From positions 62,001-126,000 of the forward strand of contig NZ_JAGQDE010000013.1 in the NCBI RefSeq assembly GCF_018069755.1: a DNA stretch of 64,000 nucleotides, given 5' to 3'. Within the stretch, counting starts at the first letter, position 1; the number at the start of each line of letters is the position of its first letter. The position numbers and the translations under genes are program-made. Below the pieces are notes generated by a model, which was not told the origin of the DNA, searched no databases, and saw only the letters and a list, made by a program, of their open reading frames with translations. This stretch comes from Ideonella aquatica (GTDB taxonomy: Bacteria; Pseudomonadota; Gammaproteobacteria; Burkholderiales; Burkholderiaceae_C). Shown here one piece after another: positions 1 to 64,000 of the stretch.

Positions 1-749
1 CGGCTGAGCCGGCCTCACCACGTCTTGAGCCGAATGCCGAGATGCTGCTGGCGCCGCCGCCCAACCTGAGCAAGCGGCTCACGGCGTCGGTGCACCGCAG
101 CCTGCCGGGTTGGACCCTGCAGGTCATCGTCCAGCGCTGGACCGAGGACCGCGTGCGCGTGCTGATCACCGGGCGGCGCGACGCCGGCATGGTCGCGCCG
201 CCGGCACCGCCCACGGGCAGTGAACAGGCCGAAAAGCTTGAGAGAGGCACGGAGCGCGCGCTCAAGCGCATCCTTGAGCAGGACCAGCCAGGCACCGAAT
301 GGGATGTTGCCGCGCGCTACGCCAAGCGCACCGAGAACGAGTTCACCATCAGCGCCTTTGGCGAAGAAGAAGGCAAGAAGAACGACCCGCCCACCTGTAT
401 TGATGGCGACGTGATCTTTCCAGGTGAAACCTATCGCGTCAGCGAAACGGACACCATCCAGGTGAACTACAAGCCTCCGAAGCGGCCCCCGGGACCGACG
501 CTTGTCGGTTCGACAGACCATTGTGTGTATTTCCATTACCACGGCGATCTTTCGCCGGTCACATCCTTTCCTGCCGCACCGCTGAGGGACTACCCCTTGC
601 GGCACTCCCCGCCGGCGCCGACTCTGATACACGCCAATGCGGTGGTCCCGCTGACGCCGGGATTGACCTTCGTCTATGTCCTGACCCCCGGGAGCTTGCC
701 CTTGGTCATGCAGATCGGCGATCTGCAGGATTGGTGGGTCTGGTGGTGA
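1..749 (+). CDS. Hypothetical protein, 5' end possibly outside the window
   Basis: The reading frame is open from the first base of the window to TGA at 747-749, so the gene may begin upstream. The first ATG inside the window is at 42, which would give 235 residues. I do not recognise a family. The middle (about residues 65-95) is charged and glutamate-rich, followed by a proline/lysine stretch near residue 145, and the C-terminus ends in a tryptophan cluster (WWVWW). No signal peptide or membrane segment is visible from the ATG at 42. It lies on the same strand as the cysteine-rich protein gene downstream but is separated from it by 325 bases, so co-transcription is uncertain. Confidence 0.45.
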   Translation, partial: AEPASPRLEPNAEMLLAPPPNLSKRLTASVHRSLPGWTLQVIVQRWTEDRVRVLITGRRDAGMVAPPAPPTGSEQAEKLERGTERALKRILEQDQPGTEWDVAARYAKRTENEFTISAFGEEEGKKNDPPTCIDGDVIFPGETYRVSETDTIQVNYKPPKRPPGPTLVGSTDHCVYFHYHGDLSPVTSFPAAPLRDYPLRHSPPAPTLIHANAVVPLTPGLTFVYVLTPGSLPLVMQIGDLQDWWVWW

Positions 750-1074
750 CTTGTTCCACGAGCGCGGCTCGCCAGCGTGTCTGAGCTCGGCGACCCCGCT
801 CCCCCACGGACCGGCTCGGGCTGCTGAGCCCGGTCGAGCCGGCTTCGGATCACCCGGCCGGCGGGTGCGCGGCGGTCTTGCTTTGGGCCTACGTCGCCTG
901 GTGCCCATTGACGCCCCTAGATTCGCAGCCGACATGCATGTCGCGAATGGCACCCCGGACAACGTGTTCGTGGGCGTGAGTCGATCGGAATCAATCCCTT
1001 CCGACGTCCACCGCCCTTCCTCGCACCTCTGCGGATGGCGGGCGACCCTCCACCCACCGTGCCAAGGAATGACC
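750..1074. other. Intergenic region without a supported gene
   Basis: These 325 bases follow the stop of the first gene and precede the chosen start of the 623-residue protein. The downstream frame stays open through the whole stretch, but its translation is low-complexity G/P/R-rich sequence and the only good ribosome-binding site sits just before 1075. No terminator hairpin, repeat or clear promoter was recognised. Confidence 0.4.
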
Positions 1075-2946
1075 ATGTCCCACGAACACTCTGCAGGCGA
1101 TCCCCACGCCACCCCTGACGCCGCAGCCCGGCGCTTCGTACCCACCACGCCCTACCATCCTCGCTTGACGGGCATGACGGCCTGCGGCAACGGCAGCCTC
1201 GACGACAGCCTCGACCCGACGCAATGGCAGGGCGCCGTCGGCCGCCGAAATCAGATCCGTCACGAACCGGGCAACATCTTTGCCGAGTTCGAGGAGGGCC
1301 TGTTCCCGGGCGCCCCTGGCGTCCTCGACGGCCATCCCCATCAGGCCCATGTCACCAGCGGCACGGCGGACCCCCTGGTCGGCATCTCCCAGACAGCGCC
1401 GGGATCCACGGGTGCTGTCCGGCTGGGCAACAGCCGGAACTGGCCCGACGCCGAATTGTCCTGCGAGGTGTTGTCGAAGACCTTCATCGTGCCGCTCGAC
1501 CAACCCTTCCTGAGCTTCTGGTACGCCGTGGTTCAGCACGGCGGACCCGACAACCACAACGGCGGCTCGCAAGCCTATTTCCGTGTCCGGGTGACCGATG
1601 CCCAGGGGGTCTTGATTCCGGGTGCGTTCAGCTTCGGCAATGGCCTGGGCGCGCTGACCAACTCCGGCTACCCGGATGACACGCTGGTGGCCAACCCCAA
1701 GCACCCACTGTTCCAGAGCGCTGAATCCGGTACCAGCGATCCGTATCTGTACAAGGACTGGAGCTGCGCGCAAATTGACCTGAGCACCCACCTGGGCCAG
1801 CAGGTGACCGTGGAGTTCATCACCGCAGATTGCGCGCACACCGGACACTTCAGCTACGCCTATATCGACAACATCTGCGGGACTTGCGCCGGCTCGCCTT
1901 CGGGCAGCTTCCGCTACGCCTGCGAAGCCAGCGACCACTGCGGCGCGGGCAAGATCTGCTTCGACTACAGCCTGCCGAGCAAGGTGGACAAGCAGGGCCT
2001 GTCGGTGACTGGCGAGGTGAGCATCCAGCTGCAGCTGATCCAGAACGGTGTCACGGTGCTCACGCTGTCCAGTGGCTTGCTGATCCGCGGCGAGCGCCAT
2101 TGCTTCGCCATCGATCCCGCTCAGCTGACCGGCTTGAATCCGGCCCTCGGCGGCTTCGACATCCGGGCCACCGCCAGCTTCTCGATGGGCCAGGTGCCCT
2201 TGGGCACGATGGTGACCGGCACGCCGCATGAGGGCGTGACAGCCGGGCGCAACAACGACTACCGACTGCGGTGCCCCAGCTGCGACGAGATCGCCCGCAA
2301 CCAGGCCGAGCAGCTGCGGCGGCGCTGCGCCACCAAGCGCAAACACCTGGCGCGCGTGTCCTGTCACTGTCCACCTGGCGTTGCCAGCGGCTGCGGGTGC
2401 GGCGGCGGGTGCAGTGAGTCGCACGGAGGTGCGGCCGAGTCAGCCGATCTGGCGACTCCGGCGCTGGCCGGCGTGGCCAAGGCGGTGGACTGCGACTGCC
2501 AGGGCCATTGCGACTGCAAGGCCGTGACCTGGCCGTCGATCAAGCCCTGTCTCTCGGTGGCATGGGCCGACAGCGACTGTGATGGCCTGGAGGGCAATGA
2601 TGTCGAGGTGATGTGCATCTCGGTGTGCAACTGCCACTCCAACTTGGGCTTCTCCAATCTGGTGATCCAGCAGATCCAGGTGACCGATGCCCATGGCCGA
2701 CCGGTGGCGATGCTGCCGGACGGCACACCATCCATCCAGGTCGTTCCGTCGGGGCCGCTGTGCTTTGGAGACATCGGCCCTTGCCGCGGCAAAGACCAAC
2801 CCAGCTGCGTGACGCGTGAACTGGCGGTGTCCCTGCGCGGCGCTGCGGCCGGCAGCTATCGGCTGACGTTCAGCGGTATCTGCTTCGATGTGGTGCACCA
2901 CGTGCAGGACGAGCAATGCTTCGTCTTGCCTGTCTGCAAGGACTGA
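1075..2946 (+). CDS. Large cysteine-rich protein with a beta-sandwich-like adhesin domain, function unknown
   Basis: This is a 623-residue protein. The ATG at 1075 was chosen over the in-frame ATG at 1069 and the longer frame from 751 because AAGGA at 1064-1068 is correctly spaced only for 1075. The first half (about residues 25-290) resembles the jelly-roll domain of some secreted adhesin-like proteins: FLSFWYAVVQ, then YFRVRVTDAQG, then a YIDNICGTC end. The second half is unusually rich in cysteine, with a CxC/GCGCGGGC cluster near residue 440 and further CxC pairs to the C-terminus (CDCQGHCDC). No N-terminal signal peptide is visible, which is odd for such a domain. The cysteine pattern suggests metal binding or many disulfides; this is inference. 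Two small exported proteins follow on the same strand. Confidence 0.7.
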   Translation: MSHEHSAGDPHATPDAAARRFVPTTPYHPRLTGMTACGNGSLDDSLDPTQWQGAVGRRNQIRHEPGNIFAEFEEGLFPGAPGVLDGHPHQAHVTSGTADPLVGISQTAPGSTGAVRLGNSRNWPDAELSCEVLSKTFIVPLDQPFLSFWYAVVQHGGPDNHNGGSQAYFRVRVTDAQGVLIPGAFSFGNGLGALTNSGYPDDTLVANPKHPLFQSAESGTSDPYLYKDWSCAQIDLSTHLGQQVTVEFITADCAHTGHFSYAYIDNICGTCAGSPSGSFRYACEASDHCGAGKICFDYSLPSKVDKQGLSVTGEVSIQLQLIQNGVTVLTLSSGLLIRGERHCFAIDPAQLTGLNPALGGFDIRATASFSMGQVPLGTMVTGTPHEGVTAGRNNDYRLRCPSCDEIARNQAEQLRRRCATKRKHLARVSCHCPPGVASGCGCGGGCSESHGGAAESADLATPALAGVAKAVDCDCQGHCDCKAVTWPSIKPCLSVAWADSDCDGLEGNDVEVMCISVCNCHSNLGFSNLVIQQIQVTDAHGRPVAMLPDGTPSIQVVPSGPLCFGDIGPCRGKDQPSCVTRELAVSLRGAAAGSYRLTFSGICFDVVHHVQDEQCFVLPVCKD

Positions 2947-3131
2947 GGCGCTGCATGACCGTGTGACCTCAAGGAGCCGTGAGGGCGCGTCAATGGGCAA
3001 GGAAGCCCGTGGCGCGCCCTTCCTGCGGCTCGCCGCTGAAGCGCCCGTGTGGACGGATGTCGGCATCCGTCGCCGCACTGCGTGTACCCAGGGCGGCCAC
3101 CTTGCCGCGTATCCCTCACTGGAGAACCCCC

Positions 3132-3584
3132 ATGCCTCTCACTCAATGGATTGCTGCCGCGGCCCTGGCGGCCCTGGCCGGCAGTGCCCAGGCCGCTCCC
3201 TGGCGTCTGCCCAGCGCCATCACGATCGATGGTTACTGCGATGTCTTCACCAATCTGGTCTATGTCGGCCCTGCCAACGGCAACGGTTGGTACACCGGCC
3301 GCTACGACGCATCGGCGTGCGGCATCACTCCGACCATGCCGGCCAGCGGACCACAGGCCAGGAAACTGCTGGCCTTCGACGGCTCGGGTGTCGCACTCTC
3401 TGTGGACACCCAGGGCACAACGGGCTCGGACTTCGCCTTTGTGCTGGTGCTCAACAGCGACCAGACCTGGCGCGCGTACGACCTGACGGGACTGGATTTC
3501 GACTTCGGCACCTGGACAGATGCCACGCAGGCCGCGCCGACGACCGGCGCCCGACCCATGCTCGGTGCGCGCTTGCCGCGCTGA
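3132..3584 (+). CDS. Small secreted protein, first of a tandem paralogous pair
   Basis: This 150-residue protein has a clear Sec signal peptide (hydrophobic run ending AQAAP near residue 22). The ATG at 3132 has GGAG at 3121-3124. The mature part contains LPSAI, two spaced cysteines, a WYTGRYD motif and PASGPQARKLLAFDG. These elements recur in order in the gene just downstream, so the two are tandem paralogs. I do not recognise a named family. The two conserved cysteines may form a disulfide after export. It follows the cysteine-rich gene by about 185 bases and precedes its paralog by 41. Confidence 0.7.
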   Translation: MPLTQWIAAAALAALAGSAQAAPWRLPSAITIDGYCDVFTNLVYVGPANGNGWYTGRYDASACGITPTMPASGPQARKLLAFDGSGVALSVDTQGTTGSDFAFVLVLNSDQTWRAYDLTGLDFDFGTWTDATQAAPTTGARPMLGARLPR

Positions 3585-3625
3585 GACGCGCTCAACTCGC
3601 CAACCATCCCCAAGGACACCTCATC

Positions 3626-4015
3626 ATGACCACCTCCCGACTCCTCAGCCTGCTCGCACTGGTCGCAGGCGCCGGTTTGACCCAGGCGGCCACGCACCTG
3701 CCCAGCGCCATTGCACTTCCGGGCCGTTGCGAAACCCTCGTCAACCTGCAGCACAGCTTCCCGCCCTCCAGCGGATCCGCCTGGGGCTGGTACAGCGGCA
3801 GCCTGGACACCACGGCCTGCCCTGGCGGCGGTGCGATTCACCCGGCCAGTGGCCCCGAAGCCAGGAAGATACTCGGCTACGACGGCATGGGCGCAGCGCT
3901 CACGGTCGACCTTCGGCCCACCCAAGCGACCCTGTTGATCTACATCCTCAACACCGACCACACGCTCACCATCAAGGACATGAACGGCCATGTCGTTGGT
4001 ACCGGCACTTGGTGA
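3626..4015 (+). CDS. Small secreted protein, second of a tandem paralogous pair
   Basis: This 129-residue protein has a signal peptide ending near TQAATH. The ATG at 3626 is preceded by AAGGA at 3612-3616. The mature sequence parallels the upstream gene: LPSAI, C-x5-NL, WYSGSLDTTAC, PASGPEARKILGYDGMG, then LNTDHTL against LNSDQTW. It is about 20 residues shorter than its paralog, mainly at the C-terminus. No enzymatic motif is visible. The shared PASGP-x-ARK block is the most conserved segment and probably the structural core. Function unknown; a paired exported role is inference from arrangement alone. Confidence 0.68.
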   Translation: MTTSRLLSLLALVAGAGLTQAATHLPSAIALPGRCETLVNLQHSFPPSSGSAWGWYSGSLDTTACPGGGAIHPASGPEARKILGYDGMGAALTVDLRPTQATLLIYILNTDHTLTIKDMNGHVVGTGTW

Positions 4016-4126
4016 TAGGGCAGCCAACCCAGGCGGCCTCAGCCGACCCTGCCTGGGTTGCGCGACGGGTCTTTGCGCGGCGGGGCCCCTCCGGGCGGGC
4101 AACGGTCCCCTCCTAGAATCCGCCCA

Positions 4127-5746
4127 ATGCCCCGCCCCGCCGTCGCCGCCCCGGCCCCTTCCCCCGCCCCGGCGGCCCTGACGGCCCAGGACCGGCTGCA
4201 CGCCGCCTGGCGCCTGCTGGCGGTGGCGGTGCTGGGCTTTGCCTCCGGCCTGCCGCTGGCCCTGACCGGCCAGGCGCTGCAGGCCTGGCTGAGCCAGTCG
4301 GGGGTGGACATCGCCACCATCGGCTTTCTCAGCCTGGTGGGCCTGCCCTACACCTTCAAGTTCCTGTGGGCGCCGCTGATGGACCGCTTCGATCCGCCCT
4401 GGCTGGGTCGGCGCCGCGGCTGGCTGGTGCTGACGCAGCTGCTGCTGGCGCTGGGGCTGTGGGCGATGTCGGTGACGCCGCCGCAGGGCGCGCTGCAGGC
4501 GCTGGCGTTGCTGGCGGTGGCGGTGGCCTTTCTGTCGGCCTCGCAGGATGTGGCGGTGGGCGGCTACCAGACCGATCTGCTGGCGGCGCGCGAGCGCGGC
4601 ATGGGTGCGTCGCTCAATGTGATGGGCTACCGGCTGGCGATGATCGTCTCGGGCGGCATCGCGCTGATCTGGACCGATGCACTGCAGGGCGGCGGCTGGA
4701 CCTGGCCTGAGGTCTACCGTCTGATGGCCGCCATCCTGGCCGGCGCCGCGGTGTTCAGCGCGGTGGCGCTGCCGCGCCTGAAAACGCCGCCACCGCTGGC
4801 CCAGCCTGGCGGGCATGACCTGAAGGGCTTTCTGGCCGTGCTGGGCGCGGCGGCCTTGGGCTATCTGATCACCGACCGCGCGCTGGTGCCTGCCGCTCAT
4901 GCGTTGCTGGCACCGCTGTGGCAGGGCAGCACGCTGCCCGCCGCGCTGCAGCAGCGCTGGGGCGATCTGCTGGCGCTGCTGGCGGGCATCGCGATGACGC
5001 TGCCACTGGCCGTGGCCGCAGCGCGCTGGGCCCGTTTCGAGACCCTGCGCGCCGGCCTGGCCAGCTACTTTGCCCAGTCCGGCGCGGTGGCCTTCCTGGT
5101 GTTCATCGTGCTGTACAAGCTGGGCGACGCCTTTGCCGGCGCGCTGATGACGCCCTTCCTGCTCAAGAGCATGGCCTTTGCCGCGGCCGAGGTGGGCCTG
5201 GTCAACAAGGTACTGGGCCTGTGGCTGACCATCCTGGGCGCGCTGGCCGGCGGCGCGCTGATGCTGAAGCTGGGCCTGTGGCGCGCGCTGATGGTGTTCG
5301 GCGTGCTGCAGGCCGCCAGCAACCTGGGCTTCTGGTGGCTGGCCACGCACGGCCAGGGCGCGCTGGGCGCGGTGCCGGTGCCGGCCTTCGACTGGGGCTT
5401 TGTGAAGCTGGCGCAGGACAGCCGCATGGACGGCGGCTTGATCATGGTGGTGGCGCTGGAAAACCTGACTGGCGGCATGGGCACGGCGGCCTTCGTGGCC
5501 TTCCTGATGAGCCTGACGAGCCAGCGCTTCTCGGCCACCCAGTTCGCGCTGCTGTCGGCGCTGGCCTCGGTGGGCCGGGTCTGGGTGGGCCCGATGGCCG
5601 GCGTGGTGGCCGAATCGATCGGCTGGCCCGACTTCTTCGTGCTGTCCACCTTGCTGGCGCTGCCTGCGTTGGGCATGCTGTGGTGGCTGCGGCCGCAGGT
5701 TCAGGCGCTGGAACTGGACCCGAACCCCGCGCTGCTTGATGACTGA
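4127..5746 (+). CDS. ampG: AmpG-family muropeptide permease (MFS)
   Basis: This 539-residue, strongly hydrophobic protein has about 12-14 predicted membrane helices. AmpG carries GlcNAc-anhydroMurNAc peptides from the periplasm into the cytoplasm for cell-wall recycling and beta-lactamase signalling. Diagnostic features are GFASGLPLALTGQALQAWLS near residue 36, LVGLPYTFKFLWAPLMDRF and the cytoplasmic GRRRGWLVLTQ loop, all characteristic of AmpG rather than sugar MFS carriers. The ATG at 4127 was preferred to an upstream start at 4058 because the hydrophobic AmpG core begins shortly after it. The next gene, an M48 protease, starts 11 bases after the stop and is probably co-transcribed. No beta-lactamase or AmpR is nearby. 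Confidence 0.88.
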   Translation: MPRPAVAAPAPSPAPAALTAQDRLHAAWRLLAVAVLGFASGLPLALTGQALQAWLSQSGVDIATIGFLSLVGLPYTFKFLWAPLMDRFDPPWLGRRRGWLVLTQLLLALGLWAMSVTPPQGALQALALLAVAVAFLSASQDVAVGGYQTDLLAARERGMGASLNVMGYRLAMIVSGGIALIWTDALQGGGWTWPEVYRLMAAILAGAAVFSAVALPRLKTPPPLAQPGGHDLKGFLAVLGAAALGYLITDRALVPAAHALLAPLWQGSTLPAALQQRWGDLLALLAGIAMTLPLAVAAARWARFETLRAGLASYFAQSGAVAFLVFIVLYKLGDAFAGALMTPFLLKSMAFAAAEVGLVNKVLGLWLTILGALAGGALMLKLGLWRALMVFGVLQAASNLGFWWLATHGQGALGAVPVPAFDWGFVKLAQDSRMDGGLIMVVALENLTGGMGTAAFVAFLMSLTSQRFSATQFALLSALASVGRVWVGPMAGVVAESIGWPDFFVLSTLLALPALGMLWWLRPQVQALELDPNPALLDD

Positions 5747-5756
5747 CGGAGACCCG

Positions 5757-6710
5757 ATGACCGCCCGACCCGCCCCGCTGACCCTGGACGCCGACATCGC
5801 CCTGCCGCCGCTGGCCCACCGCGAAGGCTGCAGCTGTGGCCTGCACCGCCGCCGCCGTGTCTTTGGCGGGCTGGCTGGTGTCGCCGCGCTGAGCACCCCG
5901 CTGGGCGCGCTGGCCCAGCAGGGCGTGCGCGACGAGGTGGGCAAGACCAGCGGCTTCACCAAGCTGGTCTCGGCCGAGCAGGTGGAACAGGCCGCCACCG
6001 AACAGTACGGCCAGATGAAGCGCCAGGCCGCCGCCAAGAACGCACTGCTGCCCGACAACCACCCGCAGGTCATCCGCCTGCGTGCCATCGCCAACCGCAT
6101 CATCCCCTTCACCAACCCCTGGAACAAGCGGGCCGCCCAGTGGCGCTGGGAGGTCAACCTGATCGGCTCCAAGGACCTCAACGCCTTTTGCATGCCCGGC
6201 GGCAAGATCGCCTACTACTTCGGCATCCTGCAGCGCCTGCAACTGAGCGACGACGAAGTGGCCATGATCATGGGCCACGAGGTGGCCCACGCGCTGCGCG
6301 AACACGCCCGCGAACGCATGGGCAAGACGGCGGCCACCCGCGTGGGCGCCGGCCTGCTCAGCTCGCTGCTGGGCTTGGGCAACCTGGGCGACGCCGCGCT
6401 GAACATCGGCGGCCAGCTGCTGACCCTGAAGTTCAGCCGCCAGGACGAAAGCGAAGCCGACCTGGTCGGCCTGGACCTGGCCGCCCGCGCCGGCTACGAC
6501 CCCCGCGCCGGCATCAGCCTGTGGCAGAAGATGCTCAAGGCCAGCGAAGGCGCCCCGCCCGAGTTCATGTCCACCCACCCGGCGGGGCCGACGCGGATCA
6601 AGGACATCGAGGGGACCTTGCCGAAGGTGATGCCGCTGTACACGGCGGCGCCGAAGCCGGGGCAGCGGTTTGCGCCGCCGGCGGCGGAGGGCGGCGCGGC
6701 TGCGAGATAG
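5757..6710 (+). CDS. M48-family zinc metalloprotease (LoiP/YggG-like)
   Basis: This 317-residue protein has an arginine-rich N-terminal stretch followed by a hydrophobic segment (residues about 31-53), which looks like a Tat-type or atypical export signal. The zinc motif HEVAH is at residues 174-178. The third ligand lies in DESEADLVGLDL, and the C-terminal STHPAG-x-TRI motif is typical of periplasmic or membrane-bound M48 peptidases that cut misfolded envelope proteins. The ATG at 5757 follows ACGGAG and avoids the overlap that a start at 5736 would create. Placement behind ampG fits an envelope-maintenance operon, though the specific substrate is unknown. Confidence 0.85.
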   Translation: MTARPAPLTLDADIALPPLAHREGCSCGLHRRRRVFGGLAGVAALSTPLGALAQQGVRDEVGKTSGFTKLVSAEQVEQAATEQYGQMKRQAAAKNALLPDNHPQVIRLRAIANRIIPFTNPWNKRAAQWRWEVNLIGSKDLNAFCMPGGKIAYYFGILQRLQLSDDEVAMIMGHEVAHALREHARERMGKTAATRVGAGLLSSLLGLGNLGDAALNIGGQLLTLKFSRQDESEADLVGLDLAARAGYDPRAGISLWQKMLKASEGAPPEFMSTHPAGPTRIKDIEGTLPKVMPLYTAAPKPGQRFAPPAAEGGAAAR

Positions 6711-6744
6711 GGCCTTGCCACCGGGGGCGGGGCGCTGAAGCGAC

Positions 6745-7386
6745 TTACCACCGGGACGGCAGCGCCTTCAGCAAGCACATCGCCTTGTCCCTGGTATCCA
6801 CGAAGCCGCCGCGTTCCAGGTCCTTCATCACCCGGCTGACCATCTCGCGCGAGCACCCCAGGTGCTGGGACATCTGCTGATGCGTCAGCCGCTCGCCGAT
6901 CACGCGCACGCCCTGTGCATCCGGCGGACCGGCCAGTTCCTCCAGCAGCACGCGCAGTCGGCCATAGACATCGTTGAGCGCCAGTTGCCGCGCTGAGAGC
7001 GTGGCAGCTCGCGCGCGGCGGATCACCTTGGCCAGCAGCTCCAGTGCGAATTCGGGGTGATCGGCGATGTGGGCCAGCAGCGTGCGCTGTGTCACCACCA
7101 CGCACTCGCTGGCCTCCAGGGTCTCGACACTGGCCGAGCGCGGCCCACCGTCCAGGCTCATCTCGCCCAGGTACTCGCCAGGGCCGTAGGTGCCGTAGGT
7201 GATCTCCTTGCCGTTGTCGGCGGCCGAGAAGGCGCGCAGGCGGCCGCTGGCGATCAGGTACAGCGTGTCGCCTTGGTCGCCCTCCTGGATCAGCAGGGTG
7301 CCTTTGCGGTAGCGGCGCAACTCTCCGCGCTGTGCCAGCGGGCGCAAAGAGGTAGAAAAGACCAGCAGCTGATCATCTCTTGACAT
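6745..7386 (-). CDS. Crp/Fnr-family transcriptional regulator
   Basis: This 213-residue protein has an N-terminal cyclic-nucleotide-binding-like beta barrel (GTLLIQEGDQGDTLYLIASG, about residues 29-48) and a C-terminal winged helix with LTHQQMSQHLGCSREMVSRV as recognition region (about residues 165-185). No cysteine cluster for an Fe-S centre is visible, so it is not a classical Fnr. Its ligand cannot be told from the sequence; the GEMSLDGGPRSASV loop resembles cAMP-binding proteins. It is convergent with the M48 gene. A nucleotide-cyclase-domain gene starts about 1.2 kb away, which makes a functional link possible but unproven. Confidence 0.85.
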   Translation of the reverse strand: MSRDDQLLVFSTSLRPLAQRGELRRYRKGTLLIQEGDQGDTLYLIASGRLRAFSAADNGKEITYGTYGPGEYLGEMSLDGGPRSASVETLEASECVVVTQRTLLAHIADHPEFALELLAKVIRRARAATLSARQLALNDVYGRLRVLLEELAGPPDAQGVRVIGERLTHQQMSQHLGCSREMVSRVMKDLERGGFVDTRDKAMCLLKALPSRW

Positions 7387-7630
7387 GGGCTGATAGTAGC
7401 GCCGTCCTTGCGCCCACCACCTTGCCGATGGGCCAGTCCTTTTCAGCGGTCGTTGCCATCGCCGGGATCGAAGCGTTGCTCAAACCGCGCTGCTCGTCGT
7501 ACTTTGGCATCGTGCCAACCGCGCGGCCTCGCGGCAGCTCAACGGGCAGGTCCAAGGGTCTTTGTGCTGACCGCTTGGTGCCCAGCCAGAGGCGCCTGAC
7601 TACATGTGTGAGGCTTGACTCGATGGGCGC

Positions 7631-8386
7631 TTAGGCAACCCGCCGCGGTACGATCTGGGGCACCTCAGAGCCACCCAGGAAGCCGCGCAGCACACCCATC
7701 ATGGGCGGCAGTACGGCCACAGCTTGGACCAGCTCCCGGATGCCCGGTGTATCGGTCTTGGCGCGGATGCAGGCGATCTGGGTGCGCACCGTCGCGATCT
7801 TCACCTGGTGGCGCTCGGCGATCTCGTTGGGTGTCAGTCCGTCGCACAACGCGCGCAGTACTCGCTCCTCGCCTTCCGACAGACCATGGGCGCGGGCGTA
7901 CCCGTGAATGCTCAGCTCGCCGCAGACTTCGCGCCGGCCCAGCATCAGCAGGGCACCCACCGATGTATCGCCGCGGCCCACCGCCGACCAGCCTGGCCAG
8001 CCCAGCGGGATCACTGACACGTTGATGCGCTGGGCTCCATCGCCGAGCGTCAGCAGGCGCCGCAGGCCACGAGTGACCGCATCGTGCACCGCGTCGTGCA
8101 GCGCGGCCACGTCCTTCGAATGCCGAGCGCGCAGTTCGCCGCCGAGCAACTGAAGTGGATGGGTCTGGCCCAACTCGCCGCGTGCCGCATGGTTGACGTG
8201 CAACACCTGCCGCGCATCAGCCAGCAGCAGCACGCCGTAGTCGATCTCGTCGAGCACCTGGGCCAACAGGATGGCCAGCGCGAGGCTGGCCGTTCGCCGC
8301 TCCGGTCCGGCGTAGGGCAAAGGGCGATGCCAGGCGTTGTCAGGCGCGCGGCGAGGTTCTGTGGGGCTGGGCTGGAACGGGTTCAT
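7631..8386 (-). CDS. LuxR-type (HTH) transcriptional regulator with PAS-like N-terminus
   Basis: This 251-residue protein ends in a LuxR-type helix-turn-helix: HGLSEGEERVLRALCDGLTP, then NEIAERHQVKIATVRTQI (about residues 165-208). The N-terminal part (about residues 40-150) reads like a degenerate PAS sensor (VLDEIDYGVLLLADARQVLHVN). No receiver domain or autoinducer-binding signature is present. It is divergent from the cyclase-PAP2-subtilase operon, with 251 bases between them containing a perfect 12-bp palindrome. It is therefore the obvious candidate local regulator of that operon; this is inference from position. Confidence 0.82.
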   Translation of the reverse strand: MNPFQPSPTEPRRAPDNAWHRPLPYAGPERRTASLALAILLAQVLDEIDYGVLLLADARQVLHVNHAARGELGQTHPLQLLGGELRARHSKDVAALHDAVHDAVTRGLRRLLTLGDGAQRINVSVIPLGWPGWSAVGRGDTSVGALLMLGRREVCGELSIHGYARAHGLSEGEERVLRALCDGLTPNEIAERHQVKIATVRTQIACIRAKTDTPGIRELVQAVAVLPPMMGVLRGFLGGSEVPQIVPRRVA

Positions 8387-8447
8387 CGTGGACCTCCTAA
8401 GGTCCCGGTCGCGGTGCCGGGAACATGGGTCACAGCGTAGAAATTCA

Positions 8448-8459
8448 CTGATTAATCAG
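8448..8459. promoter_or_regulatory. Perfect 12-bp palindrome between the LuxR-type gene and the cyclase operon
   Basis: CTGATTAATCAG is a perfect inverted repeat in the divergent intergenic region (8387-8637). Its central, AT-rich position in otherwise GC-rich DNA makes it a plausible operator for the adjacent LuxR-type protein. No -35/-10 pair was convincingly placed next to it. Confidence 0.35.
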
Positions 8460-8637
8460 GTAGGCACTCTGACGCAGCCGGCTTGTGATCTATTTACCTC
8501 AGCCGGGCACTTCATGCGGCGTCCGCAAAACTGATGAGTCCCTGCAAACTGGGGACTAGGCGAGCTCCGATCGGATGAGCACAATCGATTCGTAACAAAG
8601 ATGCATGCAGTCTTGGGCCTGGGAGGGGCTTTCGCGC

Positions 8638-10398
8638 ATGGTGTCGGAGCTGCCCAGTCAGCATTTGGTCGTCCTGTTCGCCGATCTGGTCGAATCGGTC
8701 CGCCTTTTCCGCGACTTCGAGCGCTCGGTGATCGAACGCTGGCACGGCTTCGTCAGACGGGTCGAGGATGAACTGGCCGCCCAGCACCGGGGTCGGCTGG
8801 TGCGCTCCGCTGGCGACGGCCTGCTGCTGGAGTTTGCCTCGGCGCTCGACGCCACAGCGGCGTCCTTCTCGCTGCATCAGGCCCTCGAGGGCTTCAATAA
8901 GGGCTGCCCTTCGGCCGAACGATTCCAATTGCGGATCGGGGTCCATGCCGACCAGGTTGTCTCGTTCGCGCACGAGCTGTACGGCGCAGGTGTCAACATC
9001 GCGGCGCGCCTGGCATCGCTGGCCCAACCCGGCCAGACGCTGGCCTCTGCCCAGGTCAGGCAGGCCCTGGCCGATGGCGTGCACGCCCATGTCATCGACC
9101 TGGGTTTGCGCTACGCCAAGCATGTGGAGGAGCCGCTGAGGGTGTTTCGCCTGGAGCCACCGCAGCCGGGTGGCTTGGTGCAGGTCAGTGCCGATCCGAA
9201 CCAGGACCTTCGGCCCACCGTGGCCGTGGTCCCCTTCGTGGCCATTCCGTCCGACCCCTCGCACGACGCGATTGGCCACGCACTGGCCGACGACATCATC
9301 GCCTCGCTGGCCCGACACCCCTCACTGAGGGTGCTGTCGCGCGTCAGCACGGCTGTCCTGCGCGGTAGCGACACGCCACAGGCGTTTAGAGAGTCCCTGG
9401 GCGCTTCGTTCTTGCTCAGCGGACAGTACTACGTACAGGGCTCGCGCGTGCGTCTGTCGTTTGAACTCAGCGAGCTGGACGGCTGCTCGGTGCTGTGGAC
9501 CGGACGCACGGTGGGCGATGTGCAAGCCTTGTTCGAGGGGACCGACGAGCTGGTACCGCACATCGTCACCCAGGTCTCTCAGCAGATCATCGGTCGCGAG
9601 CTGAGCCGCGCGCGCAGCCTGCCTGTCGACGCGCTGTCGTCCTACACGCTGTTCCTTGGTGCCAGCGGTCTGCTGCACAGCCTGGTCAAGTCCGACTTCC
9701 AGGTCGCGCGCGAGGTCTTCGAGCACCTTGCAGAGCGCCACCCGCGCCATGCCGCGCCGCTGGCCATGCTGAGCCGATGGCAGGTGTTTGCCCTGGAGCA
9801 GGGCTGGGTGAGCGATCGGTCCCTGGCCAGCCAGTTAGCCCGCGAGTACTGCGAGCGTGCACTGGACCGGGATCCCCATCACGGGCCGGCCCATGCAGCC
9901 CTGGGACAGGTGTGCTCCAACTTTGAGGGCGACCTGGGGTCAGCCCGCGAGCTGAACCAGCGTGCCATCGAACTGGAGCCTTCCGATGCCCTGGCCTGGG
10001 CGCAACTGTCCGCGATGCAGGCCTTCCTGGGCGAGACCGATGAATCCTGCGCGTCGGTGGTGGAGAGTCTTCGGCTGTCGCCGCTCGACCCCAGCCGCTA
10101 CCTGTTTGAGACATACGCTGCGCTGGCCTTCATCGCGGCAGGCGACTATGCGCGCGCCGTGACCTACGCCGCCAGCTCGGTGCGTCAGCACGCGCTTCAT
10201 GCTCCAGGCCTGCACCTGCTGGTGGGCGCCCAATGGCTGAACGGCGAGCATGAAGCCGCGCGCCGCACCACCCAACGCTACCTGCAACTGGATCCCAAGG
10301 CGACCGCCGGTCCTGGCAGCAGGCGCAGGCTGGGACACGGCCAGTCCTGGCGTGCCCATTTCGAGCAGGCGCTGATCAGCGCAGGCGTTCCTCCCTGA
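8638..10398 (+). CDS. Class III nucleotide cyclase domain - TolB-like domain - TPR protein
   Basis: This 586-residue protein starts at the ATG at 8638, preceded by GGGAGGGG at 8621-8628; an in-frame ATG at 8605 lacks a ribosome-binding site. Residues about 8-170 form a class III adenylate/guanylate cyclase catalytic domain, with metal aspartates Asp16 (VVLFADLVES) and Asp60 (SAGDGLLLEF) and transition-state residues Asn120/Arg124 (GAGVNIAARL). The residue where active relatives carry a purine-binding lysine (VKT-x-GDG) is Arg56, so activity or specificity may be altered. Residues about 190-320 look like the TolB N-terminal-like domain often found in such cyclases (VAVVPFVAI, LGASFLLSGQYY). 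The rest is TPR helices. It is the first gene of a tight operon with a PAP2/haloperoxidase-fold protein and a subtilase. Confidence 0.82.
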   Translation: MVSELPSQHLVVLFADLVESVRLFRDFERSVIERWHGFVRRVEDELAAQHRGRLVRSAGDGLLLEFASALDATAASFSLHQALEGFNKGCPSAERFQLRIGVHADQVVSFAHELYGAGVNIAARLASLAQPGQTLASAQVRQALADGVHAHVIDLGLRYAKHVEEPLRVFRLEPPQPGGLVQVSADPNQDLRPTVAVVPFVAIPSDPSHDAIGHALADDIIASLARHPSLRVLSRVSTAVLRGSDTPQAFRESLGASFLLSGQYYVQGSRVRLSFELSELDGCSVLWTGRTVGDVQALFEGTDELVPHIVTQVSQQIIGRELSRARSLPVDALSSYTLFLGASGLLHSLVKSDFQVAREVFEHLAERHPRHAAPLAMLSRWQVFALEQGWVSDRSLASQLAREYCERALDRDPHHGPAHAALGQVCSNFEGDLGSARELNQRAIELEPSDALAWAQLSAMQAFLGETDESCASVVESLRLSPLDPSRYLFETYAALAFIAAGDYARAVTYAASSVRQHALHAPGLHLLVGAQWLNGEHEAARRTTQRYLQLDPKATAGPGSRRRLGHGQSWRAHFEQALISAGVPP

Positions 10399-10429
10399 GT
10401 ACACGGCCTACGGATGAAAGGGCAAGACC

Positions 10430-11746
10430 ATGGCGAGTTACGTGATTCCTCCCGGGGCATGGCTCAGTGGCAGCGCGCTGAATCCGGGGGTTGGCGGGCA
10501 CTCTGCCGGCATCGGAGGCCACTCCGCAGGCATTGGAGGGCACTCTGCGGGCATCGGCGGCCACTCGGCGGGTGTGAGGGGGCATTCGGCTCAACTCACG
10601 ATGTTCAGCTCAGGCATCGGCGGACACCACAGGCGACCTGGCGTCAGCGTCAGCGACCATGCGGCTGAGCACCTGGCCGCCGCTGCGGCACGGCTCACCA
10701 GTGGTGTACCCTGGCGAGGCCACGACCCTGATTGGGTCTATGCCGGCAATGACGACGCCCTGTTGGCCGAGGCCATCAATCGGTCCAATGCGCGCATCGT
10801 CGGGGCGTTGGATCCGCGACAAGAATCGGTTGATCCGGCTCGGATAGCCAGCCCAGTCTGCGACGAAGGCTGCAAGGCCGGCTCGGACACTGCCCTTTGG
10901 CGCTGGGGTGCCGAGCCACAGGCCCTGACCGTGCTGTCTGACCTGAGCTGGCGCTTTCGTGTCAAGGGCGCCTGCCTGTACGCGGCCTCGAGCTTTGGAG
11001 CACAGGAGGAGTTGAACTTTCAGCCCAGCATCAAGCTGTTTCTGATGAAGCCCGAATGGCAGGACGAGCAGATTGACAAGGTGCTCCGCGCTGCCATTGA
11101 GCGTGAGGATCGCCTGCCGGAGATCCTCAGTCAAGCGGACGACTTCATGCCCTTCTTCTACAGCGTGGTCGGCATCCATCCGGAGGTGGCACCCATCACC
11201 TGCGCGATGCTGGTCATCGCCCAGCGATGGGCCACGATGCTGGTCATGGCCTTCAAGCACCAGCTGGCTGCACGTCGCCCCCATGTCACCTCGTCACGCA
11301 TCCTTCCGGTGATCGATACACCGGCGCATGGGTCGCTGCCCAGCGGACACGCCACGGTCTCGGCCATGGTGTCGGCATTGCTTTCCCGGCTGGTCTACGG
11401 GGCGCCCACACGCCGCGCGGACAAAGTGATGCAACTCAACCGACTGGCTCGGCGCATTGCGTTCAACCGCGTTGTGGCGGGCGTCCACTTTCCGATCGAC
11501 AGCCGCGCCGGTCATGCCTTGGGGCTTCAACTGGCCGCCCACTTCGTTGGCCTGGCCACCGACGGGGATGCCCCCACCTTTTTCGAGGAAGGCGGTGACA
11601 AGCAGGAACTGAGGGAACTCGGCGCCCCCAACAGGCCGCCTGCATTGAATCGCGGCGTCGCCGCGCCGCAAGAGCCTCGCCACAGCCCACTGCTGGCGAC
11701 GATGTGGCGCGCCAGCGAGCGCGAACTCACCCGCCTGGGTTTCTGA
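10430..11746 (+). CDS. PAP2 / vanadium-haloperoxidase-superfamily protein with N-terminal repeats
   Basis: This 438-residue protein carries all three phosphate/vanadate-binding motifs in the second half: K-x6-RP (KHQLAARRP), PSGH (LPSGHATVSAM) and a variant of SR-x5-H-x3-D in which Ser is Asn (NRVVAGVHFPID). Such proteins are either vanadium-dependent haloperoxidases or acid phosphatases; the soluble character and the PSGHA context favour the haloperoxidase side, but activity cannot be assigned. Residues 22-54 are near-perfect GGHSAGI heptapeptide repeats, unusual for the family. No signal peptide is visible. The gene starts 31 bases after the cyclase gene, and its stop sits 10 bases before the subtilase start. 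Confidence 0.8.
   Translation: MASYVIPPGAWLSGSALNPGVGGHSAGIGGHSAGIGGHSAGIGGHSAGVRGHSAQLTMFSSGIGGHHRRPGVSVSDHAAEHLAAAAARLTSGVPWRGHDPDWVYAGNDDALLAEAINRSNARIVGALDPRQESVDPARIASPVCDEGCKAGSDTALWRWGAEPQALTVLSDLSWRFRVKGACLYAASSFGAQEELNFQPSIKLFLMKPEWQDEQIDKVLRAAIEREDRLPEILSQADDFMPFFYSVVGIHPEVAPITCAMLVIAQRWATMLVMAFKHQLAARRPHVTSSRILPVIDTPAHGSLPSGHATVSAMVSALLSRLVYGAPTRRADKVMQLNRLARRIAFNRVVAGVHFPIDSRAGHALGLQLAAHFVGLATDGDAPTFFEEGGDKQELRELGAPNRPPALNRGVAAPQEPRHSPLLATMWRASERELTRLGF
10493..10591 (+). repeat. Tandem 21-bp coding repeats (GGHSAGI)
   Basis: About 4.7 copies of a 21-base unit encode GGHSAGI at residues 22-54 of the PAP2/haloperoxidase-fold protein. The first three copies are identical at protein level and the later ones diverge (GGHSAGV, RGHSA). 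Third-position differences between copies show that the repeat is not brand new. Confidence 0.85.
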
Positions 11747-11756
11747 GGAGGCCACG

Positions 11757-13853
11757 ATGCACTGGACGTCGCCACGCGCCACGCCCGTAGACCGCCAGGC
11801 AGGAGATCCCTACTTCGCCTGGGCTCGTGCCACCCAGTGGCGTGGCTTTCGTCGCCTGATCGGGGAGCGCCTGGGCTCCGGTGACAACCAGCCGCCGCCG
11901 ATTCGCATCTTGGTTCAGGCCGCGGAGCATGAATCGGCGCAGCAGGCCATCGATCACTACGAAAGCGTCGGCGTCTGGAGAGTCGCCGAGGTCTACAAGA
12001 ACAAGCCACTGCGCCACTTTGTCGCCGAGCTGGCCTGCCCAGAGGCGCATGGTCCCGAGGACTTTGATGCCGTCCTGAATGGCTTGGAGAGTCTGCAGTC
12101 TCAGGGGCTTCAATGGGAGCTGGCACTGCCCTTTCGCGATGCCGACACCGCGGCACGCGCCCAGGCGGTGGGCGCCTACGGAGAGACCCGGCAGGCGTCG
12201 GCGTTCAGCCCGAAGTCAGCCTTCGTACCCCAAGACCTTTCTGACGAGCGGGTGCGCCTAAGTGGTCTGGTGATGGCCGTCGTCGACTTCGGCTTCCCCT
12301 TCCTCAACCTGACCTTTCGCGCTCCTAGACGCGGCGAGGACCAGGACACGCCAGCTAGCCGTGTTCACGCCCTCTGGGACCAAGGAGGCGCTTGCGCCCC
12401 GCGACCGTACGTAAACCATCTGCCGAGCGGCTGGCCCTGGTCGGACGCAAGCCCCCGAATGGGATATGGGCGGGAGTTGCGCCAGGCCGCCATTCAGGAT
12501 GTGCTGACCCAGTACTGCAGCCTTAGCCGGTCAGGGCATTTGCCCGATGAGGCCGAGGCCTACCGCATGATCAATTACCTGATCGACTATGACGATCCCC
12601 GTCGCCGCGTCTGGGCGGCAACCCATGGCAGTCATGTGACGTCGGTGGCCGCCGGGCAGACCGACCCCTTGAGGCCCGACTCGACCGAGGTCGATGCTGC
12701 CGGACAAGCGCCGTTGGTGCTGGTTCAACTCCCCGCACTGACGGCGGCAGACAGCGGCGGAGGCTCGTTGTCGGCCCAGGTGCTCGATGCCGTCCACTAT
12801 GTGCTCGACCAGTGCAAGCCCGAGGCAAAGATTGTCCTGACGCTGAGCTATGGCAGCCTGGCCGGTCCCCACGACGGCAGCACGCTGATTGAACAAGCTT
12901 TGGATGAACTGATCGAACACTTTGAGCAGGGTGGCGGGACGCTGGCTCTGGTGCTCGGGGCAGGCAACAGCCGGCAGGCGGCCTGTCATGTGCGGCGCAC
13001 GGTGCGCAAGGACCGAAGCGCGCTGCTGCGAGTCGGCCTGGCTGAAGGCGATTACACCGACACCTACGTGGAAACCTGGTTCCAGTCTCGGGACCACCTG
13101 TCCAGCGTCGAAGCTCGGGCACGCACCTGCGACGGCGACTGGAGCCCTTGGGTGGCCCCCGGCGAAGAGGCCGTGTTGACGGAAGGCCGATCCGGCGGCG
13201 CGCAGGCCGGACCAACCATCGCCCGATTGAGCTTTCAGGAGCACGTTCCCAATGGCAGCAAGCCCCTGCTGTTGCTGGCGATGGCGCCGACTGCGAGGCC
13301 GGCCGATGACGACGGGCCGCTGGCGCGCCCGGGCTCTTGGCAGATCGAGATCAAGTTGGATGCCGATGCCTCCGTCACACTCGACGCATGGGTGGAGCGC
13401 GACGATCCGGGTTGGCTGGGCTATGGCGTACAGCCGCGTTTCGAGGAACAGCGTTGGGGCGACGATGAAGAAACGCTGAGCAGTCTGGCCTCTGGCCGCT
13501 GCACGATCGTGGCCGGCGGTTTCCGATTGTCCAACCGCCAGCGTGCGGACTACTCGGCCATGGGCGCTCGTCAAGGTGCGCCAGTGGTCTACGCCGCCTG
13601 CGAGGAGAGCGACATTCTGCCCACGGTCAGGGGCGCCGCCACTCGCTCAGGCGACAGTCTGCGCATCTGCGGCACCAGCGTTGCCGCTCCGGTGCTGGCG
13701 CGATGCATCTACAACTGGATGTCGGCTAATCCGGGGGAGCCCATCACAGCCGCTGACTGGCGTGGAACACTTAAGGTCATCGTCGAGGATGAACAGACGA
13801 AGGCTATTGAACACGATCGCCCCGCGAAGCTGCGACTCGGAACGGAGCCTTAA
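11757..13853 (+). CDS. S8 (subtilisin-like) serine peptidase, intracellular-type
   Basis: This 698-residue protein has a full subtilase catalytic set: Asp177 (VMAVVDFGFPF), His290 (THGSHVTSVAAG), oxyanion Asn404 (VLGAGNSRQ) and Ser641 (RICGTSVAAPVLAR). A roughly 165-residue N-terminal extension precedes the catalytic domain, and about 230 residues with a beta-rich look are inserted between Asn404 and Ser641. No signal peptide is visible, so secretion would need a non-Sec route or the enzyme acts inside the cell. GAGGAGG directly overlaps the end of the upstream gene and supports the ATG at 11757. It closes the cyclase-PAP2-subtilase operon. Confidence 0.83.
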   Translation: MHWTSPRATPVDRQAGDPYFAWARATQWRGFRRLIGERLGSGDNQPPPIRILVQAAEHESAQQAIDHYESVGVWRVAEVYKNKPLRHFVAELACPEAHGPEDFDAVLNGLESLQSQGLQWELALPFRDADTAARAQAVGAYGETRQASAFSPKSAFVPQDLSDERVRLSGLVMAVVDFGFPFLNLTFRAPRRGEDQDTPASRVHALWDQGGACAPRPYVNHLPSGWPWSDASPRMGYGRELRQAAIQDVLTQYCSLSRSGHLPDEAEAYRMINYLIDYDDPRRRVWAATHGSHVTSVAAGQTDPLRPDSTEVDAAGQAPLVLVQLPALTAADSGGGSLSAQVLDAVHYVLDQCKPEAKIVLTLSYGSLAGPHDGSTLIEQALDELIEHFEQGGGTLALVLGAGNSRQAACHVRRTVRKDRSALLRVGLAEGDYTDTYVETWFQSRDHLSSVEARARTCDGDWSPWVAPGEEAVLTEGRSGGAQAGPTIARLSFQEHVPNGSKPLLLLAMAPTARPADDDGPLARPGSWQIEIKLDADASVTLDAWVERDDPGWLGYGVQPRFEEQRWGDDEETLSSLASGRCTIVAGGFRLSNRQRADYSAMGARQGAPVVYAACEESDILPTVRGAATRSGDSLRICGTSVAAPVLARCIYNWMSANPGEPITAADWRGTLKVIVEDEQTKAIEHDRPAKLRLGTEP

Positions 13854-13866
13854 CCCGCTTCACGAC

Positions 13867-14505
13867 TCAAGTCCCACGCACATAGGGGTTGTACCGCCGT
13901 TCCTCGCCAAACGTGCTTTCCGGCCCATGCCCCGGAATGAACAAAGTCTCATCACCCATCGGCCACAGCCGCTGGGTGATGCTGTCGATCAGCTGCGGGT
14001 GGCTGCCGCCGGGGAAATCGGTGCGGCCGATCGAGCCGGCGAACAGCACGTCGCCCACGAAGCAGCGCTGGATCTCGGGGCTGTGGAACACCACATGGCC
14101 GGGCGTGTGGCCGGGGCAGTGCCGCACGTTCAGCGTGGACTGGCCCAGCGTGACGGTGTCGCCGTCGTGCAGCCAGCGCGTGGGGGTGAACGGCTCGGCT
14201 TTGGGGAAACCGAACATCTGGCTTTGCTGCGGCAGGCCGTCGATCCAGAACTGGTCGCCCTCGTGCGGGCCGATGATCGGCAGGCCCAGTTCGCGGGCCA
14301 GCTGGCCGGTGCCGCCGGCGTGGTCGATGTGGGCGTGGGTGAGCCACAGCGCCACCAGCTTCAAATCGCGGCGCGCCACCTCGGCCTTCAGCACGTCCAG
14401 GTCGCCGCCAGGGTCGATCAGGCTGGCTTCATTGGTTTGGTCGCACCAGAGCAGGGAGCAGTTCTGGGCGAAACCGGTGACGGGGATGGTGTGATATCTC
14501 AGCAT
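13867..14505 (-). CDS. MBL-fold metallo-hydrolase (glyoxalase II-like, YcbL type)
   Basis: This 212-residue protein has the metallo-beta-lactamase metal motif THAHIDHAGG (about residues 56-65), a later histidine in CPGHTPGHV, and the Asp of FVGDVLFAGSIGRTDFPGG. This pattern matches short hydroxyacylglutathione-hydrolase-like proteins (YcbL/GloB2 type), which hydrolyse thioesters such as S-lactoylglutathione. It lacks the C-terminal substrate domain of full glyoxalase II. It is convergent with the subtilase gene, 13 bases between stops, and functionally unrelated to it as far as can be seen. Confidence 0.85.
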   Translation of the reverse strand: MLRYHTIPVTGFAQNCSLLWCDQTNEASLIDPGGDLDVLKAEVARRDLKLVALWLTHAHIDHAGGTGQLARELGLPIIGPHEGDQFWIDGLPQQSQMFGFPKAEPFTPTRWLHDGDTVTLGQSTLNVRHCPGHTPGHVVFHSPEIQRCFVGDVLFAGSIGRTDFPGGSHPQLIDSITQRLWPMGDETLFIPGHGPESTFGEERRYNPYVRGT

Positions 14506-14894
14506 TGGCCGAAAATGTCCATGGACGAGTCAGTATCGCTCCTCGCCGTTGGTAGGTGACTGAATCTACTCGGAGGATGCGTCATGGTGAGTGGCCAGTC
14601 CCCGATGCTCCTTCGTCGCGTGAAACCTCGTACAGGCCGACGTCCGTACGAGATGCTCGCAGACTCCTCCACGGCAATTCTGTGGTCTGGCTCCAACCAG
14701 CACGTGCCGGATGATGGACGACAAACGACGGAAGACATGTGCCGAGCCCACTTGGCTGCGGGTTCGCCCCGATCGCGCGCTACTGAACCGTTCGAGGCCT
14801 GCCTGCATGGACCTCAATCACCTATTCGTATGAGGTCAATCGACAGAGTTCGAAGTATCCTGAAGTTGACCCAATCTGCATATAGGAGCAAGAA
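14506..14894. other. Intergenic region without a supported gene
   Basis: These 389 bases lie between the MBL hydrolase and the lipoprotein gene. A plus-strand frame (14584-14943) runs through the region but has a biased, arginine/serine-rich translation, no ribosome-binding site and overlaps the lipoprotein start, so it is not called. Base composition is slightly less GC-rich than in the flanks. AGGAG at 14884-14888 belongs to the lipoprotein gene. No tRNA, terminator or repeat was recognised. Confidence 0.4.
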
Positions 14895-16364
14895 ATGGCC
14901 GACACCTACCGCAAGTGCAGTTGCATTGCTGCCACGATCCTAGTGGCCGTCTTGTTGAGCGGATGCGCCTCTGCACCAAGGGGTCTGTCCATTTCGCTAA
15001 CAGAGTTGGGCACCGAGAGTCGCGTTGACGCCGGATCCATGAGTGGAAGATTGCGACACCGACAGTCATACAACATCGCCGGAACGGGTGCGTTTGACAC
15101 CATCGGAATGCTCAGCGCCGATCCGGATCCGACGGTACTGCCTGAACTCTGGCGTTCAATCTTCAGCAAGGAACATTTGCCCGATCAGTTGGCGTTGCGC
15201 ATTACACCTGGGCAGTCAAAGGTGTATGTGCGCGATTTCGATGACGGCAAAAGCGTCACATCCGAGGATGTTGCCAAGTTGCGTGACACGCTGCAAACGC
15301 TGCAGGGTCTCGCAGTCGAGTCAGCGATCGCACGCAGCCAAGCGACGCTATTGACCCTACTCAAGTCGACGCGCACGGAGGCGACCAAGACAACGGATGA
15401 GGTGGTTCTGCAAGGTCTGGTGCAGCGCGAGCAAGCGCTGGTGCAGCTGCTGGGTTCAAGTGGCGTGTCTGGTTTGGACAGTGACGCATCGGTTGATGTG
15501 CAACTCGATGCGGCGAACCAGCGCGCCAACATGGTGGACAAGGCGCAAGGCGAGGCAGAAGCGGCACTCCGTGTCTTGCGCGCAAAGCCGGGGATCATCG
15601 TGGCACGCTGGAAGCTGGACTCCTCGAAAAGTAGGAGCATCGGCGCAACAGGGATTGGCTACGACAGCAATGACCTTGACGGCGGAGCGGGCTTCGTCGT
15701 GCTCGGTGGTCCACGGGTCCTGACGTTGGTGGCTGGTGACGACCTGTTGGCTCGCGCGTGCAGCGCGCGGGGGGCCATTTGCGCCGACAAGCCCTCAGGG
15801 AAGAGTTCGCGTGACGGCATGGACAGCGCCATACCATCCGATCATCTGTACGTGACCAGCTATCAGCTATTGGCACGCCATGCGGCTTGGTCTGATGCGC
15901 GTTCGATTCGTCGCTTGCGATCCCTTTCCATTAACCTCAATGCGGTCATCGGAAGCCTCAGCGGACTTACTGGTGTGAACGCCCCTCAGCTGCTGGCCGC
16001 GCTCAAGAATCTGCAAGTCACGCTGCAGTCAGCAAGCTCGTTAGCCATCGACGCGGAGAACATGGGAGTCCTCTCGGGCGGGAAGCTTTTTCCTATCGAC
16101 TTTGACTTCATCGACGACGACAAACTTCACGAATCCGTGGACAGGGTCGCCAAATGCAATGCTGAGTACCTGGTCATATCGTCCATGAGGTCGACGCTGG
16201 ACGGTCATGTCCTGCGCAGTTCTGCCGAGGCGCCGCGGTGGCCCACATCCAAGAATTCTTCGTCGGATAAGTCTTGCGACGAGACGACACCTCCCGAAGG
16301 TTTTCGTAAGAAGAAGGAACCATCTACCCAAACCTCTACTGCCCCCAAGGGAAGGTCTGCATAA
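14895..16364 (+). CDS. Large lipoprotein of unknown function, C-terminus altered by an IS element
   Basis: This 489-residue protein has a lipoprotein signal peptide (hydrophobic core then LLSGCAS, acylated Cys near residue 24). The start at 14895 is supported by AGGAG at 14884-14888. No family was recognised. A helical region (about residues 120-230) is rich in Ala, Leu and Gln and may be coiled coil; the C-terminal 50 residues are Ser/Lys/Thr-rich and likely disordered. Its codon use is less GC-extreme than its neighbours. The current last four residues and the TAA stop (16362-16364) are encoded by the inverted repeat of the IS5-family element; joining the flanks at the CAAG target site predicts an ancestral end of Lys485-Asn-stop. 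Confidence 0.72.
   Translation: MADTYRKCSCIAATILVAVLLSGCASAPRGLSISLTELGTESRVDAGSMSGRLRHRQSYNIAGTGAFDTIGMLSADPDPTVLPELWRSIFSKEHLPDQLALRITPGQSKVYVRDFDDGKSVTSEDVAKLRDTLQTLQGLAVESAIARSQATLLTLLKSTRTEATKTTDEVVLQGLVQREQALVQLLGSSGVSGLDSDASVDVQLDAANQRANMVDKAQGEAEAALRVLRAKPGIIVARWKLDSSKSRSIGATGIGYDSNDLDGGAGFVVLGGPRVLTLVAGDDLLARACSARGAICADKPSGKSSRDGMDSAIPSDHLYVTSYQLLARHAAWSDARSIRRLRSLSINLNAVIGSLSGLTGVNAPQLLAALKNLQVTLQSASSLAIDAENMGVLSGGKLFPIDFDFIDDDKLHESVDRVAKCNAEYLVISSMRSTLDGHVLRSSAEAPRWPTSKNSSSDKSCDETTPPEGFRKKKEPSTQTSTAPKGRSA
16350..16361 (+). repeat. Left terminal inverted repeat of the IS5-family element
   Basis: GGAAGGTCTGCA, an exact complement of the right end. It also supplies the new 3' codons (Gly-Arg-Ser-Ala) and the stop codon of the upstream lipoprotein gene. 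Confidence 0.9.
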
Positions 16365-16417
16365 ATCGCCCCACGCCGTGCTTGGCACCGACCTGAAGCC
16401 CTGAGACGGTTGGGCCC

Positions 16418-17380
16418 ATGAAGCAGCACAGCCTGGGCCTGGGACAGACGGCCAAGCGAACGCGGCGCCGGGAGTTCCTGGACGAGATGGAGAAGGTCGT
16501 GCCCTGGGCTGATCTGGTGGCCTTGGTGTCGCCGTATCTGCCGGAGGGCAAGCGCGGTCGCCCACCGTTCTCGCCCGAGAGCATGCTGCGCATTCACTTC
16601 ATGCAGCAGTGGTTCGCGCTGAGCGACCCGGCGATGGAAGAGGCGCTGCACGACATGCCGGTGTTTCGGGAGTTCGCGGGCCTGGAAGGCTGGGACGAGC
16701 GGCTGCCCGACGAGAGCACGATCCTGCGCTTCCGGCATGTGCTGGAGAAGCACAAGCTGGCTGCCCAGATCCTGCAGACCGTCAACGACCTGCTGAGCGC
16801 CAAGGGCGTGATGCTCAAGAGCGGCACGGTGGTGGACGCCACCTTGATCGCTGCACCCAGCTCGACCAAGAACAAGAGCGGCGAGCGCGACCCGGAGATG
16901 AAGCAAAGCCGCAAGGGCCAGCAGTGGTACTTCGGCATGAAGTGCCACATCGGCGTGGACATCGAGTCGGGCTTGGTCCACACCGTCAAGGGCACCAGCG
17001 GCGCGGTCAACGACGTGATCGAGGCCAACAGCCTGGTGCGCAGCAGCGACCACGAAGTCTTTGCAGACGCTGGATACCAAGGCGCAGGCAAACGGCCCGA
17101 CGCCCGCGACGATGTGACCTGGAACATCGCCATGCGCCCTGGCAAGCGCCGCATGCTGGACCTGGCCAAGCTCATCGAGGCGCTCACCGAAGAACTGGAG
17201 CGGGTGAAGGCCGGGATCAGGGCGCGAGTTGAACATCCCTTCCGAGTGGTCAAGCGCCAGTTCGGACACATCAAGGTGCGCTACCGCGGACTGGCCAAGA
17301 ACACGGCGCAACTGCACACGCTGTTTGCACTGGCCAATCTGTGGCTGGTGCGGCGCAAACTGATGGGAGCGCAGGCATGA
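16418..17380 (+). CDS. IS5-family DDE transposase
   Basis: This 320-residue transposase is full length for the IS5 group. The N-terminal IS5 domain contains PFSPESMLRIHFMQQWF. The catalytic residues are visible as Asp in GTVVDATLI, Asp in FADAGYQGAGKR and Glu in RARVEHPFRVVKRQFG. No frameshift or premature stop is present, so the enzyme is probably functional. The region between its stop (17380) and the right inverted repeat (17517) is non-coding IS sequence. Confidence 0.93.
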   Translation: MKQHSLGLGQTAKRTRRREFLDEMEKVVPWADLVALVSPYLPEGKRGRPPFSPESMLRIHFMQQWFALSDPAMEEALHDMPVFREFAGLEGWDERLPDESTILRFRHVLEKHKLAAQILQTVNDLLSAKGVMLKSGTVVDATLIAAPSSTKNKSGERDPEMKQSRKGQQWYFGMKCHIGVDIESGLVHTVKGTSGAVNDVIEANSLVRSSDHEVFADAGYQGAGKRPDARDDVTWNIAMRPGKRRMLDLAKLIEALTEELERVKAGIRARVEHPFRVVKRQFGHIKVRYRGLAKNTAQLHTLFALANLWLVRRKLMGAQA

Positions 17381-17516
17381 GTGCGTCCGCAGTTCGCGAA
17401 AGCGGCCATGCTGGCGCCTCCTTAGGGGCTGATGACCTGCGAGAGCGGGTGAATCCGGGGCTGGCAGCATCACATTCCGATCAGATCAAGGCATCAGCAC
17501 GCCGCTCGGTGTGTTG

Positions 17517-17528
17517 TGCAGACCTTCC
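17517..17528 (-). repeat. Right terminal inverted repeat of the IS5-family element
   Basis: TGCAGACCTTCC, an exact inverted copy of the left end, followed at once by the second copy of the CAAG target duplication. Confidence 0.9.
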
Positions 17529-17706
17529 CAAGAACTGATGGACAAGTAGATCTCTCCAGATCTGTTCGCGGAGGCGCACCAGGCGAGCGTCAGTTCATGT
17601 GGGCGGCCAGAGTCCATGTTAAGCGAGCCAAGAGACATCAGGATGAGGAACGCAATTCCCCGCCCACCCCCAAGCCCTTGAATCGGTGCCCTAACATCCA
17701 CACACC
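17529..17706. other. Region between the IS element and the alpha/beta hydrolase gene
   Basis: Together with the IS non-coding tail, about 325 bases here lack a gene. Before the IS inserted, this was the sequence directly after the lipoprotein gene; the ancestral TGA lies at 17536-17538. Two AGATCT copies (17548-17553 and 17558-17563) separated by CTCC can pair as a small stem and may be a remnant of the lipoprotein terminator; this is weak evidence. Confidence 0.35.
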
Positions 17707-19167
17707 GTGGCCCGCCTCCCCCTCCTCCCCACCCTCATCCCCCTCCTGCTGGCCACCCTCGCCACCACAGCCCTCGCCGCCGCTTCCCTCCCCCTCACCC
17801 CCTGCCGCCTCAGCAACGTCGCCCAGGAAGCCCGCTGTGGCACCCTGCAGCGGCCCCTGGACCCGGCGCAGCCGCAGGGCCGGCAGATCACCCTGCAGGT
17901 GGCCCTGATCCCGGCGCTGGCGCGCAATGCGCGGCAGGATCCGGTGGTGTTCGTGGCGGGCGGGCCGGGGCAGAGTGCGGTGGATCTGGCGGCGCATGCG
18001 CTGGGGCTGTTTCCGCGGCTGCTGAACCGGCGGCCGCTGCTGCTGGTGGACCAGCGGGGCACCGGGCGCAGTGCGCCGCTGTACTGCGATGACCGTGCGT
18101 CGCCCACGCGGCCGCTGGCTGAGCTGGTGGATGCGCGTCGTCTGCCGGGCGAGCTGGCGGCGTGTCGCCAGCGGCTGCAGCAGCTGCCGCATGGCGATCT
18201 GCGCCACTACACCACCACGGTCGCCAGCGCGGACCTGGAAGCCGTGCGCCAGGCGCTGGGCTTGGGGCCGCTGAACCTGTTCGGTGGCTCCTATGGCACG
18301 CGGGCGGCGCTGGACTACCTGCGCCAGTACCCTGGCAGCGTGCGCCGCCTGCTGCTGGACGGCGTGGCGCCGCCCGACATGGTGCTGATGCACTCGATGC
18401 CCACCGACCAGCGCGCCACGCTGGACGCGCTGCTGGCCAGCGCCGAGGCGCATCGCCCCGGCCTGGCGCAGCGCTGGCAGGCCCTGCTGGCCGCGCCCGC
18501 GCGCGACTGGCCGGTGCGCCACCCCTTCAGCGGCCGCGACGAGACCCTGCCGGTGGACAGCGCGCTGCTGGCCGCATTGGTGCGCCCCGCGCTGTACCAG
18601 CCCGCGCTGGCCGCCGCGCTGCCCTCGGCGATCGACCGCGCTGCGGCGGGCGATCTGGGCCCGCTGCTGGCGCTGGCCCTGCCGGGTCCCAGCCCCAGCG
18701 GCCGGCCGGGGCTGGCGCAGGGCCAGCATTTCTCGGTGGTGTGCAGCGAAGACGCGCCGCTGCTGAGCACCCAGGCCGCGGCCGCCACCCCCGACCCGGC
18801 CGGCACCGAGGCCCTGTACCGCCGCATCTGCGCCGACTGGCCGCGCGCCAGCGTGCCGCCCGAGTTCTACCGCGTGCCCGTCAGCCCGGTGCCGGTGCTG
18901 CTGATGTCCGGCGGCCAGGACCCGGCCACGCCGCCGCGCCACGCCCAGCGCATGCTGCAGGCGCTGGGCCCGAAAGCGGTGCATGCGCTGGTGCCGCAGG
19001 CCGGCCATGGCGTGTCCAGCCTGGGCTGCCTGCGCGAGCTGATGCACCGCTTCATCGACGCCGACGACGACAGCGCCGCGCTGGCCGCCGCCCGCGAGGG
19101 CGCCGATTGCGCGAAGGACGTGCCCCGCCCCACGCCCTGGCGCGCCCTGTCGGAGACCGCGCCATGA
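17707..19167 (+). CDS. Secreted alpha/beta-hydrolase (TAP-like tripeptidyl/proline aminopeptidase type)
   Basis: This 486-residue protein begins with GTG at 17707 and has a Sec signal peptide (about residues 1-26). The alpha/beta-hydrolase oxyanion region is VVFVAGGPGQSA, the DQRGTGRS motif follows, and the nucleophile is Ser in FGGSYGTRAA. A late Asp (MSGGQDPATPP) and His (QAGHGVSSLGC) complete the triad. This arrangement matches the TAP-like family of exported peptidases and esterases. Its stop overlaps the start of the ABC ATPase gene (ATGA), so hydrolase and exporter are translationally coupled. An envelope or export-linked role is likely, the substrate unknown. Confidence 0.82.
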   Translation: MARLPLLPTLIPLLLATLATTALAAASLPLTPCRLSNVAQEARCGTLQRPLDPAQPQGRQITLQVALIPALARNARQDPVVFVAGGPGQSAVDLAAHALGLFPRLLNRRPLLLVDQRGTGRSAPLYCDDRASPTRPLAELVDARRLPGELAACRQRLQQLPHGDLRHYTTTVASADLEAVRQALGLGPLNLFGGSYGTRAALDYLRQYPGSVRRLLLDGVAPPDMVLMHSMPTDQRATLDALLASAEAHRPGLAQRWQALLAAPARDWPVRHPFSGRDETLPVDSALLAALVRPALYQPALAAALPSAIDRAAAGDLGPLLALALPGPSPSGRPGLAQGQHFSVVCSEDAPLLSTQAAAATPDPAGTEALYRRICADWPRASVPPEFYRVPVSPVPVLLMSGGQDPATPPRHAQRMLQALGPKAVHALVPQAGHGVSSLGCLRELMHRFIDADDDSAALAAAREGADCAKDVPRPTPWRALSETAP

Positions 19168-19910
19168 TCGAGGTGCAGGACCTGCGCAAGCATTTCCCTG
19201 GCCCCAAGGGATCTCCCGCCGTGCGCGCGGTGGATGGTGTCAGCTGGGCCGCAGGCGATGCCCGCATCACCGGCCTGCTGGGCCCCAACGGTGCCGGCAA
19301 GACCACCACGCTGCGCATGCTGGCCGGCCTGCTGCCGCCCGATGCCGGCACGCTGCACATCGACGGCATCGACGTGGCCGCGCAGCCGCTGCAGGCGCGC
19401 GCGCGGCTGGGCGTGCTGTCGGATGCGCGCGGGCTGTACCCGCGCCTGACCGCGCGCGAGAACATCGTCTACTACGGCCGCCTGCAAGGCCTGTCCGACC
19501 AGGCCGCCCAGGCCCGCGCCAGCGCACTGGCCGATCAGCTGGGCCTGCAGCCGCTGATGGACCGCCGCACCGACGGCTTCAGCCAGGGCGAACGCATGAA
19601 GACCGCGCTGGCCCGCGCGCTGGTGCACGACCCCAGCCACATCATCCTGGATGAGCCCACCAACGGCCTGGACGTGGTGGCCACCCGCGCGCTGCGCGAG
19701 GTGCTGCGCCGCCTGCGCGACGAGCAGGGCAAGTGCATCGTCTTCTCCAGCCACATCATGCAGGAGGTGGAACGCCTGTGCGACGCGGTGGTGGTGATGT
19801 CGCGTGGCCGCACCGTGGCCAGCGGCAGCGTCGATGACCTGCGCACGCTGAGCGGCCACACCGACCTGGAAGACGCTTTCGTGGCGCTGGCTTATGGAGA
19901 CGCGCCATGA
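19164..19910 (+). CDS. ABC transporter ATP-binding protein (NatA-like)
   Basis: This 248-residue ATPase has Walker A GPNGAGKTTTL (about residues 40-50), a signature-like FSQGERMKTALARAL and Walker B IILDEPTNGLDV. The fold is that of the NatA/CcmA-type ATPases that pair with ABC-2 permeases. The ATG at 19164 overlaps the upstream stop, and the frame continues open upstream only as an out-of-frame reading of the hydrolase gene. It overlaps the permease gene by 4 bases (ATGA). NatAB systems extrude Na+ or other substrates; the actual substrate here is not determinable. Confidence 0.88.
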   Translation: MIEVQDLRKHFPGPKGSPAVRAVDGVSWAAGDARITGLLGPNGAGKTTTLRMLAGLLPPDAGTLHIDGIDVAAQPLQARARLGVLSDARGLYPRLTARENIVYYGRLQGLSDQAAQARASALADQLGLQPLMDRRTDGFSQGERMKTALARALVHDPSHIILDEPTNGLDVVATRALREVLRRLRDEQGKCIVFSSHIMQEVERLCDAVVVMSRGRTVASGSVDDLRTLSGHTDLEDAFVALAYGDAP

Positions 19911-21070
19911 CCCGCGCCTGGCTGGTCTTCCTGAAGGAGCTGCGCGACGCCCTGCGCGACCGCCGCACGCTGCGCGCCGTGCTGCTCAGCGCGCTGCTGC
20001 CCGGCCCGCTGATGCTGGTGCTGCTGTCGGTGCTGGTGAGCGATGTCGAGCGCCAGGCCGAATCGCGCGAGCTGGTGGTGGTGGGCCTGGCCCACGCGCC
20101 CACGCTGGACAACTACCTGCGGCGTCAGACCTGGACCACCCGCGACGCGCCGGCCGACTACGAAGACGCGCTGCGCCGAAAGCGCCTGGGCGACGCGGTG
20201 CTGGTGCTGCCGGCCGATTTCGAGCAGCGTCTGGCCAGCGGCGAGCAGCCGCGCCTGCGCCTGATTTTCGACAGCGCCAACCCGCGCGCCAGTGCCAGCC
20301 AGCGCCGCGTGCAGGAGCTGCTGGCCGGCTTTGCGCGTGAACGCGGCACGCTGGCGTTGGTGTCGCGCGGCGTGGCGCCCAGCCTGCTGCAGCCGCTGGC
20401 GGTGGACGCCGAGGACCTGGCCGACCCGGCCGCACGGGCCTCCAATTTCACCAGCATGCTGCCCTTCCTGGTGATGATGGCGATGGTCTCGGGCGCGCTG
20501 GCCGCCGCGCTGGACAGCACCGCGGGCGAGCGCGAACGCGGCTCGCTCGAGCCGCTGCTGATGAACCCCACACCGGGCTGGTCGCTGGTGGCCGGCAAGT
20601 GGGCTGCGGTGGCGCTGCTGGGCATGTTCATCGCGGTGCTGGCCTGCGGCAGCCTGATGCCCGGGCAGTGGCTGCTGCGCAATGAGCAGCTGTCGGCGAT
20701 GTTCCGCTTCGGCCCGCCCGAGGTGGCCGCCTTCCTGGCCCTGCTGCTGCCGCTGGCCGGCCTGCTGGCCGCGGTGCTGATGGTGCTGGGCATCCATGGC
20801 CGCAGCGTCAAGGAAGCCCAGGCCGGCGCCAGCCTGGTGGTGCTGGCGGTGTCCTTCCTGCCGCTGGTGCCCATGCTCAGCACCCGCGGCGAGCAGCCCT
20901 GGCAGCTGTGGCTGCCGGTGGTGGCGCAAAGCACGCTGATGTCGCGCGTGCTGCGCGGTGAAGCCATGGCCTGGCACGAGGTGGCCGGCCCGGCGCTGGC
21001 CTGCGCACTGCTCACCGTGCTGGCGCTGGCGCTGGTGGTGCGGCAGATGGGGCGGGTGGTGGCGCGCTGA
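19907..21070 (+). CDS. ABC-2 type permease (NatB-like)
   Basis: This 387-residue membrane protein has an N-terminal TM helix (residues about 22-42), a large extracytoplasmic domain (about 45-180) and five or six C-terminal helices. The motif AALDSTAGERERGSLEPLLM near residue 210 is characteristic of NatB/ABC-2 exporters. It is coupled to the NatA-like ATPase by an ATGA overlap. Its 3' end overlaps the convergent DUF192 gene by 59 bases. Confidence 0.85.
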   Translation: MTRAWLVFLKELRDALRDRRTLRAVLLSALLPGPLMLVLLSVLVSDVERQAESRELVVVGLAHAPTLDNYLRRQTWTTRDAPADYEDALRRKRLGDAVLVLPADFEQRLASGEQPRLRLIFDSANPRASASQRRVQELLAGFARERGTLALVSRGVAPSLLQPLAVDAEDLADPAARASNFTSMLPFLVMMAMVSGALAAALDSTAGERERGSLEPLLMNPTPGWSLVAGKWAAVALLGMFIAVLACGSLMPGQWLLRNEQLSAMFRFGPPEVAAFLALLLPLAGLLAAVLMVLGIHGRSVKEAQAGASLVVLAVSFLPLVPMLSTRGEQPWQLWLPVVAQSTLMSRVLRGEAMAWHEVAGPALACALLTVLALALVVRQMGRVVAR

Positions 21071-21407
21071 GCGCCAGCCGGCTGCCCAGCCTGATCGCCA
21101 GGCCCGCCGCCAAGCCTGCACGCAGCTCCAGCGTCTGGTGGGCGCCGCGGCAGACCGCCGCGGCCCAGGGCCGCAGGCCGGGCACCACGCGCAGCACGCC
21201 GCCGCTGCGGTCCAGGAAGACGATGTCCAGCGCGTAGGCCATGCCGACCATGTGCACCGCGGCGCAGGGGCTGAGCCACAGGCCGTCGAGCCGGTCGAGC
21301 TGGCGCGTGGCCAGCAGCCCGATCGCCCGCGAACGCCAACGGTTGGCCAGGCCGACGCGGCAGCCGCTGTCACGGCCGTCGATCCACAGCGCCTGGGCAG
21401 GCTCCAT
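21012..21407 (-). CDS. DUF192-family protein at the end of the Tad operon
   Basis: This 131-residue protein starts at the ATG at 21407, six bases after the tadC stop. The DUF192 core is recognisable: ANRWRSRAIGLLA, DGLWLSPCAAVHMVGMAYA, LDIVFLDRSGGVLRVVPGL. DUF192 proteins are often encoded beside Tad loci, but their biochemical role is unknown. The C-terminal Pro/Ala-rich tail overlaps the 3' end of the convergent NatB-like gene; the true stop at 21012 means both genes use the same 59 bases. Confidence 0.75.
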   Translation of the reverse strand: MEPAQALWIDGRDSGCRVGLANRWRSRAIGLLATRQLDRLDGLWLSPCAAVHMVGMAYALDIVFLDRSGGVLRVVPGLRPWAAAVCRGAHQTLELRAGLAAGLAIRLGSRLALSAPPPAPSAAPPAPAPAR

Positions 21408-21412
21408 GCGCC

Positions 21413-22276
21413 TCAGAGACCCGCGTTGAGGAACTTCATGACGATCGGGAAGCCCAGCACGATGAAGGTGCACGGGAAGATGAACAGGATCAGCGGCCCG
21501 AGCATTTTCACCGGGGCCTCCATCGCCAGCTTCTCGGCGCGCTGGAAGCGCTCGGTGCGGCGCTGGTCGCTCTGGGCGCGCAGCACGGGACCCAGGCTGG
21601 AGCCCATCAGTTCGCCCTGAACCAAGGCGCTCACCAGGCTGGAGATGGGTGCGAAGTCCATGCGTTCGGCCAGGTCGCGCAGCGCATCAACGCGCGGCTT
21701 GCCGGCCCGGATGTCGCGCAGCACACGGTTGATCTCGGTCATCAGCGGGCCGGGCTTGCTGCGGTCAACCGCCTTTTGCAGCGCGCCGGTGAGGTTCAGG
21801 CCCGCCTCGATGGCCAGCGTGACGATGTCCAGGAAGTAGGGCATGGCCTTGAGCACCGCCAACTGGCGCCGCTGGGTGTGATCCTTCAGCCAGAGGTCCG
21901 GGTAGTACCAGCCCAGCAGACCGCCGCCCAGCAGGGCCGCCAACGCACGGCCATCGATCAGCCCTGTCGCCAGCAGCCCGGCCAGCAGCGCGGACAGCAG
22001 CTTGCCGCCAATGAACTGCTCCGGGGTCAGCGCGTACTCCTGGCCAGCCCGCCGCAGGCGGGCCAGGAGCGCCTGTCGCCGGTCTGGCGAGAGCAGCATG
22101 GCCGCACTGTGACCCAGGATGTTGATCAGCGGCCACAGGACGCGAAAGCCCGGCGGCGGCTTGTCACGGTAGGTGGTGTCGGCGCGGCCGAGCGTGGTGT
22201 ACAGGCCCCAGGCCGAGATCAGCAGCAAGGCCACCGCAAGACCGCCCAGCAGGGAAACCATCAGGGGATGGCTCAT
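21413..22276 (-). CDS. tadC: TadC, Tad pilus inner-membrane platform protein
   Basis: This 287-residue protein is of the type II secretion F (GspF/TadC) family, with three to four membrane helices. The cytoplasmic core reads AMPYFLDIVTLAIEAGLNLT and the C-terminal helix region is PVKMLGPLILFIFP, both typical of TadC. With TadB it forms the membrane platform on which the TadA ATPase assembles Flp pili. The start overlaps the tadB stop (ATGA), showing translational coupling. Confidence 0.9.
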   Translation of the reverse strand: MSHPLMVSLLGGLAVALLLISAWGLYTTLGRADTTYRDKPPPGFRVLWPLINILGHSAAMLLSPDRRQALLARLRRAGQEYALTPEQFIGGKLLSALLAGLLATGLIDGRALAALLGGGLLGWYYPDLWLKDHTQRRQLAVLKAMPYFLDIVTLAIEAGLNLTGALQKAVDRSKPGPLMTEINRVLRDIRAGKPRVDALRDLAERMDFAPISSLVSALVQGELMGSSLGPVLRAQSDQRRTERFQRAEKLAMEAPVKMLGPLILFIFPCTFIVLGFPIVMKFLNAGL

Positions 22277-23111
22277 ACGTCGATTGACACGATCTTGCGG
22301 ATGAAGAACGCGCCCAGCACCAGCAGCACCGCAATCGCGGCCATCGCGCCCCAGCCATACAGGGTGGTGAACAGCGGCATCATGGCCGGCGGATCCATCA
22401 CGTACAGGATGGCGGCCAGGAAGATCGGCAGCAGGCCGACGATGATCCCCTGCAACTTGCCCTGCGAGGTGAGCGCGCGGATCTTGCCTTCCATCACCGC
22501 CTTGGCGCGCAGTGCCGAAGACAGCCGCTCAAGGATCTCGGAGAGGTTGCCGCCCACCTCCTTGGCGATCGTCAGCGCCGAGACGAAGAGGTCGATCTCC
22601 TCCATCTTCAGCCGCTGACCCATGCCGCGCAACGAGTCTTCCAGCGCCAGACCCAAGCGCTGCTCGCGCAGCAGCAGCGAGAACTCCTGCGACAGCGGGG
22701 CGGGACTCTCGCGCACCAACAGGTCCAGCGCGTTTTGCAGGCTGGCACCGGCGCGCAGTGCGCCGGCCATCATCGTCAGCCCATCGGGCAGCTGCTGCAC
22801 CAGCCGTGAGGCGCGGCGGTGGCGCATCACCACCCAGGCCAGGCGCGGCAGCCCGGCGCCCAGCAGGCCGGCCAGCAGCGCCAGCACCGGCGCGCCGCTG
22901 AGCAGCCAGACCAGCAGCGGCAGCAGCATGAACATCAGCAGGTTCAGGCGGAACAGGCGGCGCGGGTCAATGAACAGGAACATGTCCGCCAGCGTCACCC
23001 GGGCGTGCTCGGTGAAGCTGGCCCGCCAGTCGATGTAGGCGCCGCGTGCCGCACGCAACAGCAGCAGCACGCTGGCAAAAACCAGCAGGGCGATCACCAG
23101 CATCTCGGCGT

Positions 23112-23115
<4 letters not shown>
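22273..23115 (-). CDS. tadB: TadB, Tad pilus inner-membrane platform protein
   Basis: This 280-residue GspF-type protein has membrane helices at the N-terminus, around residues 55-90 and at the C-terminus. The conserved core LPDGLTMMAGALRAGASLQN and the IAKEVGGNLSEILERLSSALR block mark TadB. It overlaps tadA upstream and tadC downstream by 4 bases each, the usual tadABC arrangement. Confidence 0.9.
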
Positions 23116-24826
<1,711 letters not shown>

Positions 24827-24830
<4 letters not shown>

Positions 24831-26404
24831 CGTGACATGTCGAAGCGGCCTTCGATCGTGTTGGGCGTGACGCGAGGCGATACCTTGTCGGCAGCGACGC
24901 CGGCGGCCGCGGAGGCCTTCTCCAGCGCCTCGCGGTTGATCGCCGAATCGGGGGTGATCACCCGCGGCGTGGCAATCACGAACAGCTCGGTCTGCTCGGT
25001 GGTGTTCTCACGTGAGCGGAAGAGGCTGTTGACCACCGGGAGGCGCGCCAGGCCGGGGATACCGTCCATGGCGCGTTCGGCACGCTGGCGCAGCAGGCCG
25101 GAGATCACCAGCGGCTCGCCCTGGCGCAGCGCCACGCGGGTCTCGGTGCGGTGCGTGGTGAAGGCCACGTAGCCGGCGTTCGAGTTGCGCGCGTCGGGCT
25201 CGGAGACTTCGACCATCAGCGCCGAATCGATGTTGCCCTCGCCATCGGCCACAGGCTTGAACTCGATGCGCACGCCGTACTGCTTGTACTCCACAGTGAC
25301 CGCGCCCAGACCCTGGGTGACAGGGATCGGGATCTCGCCGCCCGCCAGGAAGCTGGCCTCGCCGCCACTGCGGCAGCTCAGGCGCGGCTCGGCCAGGGCC
25401 CACGCGTCGCCGTTCTGCTCCAGCAGGTTGATGGCCGAGCTCAGCTGCGTGGCCAGGCCGAAGTAGCTGCGCGCCGGCACCACGCTGCTGACCTGCGGCA
25501 GGCCGGTGTTGTCGGCAGGCCGCCACGGCGTGTTGCTGTAGCCCAGGATGTTGGTGGCGACGCTGGGGCCACGCGCGCTGCTGCCCCACTTCACGCCAAG
25601 CTGGTCCAGCGCGCGCTTTTTCACCTCGACGACGCGCAGGTCGATCTGGACCATGCGTTCCATCTGCAGCGGATCGGCATCGGCCGGCCGCTCGGCCACC
25701 AGATTCAGCGCCTGGGGAAAGCTGGCGGCCAGCTTGTTCATGCGGGTGGCCGTTTCGGCATCGGGGTACCGCCCCTCCATCACGATGCGGTCGCCCACCT
25801 GGCGCGCGGTGACGCCGGGCACCGCACGGATCAGTTCCTGCAGATCCTCCAGCACCCGCGAAGCACGCACCGCCTCGACCTTGAGCTGGTAGCTGATCTG
25901 CCGGCCCGACTTGAGCCAGACATGCATCGTCGTCTCGCCGGCGGCCTCGGCCAGCAACACGATCTCACGGTCATCCACGACGGTGGCCTTGACCACGGCG
26001 CCGTTGCCGATGGCGATGCGGCTGATCGCCGGCAGGCCGATGGTGCCCACTTCGCCCACCACCATGCGCCGGTTCGGGCCCAGCTCGACCTCGGGGGCGG
26101 GTGCAGGCGCTGGCGCGCGAGCCCAGGCGCGCTGGGCGGGCAGGACGCGGGTCTCGATCTGTGTGCCACGCGCTGTGGACACGGGCGCCGTGGTCGCGCT
26201 GGCCGGCAGGGGGGGGGCGGGCGGGGGCGCCAAGACGGCCGAAGCGGCGGGTACAGCGGAGGGTACAGCGGCGGACACCGCAGCTGCTGCCATGACCGGC
26301 CAGGCGAGACAGGCGGTCAGGCAGCAGCAGCAGACCAGGGCGGGGGCGGACGTCAGGGCGCGCAGCAACAACGGCATCTCCCGGGGCGGGTGGGTCGGTG
26401 GCAT
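24827..26404 (-). CDS. rcpA: RcpA/CpaC-family outer-membrane secretin of the Tad system
   Basis: This 525-residue protein has a signal peptide-like hydrophobic segment near residues 15-40, then a long Ala/Pro-rich stretch, the CpaC N-domain (VGEVGTIGLPAISRIAIGNG) and the secretin channel (FLAGGEIPIPVTQ, GEPLVISGLLRQRAER, GIPGLARLPVVNSLF). It forms the outer-membrane pore for Flp pili. The ATG at 26404 is chosen because it follows the cpaB stop; a TTG at 26440 and an ATG at 26377 are alternatives, none with a strong ribosome-binding site. A run of nine G (C on the coding strand) lies at 26209-26217 inside the Pro-rich part. Confidence 0.85.
26209..26217. repeat. Homopolymeric G9 tract within the secretin gene
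   Basis: Nine consecutive G on the plus strand (C on the coding strand) encode proline residues in the Pro/Ala-rich region of the secretin, about 65 residues after the chosen start. One-base slippage would frameshift the gene. Confidence 0.6.
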
Positions 26405-26408
26405 GGCG

Positions 26409-27341
26409 TCAGTGGCTGTCTGTGGCCCGTGGCCGGGCAAGGGCCTGTGCGGGTGTGCTCGCCGGCCCCATCCAGCCCTTGAGCAGCGGCGCCAGACCGG
26501 ACACCTTGGCTTCGGTGACGTCGGCCAGACCCCCGCCCTGCCCGCCGACGATGAACTCCACGCTGCGGCGAACCGCCTCGGCCGGGCGCTGACCGATCAG
26601 TGACGCGCCGCTCATCACCGGCGTGCGGTTGGGGTCGGTGTCGTCCGGGTTGCGCAGCAGTGCGGTCAGCCGACCGGCGGCGCGGGCGACGATGATGCGG
26701 TCAGCCTCCTCGGGGCTGACCTCCAAGGTGATGGTCGAGTAGGACGATTCGGTGCCATCGTCCCGCCGGCTGACCCGCTGGTCGGTGGCCAGCACCGGCA
26801 CCTTGGACAGCAGCGGCAGCGTCAGCTCCTCGTCGCGCTCGGCCCCCTGCGGCGCCGCGGCCCGGCCGGAGTAGACCAGGTCGATGAAGTCGCCGGGCTT
26901 GAGCATGCCGGAGATCGAGTTGACCGAGTCGACCTCGACCGTCATGGCCCGCTGGCCCTTCTTCAGCGTGGCCGAGAACACGTACTGGCCACCGCCCTCG
27001 GCATGCATCGGCAGCAGCACTTCGCCACGCTTGATCGGCAGGGTCAGCCGCTGGCGCTCGAAGTCACCGAACTGCTTGGGTAGCACGGCGTTCTGGTGCA
27101 CGAACTCCTTGGGCACCTCTCGAATGGCCATGACCTCGGCCGAGATGGGCTCGCCGCGGTCCAGGTCGCGCTTGGCGACGACCACGCTGACCATCACGCG
27201 CCCCCGACGGCTCTCCTCCTCCAGTTGAGCCAAGCGGCTGTGGATCAAGTCATTGCTCAGGTAGACGGCGCCGACGCCCAGCGCGATGGCCAAGCCCAGC
27301 AGCAGCCAGTGGGTGTTGATCTGGGGTCGGGGAAGCCGCAT
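26409..27341 (-). CDS. rcpC: RcpC/CpaB, Tad pilus assembly protein with SAF domain
   Basis: This 310-residue protein has one N-terminal membrane helix (about residues 12-30) followed by a SAF domain (VVVAKRDLDRGEPISAEVMA) and the RcpC region GMLKPGDFIDLVYSG. CpaB/RcpC proteins sit in the periplasm and bridge the inner-membrane complex and the secretin. It starts two bases after the stop of the small pilin-like gene, and its own stop lies four bases before the secretin start. Confidence 0.87.
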   Translation of the reverse strand: MRLPRPQINTHWLLLGLAIALGVGAVYLSNDLIHSRLAQLEEESRRGRVMVSVVVAKRDLDRGEPISAEVMAIREVPKEFVHQNAVLPKQFGDFERQRLTLPIKRGEVLLPMHAEGGGQYVFSATLKKGQRAMTVEVDSVNSISGMLKPGDFIDLVYSGRAAAPQGAERDEELTLPLLSKVPVLATDQRVSRRDDGTESSYSTITLEVSPEEADRIIVARAAGRLTALLRNPDDTDPNRTPVMSGASLIGQRPAEAVRRSVEFIVGGQGGGLADVTEAKVSGLAPLLKGWMGPASTPAQALARPRATDSH

Positions 27342-27343
27342 GG

Positions 27344-27544
27344 TCAGGGCAGCGAGAGGAAGTAGGTGAGGTTGCGGTAGAAGAGCCGGACCATGTCCGC
27401 CAGGTGCTGCGCTCCGGTTCGGCCATCGACATCGATCACGAACAAGGCCGCCACCAGTGCCGAGACGACCACCAGGTACTCGACCATGGACTGCCCGGCT
27501 TCGCTGCGGGGGCCAGGGCGTCGGTGTTCAATGGTCTTCGTCAT
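27344..27544 (-). CDS. Small pilin-like (Flp/TadE-type) protein
   Basis: This 66-residue protein has a short basic leader ending in EAGQSMVEYLVVVSALVAAL. That matches the prepilin cleavage context G/Q-x-M-x-E-Y of Flp and pseudopilin proteins, with Glu at position +5 of the hydrophobic stretch. It is probably a minor pilin or pseudopilin processed by a TadV-type peptidase, which is not encoded in this window. It lies between the 238-residue hypothetical gene (3 bases) and cpaB (2 bases). Confidence 0.72.
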   Translation of the reverse strand: MTKTIEHRRPGPRSEAGQSMVEYLVVVSALVAALFVIDVDGRTGAQHLADMVRLFYRNLTYFLSLP

Positions 27545-27547
27545 GGC

Positions 27548-28264
27548 TCAGCGTGTCAGGGCGGCGGTGGCGGGCGTGAGCAGGTTGACCGTGGCGACGC
27601 CTCGCTGCGCGTGCGGCTGCCAGCTGATCACCACGTCGACGCTTTGCGGGGCGCGCTCGAAACTGGCCAGCCAGCCGCGGCCGGCTTCGGCGTTGGCGGG
27701 GCTTTCGCGGTCGAAGGTGGTGCGCCAGCCCTGTCGCTGCCAGTGATCGCGCCAGCGGCGGACCTGCACCTCGAAGGGCGCCTGGCTGACCAGCGTCACG
27801 TGCTCACTGCGCACCGGCCCGTCGGTGGAGGCCATGCTCTGCGCGATGCGGTGGTCTGCAAAGCGAGGCAACCAAGGCGGTGCCAAATCGCGCTGAAGTC
27901 CCTGGACGTGGCCCCAGCTGATCAGCCCTTCCGAACCCCGACCTTCTGGATGCTCGCGCACCTGAACGGCCACCTGCAGGCCGCCAGCCAGCGTCGACAA
28001 GGCCAACCAGCCTCCGGTATCGACCCGACGCGGCGTGCCCACGGGCCGGCGCGCCCATTCACGTTCGTAGAAGCCCAGCACCTCGCGCGGCGTCAGCTCG
28101 GACGCGAAGTGCTGCAGGCGGGTTGGCAAGCCATTGACCACGGCGTCGTTGGTGACCCACTCGGCGTGGCTGCGCGGCGGCAGCTTCACCTCGGGCCACT
28201 CGACCGGCGCGGCGACGGCGGCGCTCACGATCGTCCAGACCAGCAGGCCCACAAGCGGCTTCAT
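27548..28264 (-). CDS. Exported hypothetical protein of the Tad operon
   Basis: This 238-residue protein has a signal peptide (about residues 1-19, SAAVAAP cleavage). The rest is soluble and Trp/Arg-rich with no recognised motif. Segments such as LTPREVLGFYEREWARR and WRDHWQRQGWRTTFDRE suggest two similar helical repeats, so an internal duplication is possible. The start overlaps the TadE-like gene by 4 bases. It probably acts in the periplasm during pilus assembly, by position only. Confidence 0.65.
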   Translation of the reverse strand: MKPLVGLLVWTIVSAAVAAPVEWPEVKLPPRSHAEWVTNDAVVNGLPTRLQHFASELTPREVLGFYEREWARRPVGTPRRVDTGGWLALSTLAGGLQVAVQVREHPEGRGSEGLISWGHVQGLQRDLAPPWLPRFADHRIAQSMASTDGPVRSEHVTLVSQAPFEVQVRRWRDHWQRQGWRTTFDRESPANAEAGRGWLASFERAPQSVDVVISWQPHAQRGVATVNLLTPATAALTR

Positions 28265-29028
28265 GGCACGCAGGGTCCTGCGGTACCTGCCCCCTCCAGG
28301 CGGCTGGCGTAGATCGGGTCGGGCTTGATGCAGCCCAGCACCGGCCCCTCGGGCTCGAACAGCGAGACGGCCCGTTCCAAGAAGCCGCTCAACATGCCGG
28401 GCACCAGGGTCAGCGGGACGATGACCGCCGCCGCATCTCGGGTGGCTTGCGAGCCGCTGCTGCCCAGCGCATTGGCGCCCGCGGCGGTGGCGGCGGCCAG
28501 TGTCAGGCGATCGGCCTTCAGTGTCTCGGCCAGCGGCAGCCGGTTGACCAGCGAGACTTCCACCCGAGCGACGGTGCCCGGGGGGTAGTGTTTGCCGGCC
28601 GACCTGGCCATGGCCTTGGCCTCAGCCAGCGGTCCCTGGCTGCCCATCGCAACCCCGCTGAAGACCACGCGCACGTCCTCGGGCTTCTGCAGCAGCGCCC
28701 GGCCGGACAGGTCCAGCCACAGCGAGGTCTGCCCCTTGGCGCCCTGGATCGACGCGACGCTGTCGTCGGAGCGCAGCCTGCCGCCATGCAGGTGGCTGCC
28801 GTGCAGGAAGAACCGAGCCCGCATCTGGTCCTGGATCCGGTCCTCCGACAGGCCCGGGTGCATGGCCTTTTGCATGGCAGCATAGCGGCTGGCCTGCGTG
28901 GCGGTCTGGTTCAGGTCACCATAGCGGCCCAGGTAGCTGATGCCCAGAAACAGCGGCAGCAGCACCGCCAGGGCCACCAGGAACTCGGCCATCGATTGGC
29001 CGTGCTGGCGGGATCGCGGCGCGCTCAT
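28261..29028 (-). CDS. TadE-like minor pseudopilin
   Basis: This 255-residue protein begins with a short basic leader and the prepilin-like motif HGQSMAEFLVALAVLLPLFL (Gly then Glu within the hydrophobic helix), typical of TadE/TadF. The C-terminal 200 residues are an exported soluble domain with few cysteines. It overlaps its neighbours on both sides by 4 bases, within the minus-strand Tad operon. Confidence 0.75.
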   Translation of the reverse strand: MSAPRSRQHGQSMAEFLVALAVLLPLFLGISYLGRYGDLNQTATQASRYAAMQKAMHPGLSEDRIQDQMRARFFLHGSHLHGGRLRSDDSVASIQGAKGQTSLWLDLSGRALLQKPEDVRVVFSGVAMGSQGPLAEAKAMARSAGKHYPPGTVARVEVSLVNRLPLAETLKADRLTLAAATAAGANALGSSGSQATRDAAAVIVPLTLVPGMLSGFLERAVSLFEPEGPVLGCIKPDPIYASRLEGAGTAGPCVP

Positions 29029-29876
29029 CGGCCGGCCCCCAGGGCTTGCTTGTGCGGCTGGCGCAGGAAGGCCTCGACGCTCTCGCGTGAGAAACGGGTG
29101 GGTGGAATCGGCGTGCCGTCGCTGAACTCGGCGAGCCTCATCTCCGCAGACATGGGAAAGATGGCGCCGACGTCGCCGCCGCGGTCATTTCTGTTGTCCA
29201 GGCGCATGCGCACGACGACCTGCTTGGCGCCGCTGGGAAGGGCCACATGCGAGCGGCGAGCGTAGAGGCAGTGGTCGTTGCCGCTGCGCTTGCCCAGCGG
29301 CGTCTTCAGCTCTCGGGAGACGATGTCTTCGGTCCAGATGCATTGAACGCCCAGTCCGGCATCGTCGACGGGCAGGCCGCTGAGGTCGACCTCGCGCTTG
29401 GGGGGGCGGCCATGACACACCACCGAGTTCTCGAACACCGCGACTTGAGGAACATCGCTTTCACCGGGCATGTACGGTCCCTTGGTCCCGCTCAGCGCGC
29501 GTCGGCATCCGTCAATGATGTCGACGTGGAAGCTGCGCCAGATGATGGGCTGACAGTTGGAGTCGACGACAAAGACCGCGTTGATGGTGTACTTCGCCCA
29601 CCGTTCGCCGTCGAAGAGTACTTCGCTCTGCTCATGGGGTGCCTGCTGCAACTGGGCCGCTGACAAGAGGGGCACAGGGGCGGCGGGCAGTCCTTTGCGG
29701 GTCCAGCATATGTGGGACATCAGTTCCAGATACTCCTGGATCGTTGCCGGGTGCGCGTAGCCTCGCAATACCACCCGCAGGGGCCCACCATCGGCGACGG
29801 CCGAGCCAGTGAGCAGCATCCACAGCAGCAGCCCGAGAGCCCAGATGCGGCCTCGGCCACGGACATCGCAGCGCAT
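29025..29876 (-). CDS. Exported hypothetical protein of the Tad operon
   Basis: This 283-residue protein starts at the ATG at 29876 and has a signal peptide (about residues 1-28, SAVADGG cleavage). An upstream in-frame start would extend into the TadG-like gene and is not used. The mature protein has several cysteines (HICWTRKG, DSNCQPIIW, DGCRRALSG, VVCHGRPP, VQCIWTEDI, DHCLYARR), probably paired as periplasmic disulfides. No family was recognised. The gene order (TadG-like, this, TadE-like) argues for a role in pilus biogenesis or envelope anchoring. Confidence 0.66.
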   Translation of the reverse strand: MRCDVRGRGRIWALGLLLWMLLTGSAVADGGPLRVVLRGYAHPATIQEYLELMSHICWTRKGLPAAPVPLLSAAQLQQAPHEQSEVLFDGERWAKYTINAVFVVDSNCQPIIWRSFHVDIIDGCRRALSGTKGPYMPGESDVPQVAVFENSVVCHGRPPKREVDLSGLPVDDAGLGVQCIWTEDIVSRELKTPLGKRSGNDHCLYARRSHVALPSGAKQVVVRMRLDNRNDRGGDVGAIFPMSAEMRLAEFSDGTPIPPTRFSRESVEAFLRQPHKQALGAGR

Positions 29877-29878
29877 CG

Positions 29879-31432
29879 TCACTGCCCTCCAGGTGTGTAC
29901 AGCGCGGCGTCCGGCGCCAGTCCCATGGCCACGAGAAGGGCCGCCTTTTCGCGCTGGCTGGTGTCTGCCAGCCGGGCTTGCCAGTAGGGACTGAACAAGG
30001 ATCCGTGCTCCTTGGCGCTGTCCGGGCGCCACAGTGAGCGGGCCGTGAAGTCGTTGGGCAGGCCGCGGCGCGGGCGCTCAAAGAAGACCCGCGCCTTGCC
30101 AATCGCGCTCAGTCGGTGGCCAGCCAGGCGCTCGGGCATCTCCGAGGAGCCAGCCACCGAGCCCGTTGTTACACCCATTCGCAGCGCATCACTGGTCACG
30201 GTGTTCGACGCAGGGCGGCTCACCACCACCACGAAGTCCAGACCCAGGCGACCGCGCTGGGACAGGGACTTGTCTCTAACGTCGTAGACATGGGGCACGC
30301 CGGTCCAGTTCTCGTGCCGGCTCGCGTCCTTGTAGGCCAACATCTGTGCGCTGCGCCGAGGTGACCAGGTATCGCCACCACCACCAACGTAGTCCGCATT
30401 TGAGCGACCCCATCCAATCGGCGTGTACAGCTTGCAGGGCCGCGGCGGCTTGCCACATAGCCCCTTGACCCACAGCTCCAAGGTGTCCTGGGACTCCCAA
30501 CGCTCATAGCTCTTGAGGCGGGAGCCGCCGTCCTTGTCGAGGCCGAACAGCAGGGCATCGAAGTTCAGCCATCCCGCGCCGGGTCGCGATGCTGAGAAGC
30601 CATCGCGCGAGGCCAGCAGAACATCGGCGGCATCTCGCCGGTCGTCCCCGGTCGTGGCGTACTGCCGGGTGAAGTTCCGCCATTCCCATTCGTTGGCGGC
30701 CAAGGTCAGCGCCAGGACCGCGGGCCGACGATCGAGTTGCACCCCGGCGTCCGAGTGCTGTCCGAACTGGGCGCGGTTGGCATCGGTAATGGCCGCGGCG
30801 GCATCTTGCGCCAGCAGGCTGCCCGTGCTCCGGACCATCAGGTGACTGCCTTTGATCAGCTTCTTCTCGACTTCCAGAATGTCGACGATCTTCGTGATCG
30901 ACTCGCCTAGGAGCGTATGACCCTCGTTCGCACGGTGCGCCAGCTCGTGCAACAAGCGGGCCGCGACAGCCACTTGAGGAACGAACGTACCCAACACGTC
31001 CAGTGCGTAGCCGATGTTGTCTGCCGAGTGTGAGAAGTACTGGGTCCAGCTCTCCAGGCTCAGCATCTGCACCAGGAACGCCTCGTTGGCCATCATGGCG
31101 CGGTTGTTGTAGGCCATCAGGTTGAGCAGCCGCGCTTCCACCGTGGCGCCGGCCAGCGCGGCGGCATCAGCCGCATTCACCGTCCGCTGCTTCGCCACGG
31201 TGAGTTGCGAGACGTTGAACACGCCGTACATCACGGCAGCTGCGGCCGACAGAGTGCCCAACAGCCAGATCATCGCTTGCCCGCGCTGCAGACCGCCTTT
31301 TCGCGGAGGGTGCAGACGTACGAAGCCGCTCCGAAGTGGTCCATTGCGCATGGTTCTGCCCTGTTGTGCCGGGCGCGGGCCATCAACGGCTCCGGGCGAC
31401 GATCCACGCAGATTGCTCGTTCCCGCTGTCAT
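29879..31432 (-). CDS. TadG-like exported protein with one N-terminal membrane helix
   Basis: This 517-residue protein has a basic leader and then GLQRGQAMIWLLGTLSAAAA, the single-helix anchor typical of TadG/TadE-type proteins (Flp-operon 'Tad-like Flp pilus-assembly' domain), followed by KQRTVNAADAAALAGA. No von Willebrand A MIDAS motif is evident, unlike canonical TadG. The remaining roughly 440 residues are periplasmic. An in-frame ATG at 31351 is an alternative start; 31432 was kept because it lies nine bases after the OmpA-like gene stop. Confidence 0.7.
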   Translation of the reverse strand: MTAGTSNLRGSSPGAVDGPRPAQQGRTMRNGPLRSGFVRLHPPRKGGLQRGQAMIWLLGTLSAAAAVMYGVFNVSQLTVAKQRTVNAADAAALAGATVEARLLNLMAYNNRAMMANEAFLVQMLSLESWTQYFSHSADNIGYALDVLGTFVPQVAVAARLLHELAHRANEGHTLLGESITKIVDILEVEKKLIKGSHLMVRSTGSLLAQDAAAAITDANRAQFGQHSDAGVQLDRRPAVLALTLAANEWEWRNFTRQYATTGDDRRDAADVLLASRDGFSASRPGAGWLNFDALLFGLDKDGGSRLKSYERWESQDTLELWVKGLCGKPPRPCKLYTPIGWGRSNADYVGGGGDTWSPRRSAQMLAYKDASRHENWTGVPHVYDVRDKSLSQRGRLGLDFVVVVSRPASNTVTSDALRMGVTTGSVAGSSEMPERLAGHRLSAIGKARVFFERPRRGLPNDFTARSLWRPDSAKEHGSLFSPYWQARLADTSQREKAALLVAMGLAPDAALYTPGGQ

Positions 31433-31441
31433 GTCACACCA

Positions 31442-32308
31442 TCACGGCGACTTCACCAGTTCGACGCGGCGGTTCTGCGCCCGTCCAGCGTCGGCGCGGT
31501 TGTCGGCGATCGGCTGTTCCTGTCCCCAGCCCTTGGCCGTCAGGCGGCCCGCCGCGATGCCCTGGGCCAGCAAGGCACTGCGCACCGCGTCCGCGCGCGC
31601 TTGGGACAGTCGCTTGTTCTCGGCGGCCTGGCCCACGTTGTCGGTATGGCCCTCGATCGACAGGCGCAACGACGGCGTCTGCTTGAGCCACTGCACGATG
31701 GTTTGCAGGGTCTGAGCAGCGTCTGGTGGCACCTCTGCGCTTCCAGTGGCGAAATTCAAACGAATCGTGGCAAACCCCTGGTCAGCCATCTCCTGGGCGA
31801 GCTTCCCAACCGTGACCTGCTGGACCATCGGGCTGGGTTCGATGAATGTCAGTGAATACCGCCGCGAGCCGTTGATTCGCAGCAGCACGTAGGTGGGCTC
31901 AGCCACCGACTTGCTAGGAATCTGGAAAATGTGGTGCCCTCCTTGAACATCCCGGCTAGTAGGCCCGAAGTTCGAGTTGAGCTGCACGCCGCCGAGTGAC
32001 TTGGCCGCACTAAGATAATTTCTGTAGATGAACGCTGGGGAAGTGGTCTCTTTGTCATCGTTGTAGTCAATGAAAGTAACCTTACCCTCGGCTTGAAATG
32101 CCTGAGAATTCTTGCCGATCTGGCCTGCGATGCTGAAATCTTCGATTTTCACGACATCGAATCTCGGACCTGTCTTTGAGTGGACCTCAAACCCCGGAAT
32201 ACGAGAAAGCAGGGGGTGGTCACTGGGTTCAGGTGAAGCCGCCGCGTGGGCGGTGGAAGCAGCGAATGCGGCCCAGAGCAGCCACAGAAGCAGACGGAAC
32301 ATGCGCAT
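31442..32308 (-). CDS. OmpA-family peptidoglycan-associated protein of the Tad locus
   Basis: This 288-residue protein has a signal peptide (about residues 1-22). Residues about 30-170 form an unknown domain, and the C-terminal OmpA-like domain carries LRLSIEGHTDNVGQAAENKRLSQ and LTAKGWGQEQPIADN, the peptidoglycan-binding signature. It probably anchors the Tad machinery to the cell wall. The N-terminal half is less GC-rich than the surrounding operon, which suggests a different history for that domain. It lies between the Flp pilin and TadG-like genes. Confidence 0.82.
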   Translation of the reverse strand: MRMFRLLLWLLWAAFAASTAHAAASPEPSDHPLLSRIPGFEVHSKTGPRFDVVKIEDFSIAGQIGKNSQAFQAEGKVTFIDYNDDKETTSPAFIYRNYLSAAKSLGGVQLNSNFGPTSRDVQGGHHIFQIPSKSVAEPTYVLLRINGSRRYSLTFIEPSPMVQQVTVGKLAQEMADQGFATIRLNFATGSAEVPPDAAQTLQTIVQWLKQTPSLRLSIEGHTDNVGQAAENKRLSQARADAVRSALLAQGIAAGRLTAKGWGQEQPIADNRADAGRAQNRRVELVKSP

Positions 32309-32424
32309 ACATTCAGACTTCAGGAGTACGACGCAGGCGAGATGCCCGGCAGCCCAGATGACGAGTGAATCCAGACACGCATCACCAGCGTCAAGTAGAT
32401 GAGAAGGGTTCGGACCTTGAGTTC

Positions 32425-32703
32425 TTACTTATCGCCCGTCGAATCGGCAAAGCTCGACAACCCACGTGGGGTATTGGCGTCGGACTTGGCTGCCTCCTCA
32501 GCATCCCGCGCGGCCTTAATCGCATTCTTGGCGTGCCCATCCTCTCCAGCCAAACCCGCCGCCAGACCCGCCGTTTGGTTGCGGATTGTTTTGCCGAAGA
32601 GGTTGTAGACGCCGATCGATGCGATCGCGATCAGCGCCACGATGATGATGTACTCGGTCATTCCTTGGCCGTGATGGCGACCCTTCATGCTGTGTGCGGA
32701 CAT
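32425..32703 (-). CDS. flp: Flp-type major pilin
   Basis: This 92-residue protein starts at the ATG at 32703, supported by AGGGAG five bases upstream; an earlier in-frame start at 32769 lacks support. The leader ends HHGQGMTEYIIIVALIAIA, the Flp prepilin motif (Gly then x-x-Glu-Tyr plus hydrophobic helix). Flp pilins are usually near 50-70 residues; this one has an extra charged, Ala/Lys/Asp-rich C-terminal tail (about residues 50-92) that could be surface-exposed. It is the first gene of the minus-strand Tad operon. Confidence 0.85.
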   Translation of the reverse strand: MSAHSMKGRHHGQGMTEYIIIVALIAIASIGVYNLFGKTIRNQTAGLAAGLAGEDGHAKNAIKAARDAEEAAKSDANTPRGLSSFADSTGDK

Positions 32704-32871
32704 ATTCGCTCCCTGAGGTTGATTGAGTCGAAGGTCGACGCCGACGTATCGCAGGAATGGGTATGACACACGGCTGTCGATGGCCGCCAGACTACTTCAA
32801 GACCTGCTGGCGTCAACCCCCCCTCATGGGTGATGGCCGGCTGAACTCCGACGGATTAATTTCCCCGGATC
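32704..32871. promoter_or_regulatory. Divergent control region between flp and the Lnt-like gene
   Basis: This 168-base gap between oppositely oriented Tad genes must hold both promoters. I could not place -35/-10 boxes with confidence. ATTAATTT at about 32855-32862 is the only AT-rich patch near the plus-strand gene. Confidence 0.3.
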
Positions 32872-34500
32872 GTGGCGCCGGGAACCTCCTCGGCGTTGAT
32901 TGTCAAAACCCTTGGATCGCCACGTCCCGCTATCAACGTGCCCAGCACTCCACAGGTTAAACCCGCTTGGACCGGCGCGGTGTCCGGCGCCCTGATCGGC
33001 CTGTCGCTGGCGGGACCGGCGTGGTCGGTCCTGGCCTGGCCCGCCTTGTTGCTGTGGGCGGTGGGCATCCATGGGTGCCAGGATCGTCGCCAGGAGGCCG
33101 CCTGCCTCGCATGGGGTGTCTGGGCCTGGTCCAGTGTCGGCACGGTCTGGGTGGCCACCGCGGTGCACGACGCCTCGGACGCGCGGCTGCTCTGGCAGTG
33201 GCTGACGATGCTGGTGTCAGTGGTTCACCACTCGGCCTGCGTGATGCTGCCCTGGGTGCCGCTGCGCTGGTCCATGGGGCGGGACACCACAGCGCGCCAG
33301 CGACTGGCAGCGTGGGCCATCGCCCTGGCCTCGGGTGAGACCTGGCGCCAATGGGGCTGCGCCGGGCACGGCTACGCCTCGCTGGCGGACCCTCTGTCGG
33401 CGGTGCCCGGCGCGGCGCTGCCGCTGAGCCTGGTGGGCGGGCTGGGGTTGTCGGCCATCGGTTGCGCTGCTGCCGCGGTGGCAGCCTTGGCGCTGCTGTC
33501 GCCTGACCACCGTGGACCTCGGCGCATGGCCGCGGTGGCCGCCGTGTTGCTGCCGATACTCCTCGCGCTCCCCTTGCGACCCACGCCCACCGAGACCCGC
33601 GCCCACAACGACGGGTGGCGGGTCGTGGCCCTGGCCACCCACATCGACCATGGTCAGGCGTCCAGCCGGCCTGGGCGAGATCGCCAGCTCGCGGCACTGG
33701 ACCAGGCCATGCAGCTGGCTGGCGCCGGCCAGGCGGTGGTCACCCCTGAAACCTTCTTTGCCGAGCCACCCCCTCAGAGGGCGGAAGGCGTCTGGGCCGA
33801 CCTGCTGCGTCAGGTCGACACCAGCGGCGTCACAGTGCTGCTGGGCATGCCACACGCGCTGCAGGACGAAACCGGCCTGCGGATCATCAACACAGCGCTG
33901 CAGCTCGCCCCCGGCAGAGCGTCGATGTATGGCAAGCGCCGACTGGTTCCCGGCGGCGAGTATCTGCCCTGGCCCTCGCTGATGGGCTGGATCGATGGGC
34001 CGGTGTTCGGCCGCACGCTCGAGGGGCCCAGTCCCGCCCCCGAGGAATTGGTGCAATCGCTGCTGGTGGCGGGACACGCCACGGGCGTGTTGATCTGCCA
34101 CGAGATGTCCTTCGCTCTGGAAGCCGCCGAGCGGGCAGCCAACACCGAATGGCTGGTAGTGCTGTCCGAGGACGGCTGGATCGACCACCCGATGTATCGC
34201 CAGCAGATGGTCGCGCTGGCCCGGCTGCGCGCCATGGAGACCGGTTTGCCGCTGCTGCGGGTGGCCAACGGCGGGCCGACGCTGCTGGCCCTGCCTGACG
34301 GGCGGGTGCAGCGCATGCTGCCGCTGCGCGGCGCACGCATCCAGCCCTGGCCCGTGGTGGTCCCCGCCGGCGGCACCGCCTCGTTCTATGCGCGCAGTGC
34401 CGCCCCGCAATGGTGGCTGCTGGCGCTGTTTCCGCTGGCGCGGGCCCTGCCTGCGGCCTTCGGGCAACGGGCCCCATGGCGCCGAGGAGTCTCTGCATGA
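32872..34500 (+). CDS. Apolipoprotein N-acyltransferase (Lnt)-like protein in the Tad locus
   Basis: This 542-residue protein has an N-terminal multi-helix membrane part (about residues 35-240) and a C-terminal nitrilase/CN-hydrolase domain. The nitrilase-type triad is visible: Glu293 (VVTPETFF), Lys355 (SMYGKRRLVPGGEYLPW) and Cys409 (GVLICHEMSF). Spacing agrees closely with the known Lnt triad Glu267-Lys335-Cys387. Lnt adds the third acyl chain to lipoproteins in the inner membrane. This looks like a specialised paralog rather than the housekeeping enzyme, because it is coupled (ATGA) to a TadE-like gene and followed by a lipoprotein. The start is uncertain: GTG at 32872 or GTG at 32938. Confidence 0.78.
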   Translation: MAPGTSSALIVKTLGSPRPAINVPSTPQVKPAWTGAVSGALIGLSLAGPAWSVLAWPALLLWAVGIHGCQDRRQEAACLAWGVWAWSSVGTVWVATAVHDASDARLLWQWLTMLVSVVHHSACVMLPWVPLRWSMGRDTTARQRLAAWAIALASGETWRQWGCAGHGYASLADPLSAVPGAALPLSLVGGLGLSAIGCAAAAVAALALLSPDHRGPRRMAAVAAVLLPILLALPLRPTPTETRAHNDGWRVVALATHIDHGQASSRPGRDRQLAALDQAMQLAGAGQAVVTPETFFAEPPPQRAEGVWADLLRQVDTSGVTVLLGMPHALQDETGLRIINTALQLAPGRASMYGKRRLVPGGEYLPWPSLMGWIDGPVFGRTLEGPSPAPEELVQSLLVAGHATGVLICHEMSFALEAAERAANTEWLVVLSEDGWIDHPMYRQQMVALARLRAMETGLPLLRVANGGPTLLALPDGRVQRMLPLRGARIQPWPVVVPAGGTASFYARSAAPQWWLLALFPLARALPAAFGQRAPWRRGVSA

Positions 34501-35204
34501 AGCCCGCATCGGCCCGGCGCCGTCAGCAAGGCGCATCGCTGGTCGAGTTCGTGATCGTCTTTCCGTTCGCCGTGCTGTTCACGCTCAGCCTGATCCAGGC
34601 GGGCTTCGTCTTCATGGCCAAGACCACGCTGAACCACGCCACCTTCATGGCGGCACGGGTGGGCGCCGTGCACAACGCCAGCCGCAGCGCCATGACCGAC
34701 GCCCTGGCGCGCGGGCTCAGCCCGTTCTACCAGGACGGCTCCCGCAGGAACGACCACACCCGGCTGGCGATGGCCCTGGCCGAGGCCCAGGTGGACACCC
34801 GGCTCTTCAGCGAGTTCACCGTGTTGTCGCCCTCACCCGAGGCCTTCGCCGACTTCGGCGTGCGTGATCCCGTCCGGAAGCTCACCTACATCCCGAACGA
34901 CAACCTCGCCTTCCGCAGCCAGGCCGTGCAACCCAAGTCCAAGATGAACCTGCGCGACGCCAATCTGTTGAAGATCAAGGTCGTCTATGGCTATGAGATG
35001 AAGGTCCCGCTGATGGCCGGCGTGGTCCGCCGCGTGATGTGCGGCGGTGACGCGGGTGTCGACGCCTGGGGCGACGTCAGCATCGCCGAGTCGGCCTTCG
35101 GCCTGTCCAACCCGCTGCTGTGCGCCCGCTACTACCGCCACGGCCGACTGCCCATCGAGGCCTATGCCCTGGTCGAGATGCAGTCGCCGGCCTACCAACC
35201 CTGA
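34497..35204 (+). CDS. TadE-like minor pseudopilin (second copy)
   Basis: This 235-residue protein starts at the ATG at 34497, overlapping the Lnt-like stop. The leader RRRQQGASLVEFVIVFPFAV fits the TadE pseudopilin motif (Gly-Ala-x-x-Val-Glu). The remainder is exported, with the C-terminal segment containing two cysteines. It duplicates the role of the TadE-like protein in the minus-strand arm, though sequences differ. It is probably needed for pilus assembly. Confidence 0.74.
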   Translation: MKPASARRRQQGASLVEFVIVFPFAVLFTLSLIQAGFVFMAKTTLNHATFMAARVGAVHNASRSAMTDALARGLSPFYQDGSRRNDHTRLAMALAEAQVDTRLFSEFTVLSPSPEAFADFGVRDPVRKLTYIPNDNLAFRSQAVQPKSKMNLRDANLLKIKVVYGYEMKVPLMAGVVRRVMCGGDAGVDAWGDVSIAESAFGLSNPLLCARYYRHGRLPIEAYALVEMQSPAYQP

Positions 35205-35225
35205 AGTCTTTGCAAGGATCGCTCC

Positions 35226-35609
35226 GTGTCCACATTCATGCCACGTTACTCCCGGTGCGGCCTGGTGGCCTTGCCGCTGACGATCGCCCTGGCCGGCTGC
35301 GGCGGTGGCGGCAATGAACTGGGTCCGGCCGATGCCGTCTGGGCGTCGCCCGATGCGGTCAAGGTCGGCGCCAAGGGCAGCTGCTTCGTGGGGATCGGCC
35401 CAACCGTCCATGTCTATGGCGGCAAGCCGCCCTACGTGCTGAAGAATGCTGCGCCCTTGGCCATGTCGCTCGATCGCGCGCGCGTCAACATGCCGGGTGA
35501 GGGCTTCACGCTGACCTTCAACGGCGTGTGTCTGTCGGACATGCCCATCACGATCGAGGATGCCGAAGGCCGGTTGCTGGCCGTGCCGATCAGCAACGCG
35601 CCGATATGA
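35226..35609 (+). CDS. Small lipoprotein next to the Lnt-like gene
   Basis: This 127-residue protein starts with GTG at 35226. It has a lipoprotein signal peptide (LTIALAGCGGGG; acylated Cys near residue 25). The mature part has two cysteines (KGSCFVG, NGVCLSD) that may pair, and a beta-rich look. No family was recognised. Its position two genes after an Lnt-like N-acyltransferase makes it a natural candidate substrate; this is inference. The stop overlaps the next start (ATGA). Confidence 0.7.
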   Translation: MSTFMPRYSRCGLVALPLTIALAGCGGGGNELGPADAVWASPDAVKVGAKGSCFVGIGPTVHVYGGKPPYVLKNAAPLAMSLDRARVNMPGEGFTLTFNGVCLSDMPITIEDAEGRLLAVPISNAPI

Positions 35610-35959
35610 CCGCCGGTCCCGGCCCATGGCTCGCGCTTGTCGTGCTGGGCCTGCTGCTCAGGCCGGCGTCAGCGCAGTGGCACTGTCGTCAGGGACGGGT
35701 CGAGCTGATCGGCGGGGGCGCCCAGGGCTGTGTCGAGTCCGCACCAACCTCCCCACCGGCATCCCCACCGAACCTCGTTGTTGCACCGACGTCGCAGCGC
35801 CAGCGTGACATCACTCGGCGCGCGATCCTGGAGAACGAGCTGCGCCAGGAGCATGCCGCGCTGGCTGCTCTGCAGCGCGATGGGCGTGCGGCGGATGCTG
35901 CCCAGCGGCGGCGCGCACAGGACAACATCGATGCCCTGCGGCGCGAACTCGCGCGGTGA
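35606..35959 (+). CDS. Small exported protein with C-terminal coiled coil
   Basis: This 117-residue protein has a signal peptide (about residues 1-23, RPASAQW cleavage), two cysteines in WHCRQGRVELIGGGAQGCVE, a Pro/Ser linker and a charged helix (about residues 65-117, TRRAILENELRQEHAALAAL) that should form a coiled coil. The coupling to the lipoprotein gene suggests a periplasmic complex. It is the last gene of the plus-strand Tad arm. Confidence 0.66.
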   Translation: MTAGPGPWLALVVLGLLLRPASAQWHCRQGRVELIGGGAQGCVESAPTSPPASPPNLVVAPTSQRQRDITRRAILENELRQEHAALAALQRDGRAADAAQRRRAQDNIDALRRELAR

Positions 35960-36150
35960 GCACGCGCCCGATCGACGCCGTCGGCATCGGCGGCTGCCGC
36001 ACTTTGGTCACGTACAGACGACCGTGCTACTCGGGTCGCACCACGGGCTGTCTTCGTCGCGGGCCAAAGGCTGGGGCGCAGAGGTTGCGTTTGACGATGG
36101 GGGATGCGGCGCCGCACTGGCGTTGCCCCCCGCAGCGCCGCCGCACGCCC

Positions 36151-36816
36151 TCAGGGCTGCAGCAGCGCATCCAGGCGGTCGATCACGCGGTCGGGGCCCG
36201 AGGCCTCGACCGGCTCGCCGTGGTTGTAGCCATAGCGCACCAGCACCACCGGGCAGCCGGCGGCGCGGGCGGCCTGGCAGTCGTTGCTGGAGTCGCCCAC
36301 CATCAGCGTCTGCGCGGGCGTGGTGCCCAGCGCAGCGCAGGTGCGCAGCAGCGGCAGCGGGTCGGGCTTCTTGCGCTCGAAGGCGTCGCCGCCAAACACC
36401 ACGTCGAAGTGCCCGTCCAGGCCCTTGCGCGCCAGCAGCTCGCGCGCAAATTCGCCCGGCTTGTTGGTCAGGCAGGCCAGGCGCAGGCCGCGCGCGCGCA
36501 GCGCCTGCAGGCCCTCCGGCACGCCTGGGTACACGGCCGAGTGCGCGCCGTTGATGCTGCGGTAATGGCGCTGGTAGGCGGCCCAGGCGGCCTCGTACAG
36601 CGCAGCGTCGGCGCCCACCTCGGCCAGCGTGCGGCGGATCAGGTGCTCCGAGCCCTTGCCCACCGTGCGCTCGATGAACGCGCGGCCAATCGCCGGCTGA
36701 CCCAGCTCGGCCAGTGTGCGGTTCAGCGCGGCGTCGAAATCGCCCACGGTGTCCACCATCGTGCCGTCCAGGTCAACGATGGCGGCGTGCCAGGGCAGGA
36801 TCGTGGGTGAGGTCAT
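36151..36816 (-). CDS. gph: Phosphoglycolate phosphatase (HAD superfamily)
   Basis: This 221-residue HAD hydrolase has motif I VDLDGTMVDT (nucleophile Asp), motif II LTNKPGEFA, motif III Lys in FERKKPDPLPLL and motif IV VGDSSNDCQAARAAGC, as in bacterial Gph. Gph removes phosphate from 2-phosphoglycolate, the product of RuBisCO oxygenation. A form I RuBisCO operon lies about 10 kb away, so a role in photorespiratory salvage is plausible though Gph is also general housekeeping. The ATG at 36816 was chosen at the start of the HAD fold; a longer frame to 36963 adds Arg-rich sequence. Confidence 0.84.
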   Translation of the reverse strand: MTSPTILPWHAAIVDLDGTMVDTVGDFDAALNRTLAELGQPAIGRAFIERTVGKGSEHLIRRTLAEVGADAALYEAAWAAYQRHYRSINGAHSAVYPGVPEGLQALRARGLRLACLTNKPGEFARELLARKGLDGHFDVVFGGDAFERKKPDPLPLLRTCAALGTTPAQTLMVGDSSNDCQAARAAGCPVVLVRYGYNHGEPVEASGPDRVIDRLDALLQP

Positions 36817-36959
36817 GGGCGAGTGGGCTGCAAGACGGGGTGCCCGGATTGTGCGGCGCCGCGCCCGGCCCGCGTGCGGGGTGGGGTGTTGGCTGGGGCC
36901 GGGCGCGGCGCCACAGACCTGATCTCGAGAACGCCGCAGGGCGGCGGTTGCACGATGGT

Positions 36960-38123
36960 TCACAGAACCGGAGACACCGCGCGCTGGTGTTGTCGCCAGA
37001 ACGGGGCCTCAGGAAAGCGGGTCTCCGCCCAGGCGAATCCCCTCAGAGCGCGTTCGTTGCTCTGGTGCACGCGGCGCACGCGCGCCAGGTAATCGGCACT
37101 GTCCCAGGTGGGGCCCACGGCGCCATCCACCACGGCCGGCAACAGCGCCCGGCCCCCCTGCAGGCCGCTGTACAGCGCAAACAGCAGACCCTGCGATGCC
37201 AACGGGTTCAGCGCCAGTGCTGCATCACCCACTGCCAGCCAGCGGTGACCCGCAAAGCGGTTTTGCAGGCGCAACGCCGCGTCGTGCGCTTGCGGTGTTG
37301 CCAGCAGCTCCCCATCCACAGACGCATGGGGAAGAATGCCGCAGCGCCGCGCTTCGGCGAGCAGGGAGGCCGGTGTGCGGACATGCTCGCCCACGGCATG
37401 ACGCAGCCCATGGAAGGCCAGCACGCGCAGGCCCTGGGGCAGTCGGGCGCTGTACCACCAACCCTCGGGGACGGACATCACACGGGTGCTCTGGTCGTGG
37501 TCCGACGGTGGGCTGCGCAGCCAAGCCACGGCCGCCATCAGCTCCGCCGCGCGCACACCCGGCTCACCCAGCTTGCGAACCAGCCAGGCGGCGCGACCGG
37601 TGGCATCGATGAGGAATGGCGCGCTGAGCTCTTCTTCGACCGAGCCCCGTTGCAGCCGCACACGGTGACCGTCCGCAGCGGGCGCCAGTGCCACGGCCTG
37701 ACCATCGATGTGGGTGACGCCAGCCCGCGTCGCCAAGGCCAACATGGCGGCATCGAACCGGTGGCGCAACACCAGCCATCCGGGACCCTCCGGATCCCGC
37801 AGAGCATCGCGGAACCGCCATGCCGCTTCCCCCCAGGCTGATGCGTGGCCGGTGCACGGGATGTATTCGCCGGGCGACAGCAGACACGCCAGACTGGCCG
37901 CGCCCAGGGCGCGCAAGAGGCGCTGCGCCGCCGCCGGCAGGGACTCGCCCACCCGCCATCGCTCGTCCGGCGACGGCCCCAGCAGGACCACCGGGACATC
38001 TGCGCGCGCCAGCACGGTGGCCGCTGCGCAGCCCGCCGGCCCGGTGCCGATGACGACAACGCGCGGTTGCAAGGCCTCAGAGGCTACGCAACTTGATGGT
38101 GGCGAACTCGTTGCGCTGCTCAT
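36960..38123 (-). CDS. LodB-like FAD-dependent oxidoreductase (CTQ maturation partner)
   Basis: This 387-residue flavoprotein has an N-terminal FAD fold, VVVIGTGPAGCAAATVLARA, and a second FAD motif HRWLAVGDAALALNPLASQG, the tryptophan-halogenase/LodB type. LodB flavoproteins are needed to form the cysteine tryptophylquinone cofactor of LodA-family oxidases and are encoded beside them, as here. The start is uncertain: the ATG at 38123 overlaps the LodA-fusion gene by 47 bases and a TTG at 38072 lies just after its stop. Either way the two genes are probably coupled. A distinct halogenase-like activity cannot be excluded. Confidence 0.76.
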   Translation of the reverse strand: MSSATSSPPSSCVASEALQPRVVVIGTGPAGCAAATVLARADVPVVLLGPSPDERWRVGESLPAAAQRLLRALGAASLACLLSPGEYIPCTGHASAWGEAAWRFRDALRDPEGPGWLVLRHRFDAAMLALATRAGVTHIDGQAVALAPAADGHRVRLQRGSVEEELSAPFLIDATGRAAWLVRKLGEPGVRAAELMAAVAWLRSPPSDHDQSTRVMSVPEGWWYSARLPQGLRVLAFHGLRHAVGEHVRTPASLLAEARRCGILPHASVDGELLATPQAHDAALRLQNRFAGHRWLAVGDAALALNPLASQGLLFALYSGLQGGRALLPAVVDGAVGPTWDSADYLARVRRVHQSNERALRGFAWAETRFPEAPFWRQHQRAVSPVL

Positions 38124-41100
38124 CGCTGAACCAGCCCGCTTCCGCCAATAAGCGGTCATGCGGGCCCAGCAGGGCGTAGCGCTCGGTGAACGCCCGGTGG
38201 GCGGACGCCAGCTCGGCTTCCTTCACCGCCGTGAGGTTCTCGACATAGAGCATGGCCGGCAGCCAGTCCAGGTCGTCCGGGCGGGGCCGAGCCTCCAGCA
38301 CGCCCATCTCGCTGAAGTGCTCGATCATGTACACCATCTGCTCGGGCGCCGGGTTGGCGGACGGCAGTTGGCGCAGCCAGGCGGGACGGTTGTGGAAAGC
38401 TGCTATCCGTTCGTCCATCGGCTTGCTGCGGTCACACAGCGTCTGGTAGTCCGTCAGCGTCAGCACCTGGTTGGGCACCCGAGCCGGCCAGTAGGTGGGC
38501 AGGTAGGGGTCGAATTCCATGTCGTAGCCGGACCGGCAATAGGCCGTGTCGCCTTGCCAAGGCACGGCCATCCAGCGCGTGAGGTCACCAGGGCCCTGGT
38601 CATAGAGCGGACCACCCATGCGCAGCACGTCATCCTGCGTCAACTGAGGGCCGTAGGAGGGCTCGGCCAGGCCGGGCTGGCGTTCGCGGATCCGGTAGGG
38701 CGCCCGGAACAGACTGGCATGCCGGACCGGCCAGGTGAGTTCACAGCCGGGATGGAAGGCGTCGGCCAGGCAGAAATGCATGGCCGCGCGGTCCAGCATG
38801 TCCGGCCGCTCCTGCAGGGGCCAGTCATCCAGGGGGATGCCCTGGGACACCTCGGGCCGGTAGTCGCTGACGAAATGGCCCTGGACCCAGGCTGTCAGGA
38901 TGTAGCCGTAATAGTCGGGCAAGCGCAGGTAGGTTTGAGCGTTCACCGCGTCGGCTTCGGTGGGATCGGTGTAGCCGAAGGTATCGCCATAGGACCACGG
39001 CCAGGCGCCGATGTCCTGCTCGTCGCCCACCACGGCGCGGAAGCTGTTGAAGATCGTGCGGCGGAGTTCCGCGTAGGGGTCGGGATACAGACTGCTGGGC
39101 GGCAGGAACGACAGCTTGCGCATCAGTGCCGGGTCCCGGAAGTTCATCGGGCCGTCGGCGCCGAACATCGACGAGAAACCCTTGTTGACCCACTGCAGAT
39201 CGGTCAGGCGCTCCAGGGCGGGACGCACATGGTCCTGGAACGAGACCCGCTGCGGCAGGCTCAGCATGCCGGCCTTCGCCCAGACGGCACGCAGCAGGTC
39301 GTCCAGCGTGCGCCAGCTGGTGAGGTCGGGCGCGAAGCTCGGCGGCGCCGACAGGACCCAGGCCGGGTCGGCGTCAAAATCGCGGTCGCCAATCGTCACA
39401 CGCGCATGCACCGGGCCGTCGGCGATGTCGTCGTACCAGCCGGCGGCATTGTTGAAGCTGCCCGGGTGGGCCGGGTCATAGACCGGCGTGTTGCCCGGGC
39501 TGGCCGAGACCCCCATGCCGGGAAGAACGAGCAGCCGCCCCACGCTGTCGGTGCGCAGCTCGCCGAGATACACCGAGGTGCCCTGGAAGGTGCCGGTGAG
39601 GGCGAAGCTGGCGTCGTTCATGCCGATGCCTGTGATCTTCTTGACGCCGGCATCGATGCACAGGGCGTCACGGGCTGCGCCCTGGGCCGTGGGGTTGCGC
39701 TGTGGCACGCTGATGTTGCAGGTGGCCGGCAGGTCCATGGCGGCGTTGAACTCGTACCACTGGGCCTTGCGGTTGGCCACATGCACCGACCATTCAATGC
39801 GGCTGTTGGCCGACTGCTGGATCTCGGCCACCACGTTGCCGTTCTGGTCGTAGCCATACACGCGGAACCGGGCGGCCTGCCGTTTCAGGGCGCCCCCCGC
39901 GTCGCGCGTCTGCCCCCAGGCGGTGGGTGCCGGTGCGGTGGTTTCGGGGCCGACGTAGAAGTCGCTTGCACTGTTCCCCACTCGTGCCACCCCGATGCCG
40001 GGATGGATGCGCACCTGCGTGATCCGAGCGATCTGTTCGGCGCTGAGCGCCTGGGCCTGCGGCTGCGACGGGTGGTGCGGAAATGGGCAGGCGGGGTTGC
40101 TGACCTGGGGCTCACCGGGCGCGCTGGGTTCGGTCGTCGGCTGACCGTTCTGGGTTCGCCTGAAGTCGGCGCTGAGCAGGTAGACCTGCATACGGGCCTG
40201 CGCGATCGAGCCGACAGGCGCGTTGACGGCGGGCACCCGCCCGATGTTGAAGGCCAGCCAGTCACCGTAGATGGCTTGTGCCGGTTCGGCCACGTCCTGC
40301 TGCGGCAGCGCGATGGTGGCCACGCGCACGGGCGGCGCAAGCTTGTCGTCCCACACCACGGTGGCGCGGTCCAGCGGGAAGTGCTCGTCCAGATAGGCCT
40401 CGCCGAACGACGCGGCGTCCGGCCGCACCTGCACGTACAGGTCCAGCGTGGCCGGCCCGCGCGCCATGCGGGCGCGCAGGTCGGCGGCGAGGAAATGGGG
40501 GTCATCGGTGTCCGGGTCGCCAGGAAACGTGGAGGTGCCCGGCACCAGCATGTACTTGCAAAAGCCGCTTCCAAGGCGAAATGGCACCACGCTCCAGAGG
40601 TTCGTGGCCAGCACCGACCGGATCGGCTTGGCCATGCGGTCCAGCAGCGCGTTGGTGTCGGGCGCGTGGCGCTGCACCCATTCGTCGCCCCAGCCCTCGA
40701 AGCTGGCCTTGGTGAACTCGCACATCTGGCGAGCGTTGTCGACGAAGAAGAAGGGCACGTTCTGCAGCAGCAGGTCGGCGGTGCCTGCGCCGTCGTCCGA
40801 GACCACCTTGTCGCCGGGAACATCGAACAGCTTGATGCCCACGCCGATGGTGCTTTCCCAGTCCGGTCGGCCATCTGACAGGTCCGACGAGTAGCGGACA
40901 TACACCGGGTGCGAGCGCCCCGGATGGGCGAACAAGCCGTGCCGAATGGGGGCCGGAATGTCGTCGCTGAAGGTCAGGCGGCCTTGGAGGATGCCGTGGG
41001 TGCGCAGGAACACCGGGCGTCGGGCGGGGCACTGCCCCTGCGCCACACGGCGCTTGGCCGTCATGTCCACAAACATGTGGCCCAGACAGGCCACCGGGTC

Positions 41101-41154
41101 GTCGCAGGCGCAGGTGGCGGTGAACGACGGGTGATCGTCTTGCAGACTACGCAT
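38077..41154 (-). CDS. Fusion of a catalase-like heme domain and a LodA-like CTQ-dependent oxidase
   Basis: This is a 1025-residue protein. AGGAAGGAG six bases before the ATG at 41154 fixes the start. Residues about 20-340 resemble small catalase-related heme proteins of the y4iL type: His53 (FLRTHGILQGRL), Asn132 (LLLQNVPFFF) and Tyr325 (MQVYLLSADFR) occupy the places of distal His, distal Asn and proximal Tyr. Residues about 375-1025 are LodA/GoxA-like: IHPGIGVARVGNSASDFYVG at the start and LTRWMAVPWQGDTAYC near 858-873. The cofactor pair is probably one of Cys795/Cys804 with Trp861/Trp866; in LodA Cys516 and Trp581 are 65 apart. LodA enzymes oxidise an amino acid and release ammonia and H2O2, so the catalase-like half could consume the product. 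No signal peptide is visible. The LodB-like gene follows at once. Confidence 0.8.
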   Translation of the reverse strand: MRSLQDDHPSFTATCACDDPVACLGHMFVDMTAKRRVAQGQCPARRPVFLRTHGILQGRLTFSDDIPAPIRHGLFAHPGRSHPVYVRYSSDLSDGRPDWESTIGVGIKLFDVPGDKVVSDDGAGTADLLLQNVPFFFVDNARQMCEFTKASFEGWGDEWVQRHAPDTNALLDRMAKPIRSVLATNLWSVVPFRLGSGFCKYMLVPGTSTFPGDPDTDDPHFLAADLRARMARGPATLDLYVQVRPDAASFGEAYLDEHFPLDRATVVWDDKLAPPVRVATIALPQQDVAEPAQAIYGDWLAFNIGRVPAVNAPVGSIAQARMQVYLLSADFRRTQNGQPTTEPSAPGEPQVSNPACPFPHHPSQPQAQALSAEQIARITQVRIHPGIGVARVGNSASDFYVGPETTAPAPTAWGQTRDAGGALKRQAARFRVYGYDQNGNVVAEIQQSANSRIEWSVHVANRKAQWYEFNAAMDLPATCNISVPQRNPTAQGAARDALCIDAGVKKITGIGMNDASFALTGTFQGTSVYLGELRTDSVGRLLVLPGMGVSASPGNTPVYDPAHPGSFNNAAGWYDDIADGPVHARVTIGDRDFDADPAWVLSAPPSFAPDLTSWRTLDDLLRAVWAKAGMLSLPQRVSFQDHVRPALERLTDLQWVNKGFSSMFGADGPMNFRDPALMRKLSFLPPSSLYPDPYAELRRTIFNSFRAVVGDEQDIGAWPWSYGDTFGYTDPTEADAVNAQTYLRLPDYYGYILTAWVQGHFVSDYRPEVSQGIPLDDWPLQERPDMLDRAAMHFCLADAFHPGCELTWPVRHASLFRAPYRIRERQPGLAEPSYGPQLTQDDVLRMGGPLYDQGPGDLTRWMAVPWQGDTAYCRSGYDMEFDPYLPTYWPARVPNQVLTLTDYQTLCDRSKPMDERIAAFHNRPAWLRQLPSANPAPEQMVYMIEHFSEMGVLEARPRPDDLDWLPAMLYVENLTAVKEAELASAHRAFTERYALLGPHDRLLAEAGWFSDEQRNEFATIKLRSL

Positions 41155-41441
41155 CGCAGGCTCCTTCCTGATGTGCCTTGGATGGGTTGCACGGAAGGCG
41201 CCACATCTGGTTCTTGTTGGCGTCACTTCCGCGGCTGCACACTAGCAGGACAGGTCGACCAGCGGTCTGGTGTTTTCCCGGCCACGCCGGATCCGGCTGG
41301 CCGCCGGTGCGAAACCGGCTCGCGGGGGCGCCGTCGATACAGCCGACGCCATGCAACCACAGCGGGGCGTGATCGTCGGTTCCGCCTGCGCCGGCTTCAG
41401 GCCAGGGCTGTTGGCGTTGGGCTTCAGGCTATAGTGCCCGC
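41155..41441. other. Divergent intergenic region upstream of the oxidase and lipase genes
   Basis: These 287 bases separate the oppositely oriented catalase-LodA and lipase genes. Apart from the ribosome-binding site of the former (41160-41168 on the minus strand), no promoter, operator or repeat was confidently recognised. Confidence 0.3.
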
Positions 41442-42605
41442 GTGTCCTTCGTCGGCGACCCCCGCCCGCCCGCCCCCACCCCCTTGCAAGCCCGCCAGCA
41501 GCGCTGGCTGGCCGAGGTGCTGGGCGTGCCGCTGCCCGCCGACCTGCCCGCCGCGCCAGCGGCCGCCCGCAGCCCCTGGGTCCCCGTCAGCATCGCCCAG
41601 TCCACCGCGTTTGACAGCGTGCTGCAGACCCGCCTGGCCCAGGGCGCCTCTGAGAAAGACGCCCGCCAGCAGGCCGCCGAGATCGCCCGCCTGGTGGCCA
41701 CGCGCGAGCAGGTGGAGGCCTGGCGCGAGCGCCTGCCCGCGCTGCGCCTGGCCGACCCGGCCCGCGCCGAGCGCGCCGAGGCGCTGTTCAAGGCCTTTGA
41801 CCGTGCGCTGCTGGCGCAGGATGTGTACTTTGACGCCCACGTGCCTGGCCTGCTGCCGGCCGGCACCCAGCGTCTGGACCCGACGCAGGCCAAACAGCGC
41901 TACGGCCTGGGCCCGGACATGCTGAACAACCCCGGCAACGGCTACTACGCTGCCCTCTACGAGACCACCGACCCCGCCACCGGCCAGCCCAAACTGCTGT
42001 ACGTGAACCGCGGCACGGAAGGCGCGCTGAACGACATCGGCACCGATGTCGTGCAGGCCCTGGGCGGCCCATCGGCACAGTACGAGCAGGCGATGCTCAA
42101 TGCAGTGCGCCTGGCCCGCGACGGTGTGGACGTGGAGTACAGCGGGCACTCGCTGGGTGGCGGCCTGGCCATGGCCCAGGCGCTGCGCACCGGCAGCCCC
42201 GCCACCACGATGAACGCGGCCGGCGTACACCCGGACACGCTGGCGCGCTACGGCGTGGACTTCAGCCATGCCGGCGAATTGATCGATGCCTACCACCTGG
42301 AGGGCGACGCCCTGAACCGCCTGCAGGATGGCGGCAAATACCTGCTGGCCGCCGGGGCCGTGGCCGGCCTGGGGGTGGCGGGCATTGCCCTGGCCCCCGC
42401 GCTGGTGGGCCTGCCCGCGGTGCAGGGCGACCGTCACGCCCTGCCTGCCGTGCACGCGCCCACGCAAGAGGGCGATCAGTACACCGCGGGCGAAGCCTAC
42501 GGCACGCTGGAGTCGCTGTGGCCTGGCGCCATGCTCGAGCAGCACCGCATCACCACCATGATCCATTCGCTGGCTGCCCAGGCGCAGGCGGAGCTCCCAC
42601 CGTGA
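41442..42605 (+). CDS. Lipase-like alpha/beta hydrolase, candidate antibacterial effector
   Basis: This 387-residue protein starts with GTG at 41442. The lipase nucleophile elbow is YSGHSLGGGLAMAQAL with Ser237; a preceding LLYVNRGTEGALNDIGTD segment is typical of class 3-like lipases. A hydrophobic Gly/Ala-rich stretch (about residues 345-365) and a late His in MLEQHRITTMIHSL follow. No Sec signal is visible. This architecture resembles phospholipase effectors delivered by type VI or IV secretion. The next gene, coupled by a GTGA overlap, encodes an exported ankyrin-repeat protein of the kind that serves as immunity partner. No secretion apparatus for such effectors is in the window, so the assignment is inference. 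Confidence 0.68.
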   Translation: MSFVGDPRPPAPTPLQARQQRWLAEVLGVPLPADLPAAPAAARSPWVPVSIAQSTAFDSVLQTRLAQGASEKDARQQAAEIARLVATREQVEAWRERLPALRLADPARAERAEALFKAFDRALLAQDVYFDAHVPGLLPAGTQRLDPTQAKQRYGLGPDMLNNPGNGYYAALYETTDPATGQPKLLYVNRGTEGALNDIGTDVVQALGGPSAQYEQAMLNAVRLARDGVDVEYSGHSLGGGLAMAQALRTGSPATTMNAAGVHPDTLARYGVDFSHAGELIDAYHLEGDALNRLQDGGKYLLAAGAVAGLGVAGIALAPALVGLPAVQGDRHALPAVHAPTQEGDQYTAGEAYGTLESLWPGAMLEQHRITTMIHSLAAQAQAELPP

Positions 42606-43402
42606 CCCACACCTTTGTCCGCGCCACCTGGCTGGCGCTGCTGATCATGACCAACCAAGGGGGCCATGCCATGGAACACCGACTGGGCCAGCGCAGTGCG
42701 GCCGAGGTCTTCACCGACCCGGCCGTGCGCCAGCTGGCCGACGCTGCCTGCGCCGGCCGCAGCGCCGATGTGGCCGCCGCCGTCAAGGCCGGCAGCAATC
42801 CCAACGCCGCCGGCCTGCAGGGCCTGACCCCACTGGTCTGGGCGCTGCACTGCGGCAGCACCGACGGCGTGCGCGCGCTGCTGGCTGCCGGCGCTCGGCC
42901 CGACCAGGCCATCGGCGAACTCTTCAGCTCCGCCGTGCTGGTGGCCGCCGGCCAGGACAATCCCGCACTGCTGCAGCTGCTGCTGGAGGCCGGCGCCAGC
43001 GGCGACGCCTACGACTTGCGCTCCGACCAGACCGCGCTGGGCCTGGCCCTGAGCCGCGGCATCCAGAGCGGCGACTGGCGCCACTGGCAGCTGCTGCTGC
43101 CCCGCGCCGACATCAACCAGCCCTACGACGCCACGGGCGACACCATCGCCATCCGTGCTGCCTCGCTGGGCCGCTTTGACCGCGTGCTGGAGCTGCTGGA
43201 CCGCGGCTACCGCTACCGCCTGAACCACCTGGGTCGCACCCTGCAGGTGGTGGTGGTGGCCCCCAACACGCCCCTGGCCCGGGACCGCGCGCTGGTGCAG
43301 CAGCGCCTGGAGGCGCTGGGCGTGCGCTTCCCGGTGGGCGTGCTGCCGCGCGAGCCGGTGGAGCCGGCGCTGCTGGCGAAGTTGCCAGTGGCGCGGCGGT
43401 AG
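42602..43402 (+). CDS. Exported ankyrin-repeat protein, candidate immunity partner of the lipase
   Basis: This 266-residue protein starts with GTG at 42602, overlapping the lipase stop. A short hydrophobic segment (about residues 6-23) looks like a signal peptide or membrane anchor. Ankyrin repeats follow: AGLQGLTPLVWALHCGSTDG, VRALLAAGARPD, LLQLLLEAGASGD and DRVLELLDRGYRY. Ankyrin-type proteins with export signals often neutralise secreted phospholipases in the periplasm. ATGs at 42647 and 42662 are alternative starts but would remove the export signal. The coupling to the lipase gene is the main evidence for pairing. Confidence 0.68.
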   Translation: MTHTFVRATWLALLIMTNQGGHAMEHRLGQRSAAEVFTDPAVRQLADAACAGRSADVAAAVKAGSNPNAAGLQGLTPLVWALHCGSTDGVRALLAAGARPDQAIGELFSSAVLVAAGQDNPALLQLLLEAGASGDAYDLRSDQTALGLALSRGIQSGDWRHWQLLLPRADINQPYDATGDTIAIRAASLGRFDRVLELLDRGYRYRLNHLGRTLQVVVVAPNTPLARDRALVQQRLEALGVRFPVGVLPREPVEPALLAKLPVARR

Positions 43403-43498
43403 GGGCGGGTCTGCGCATCGTCCACGCGCCGATTCGCTGTTCGTACCGACCGTTGTGAACCCCATGGCTGGTCGGCGCCGCGTTCGCCTTCGAGCACC

Positions 43499-43843
43499 GT
43501 GAAACGCATCTTCGTCCCCGCCGGGTCCGGCACTGACTGGCGGCGCCTCCTGGCGCAACCCAAGCCGATGACGACTGCCGCGTCCTGGGAAGGGGCCGAC
43601 GGTGCGCTGCCACCAGAGATCGCGACCGTTCTCCATCGCGCCCAAGCCGCCACGCTTGCCCACGCGTTCGACTCTCCCAGCGATCGGCGTGGAGACTTCG
43701 AACGCTTTGCCTTGGAGTTGGGAGCGCAACGCATGGACCCGAACGTCTTCTGGGTCCCGGGCTTCGACAAGCCGGCGCATTGCCTGGTGTGGTGCGACGG
43801 CGACCCAGCTTGCCGCCAAGTTCAGTGGCCCAGTGCGTTGTGA
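43499..43843 (+). CDS. Hypothetical protein, possibly truncated
   Basis: This 114-residue frame starts with GTG at 43499. The opening MKRIFVPAGSGTDWRRLLAQ and SWEGADGALPPEIATVLHRA are reminiscent of an uncharacterised family (DUF6946-like, longer proteins), from memory and unverified. The C-terminal half ends shortly after FWVPGFDKPAHCLVW, about half the length I would expect, so this may be a shortened or decayed copy. It lies in a gene-poor stretch next to toxin-antitoxin genes, where remnants are common. Confidence 0.4.
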   Translation: MKRIFVPAGSGTDWRRLLAQPKPMTTAASWEGADGALPPEIATVLHRAQAATLAHAFDSPSDRRGDFERFALELGAQRMDPNVFWVPGFDKPAHCLVWCDGDPACRQVQWPSAL

Positions 43844-44059
43844 CCGAGGGCGACGCGATTGGCTCCGTCGCGCAGGCTGCCGCCGCAGGTTGGGTCAGGT
43901 GATGGGGGGGCGTTGGCATGCTGGAGTTGTCGCCGATCGGCCAGGTCCGGCCCTCGCCGACAGGCAGCTTTCTGGATGCACACCGAGTCGGGGCTCAGCG
44001 GGTGTCTGTGCTGCCGGCGGCTGCAGCGCCGGCAGCAGATCTGCCAGCTGTCGAATGCG

Positions 44060-44380
44060 TCAGCGGTAGTCGTGTTCGTGCTGGTCCCTCGCGGCGAGCA
44101 ATACGACATCAACCTCGCGAATCGCGAACAAAACGACGCACCCGCCTTGGCCGAAAGGAATGATCAGTTCCCGGAACTCGCGGTGCGCCTCAGATCGACG
44201 ACAGGTGTGCGGCGCAAAGGAGAGGATTCCCATCGCGCGCTCCACCGCGTCGCGGAACCGAAAGAGACACGTGTCATCTGGTGCGTTGCTCGCCGGCTCG
44301 CGCTGCACGATGTGTTCCTCGAGGCGCTCGATGTCGTCCTGGAACGTGACGGTCGGAACAACTCGAAACCGGCTGCTCAC
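44060..44380 (-). CDS. RelE/ParE-family toxin
   Basis: This 106-residue protein starts with GTG at 44380. The N-terminus FRVVPTVTFQDDIERLEEHI and the C-terminal REVDVVLLAARDQHEHDYR follow the ParE/RelE fold pattern (beta strand, two helices, then strands). ParE toxins inhibit gyrase and RelE toxins cleave mRNA; which applies is unknown. The start overlaps the antitoxin stop (GTGA), giving the classical antitoxin-first order. Confidence 0.72.
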   Translation of the reverse strand: MSSRFRVVPTVTFQDDIERLEEHIVQREPASNAPDDTCLFRFRDAVERAMGILSFAPHTCRRSEAHREFRELIIPFGQGGCVVLFAIREVDVVLLAARDQHEHDYR

Positions 44381-44685
44381 CCGGTGGCCCGCTTGTTCCT
44401 GGCCGCCGCAGCCTCACGGATGCGCTGTTGTGCAGCCTTTGCACGCTGCGCCATGCCTGCCAAGAAGTCCTCGGCTGTCAACAGGCCTACGCCCTTGTCA
44501 GCGCTGCGCAATGCCTTCTTCGCCCGGGCGACGGCAGCGTTCTGCTCGGCGCGGAACTCCGCCTCGCGGCAAACCGCGCCCTCGATGAACTGCGTCAGCG
44601 ATTCGCCCTCCCGCAGCACAGCCTCGAGGCTGGCCTTCGTCTCGGGCGCGACACGGATGGGAGGCAATGTGGCGGAGCGACTCAT
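44377..44685 (-). CDS. Antitoxin of the RelE/ParE-type pair (RHH-like)
   Basis: This 102-residue protein starts at the ATG at 44685. The N-terminus PPIRVAPETKASLEAVLREG plus ESLTQFIEGAVCREAEFR looks like a ribbon-helix-helix DNA-binding domain, followed by an Ala/Lys-rich helix that would wrap the toxin. No Shine-Dalgarno sequence precedes the ATG; the extended -10 element a few bases upstream suggests an almost leaderless mRNA. Earlier in-frame ATGs (44703, 44718) lie upstream of that promoter and are unlikely. Confidence 0.7.
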   Translation of the reverse strand: MSRSATLPPIRVAPETKASLEAVLREGESLTQFIEGAVCREAEFRAEQNAAVARAKKALRSADKGVGLLTAEDFLAGMAQRAKAAQQRIREAAAARNKRATG

Positions 44686-44693
44686 GGAAAAAG

Positions 44694-44702
44694 TGTATAG
44701 CA
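44694..44702 (-). promoter_or_regulatory. Putative extended -10 promoter of the antitoxin-toxin operon
   Basis: The minus strand reads TGCTATACA, an extended -10 (TGn-TATACA), eight bases before the antitoxin ATG. Transcription would start only a few bases before the codon. A GCA-N7-TGC inverted repeat overlaps it and could be an autoregulatory operator. Confidence 0.35.
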
Positions 44703-45034
44703 TTTGTATTGCATCCACGCACCAAGCCCATAAGGTCGCGCCAGGTTCTTTAGCAGACCGCGCGGACGCCCGGAACGCGGCGCGCTGACAGGTGATCTCC
44801 GCGGCGCGGGCTCCTTCGACCGGTCTGGTGCGGGTCCGATGGTCGGCTACGCGGTAACCCGATCGGGATGGCGACGACTCCTGAGGGTCGACACCTGCCT
44901 GCCGGCTTCACGCAGCAATCGTCCGGACACAGGCGTCGTCACGGTACGAGCGCATCGCCACGCCAGGCAGCGCCCCCGCCTGTGTCGCCACTCCCGCGCT
45001 GGCTGCGCACTGCCAGCCAGGCCTTGGTGACCGT

Positions 45035-45145
45035 TCAGGCAATGGCTTCGATGATGAATGCATGGGCCGTCTGGCCGCCTCGCTGCGCGGGCATCGCGAT
45101 ACGGGACGTCAGTTCCTCGCCGACGCGGATGGCCGTCGTGGACAT
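45035..45145 (-). pseudogene. Decayed ribbon-helix-helix antitoxin (first 36 codons)
   Basis: Read on the minus strand from the ATG at 45145, the sequence starts MSTTAIRVGEELTSRIAMPA and continues GGQTAHAFIIEAIA before a TGA at 45035-45037. This is a typical RHH antitoxin N-terminus, whose relatives continue for another 40-60 residues after E-A-I-A. Past the stop, the same frame continues without a convincing antitoxin helix and meets further stops. I therefore call it a remnant. The region 44703-45183 holds no other supported gene. Confidence 0.5.
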
Positions 45146-45183
45146 GCTCGGCGCCAGGTGATCGATCGCATGAGACCCATCCC

Positions 45184-46134
45184 TCAGTCCGCCTCCTCCC
45201 CTGTCTCCGTCCCCCCACTGATCTCCCCCACCAGCTCCGCCAGCACCCCCCGCCCGCTCTCCAGCAGGAAGTAGCGGAAGGCCTCGGCCGCCGGTGACAG
45301 CTCGGTGCCGCTGCTGCGCACCAGGTGCCAGCGGCGCAGCAGCGGCAGGTCTTCCATCGCGGGCGTGGCGATCAGGCCGTGCTGCAGTTCCAGCGCCACG
45401 GTGTGGCGCGACAGCAGGCTCACGCCCAGGCCGGCCATCACGGCCTGCTTGATGGCTTCGTCGCTGGGGATCTCCATCAGCGACACCGGCTGCACGTGGT
45501 GGGCGCGCAGGAATTCTTCCATCGCGGCGCGGGTGCCCGAGCCGGCTTCGCGCACGATCAGCGTTTCGCGCGCCAGCGCGGCCACCGGCACATGGGCCAG
45601 CGCGGTGAACGGGTGGTCGGGCGCGGTGACCAGCACCTGCGGGTGCATCGCAAAGGGCTCGGCGCGGTTGGGCCAGTCGGCGGGGGCGCGGCCCATCACG
45701 GCCATGTCCACCTCGCGCGCCTGCATCGCAGCGACCAGCTGGGCGCGGTTGCCCAGGCGCAGCGTGACCTGCACGCCCGGGTGCTCGGCGCGAAAGCGCG
45801 CCAGCAGCGTGGGCAGGAAGTACTTGGCCGGGCCCAGCATGCCGATGCTCAGGCGGCCCGATGCCACCTGCTTGTAGCGCGCCATCAGGTCCTGGGTTTC
45901 CTTCAGCAGCGCCAGCATGCGCCGGGCCTGCATCAGGAACTGCTCGCCGGCCATGGACAGGCTCAGGCCGCGGCCCTGGCGGTCAAACAGGCGCAGGCCC
46001 ACCTGCGACTCGATCTCGCGCAGCTGCATCGACACCGCCTGCGGCGTCAGGTGCAGCACGTCGGACGCGCGCTGCACGCTGTTGTGGCGCGCCACCTCGG
46101 TGAACACGCGCAGCTGTCTGAAAGTGATATTCAT
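45184..46134 (-). CDS. cbbR: CbbR, LysR-type regulator of the RuBisCO operon
   Basis: This 316-residue LysR-type protein starts at the ATG at 46134 (a TTG precedes it in frame). The HTH is RQLRVFTEVARHNSVQRAS with AVSMQLREIESQVGLRLFDR (about residues 6-55), and the effector domain follows (SGRLSIGMLGPAKYFLPTLL). The sequence and its divergent position 126 bases from cbbL identify it as CbbR. CbbR activates Calvin-cycle genes in response to metabolites such as phosphoenolpyruvate, RuBP or NADPH, depending on species. The C-terminal tail is Glu/Thr-rich. Confidence 0.9.
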   Translation of the reverse strand: MNITFRQLRVFTEVARHNSVQRASDVLHLTPQAVSMQLREIESQVGLRLFDRQGRGLSLSMAGEQFLMQARRMLALLKETQDLMARYKQVASGRLSIGMLGPAKYFLPTLLARFRAEHPGVQVTLRLGNRAQLVAAMQAREVDMAVMGRAPADWPNRAEPFAMHPQVLVTAPDHPFTALAHVPVAALARETLIVREAGSGTRAAMEEFLRAHHVQPVSLMEIPSDEAIKQAVMAGLGVSLLSRHTVALELQHGLIATPAMEDLPLLRRWHLVRSSGTELSPAAEAFRYFLLESGRGVLAELVGEISGGTETGEEAD

Positions 46135-47745
<1,611 letters not shown>

Positions 47746-47769
47746 GCCCGCACCTAGGAGACACCCACC

Positions 47770-48210
47770 ATGATGACCAACCCCGCCGGCCGCGTGACCC
47801 AGGGCCAGTTCAGCTTTCTGCCCGACCTGAGCGACGCCGAGATCACCCAGCAGATCGCCTACGGCCTGTCCAAGGGCTACGCCTGGAGCGTGGAATACAC
47901 CGACGACCCGCACCCGCGCAACACCTACTGGGAGATGTTCGGCATGCCGATGTTCGACCTGGAGGATGCGGCCGGCGTGATGATGGAACTCAAGGCCTGC
48001 CGCGAGACCTTCCCCCAGCACTACATCCGCCTGATGGCTTTTGATTCCACCCGCGGCATCGAGTCGATCGCGATGAGCTTCATCGTCAACCGGCCCAGCA
48101 CCGAGCCCGGCTTCGGCATCGTGCGACAGGAGGCCGATGGGCGCTCGATGCGCTACACCGTTCACTCCTACGCCACCGACCGGCCCGAGGCCGAGCGCTA
48201 CGCGGGCTGA
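47770..48210 (+). CDS. cbbS: RuBisCO small subunit, red type with C-terminal extension
   Basis: This 146-residue small chain begins with two Met codons (47770, 47773) after [24 protein letters not shown] and the [20 protein letters not shown] segment are diagnostic of form IC/ID. The C-terminal segment after residue about 110 ([20 protein letters not shown]) is the extra hairpin of red-type small subunits that fills the central solvent channel. The spacing to cbbL (24 bases) and cbbX (11 bases) indicates one operon. Confidence 0.95.
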
Positions 48211-48221
48211 GGACGGTAGTC

Positions 48222-49163
48222 ATGAATGCTCCGCTGTACCGCATCCCTGGGGCCACACTGGCGCCTGCCAGTGCAGCCGATGACCCGACGGCCCCGCCCC
48301 CGCGCACCGTCGGCGAGGTACTGGCGCACAGCGGCATCGAATCCGTGCTGGACGAGCTGGACCATGACCTGGTCGGCCTGGTGCCGGTCAAATCCCGCAT
48401 CCGCGACATCGCCGCGCTGCTGGTGATCGACCGGCTGCGCGCCCAGCACGGGCTGGCGGCGCAGCCGCCGTCGCTGCACATGTGCTTCACCGGCAACCCC
48501 GGCACCGGCAAGACCACGGTGGCGCTGCGCATGGCCGAGATCCTGCACCGGCTGGGCTATGTGCGCCGGCCGCAGGTGGTGAGTGTCACCCGCGACGACC
48601 TGGTGGGCCAGTACATCGGCCACACCGCGCCCAAGACCAAGGAGGTGCTGAAGAAAGCCATGGGCGGCGTGCTCTTCATCGACGAGGCCTACTACCTGTA
48701 CCGCCCCGAGAACGAGCGCGACTACGGCCAGGAAGCGATCGAGATCCTGCTGCAGGTGATGGAGAACCAGCGCGACGACCTGGTGGTCATCCTGGCCGGC
48801 TACGAGGACCGGATGAACACCTTCTTCCAGAGCAACCCCGGCATGAGCTCGCGCATCGCCCACCACCTGGCCTTCCCCGACTACTCGGTGGAGGAGCTGC
48901 TGCAGATTGCCGACCGCATGCTCAGCCAGTCGCACTACCGCTTTGGCGACGGCGCGCCCGAAGCCTTCGAGGCCTACCTGCGCCGGCGCGTGCAGCAGCC
49001 GCACTTTGCCAATGCGCGCAGCGTGCGCAATGCGCTGGACCGCTCGCGTCTGCGCCAGGCCAGCCGCCTGTACGCCGACCGCGAGCGGGTGCTGGACGCC
49101 ACCGAGCTGTCCACCATCGCCGACGTCGACATCCTGGCCAGCCGGGTGTTTGCCGCGGGCTGA
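48222..49163 (+). CDS. cbbX: CbbX, AAA+ red-type RuBisCO activase
   Basis: This 313-residue AAA+ ATPase has Walker [21 protein letters not shown] (near residue 90), Walker [13 protein letters not shown] and sensor/arginine-finger regions ([11 protein letters not shown]). CbbX removes inhibitory sugar phosphates from red-type RuBisCO by pulling on the large-subunit C-terminus. It is the partner expected for form IC enzymes. The start at 48222 lies 11 bases after cbbS. No other Calvin-cycle genes (cbbF, cbbP and so on) follow; the next genes are on the opposite strand. Confidence 0.95.
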
Positions 49164-49167
49164 CCTG

Positions 49168-49767
49168 TCAGCTGAGCCAGCGCGCCGCCCAGTCGCCGCC
49201 CCAGGTCCAGGCCCACGCCACCAGGCCAGCCGTGACCAGCACCGCCAGCGCGGCGCCGGCCAGGCCCAGCGCCACCGCCAGCCCGTCGCGGAACACCAGG
49301 CCCAGGCCGATCAGCACCAGCGCCAGCGAGGGCAGCAGGTTGCCGAACGGAATGGGCAGCAGCACGATCAGCGCCATCAGGCCCACCACCGCCGCCAGCG
49401 CCGGGTGCCAGCGCGCGGCGGTGAGTGTGTCCAGCCGCTGCCGCGCATGGCGGCCGGCCAGCGCATAGGCGGTGGCCAGCCCATGCAGCACGCGGCGCGC
49501 CCAGGGGCCGGGCAGCTCCAGCGCCGCCACGCGCGGCGGCAGGCCTTCGCCCTGGCCGCGCCACATGGCCAGCGACAGCGCGGCCATGCCCAGGCTCAGC
49601 ACCGTGCCCACGCCCGGTACCGGCAGCAGACAGGGCATGGCCAGCAGCATCAGCAGCGCGCCCTGGGCCTCGGGGCCGTGGGCCTGGGCCAGCGTCTGCA
49701 TCGTCACCCGCTCGCGCCCCAGCGACTCGGCGGCGTCGCGCAGGCGCTGCGCGATCGGCGGCGTCAT
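49168..49767 (-). CDS. ExoD-family membrane protein
   Basis: This 199-residue protein with several hydrophobic helices begins at the ATG at 49767. The motif LMLLAMPCLLPVPGVGTVLS and the C-terminal LLPIPFGNLLPSLALVLIGLG match the exopolysaccharide synthesis ExoD family, whose precise function is unclear. The gene overlaps the upstream 133-residue membrane protein gene by 4 bases (ATGA) and ends four bases after the convergent cbbX stop. Confidence 0.8.
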   Translation of the reverse strand: MTPPIAQRLRDAAESLGRERVTMQTLAQAHGPEAQGALLMLLAMPCLLPVPGVGTVLSLGMAALSLAMWRGQGEGLPPRVAALELPGPWARRVLHGLATAYALAGRHARQRLDTLTAARWHPALAAVVGLMALIVLLPIPFGNLLPSLALVLIGLGLVFRDGLAVALGLAGAALAVLVTAGLVAWAWTWGGDWAARWLS

Positions 49768-50165
49768 GCCGCGCTGCCCGCCACCAGCGTGGGCGCGCGC
49801 CGCCGCCACAGCGCGATCAGCCCGTGCAGGCCCGCGCCCAGCAGCACCAGCAGCAGGCTGACCAAGCCCCACAGCACCCAGCTCAGCACCGTCAGCCCGG
49901 TGGCCAACGCTGGCGCGGCCGACAGCGTGGCGTCCACCCAGGGGCCCAGCCAGGCCACCAGGTCGCCCAGCGCGCCCACCACATCCAGCGGCACCCAGTC
50001 GGCCAGCCAGGCGGGCAGCGACAGCAGGCTGCCTGGTTCGGTGCCGCCGGTCAGGGCCCCGGCGCTGTTCAGGCTCCAGGTGGCCAGCGCATGCACGGCC
50101 CAGACGAGCAAGGACCAGCCGACGAAAACGGCGGCGACCAGAGACCAACTGAGGGCGTAGACCAT
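49764..50165 (-). CDS. Small membrane protein co-transcribed with ExoD-like gene
   Basis: This 133-residue protein has an N-terminal helix (about residues 4-28), further hydrophobic stretches (about 75-90 and 90-115) and a basic C-terminus (ALWRRRAP). The ATG at 50165 begins the hydrophobic region; longer frames add Arg-rich sequence. No family was recognised. The ATGA overlap with the ExoD-like gene argues for joint function at the membrane. Confidence 0.65.
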   Translation of the reverse strand: MVYALSWSLVAAVFVGWSLLVWAVHALATWSLNSAGALTGGTEPGSLLSLPAWLADWVPLDVVGALGDLVAWLGPWVDATLSAAPALATGLTVLSWVLWGLVSLLLVLLGAGLHGLIALWRRRAPTLVAGSAA

Positions 50166-50385
50166 GGTGTGTGCGGGAGGCGACAGTAGGACTCCAGCAG
50201 TGTGGGGGCGCCGCAGCGCGGTACAAGCCAGGCCGCGCCTGAGCATGGCTTCGGTTTTTCCGCAGCGCGCCGCCGCCGGTTTTTTCGAAGCCCCTGCGCG
50301 GAAAAGCCTGCTGGATCCGGCCCCCGGCCACCACCACATTCCAGCCGTCCGGCGATTGCCGGCCCCTTCACCGAGGAGACACGCC

Positions 50386-50814
50386 ATGCGCAGCTACCCC
50401 ACCGACAGCCCCCAGGCCGCCGCCCGCATCCTGGCGCTGACCGCCACCGCCGACGGCCTGGTCGATCCCGCCGAGCTGGACTGGATCGACCAGCACGGCG
50501 TGCACCAGGCGCTGGGCCTGTCGCGCTCGTCGCTGCTGGCGCTGCTGGCGGCCCACATCCGTGAGCTGCGCGAGGTGGGCCACTGGGTCGACCCCGACAT
50601 CTGCCCCTTCGACGAGCGCACCCTGGCCGACCTGATGGCCGAGATCCAGGACCCGGCGTTGCGCCGCCGCCTGCTGGGCCTGTGCGTGGCGCTGGCCCAG
50701 GCCGATGAGTTCGTGGCCGAGGCCGAGTCGGCGGTGCTGGTGGCCGCGGTCGAGCACTGGGGGCTGCAGCACGCGATGGTGCGCACCGACGCGCCCGCCC
50801 TGGCCAGCGGCTGA
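50386..50814 (+). CDS. TerB-like cytoplasmic protein
   Basis: This 142-residue, mostly helical protein starts at the ATG at 50386 behind GAGGAG. The paired acidic motifs LALTATADGLVDPAELDWI and LCVALAQADEFVAEAE resemble the TerB/DjlA-type metal-binding fold (A-D-G-x-x-x-x-x-E). A role in tellurite resistance is not implied, since no other ter genes are present. It is divergent from the membrane-protein gene (220 bases) and precedes a small secreted protein. Confidence 0.7.
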   Translation: MRSYPTDSPQAAARILALTATADGLVDPAELDWIDQHGVHQALGLSRSSLLALLAAHIRELREVGHWVDPDICPFDERTLADLMAEIQDPALRRRLLGLCVALAQADEFVAEAESAVLVAAVEHWGLQHAMVRTDAPALASG

Positions 50815-50891
50815 GCCGCCTTCAGACAACGGTCAGCAGCGCCAGGGACACTCCGCGGGTGCAGCCGCGTCCGGTTGCGACCGGAGTCCCG

Positions 50892-51563
50892 ATGCGCCTC
50901 ACCGCCCCCCTTCTGTCCGCCCTGGCCCTGGCGGCCAGCCTGGCCGCCTCGCTGCCCGCCCAGGCAGCCAAGGCCAACCTGCTGGTCAACGGCGACTTCT
51001 CGGCCGACACCACCGGCTGGAGCGGCGCCACGCTGAGCGATGGCCGGCCGCTGCTGAACCTGTTTGTCGATGCGGGCGGTGAGCTGGTCTACCAGGCCCG
51101 CTATGACCGCTGCGAGCCCGGCGACCAGCCGGCCTGCAAGCAGTACCCGATGTCGCCGCTGCTGTCGCAGGCGGTGACGCTGACGGCCGGCACCTACAAG
51201 CTCAGCTGGTACCAGCACAACGACGGCAAGCAGATCGGCCCGATCAACGCCTTTGACGTGCGCGTGCTCGATCCTGGCGAACCGCTGTATGTGCAGGACC
51301 CGGCCACCGGCTACTACGTGCGCACGCCGCCGGACATGCAGGGCGAGATCCTGGTGATCGATCCGGTCACCAACCGCTGGGTCACCGCGCCGCCGGCCAC
51401 CCACACCCTGAAGTTCAAGGCGCCGGTGGACGGCGTCTACACCATCTACCTGGGTCTGCACGGCGTGGGCCGCCTGGTCGACACCGGCCTGCCCTACGAC
51501 ACCGTGTGGATCGACCAGGTCAAGCTGAGCAAGGTCTGCAAGAAGAACCAGCCGGCCTGCTGA
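50892..51563 (+). CDS. Secreted protein with carbohydrate-binding-like (DUF642-type) fold
   Basis: This 223-residue protein has a signal peptide (about residues 1-26, LPAQAAKA). The mature start KANLLVNGDFSADTTGWSG is the hallmark N-D-F-S pattern of DUF642/CBM-like beta-sandwich domains, common in secreted proteins that bind sugars or the cell wall. Two pairs of cysteines are visible (RCEPGDQPAC near residue 75, KVCKKNQPAC at the C-terminus). No catalytic motif is seen. It ends 10 bases before the convergent katG stop. Confidence 0.7.
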   Translation: MRLTAPLLSALALAASLAASLPAQAAKANLLVNGDFSADTTGWSGATLSDGRPLLNLFVDAGGELVYQARYDRCEPGDQPACKQYPMSPLLSQAVTLTAGTYKLSWYQHNDGKQIGPINAFDVRVLDPGEPLYVQDPATGYYVRTPPDMQGEILVIDPVTNRWVTAPPATHTLKFKAPVDGVYTIYLGLHGVGRLVDTGLPYDTVWIDQVKLSKVCKKNQPAC

Positions 51564-51573
51564 GCCTGCGGCG

Positions 51574-53868
<2,295 letters not shown>

Positions 53869-53900
53869 TCAATGCAATAGCCGCGGCCTCCCAGACTGGC

Positions 53901-54545
53901 TCAGCGCGGCGCGTCGGGCTGCTTCGACGGCGCCGCGTCGGCAAAGGCCGGCAGCTTCGCGCAGGCCGCATCCACCGCGCTGATCAGCGGCCAGCGCGAC
54001 AGGTCCACGCCGAAGCGCCGGGCGCTTTCCACCTGGGGCACCAGGTAGACATCGGCCAGCGTGGGCGTGGGACCGAAGCAGTAGGCACCGCGCGTGGTGT
54101 CGGCCGCCAGCAGCGCCTCGATCGCGTCGAAGCCGGCGCTGATCCAGGTGCCGCACCAGGCGTTGATGGCGGCCTCGTCGCAGCCGAACTGCTGGCGCAG
54201 GGTTTCCAGGATGCGGCGGTTGTTGATGGGGTGGATGTCGCAGCCCACGATGGCCGCCAGCGCGCGTACGCGGGCGCGGGCGTCGGGGTCGGTGGGCAGC
54301 AGCGGCGGCGTGGGGTGGCGCTCTTCCAGCCACTCGATGATGGCGGGCGACTGGATCAGCACCTGGCCATCGTCCAGCACCAGCGCCGGCACCAGCTGCT
54401 GCGGGTTGACGGCCTTGAAGGCGTCCTGCAGGTGCTGCTCGGTACGCAGGTCCACCGCGATGTACTCGGGTGACAGGCCCTTGAGGTTCAGCGCGATGCG
54501 CAGGCGGTGCGAGGTGCCGCTGCGAAAGAAGTTGAACAACTTCAT
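53901..54545 (-). CDS. nagL: Maleylpyruvate isomerase, glutathione-dependent (zeta-class GST)
   Basis: This 214-residue zeta-class GST has an N-terminal thioredoxin fold beginning KLFNFFRSGTSHRLRIALN, the active-site region of maleylacetoacetate/maleylpyruvate isomerases, and the pair PQQLVPALVLDDGQVLIQS. In this gentisate operon its substrate is maleylpyruvate, converted to fumarylpyruvate. Sequence alone would not separate it from maleylacetoacetate isomerase (MaiA); the context decides. It overlaps the hydrolase gene upstream by 4 bases and is the last gene of the operon. Confidence 0.85.
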   Translation of the reverse strand: MKLFNFFRSGTSHRLRIALNLKGLSPEYIAVDLRTEQHLQDAFKAVNPQQLVPALVLDDGQVLIQSPAIIEWLEERHPTPPLLPTDPDARARVRALAAIVGCDIHPINNRRILETLRQQFGCDEAAINAWCGTWISAGFDAIEALLAADTTRGAYCFGPTPTLADVYLVPQVESARRFGVDLSRWPLISAVDAACAKLPAFADAAPSKQPDAPR

Positions 54546-55243
54546 TCGGCGGGGCCCACCACCAGCTTGACCGTGCCCACGCCTTCGACCGAGCCCTCGA
54601 TCACATCACCGGCCACCACCGGCCCCACGCCTTCGGGCGTGCCGGTGTAGATCAGATCACCCGGCTGCAGGTGATAGAACAGCGACAGGTCGGCAATGAT
54701 CTCGCGGATGTTCCAGATCAGCTTGTCCACGTTGGACTGCTGGCGCACCTGGCCGTTCACGCTCATCGCCAGCGCGCCATGGTCCAGCACCACGCCAGGC
54801 AACGGCTTGATCGGCGCGCAGACCGACGAGCCTTCCACATCCTTGCCCAGGTCCCAGGGGCGGCCCTTGTCGCGCGCCACCAGCTGCAGGTCGCGCCGGG
54901 TCATGTCCAGGCCGCAGGCGTAGCCGTAGACCAGTTCGTGGGCCTGCTCGGCCGGTACGCGAAAGCCGGCCTGGCCGATGGCCAGCACCAGCTCCATCTC
55001 GTGGTGAAAGTTTTGCGTCTCGCTGGGATAGGGCACTTCTGAGCCCGACTCCACCAGCGTGCTGGGCGACTTGGTGAAATAGAACGGCCGCTCCACGCTC
55101 TTGTCCACCGGCTTGCCCATCTCCACCGCATGCGCGTGGTAGTTGCGGCCGACAAAGAACAGGCGGTTCACGGGAAAGCGCTCGGCGCGGCCCTCGATGG
55201 GCAGCGAGGCAACGGGCGGCGGGGGGAACAGGTAGGTGGTCAT
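54542..55243 (-). CDS. nagK: Fumarylpyruvate hydrolase (FAH family)
   Basis: This 233-residue FAH-family hydrolase carries LFFVGRNYHAHAVEMGKP at the N-terminus, the metal-binding ELVLAIGQAG region, and GDLIYTGTPEGVGPVVAGD near the C-terminus. It cleaves fumarylpyruvate to fumarate and pyruvate, the final step of the gentisate pathway. It lies nine bases after the gentisate dioxygenase stop and overlaps the isomerase gene. Other FAH hydrolases act on related 2-oxo acids, so the substrate is assigned from context. Confidence 0.87.
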   Translation of the reverse strand: MTTYLFPPPPVASLPIEGRAERFPVNRLFFVGRNYHAHAVEMGKPVDKSVERPFYFTKSPSTLVESGSEVPYPSETQNFHHEMELVLAIGQAGFRVPAEQAHELVYGYACGLDMTRRDLQLVARDKGRPWDLGKDVEGSSVCAPIKPLPGVVLDHGALAMSVNGQVRQQSNVDKLIWNIREIIADLSLFYHLQPGDLIYTGTPEGVGPVVAGDVIEGSVEGVGTVKLVVGPAE

Positions 55244-55252
55244 GGTCAGGGA

Positions 55253-56290
55253 TTACGAACGCACTTCATAGACGCCCAGCTTGCGGTGCAGCGGGCTCTC
55301 GTCGGCGATGAAGACAAAGCTGGGCGCGTCAGCGCGGGTGTTGCGCAGCGTGATCGGCGTGTAGCCGGGGGCGCAGCAGGTGTCGGCCTCGGCCAGCGTG
55401 AAGCGCTGCTCGTCGATCGACACCTCGGCGCCGCCTTCGATCAGGTGGAACACGCTGGCGGGCGAGCGCGCGGGCAGCTGCAGGGTCTGGCCCGGGCGCA
55501 GCATCAGCGCGTAGAAGCCCAGGATGTTCTCGGCGTCGCCGCCGGTCTCGGGGTTGACGTAGGTGACCTGCACGCACTCGGTATCGGGCTGGTCGGCGGC
55601 CAGCGCCTGCAGCGCGGCGCGCGCCTCGGCCCAGGGGTAGCGCAGCATCGGGTAGCGCTTGTCGCTGCGCTGGAACACGGTGGTGGGCATCAGGCCGCCG
55701 CGGGCGTAGGCCTGGTCACCGCGGCCCTGCTTGACCTGCTGGCGCTGGCCTTCGATGGCGTAGCTGGCCTCGAGGTAGTAGACGATCGGCAGGTCCAGCA
55801 CATCCAGCCAGACCACCGGCTCGGTGCCGTCGTGGCCGTGTTCGTGCCACAGGCCGGTGGGGGTGAGGATCAGGTCGCCGCGGGCCATCGGGCACTTCTC
55901 GCCATCCACCGTGGTGTAGGCGCCCTCGCCCTCGACGATCATGCGCACCGCATTGGGCGTGTGGCGGTGGCTGGGCGCCCACTCGCCGGGCAGCAGCAGC
56001 TGCATGCCCAGGTACATCGCGGCGCTGGCCTTCATGTTGTCCAGGCCGTGGCCGGGGTTGGCCAGCACCAGCACGCGGCGCTCGGCCTTTTCCATCGGGG
56101 TGAGCTCGCCCGCGCGCATCAGCAGCGGGCGCAGCTGCTGGTAGTTCCAGTAGGTGGGCTTGGTGTTGGGGCGCGGCTTGCCCGGCGGCAACACGGCGCG
56201 CAGGCTGGGCCACAGCGGCACCAGGTTCTGCGCGCGCAGCGCCTCCAGGTATTCCGCGGGCAGGTCTTCCAGGCGTCCGAGTTCGTTCAT
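55253..56290 (-). CDS. Gentisate 1,2-dioxygenase
   Basis: This 345-residue bicupin starts at the ATG at 56290. The iron-binding cupin 1 carries His108 and His110 (APSHRHTPNAVRMIVEGEG) and the third His near LWHEHGHDG (149-153). The second cupin is degenerate (ASVFHLIEGGAEVSIDEQ). The enzyme opens the gentisate ring to maleylpyruvate using Fe(II) and O2. Length and sequence match the 340-350-residue GDO family. Flanking hydroxylase, isomerase and hydrolase genes complete the pathway. Confidence 0.93.
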   Translation of the reverse strand: MNELGRLEDLPAEYLEALRAQNLVPLWPSLRAVLPPGKPRPNTKPTYWNYQQLRPLLMRAGELTPMEKAERRVLVLANPGHGLDNMKASAAMYLGMQLLLPGEWAPSHRHTPNAVRMIVEGEGAYTTVDGEKCPMARGDLILTPTGLWHEHGHDGTEPVVWLDVLDLPIVYYLEASYAIEGQRQQVKQGRGDQAYARGGLMPTTVFQRSDKRYPMLRYPWAEARAALQALAADQPDTECVQVTYVNPETGGDAENILGFYALMLRPGQTLQLPARSPASVFHLIEGGAEVSIDEQRFTLAEADTCCAPGYTPITLRNTRADAPSFVFIADESPLHRKLGVYEVRS

Positions 56291-56300
56291 CGTGGTCTCC

Positions 56301-57500
56301 TTACTTGGCCAGGCAGTTGTCGACGTTCCAGCCGTACAGCCATTCCATCGCGTCGTAGAAGCGCTCCTGCGAGCGGCCCTTCCACAGCGAGTTGCGCACC
56401 AGGCGCTCCACGCCGGCCGCGTGGTACAGCCGGCCCATCTCGCGGCCCGACAGCACGATGCGCGCGGTGCGCGCCACGCGGCTGTCCTGGTAGAGCTGCA
56501 GCGCCTTGTCCCAGTCGTTGTCGTGCACGCGCAGGGCCTCGCCCAGCGTGACGGCGTCTTCCAGCGCCATGCAGGCGCCCTGGGCCATGTACTGCGTGGT
56601 GGGGTGGGCGGCGTCGCCCAGGATGGTGGCGCGGCCAAACACCCAGGTGCCAATGGGTTCGCGGTCGGCGGTGGCCCAGCGGCGCCAGCTCTTGGGCAGG
56701 TCGATCAGCTGGCGCGGCTTGGCGGCAATGCCCTGGAAGTAGCTCTGCACCTCTTCCTTGCTGCCATCGGTGACACCCCATTCTTCCTGCTGGCGGCTGT
56801 GGAAGGTGACCACCACGTTGTACTGCTCGCCGCCGCGCAGCGGGTAGTGCACCAGGTGGCACTTGGGGCCGGCCCACAGGCTGGCGGCGTTCCACTGCAG
56901 GTTCTCAGGGAAGTCCTGCTTGTCGATCACCGCGCGGTAGACCACATGGCCGGTCACCCGCGGCGGATCATTCACGTACTGCGCGCGCACCACGCTCTTG
57001 CCGCCATCGGCACCAATCAGCGCCTGGCCCGCCCAGCGCTTGCCGTTCTGGTCGATCGCGGTGACCACGCCACCGTCCTGCTCCACCTTCACGATGCGGG
57101 TGCTGGTGAAGAACTCCACGTTGGGGCTCTCCTGCACGCCTTCCAGCAGCGAGGTGTGGATGTCCACCCGGTGAATCACCGCATACGGGTTGCCGAAGCG
57201 CTGGCGGAAGGCCTCGCCGGTTTCCAGGCGGCCGATCAGCGACTCGTCGATCGCGTCGTGCATCACCATGCAGTCGGTGTAGACCGCCCGGCCGCGCGCC
57301 TTGTCGCCCACGCCCAGCGCATCAAAGGCATGGAAGGCGTTGGGGCCCAGCTGGATGCCGGCGCCGATCTCACCGATCTGCTCGGCCTGCTCGAACACCT
57401 GCACCTTGAAGCCGCGCTTGAGCAGCGCCAGCGCGGCGGCGAGGCCGCCGATGCCGCCGCCGGAGACCAGCACGGGCAGGTTGTGAGGGGAAGGCGTCAT
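56301..57500 (-). CDS. 3-hydroxybenzoate 6-monooxygenase (FAD-dependent)
   Basis: This 399-residue group A flavoprotein hydroxylase has an N-terminal FAD motif VSGGGIGGLAAALALLKRG, the NADH-linked DG motif QALIGADGGKSVVR and FGRATILGDAAHPTTQYMAQ. It converts 3-hydroxybenzoate to gentisate, which the downstream dioxygenase uses. Length and domain order match MhbM/NagX-type enzymes, but salicylate 5-hydroxylation cannot be excluded from sequence alone. It is the first gene of the operon, and the MarR-type palindrome lies 30-50 bases upstream of its ATG. Confidence 0.88.
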   Translation of the reverse strand: MTPSPHNLPVLVSGGGIGGLAAALALLKRGFKVQVFEQAEQIGEIGAGIQLGPNAFHAFDALGVGDKARGRAVYTDCMVMHDAIDESLIGRLETGEAFRQRFGNPYAVIHRVDIHTSLLEGVQESPNVEFFTSTRIVKVEQDGGVVTAIDQNGKRWAGQALIGADGGKSVVRAQYVNDPPRVTGHVVYRAVIDKQDFPENLQWNAASLWAGPKCHLVHYPLRGGEQYNVVVTFHSRQQEEWGVTDGSKEEVQSYFQGIAAKPRQLIDLPKSWRRWATADREPIGTWVFGRATILGDAAHPTTQYMAQGACMALEDAVTLGEALRVHDNDWDKALQLYQDSRVARTARIVLSGREMGRLYHAAGVERLVRNSLWKGRSQERFYDAMEWLYGWNVDNCLAK

Positions 57501-57994
57501 GGGGGGCTCCTTGGTTGCTTGCTATGCACATTATCAGTAAGCTGATGATTAGTGTAGGGCGTCGGTGTGGTGAGTGTCAGGATGGGGTTTTCCCTTGGAT
57601 CTTGATCCTATTCGCCCGGGATGGCGGCAGCGGCGCACACCTGCGAACCGCGAGCGCGCCCCCGCGATGGCGGCCGACCAGCATCGCTCTTGTCGGAGAC
57701 GAGTGTCCTCGGCGCTCGACGCCCATGTGGGCAATGGCAAACCTATCCCGTAAGACCTCAACCCTGGCCAGACCCATCTCCACCGCCATCGCCTTGCCAA
57801 TCGCACCCATCCCGGGCAAAGTTGCCGCAGGGAGATGCCGCTTTTGACGGCTGAATACTGCATGACGACACAGCCCACCATGGCCACCGCAACGCTTGGC
57901 GCGGCCCGCACGCCAATGGTTTCGACGACGCTATGTAGACAGCCAGCGTGGCTACGCAGCAAGACTGTCTTCCCAAATTAACGCTAGCACCAAT
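57501..57994. other. Promoter region of the gentisate operon and unresolved sequence
   Basis: These 494 bases separate the gentisate operon from the AT-richer block. The first 60 bases carry the operon's promoter and palindrome. A minus-strand frame (57577-57819) encodes a protein-like sequence (MGAIGKAMAVEMGLARVEVL) that I cannot assign; it lacks a convincing start signal and may be a remnant of a lost gene. Nothing else was recognised. Confidence 0.4.
57530..57549. promoter_or_regulatory. MarR-type palindrome in the gentisate operon promoter
   Basis: ATTATCAG-TAAG-CTGATGAT is a near-perfect inverted repeat, 30-50 bases before the hydroxylase ATG. The ATCAG/CTGAT arms match the style of MarR-family operators that control aromatic-acid operons. 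No marR gene is present in the window, so the regulator must be encoded elsewhere. Confidence 0.5.
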
Positions 57995-58438
57995 ATGCCG
58001 TTTGCTCACTCCCGTTCATACTCGAAAAATCTAGATGTTCTTGTCGCGGTCATTACTCATCTGGGTTACACAGACTGGAACATGCGTTCGCCCAAGAATC
58101 TTGCGAAAGCTCTTGGCCTCAGCGAGGATCGGGTCCAATTTGTCCTCGATAGTTTTCCAGCCTTCTTTCGAAAGGCAGAGTTTATCTCAAGCAAAGGCAC
58201 CACCTTCTATCAGCTGCATGTGCGGCATGCGATTCGATGGAAAGATGAGAGTGCGTCCGAGACTGAATCAGCGGAGGCGCCGTTGGACCCTTCAACGGTA
58301 AATGCAATGATTGATGTTGCAGTAAAGTGTGCTGACCAAGAGCGACGCAATTCACTTGGTTACCTCACGGTAGCCGTGGCTGCATTGGTTTCAATCACCG
58401 GCGCAATCATCACGTTGTGGGCGCGGCGTGGTTGCTAA
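57995..58438 (+). CDS. Hypothetical protein with winged-helix-like N-terminus and C-terminal membrane helix
   Basis: This 147-residue protein begins at the ATG at 57995; the frame extends to 57896 but with atypical sequence. The first roughly 85 residues (KNLDVLVAVITHLGYTDWNM, KNLAKALGLSEDRVQFVLD) look like a small winged helix. The C-terminal segment LGYLTVAVAALVSITGAIIT is one membrane helix with a basic end. Base composition is clearly less GC-rich than that of the neighbouring gentisate genes, marking the start of a probably acquired block. Function unknown. Confidence 0.6.
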   Translation: MPFAHSRSYSKNLDVLVAVITHLGYTDWNMRSPKNLAKALGLSEDRVQFVLDSFPAFFRKAEFISSKGTTFYQLHVRHAIRWKDESASETESAEAPLDPSTVNAMIDVAVKCADQERRNSLGYLTVAVAALVSITGAIITLWARRGC

Positions 58439-58539
58439 CGCGGCAGTAGATGCGCGGCTTTACCGCGGGGACGCCGTGCCGAAGATGCAAGCCGCTCAAC
58501 CCACACATCCACGCTACCGTCCTAAATCACCTGCCGGCT

Positions 58540-59190
58540 ATGTCTCCACCGCAGCTTAGAGAGCACTTCCTTGAGGCAGGCAGTCCGCACGGAACGGTCG
58601 TACTGAATTGGCGCAAGACTGGGCCCGCTGAGATCGTTGCATACGCCGTCGCCTACAAGAATGCTGCTCAGAGTCTCATTGCTAGGCTTGAAGGGTCCAA
58701 CGGCTACCCCGATCACTGCGCATTCCCGATAGTCTTCTTGTACCGACACGCTATCGAGTTGTACTTGAAGGCCTTTGCCTTCAGATCTGCCCGCGCTCTA
58801 TTGGTCGAAAGTGAGCTTGAAGTCACTCTACCCAGCCTTTGGCGCGAGCACTCATTACCCAGTCTTCTTAAGATGGCTGACTTAGTAGTTCGCCAGTTAA
58901 AACCACCCGCACCTTCTGCGATTCAACACGCATTGCCTTCCGCCGCCGAATTCATTGATCAACTACACGAACTTGATCCAGGGTCCTACTCCTTTCGCTA
59001 TCCCGTCGGAACGACCGGCCTGCCATTGTTTGAGTCCACACTACGGATGAACCTTTTGGTCTTCGCGCAGCGTGCCGATTCTGCCTTGGATGAGCTTAGT
59101 GGCGCCTGCATTTACTTGGAAGAACGCTTCATCTCAACGACAGAAATCAAGTTGGCATTAGCACAACTTTCCGAAGGCGGCGCGCGGTGA
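58540..59190 (+). CDS. Hypothetical HEPN-like helical protein
   Basis: This 216-residue protein starts at the ATG at 58540. The helix AYKNAAQSLIARLEGSNGYP followed by PIVFLYRHAIELYLKAFAF resembles the core of uncharacterised HEPN-like proteins often found in mobile islands. The canonical R-x4-6-H nuclease motif is absent (Arg and His are adjacent), so RNase activity is not predicted. The second half is helical with no motif. It is AT-rich for this genome and lies between two unrelated hypothetical genes on the same strand. Confidence 0.55.
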   Translation: MSPPQLREHFLEAGSPHGTVVLNWRKTGPAEIVAYAVAYKNAAQSLIARLEGSNGYPDHCAFPIVFLYRHAIELYLKAFAFRSARALLVESELEVTLPSLWREHSLPSLLKMADLVVRQLKPPAPSAIQHALPSAAEFIDQLHELDPGSYSFRYPVGTTGLPLFESTLRMNLLVFAQRADSALDELSGACIYLEERFISTTEIKLALAQLSEGGAR

Positions 59191-59271
59191 CGCCTGACTA
59201 TCCGTTCAACAGTAATGGGTGGGGCATGCGCCGCCACTCCGCTTAACTCGCCTCCAAGACCCCATTCCCCC

Positions 59272-60423
59272 ATGTGGCGCTTCCGAAAGTCCTTCTCGCC
59301 CTTGCCAGGTGTCCGGCTCACGCTCTCGCCGAGCGGAATATCAACGTCTGTCGGCTTAGGTCCACTTCGCGTCACCAGTGGGCCGCGCGGCCAACATTTG
59401 ACTGCGAACATTCCCGGAGCAGGCCTCTCATACAGGCACCCGTTGACAGGACAAAGAGTCGACCCTCGCCCTACTCCCGAACGCCTGACCGAGCCATTTC
59501 AGTTGTCACCACCTTCCGCGCCGACGCGCGAGTTGACTATGGAGCAGATTGAGAGCGCCGGCTCCGCAGTCCTTACAACGCCAGGCATTGCAGAGTTTCG
59601 TCGTCTACTTGATCAAGCCCGCATAGAGCATGCCGAAATAGCTCGAGCGCTTGACCACGCAATAAAACTTGAATGCGCGGCAACGGCGAAGTATCGGGCC
59701 TGGAGAAATGGTTGGCTTCTACGCCGTATTCTGAAGAAGCGCTATGAAGAACTGGCTCTCACATCGACCGAGGCTCGCGATCGAAAAACGGAACTTGAGG
59801 AGCAAGAAGAGCTCGCGAGATTATCTACCCAGATTGATGTACCTATTTCCCTCAAGTCAACCTTCTCTCGTTTCTCGGACACATTTGCCCAGTTGGCTCG
59901 GTCCACGCGATTATGGGACACAGTGAGCCATCGCTCGATTAATCAATTCGCCGAGCGAACATTGGCCGCACGCGCTGTGGAACGAAAGTCTGTCAAGTTC
60001 GCACTTGGTAGATGCGAAGTAATCCGATCGGACTGGCTCGTCCCGCACCTGGAGAACGCTAACGGCGGCGATATCTACCTCTATCCTTTGTTCGTTGTGT
60101 ACTTCGCCGGTGAACAGAACTTCGCACTTCTTGAATATAAGGATCTAAACGTCAGCTTCGGAGTAACAAGGTTTCACGAAGAGGAGGAGGTCCCTACGGA
60201 CTCAGAGATTGTGGGCAGGACATGGGCAAGAACGAACAAGGATGGAAGCCCCGACCGTCGTTTCAAGGAAAACTATGAAATTCCAGTTGTCCAATACGCA
60301 AGGCTCACCCTTCAGTCTGCAACCGGCCTCAACGAGGAATACATGCTCAGTAATGTCCAAGCAGTTGAGGCGTTTGCCAAGGAATGGAAATCGTTGGTCG
60401 AGTGCATCACACGAGGAGCCTGA
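59272..60423 (+). CDS. DUF4236-domain protein with long C-terminal region
   Basis: This 383-residue protein starts at the ATG at 59272. The first 60 residues form a DUF4236 domain (WRFRKSFSPLPGVRLTLSPS, GPRGQHLTANIPGAGLSY). Residues about 100-200 are charged and probably coiled coil (ALTSTEARDRKTELEEQEEL). The C-terminal 170 residues have a beta-rich look (IYLYPLFVVYFAGEQNFALL) and no recognised fold. DUF4236 proteins are usually about 50-100 residues or have a membrane C-terminus, so the long soluble tail is unusual. Function unknown. Confidence 0.65.
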   Translation: MWRFRKSFSPLPGVRLTLSPSGISTSVGLGPLRVTSGPRGQHLTANIPGAGLSYRHPLTGQRVDPRPTPERLTEPFQLSPPSAPTRELTMEQIESAGSAVLTTPGIAEFRRLLDQARIEHAEIARALDHAIKLECAATAKYRAWRNGWLLRRILKKRYEELALTSTEARDRKTELEEQEELARLSTQIDVPISLKSTFSRFSDTFAQLARSTRLWDTVSHRSINQFAERTLAARAVERKSVKFALGRCEVIRSDWLVPHLENANGGDIYLYPLFVVYFAGEQNFALLEYKDLNVSFGVTRFHEEEEVPTDSEIVGRTWARTNKDGSPDRRFKENYEIPVVQYARLTLQSATGLNEEYMLSNVQAVEAFAKEWKSLVECITRGA

Positions 60424-60554
60424 TTTTACACCGCAGCCAACACGCTAACGTGTGGCCCCAATCACAGGTGGCAATGGGGTGCGCCAAATTTGTGCCAGCA
60501 CTCCGGGTGCGGCAAACTTTGACGATATGCAGCGGTATTGATTGGAGGTCGAAA

Positions 60555-61094
60555 GTGACCGAAAAGCACTGGCTTGACTATCTTGCGGCACTTGGCTCTA
60601 TTGCAACACCCATCCTTGTTCTCGCATTAACTGCTATTGGCTGGAAGTTGCGCCGCCGCGTTGAGCGCCAACTAGAACTTGAAGACAAGTTACGTGAAGA
60701 TCGCATCACAATCTACAATCATATACTTGAGCCGTTCATCATCTTGCTCATGACGGATGCTGCCTGGCAGCATGATAAACAGAACAGAGCAAGAGATAAG
60801 AGCGACATTGCCCTAGGAAAGATGCTGTCGCTAGAATATCGAAAAATCGCATTCAAGCTCTCGCTTGTTGGCTCAGACGCGGTTGTGCTCGCGTACAACG
60901 ACCTATTTCAACATTTCTATTCCCAAGGTGAAGCACCAAATGCGTCAGAGGAGAACTTGAAAATTATGATGGGGCTTCTTGGCAGGTTTCTTCTTGAAAT
61001 CCGGCGGAGTATGGGAAATGAAGCGACGCAATTGAACCAATGGCAAATGCTAGAGTGGTTCATTACTGACGCGCGGAAGTGGCGAAATACATAA
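60555..61094 (+). CDS. Hypothetical membrane-anchored helical protein
   Basis: This 179-residue protein starts with GTG at 60555, supported by GGAGG at 60544-60548; a longer frame overlapping the preceding gene has no support. One N-terminal membrane helix (YLAALGSIATPILVLALTAI) is followed by a basic stretch and a long helical domain with charged heptads (RVERQLELEDKLREDRITIY). No family was recognised. Topology predicts a cytoplasmic C-terminus. Strongly AT-rich codons compared with the flanking chromosome. Confidence 0.6.
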   Translation: MTEKHWLDYLAALGSIATPILVLALTAIGWKLRRRVERQLELEDKLREDRITIYNHILEPFIILLMTDAAWQHDKQNRARDKSDIALGKMLSLEYRKIAFKLSLVGSDAVVLAYNDLFQHFYSQGEAPNASEENLKIMMGLLGRFLLEIRRSMGNEATQLNQWQMLEWFITDARKWRNT

Positions 61095-61252
61095 ACCGTC
61101 TACAGGATCTTCCCCGTGAGTCAACGGCGATTGGCGGTGTCCCACCAATGTCAAACCGCGTTCGTGCACAAAGAAGTAAATGTTGATTGCCAGTGCCAGC
61201 TTGGAGGGACAGTCCGCACAACTATCCCGCCAGATCATCCTAGGTTGCACAA

Positions 61253-61729
61253 ATGACGCTGAGTCTAGCTGCGGAAGAAGTCCTTCGGGATTGCGAGAAT
61301 GCACTGAGTTTCCTCCAGGAGGAAACCGATCCTAGCAAGTTCAGGCTCTTCTGGCTGGCCGCTGTTGCAGGGCTTCGATCGGTTGGACACGTCCTCGACA
61401 AGGTAGATTCGTTGGAACAGCCGAAGCTCGGCGCAGCAGCCAGAGCTGCCTATAGTCGATGGAAGCAGGAGCCAGAAAACAATCAGATATTTTGGCAATT
61501 CATTGATAATGAGAGAAATTCTCTTCTCAAAGAGGGTGAGCCTGCGGTATATCCTGTTCCTCATCGACTTTTGATCGATGCAGATTTCGTCTACGACGGC
61601 GACTTCGATTTATTCGCTCCAATACTTAAGGGACCGTACATCGGGGAGGATTGCCGTGACGTTCTTGGCCTTGCGGTTTCTTGGTGGAAGGAACAAATCA
61701 ATGCGATTAAACGCGAAGCTCAAATCTAG
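61253..61729 (+). CDS. Hypothetical cytoplasmic protein
   Basis: This 158-residue protein starts at the ATG at 61253 and lacks a strong ribosome-binding site (a weak GG at -8). The N-terminal half is helical (EVLRDCENALSFLQEETDPS, FRLFWLAAVAGLRSVGHVLD) and the middle contains a YSRWKQEPENNQIFWQFIDN segment. This pattern recurs in uncharacterised island proteins, but no function is known to me. The gene is well separated from its neighbours (158 and 150 bases), so it may have its own promoter. Confidence 0.55.
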   Translation: MTLSLAAEEVLRDCENALSFLQEETDPSKFRLFWLAAVAGLRSVGHVLDKVDSLEQPKLGAAARAAYSRWKQEPENNQIFWQFIDNERNSLLKEGEPAVYPVPHRLLIDADFVYDGDFDLFAPILKGPYIGEDCRDVLGLAVSWWKEQINAIKREAQI

Positions 61730-61879
61730 TCGCTCGGACTGCACCACCGTTCCACCCTAAGTCCACAAGCGAGTCATCGCTGGGCGCGACCACGTGTCTG
61801 CGGCCAAGCAGTTTCAAGATAGGGCATCACCAGTAGGTCCGCACATTTTCATAAGCCGTTAGAAGGCAAGGAGGAGTCC

Positions 61880-62290
61880 GTGGCTCTAATCAAATGTCCT
61901 GAGTGTTCGACTCAAGTTTCCGATAAAGCAGCGAGTTGCCCTTCCTGCGGCTACCCTCTCGCCGATGCAACTCCCGTTGAAGGCGGCGTCCAGGCACAAC
62001 GAACGCCGGCTCAAGTAAATTATCCTCCTACTGTGAAAATATCAAAAAGCAGGGGCGCATACATCATCCTTGGAATTTTGTTCGGGTACATTGGCTTTCA
62101 TAATTTTTATTCAGGACACAATCTGCGAGGCGCAGTGAAATTTGGAGTCTTCATCCTCACTTTCGCCCTGGATGCTTCCACGCGCTTTTATACAGGATTC
62201 TCAATTGTTGCGATGGTGATATTTGCACTCTGGTCTCTTATTGAAATCGTCACCGTCAAGAACGATGCTGCCGGATACTCAATGTCTTAG
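61880..62290 (+). CDS. Zinc-ribbon TM2-domain membrane protein
   Basis: This 136-residue protein starts with GTG at 61880, supported by AAGGAGGAG. A zinc ribbon opens it, with two CxxC pairs (KCPECSTQVS, ASCPSCGYPL). The TM2 domain follows: GAYIILGILFGYIGFHNFYS, then two membrane helices. TM2 proteins occur widely, often next to defence or mobile genes, and their role is unclear. It is the last gene of the AT-richer block; the next gene is on the opposite strand with normal GC-rich codons. Confidence 0.72.
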   Translation: MALIKCPECSTQVSDKAASCPSCGYPLADATPVEGGVQAQRTPAQVNYPPTVKISKSRGAYIILGILFGYIGFHNFYSGHNLRGAVKFGVFILTFALDASTRFYTGFSIVAMVIFALWSLIEIVTVKNDAAGYSMS

Positions 62291-62418
62291 CTATTTATGG
62301 TGGAATTCATTGTACTTTGGTCGGACCTGCGAATTTCAAAAGTCGACCCCGACGGAGCCTCAGCGCTGACGCAGTATTGACAACGGTGGTGTCGGCGTAT
62401 TGAGCTCGTGTCCGCTGT

Positions 62419-63885
62419 TCAGGGATGCGCCGCAATCACCTCCGCCACCGCCGCCGTCAACCTTGTCCCATACCCCATGTGCAGAAACTCATTCGGCCCA
62501 TGCGCATTGCTCTTGGGCCCCAGCACGCCGCAGACCATCATCTGCGCCGCCGGGAAGCCCTGTTGCAGCAGGTTCATCAGCGGGATGGTGCCGCCCTGGC
62601 CGATGAAGCCCAGCGGGGCGCCGAAGTGGCGGCGTGAAGCGCGGTCCATGGACTGCTCCAGCCACGGCGCCAGTGAGGGCGCGTTCCAGCCGGTGGCGCC
62701 CCAGTTGTCCATGCGGCCGTCGGGCTCGAAGGTGACCTTGGCGTTGTAGGGCGCGTTGTCTTCCAGCAGCGCCTTCAGCGCCACCGCGGCCTCGTGGCCG
62801 GGCACCAGCGGGGGCAGGCGCAGGCTCAGCTTGAAGGCGGTGTAGGGGCGCAGCACGTTGCCGGCGTTGGCCAGCGCGGGCATGCCGTCGACCCCGGTGA
62901 TGCTGAGCGTGGGGCGCCAGGTGCGGTTCAGCAGCGCCTCGACCGGGTCGGTGGTGGTGGGCAGGGTGAAGCCGCCGTCGGCGCCGCAGGCCCAGGGGTA
63001 GCGCTTCCAGACCTCGTCGCCCAGGATGGCGGCGGTGGCGCGGGCCTGGGCGATGCGGTCGGTGGGGATCTCGCAGTGGAAGGCGGCGGGCAGCAGGCGG
63101 CCGCTCTGGGACTCTTCCAGCCGGTCCAGCACCATGCGCATGATGCGGAAGGTGGAGGGCACCAGGCCGCTGGCGTCGCCCGAGTGGATGCCTTCGGTCA
63201 GGATCTCCACCTTCAGCGTGCCGGTGATGTTGCCGCGCAGGCTGGAGGTCAGCCACAGCTGGTCGTAGTTGCCGGCGCCCGAGTCCAGGCAGACCACCAG
63301 GCTGACGTCGCCCAGGCGGCCCTTCAGGGCGTCCAGGTAGGCGGGCAGGTCGTACGAGCCCGATTCCTCGCAGGTCTCGATCAGGCCGACGATGCGCGGG
63401 TGCGGCACGCCTTGCGCCTTCAGCGCCTCGATGGCGCTGATGCTGGCGTAGATGGCGTAGCCGTCGTCGGCGCCGCCGCGGCCATAGAGCTTGCCGTCCT
63501 CGATCTTGGGCGTCCAGGGGCCCAGGTCGGAGCGCCAGCCGCTGAACTCGGGCTGCTTGTCCAGGTGGCCGTACATCAGCACCGTTTGCGTGCTGCCGGC
63601 CTTGGTGGCGTCCAGCTCGAAAAAGATGACCGGCGTGCGGCCTTCCAGGCGCAGCACCTCCAGCCGCAGGCCGGGCACCTTGCGGCCCTCCACCCAGGCG
63701 GCGGCGTCGCGCACCACGCGGTCGATCAGGCCGTGGGCCGACCAGTCGGCGTCGAACATCGGGCTCTTGGCGGGCACGGCGATGTAGTCAACCAACTGCG
63801 GCACGATGCGCTCGCGCCAGGCGGTGTCGACAAACTCGCCCAGCAGGGCGGGATCGAGCGGGGGCAGGGTTTCTGGAGCGTTCAT
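62419..63885 (-). CDS. M20-family metallopeptidase (dipeptidase-like)
   Basis: This 488-residue protein starts at the ATG at 63885. Metal sites are visible: His and Asp in LMYGHLDKQPEFSGW, Asp in YGRGGADDGYAIYASISA, the Glu pair in ETCEESGSYDLPAYL, and the late His in SNAHGPNEFLHMGYG. The lid domain includes TEGIHSGDASGLVPSTFRIM. The sequence fits M20 peptidases acting on dipeptides or acylated amino acids; the exact substrate is unknown. Codon use returns to the GC-rich chromosomal norm here. It is convergent with the zinc-ribbon TM2 gene. Confidence 0.87.
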   Translation of the reverse strand: MNAPETLPPLDPALLGEFVDTAWRERIVPQLVDYIAVPAKSPMFDADWSAHGLIDRVVRDAAAWVEGRKVPGLRLEVLRLEGRTPVIFFELDATKAGSTQTVLMYGHLDKQPEFSGWRSDLGPWTPKIEDGKLYGRGGADDGYAIYASISAIEALKAQGVPHPRIVGLIETCEESGSYDLPAYLDALKGRLGDVSLVVCLDSGAGNYDQLWLTSSLRGNITGTLKVEILTEGIHSGDASGLVPSTFRIMRMVLDRLEESQSGRLLPAAFHCEIPTDRIAQARATAAILGDEVWKRYPWACGADGGFTLPTTTDPVEALLNRTWRPTLSITGVDGMPALANAGNVLRPYTAFKLSLRLPPLVPGHEAAVALKALLEDNAPYNAKVTFEPDGRMDNWGATGWNAPSLAPWLEQSMDRASRRHFGAPLGFIGQGGTIPLMNLLQQGFPAAQMMVCGVLGPKSNAHGPNEFLHMGYGTRLTAAVAEVIAAHP

Positions 63886-63977
63886 GCGAAGAAATCCGGG
63901 GGGATCGACGTACACACGGATTGTGCGCCGGTCCGGCTGCACTATGCTCGGTAACACCTGCATCGCGAGGAGGGATC

Positions 63978-64000
63978 ATGGGCGTCGACGACATCGGCCG
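63978..64000 (+). CDS. Start of a further gene, cut by the window edge
   Basis: ATG at 63978 is preceded by a strong GAGGAGGGA (63966-63974) and opens a frame beginning MGVDDIG, which continues past the end of the window. It is divergent from the M20 peptidase with a 92-base gap holding both promoters. Too little is visible to assign a family. Confidence 0.5.

Follow-up and report, generated by a model that had tools for sequence, protein, structure and literature searches.

Enzymes that make hydrogen peroxide must cope with it, and a gene of Ideonella aquatica raises the question whether H2O2 may be both made and handled within one polypeptide. The gene lies in a stretch of 64,000 nucleotides (the window; contig NZ_JAGQDE010000013.1, positions 62,001 to 126,000), in which a reading of the letters alone (the sequence-only reading) had noticed a single frame joining a catalase-like heme domain to a LodA/GoxA-type oxidase and had called the fusion unusual. 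LodA and GoxA make H2O2 while oxidising amino acids, and LodB or GoxB helps to build cysteine tryptophylquinone (CTQ), as described in the sections of PMC4699246 and PMC7876137 drawn on here. Table 3 of the survey of Campillo-Brocal et al. 2015 (PMC4417212) lists 21 Group III LodA-like proteins with a pfam00199/CD08152 domain and a length of 963-1072 aa, which have the same domain order and size as the window protein; one Cupriavidus entry also has 1025 aa. The consulted part of the survey states that, to its authors' knowledge, no Group III protein had been characterised. In the literature after 2015, searched by titles and abstract openings and with subscription journals mostly outside the scope, no work on the catalase fusion and no test of its joint chemistry was found; the sections of PMC6316408 covered here do not treat the catalase fusion.

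Loci, alignments and trees

Genome contigs were scanned with a four-row alignment, by which 386 relatives were confirmed, and the best 80 of the 386 were kept (L numbers denote loci, G numbers genomes or records). Since they are the best matches to a fused query, the 80 loci are biased to fusions and are no census. The residue alignment comprised 83 fused frames (the 80 loci and L021-L023) and the window protein; the broken genes L024 and L025 were left out. The oxidase tree was built from 52 fused rows (46 of the 80 loci, L021-L023, L111, L134 and the window) and 24 unfused rows, leaving out repeat fragments and L118, L135, L138 and L140. For the catalase tree, 24 stand-alone rows longer than 220 aa were taken from the same family and from the flanks of the loci, L014 having fallen out; the stand-alone rows served as its root, and a warning about long branches coming together was issued by the program. 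Each of the two trees was built by a quick method, with SH-aLRT as the sole measure of support.

The fusion gene and its neighbours

The features of the locus are as follows.

38077-41154, minus strand: fusion gene, 1025 aa, catalase-like heme domain and CTQ oxidase; open frame with AGGAAGGAG just 5' of its ATG at 41154, both domains found in relatives
40120-41097, minus strand: catalase-fold (y4iL-type) domain, residues about 20-345; placed by a profile that matches 3e4w, catalases and coral allene oxide synthase (cAOS), and by structure model and Foldseek
40030-40119, minus strand: linker, residues 346-375; alignment columns and model pLDDT
38080-40029, minus strand: LodA/GoxA-type CTQ oxidase domain, residues 376-1025; Pfam LodA_N and LodA_C, and LodA/GoxA in the PDB by sequence and fold
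36960-38123, minus strand: LodB/GoxB/QhpG-like flavoprotein, predicted CTQ maturase, at the 3' end of the fusion gene; NCBIfam matches
36151-36963: HAD phosphatase gene, downstream of the maturase gene

The fusion gene is a single minus-strand frame from ATG 41154 to the stop at 38077-38079; a GTG at 41226 is an alternative start that would give 1049 aa. That one polypeptide carries both domains, as first read from the letters, was borne out by this frame, by Pfam LodA_N and LodA_C and by a catalase-fold profile and model. Two genes joined by a sequencing error are not a credible explanation, because all 80 kept loci, from other assemblies, have an open frame matching both the catalase-domain and the oxidase profile, although the frame lacks at least a third of the catalase part in L035 (at a contig end) and in L038 and L056 (where the gene is spread over several frames). 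The fusion architecture is thus real and well supported, and its type was already catalogued in 2015. The linker is 13-38 residues long (columns of residues 346-377 in 84 aligned rows) and has low pLDDT at residues 357-363 in the full-length model, which has a pTM of 0.65, comprises protein only (neither heme nor CTQ) and is not trusted for the geometry between the domains.

The maturase frame opens at 38159 and has start candidates at 38159, 38123 and 38072, the first two lying within the fusion gene. Its NCBIfam matches (GoxB 1.2e-47, QhpG 3.6e-47, LodB 2.1e-44) are all below the equivalog cut-offs. A lodB-like gene directly follows the fusion in 78 of the 80 kept relatives, and the other two, L079 and L092, stop at the contig end; by a stricter count the number is 77, because L056 is broken. 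The survey likewise reports, in the part consulted, a lodB-like gene close by in all genomes but one (PMC4417212). The HAD phosphatase gene was considered as a further part of the system and rejected: save for the window's own genome, no phmmer match at E<=1e-5 was obtained in the loci compared, many of which have short flanks. L002 and L023 do have HAD genes close by, though unrelated ones.

Ten neighbouring frames were scanned against Pfam; five had no match, and no biosynthetic set could be recognised among the ten. The genome (5.17 Mb, 99.99% complete) has a single PF00141 gene, which encodes 764 aa, lies in the window at 51574-53868 and can be identified as KatG from its two peroxidase stretches. 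The fusion is present in one copy, with no second match to the fusion protein in the genome at E<=0.001. The genome also gave no PF00199 match at E<=0.001, which says nothing about y4iL-type genes, since that model misses the fused domain itself. Elsewhere, a Dyp-type peroxidase was seen two genes from a LodA-like gene, and a ferritin-like gene directly 5' of another.

The N-terminal domain has a catalase fold

Taken singly, the N-terminal 365 aa score 13.4 bits against Pfam Catalase (PF00199; E=0.042), below the cut-off of 25, and their best PDB match is 3e4w at E=0.0072. Judged by its own sequence, the window domain therefore lies outside canonical PF00199, which at E<=0.001 matches ten of 47 fused N-domains singly, the window's not among them. 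(A wider scan with 15 of 52 rows matching had included five stand-alone rows; the fused-only repeat gave the 10/47.) A profile of the 47 fused N-domains, window included, reached 3e4w at E=1.1e-12, catalase 4qol at 4.4e-8 and coral allene oxide synthase 1u5u at 3.5e-5. With the five stand-alone rows added, the values were 2.7e-15, 2.6e-8 and 4.9e-5, respectively; the superfamily result stands, as the profile of fused rows only gave the same placement.

The structure model of the domain has a mean pLDDT of 92.5 and yielded 183 PDB matches in Foldseek at E<=0.001. The best 50 of the 183 are all catalase-fold proteins (E 2e-15 to 4e-13, TM-score 0.58-0.67 by query length), namely 3e4w/3e4y, catalases, catalase-phenol oxidases, chanoclavine synthase and allene oxide synthase, with 3e4y at the top (E=2.1e-15) and catalases from 7e-15. 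Profile and model together place the domain firmly in the catalase superfamily, a placement on which the sequence-only reading had depended. Its closest solved relative by profile and fold is the catalase-related protein of M. avium paratuberculosis (3e4w/3e4y; 19% identity), which stands alone, unlike the fused domain, and which presumably has peroxidase activity.

Conservation of the predicted heme site

The catalase motif consists of a distal His and Asn, a proximal Arg-x3-Tyr and heme Arg residues. The window protein has a complete set (H53, N132, R87, R321, Y325 and R332), and the His53, Asn132 and Tyr325 named in the earlier reading are present at those positions.

40996-40998, minus strand: His53, predicted distal heme His; 81 of 81 rows with a letter, 3 gaps
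40759-40761, minus strand: Asn132, predicted distal Asn; 80 of 82 rows with a letter, 2 gaps
40180-40194, minus strand: R321-x-x-x-Y325, predicted proximal heme ligand motif; Arg and Tyr each in 83 of 83 rows, 1 gap

Asn132 is replaced by Ala in two fusions, L091 and L092. Of 24 stand-alone y4iL-like relatives, 17 retain the distal His and 16 the Asn, and the Arg and Tyr are present in all 23 that have a letter there (one gap). We regard it as quite unlikely that the catalase fold has become a structural or dimerisation module with its chemistry lost; the seven stand-alone relatives lacking the distal His and the two Ala substitutions would agree with such a loss, whereas in the fused rows covering them the proximal Tyr, the Arg and the distal His are invariant across eight phyla. 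Two further positions mark the fused type: Gln131 (52/52 fused rows, 0/24 stand-alone) and Trp187 (52/52 against 9/24).

In classical catalases the residue preceding the distal His is Val. In 47 of the 52 fused rows it is L, P, Q or T, and in the window it is Thr. The consulted portion of PMC5617202 describes a catalase-like heme set in coral allene oxide synthase, calls its T66 identical to catalase, cites a T66V variant with raised catalase activity, and reports that close homologues are about two orders of magnitude apart in catalase turnover. As similar heme residues can go with very different catalase rates, at least in that part of PMC5617202, the sequence cannot pick between catalase and peroxidase. 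The small y4iL/3e4w-type domain and the variable residue before the distal His make us lean, weakly, to a site that would be peroxidase-like or slowly catalatic rather than a fast classical catalase.

In the coral allene oxide synthase-lipoxygenase (AOS-LOX; 1u5u, 3dy5), as in the window protein, a catalase-fold domain is joined to a C-terminal peroxide-forming partner (PMC5617202, consulted part); there the partner is a lipoxygenase and the peroxide a fatty-acid hydroperoxide, in place of a CTQ oxidase and H2O2. By analogy with this parallel, in which the catalase-fold domain uses the peroxide of the lipoxygenase, the heme domain might use nascent H2O2 as a co-substrate on the product of the CTQ reaction or on a second substrate. 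The shared layout, the presence of both 1u5u and 3dy5 among the profile matches of the fused N-domains and the Thr corresponding to T66 of cAOS all point that way, but this Thr occurs in 9 of the 52 fused rows only and is not conserved, and the ten neighbouring frames described above offer no biosynthetic set; we hold the proposal to be doubtful.

The C-terminal domain belongs to the CTQ oxidase family and is nearer to GoxA than to LodA

The oxidase domain matches Pfam LodA_N over residues 384-601 (E=1.8e-73, 247.5 bits, cut-off 26.3) and LodA_C over residues 738-882 (E=1.7e-33, 115.9 bits, cut-off 25). The NCBIfam models for GoxA glycine oxidase (NF038173) and LodA lysine oxidase (NF038172) give 364 and 163 bits, each far below its equivalog cut-off (750 and 600). 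The residues expected at the active site were located by alignment with GoxA.

38752-38754, minus strand: His801, equivalent of GoxA H583, substrate pocket; 84/84 rows
38548-38550, minus strand: Asp869, equivalent of GoxA D678; 84/84 rows
38536-38538, minus strand: Cys873, predicted CTQ cysteine, aligned with GoxA C682; 84/84 rows
38488-38490, minus strand: Trp889, predicted CTQ tryptophan, aligned with GoxA W697; 84/84 rows

Phe567 aligns with GoxA F316, and Glu805 is conserved in 84 of 84 aligned rows. D678, H583 and F316 are named as mutated positions in GoxA PDB entries, and we take them to line the GoxA pocket. GoxA of Pseudoalteromonas luteoviolacea (6byw) thus has its CTQ Cys and Trp, Asp678, His583 and Phe316 represented in the window protein, although it has no heme domain and shares about 20% identity with the window oxidase in the structural alignment. 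LodA of Marinomonas mediterranea, a lysine epsilon-oxidase (2ymw/3weu), is of the same family and fold and also lacks a heme domain; it has Cys at the position of His801, where GoxA has His like the window protein. The joint label LodA/GoxA of the sequence-only reading therefore holds as to the family of CTQ oxidases and needs narrowing within it, the oxidase half being nearer to GoxA than to LodA by NCBIfam bits and by the pocket His. Both predicted sites, heme and CTQ, are under strong constraint in the aligned rows. The sequence of the oxidase half would also fit Group III of PMC4417212: the window row falls in a 60-row oxidase clade, of our own tree and not of the survey's Group III tree, together with the Table 3 organisms Oceanospirillum beijerinckii DSM 7166, Streptomyces afghaniensis 772 and Azospirillum sp. 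B510.

Distribution of the fusion

With 21 catalase-domain/LodA fusions listed in 2015 and all 80 kept relatives of our fused query fused, the description of the architecture as unusual is not supported. By record title the best 80 of 386 comprise Pseudomonadota (35), Bacteroidota (22), Actinomycetota (12), Myxococcota (3), Nitrospirota (2), Cyanobacteriota (2), Acidobacteriota (2), Planctomycetota (1) and one unassigned record, so that fused relatives span eight phyla; many are metagenome bins. The nearest, 8 of 46 aligned relatives with 61-72% identity to the window protein, come from genomes of Nitrospira, Flavobacteriaceae, Saprospiraceae, Limnohabitans, Leucothrix and Paracoccaceae. In 200 genomes of the window's family the oxidase part was reached in three among the matches listed (its own, G164 and G078), and two same-genus genomes, among those listed in that search, gave no match to the fusion protein. 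In evenly drawn samples, 12 of 398 genomes from the phylum and 10 of 369 from the class had the oxidase part, with three genomes common to the two; besides the window's genome each set held one fused gene (L111 and L134), L135 not being counted because its two parts lie in different frames.

The scattered nearest relatives and the tree indicate wide horizontal transfer. Recent arrival as foreign DNA, judged by composition, was rejected: the G+C of the fusion gene (0.68-0.70) is like that of its surroundings, and transfer is therefore inferred from the tree.

Joint inheritance, losses and one split version

In the oxidase tree all 52 fused rows fall in one 60-row clade (100*), along with eight unfused rows in several places. 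Six changes between fused and unfused are needed, three of them forced by starred branches, and constraining the fused rows to one clade was rejected (p-AU 6e-5, four long-branched rows left out). In the catalase tree, which carries the long-branch warning, the fused domains form one clade against the stand-alone rows (100*). Distances in the two halves of the 52 fused rows agree closely (Mantel r=0.865, against 0.224 as the highest of 2000 permutations) with a rate ratio of 1.08. The simplest reading would be one old fusion, joint inheritance and several later losses of the catalase half. As this half has been lost or displaced several times on the oxidase tree, it is not indispensable. In the part of the survey consulted here the catalase fusions did not cluster (PMC4417212), in contrast to our single clade of 52 fused and eight unfused rows; losses inside one clade would explain that result.

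The eight nested unfused oxidases all keep the Cys, Trp, Asp and His, and a lodB-like gene lies close to each of them, on the other strand in the case of L026. These oxidases bear on the proposal that the heme domain takes part in building the cofactor, with H2O2 as the oxidant for the Trp/Cys precursor from which CTQ arises in the same polypeptide, in the manner of di-heme MauG in TTQ synthesis. A heme protein acts in the building of a related cofactor there (MauG, PMC7876137, consulted part), and a heme-type domain is fused here to the very protein that is to be modified; on the other hand, a LodB/GoxB-like gene adjoins 78 of 80 fusions, and the nested oxidases retain the CTQ residues and the nearby lodB-like gene without any catalase half. 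Such a MauG-like role is disfavoured, and we rate it as very unlikely. A common upstream partner of the nested oxidases was sought and rejected, Pfam of L002, L026, L109, L126 and L127 (5/8) and the extra N-terminal piece of L110 having nothing shared.

The N-domain was also searched for in 11 genomes or records behind unfused oxidases (four of the 11 being a plasmid record alone), with matches in four: G527 has a fused-type catalase (40% identity, E=3e-62), and G164, G078 and G397 have distant relatives. In the other 10 of these 11 (four plasmid records only) no fused-type catalase was found elsewhere. The order in G527, on one strand, is oxidase (L149, 2566-4956), lodB (4929-6032) and a separate gene for the fused-type catalase (6201-8108), whose 635-aa product keeps 19 of 19 checked residues. 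The catalase part of this product falls within the fused clade (97*; end branch 1.25), as the G527 oxidase does in the oxidase tree. In this one case, on a long branch, the parts remain side by side even as separate chains.

Proposed function

We propose, with a probability of roughly 0.6, that the window protein is a bifunctional Group III-like LodA-type enzyme whose CTQ domain makes H2O2 and whose heme domain removes or uses it in cis. The proposal builds on the two domains, the conserved residues, the adjacent maturase gene, the co-inheritance of the halves and the split version, from which we infer heme binding, CTQ formation, H2O2 production, coupling and the kind of substrate. The downstream flavoprotein would help to build cysteine tryptophylquinone from Cys873 and Trp889. 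The C-terminal domain would then oxidise a small primary amine or amino acid, its predicted pocket residues resembling those of GoxA, and pass electrons to O2 to give H2O2. The N-terminal catalase-fold domain would bind heme through Tyr325 and may remove or use the H2O2 at the His53/Asn132 site of the same molecule. That H2O2 is made and handled in one molecule is plausible and agrees with sequence, fold and co-evolution.

A narrower version, which we put forward as a rather unlikely extension, is a self-contained peroxide relay in which the heme domain, acting as a peroxidase or peroxygenase, would spend H2O2 in cis on either the oxidation product or a specific second substrate, giving a two-step oxidation without release of H2O2.

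The constraint is strong enough to keep both sites across eight phyla and through a gene fission that leaves the parts adjacent. The part of the survey drawn on here also lists five LodA-like fusions with pfam14518 (PMC4417212), and redox partners near or fused to LodA-like genes fit a need to pair the oxidase with peroxide or iron chemistry. The window protein adds one more member to the fusion type of 2015; new to that catalogue are the 80 kept relatives in eight phyla, the residue conservation, the co-evolution of the halves, the losses and one split version. Should the heme half remove or spend H2O2 in the chain that produces it, the fusion would be a natural, horizontally spread cascade coupling a protein-derived quinone to heme; such coupling would be of use in biocatalysis and would help to understand why redox partners are acquired by LodA-type enzymes.

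Neighbouring genes in the window

Two further genes of the window were noted besides the fusion gene and its lodB-like maturase gene:

36151-36963, minus strand: phosphoglycolate-phosphatase-like HAD gene
51574-53868, minus strand: KatG-like catalase-peroxidase (764 aa; PF00141 in two stretches)

The HAD gene shares 4 bases with the 3′ end of the maturase gene, and it found no match by phmmer among the examined loci of other genomes. Some 10 kb separate the KatG-like gene from the fusion gene, and PF00199 gave no matches at E ≤ 0.001 in the genome of the window.

Catalase-type and other redox genes at related loci

The split version of the fusion in genome G527 (locus L149) comprises two separate genes:

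2566-4956: oxidase, with an additional N-terminal piece of ~155 aa
6201-8108: catalase-type protein, extending ~290 aa beyond the catalase part

Neither additional piece gave a Pfam hit over the cut-off. A second, stand-alone y4iL-like catalase-type gene is present shortly 3′ of lodB in six of the seven Acinetobacter loci, L040 being the one without a counterpart:

~10200-12100 in L042, L043, L044, L045, L052 and L056: second y4iL-like gene

In the tree it clusters with the stand-alone relatives, apart from the fused domain. Near unfused LodA-like genes, a Dyp-type peroxidase is encoded two genes away in Mycetohabitans (L130, 1-4920); in Azospirillum (L132, 413-5917) a ferritin-like gene immediately precedes the LodA-like gene, with a di-heme oxidoreductase gene beyond the ferritin-like one.

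Broken and closely related copies

The fusion copies on Sinorhizobium plasmids are split among several frames (L024, 5986-9409; L025, 5944-8944), a pattern which resembles that of decaying genes. The copies from Flavobacterium (L028) and Limnohabitans (L037, a MAG) are near neighbours on the oxidase tree, with end branches of ~0.03 each. Such closeness, despite named hosts belonging to different phyla, would reflect either recent transfer or a binning error.
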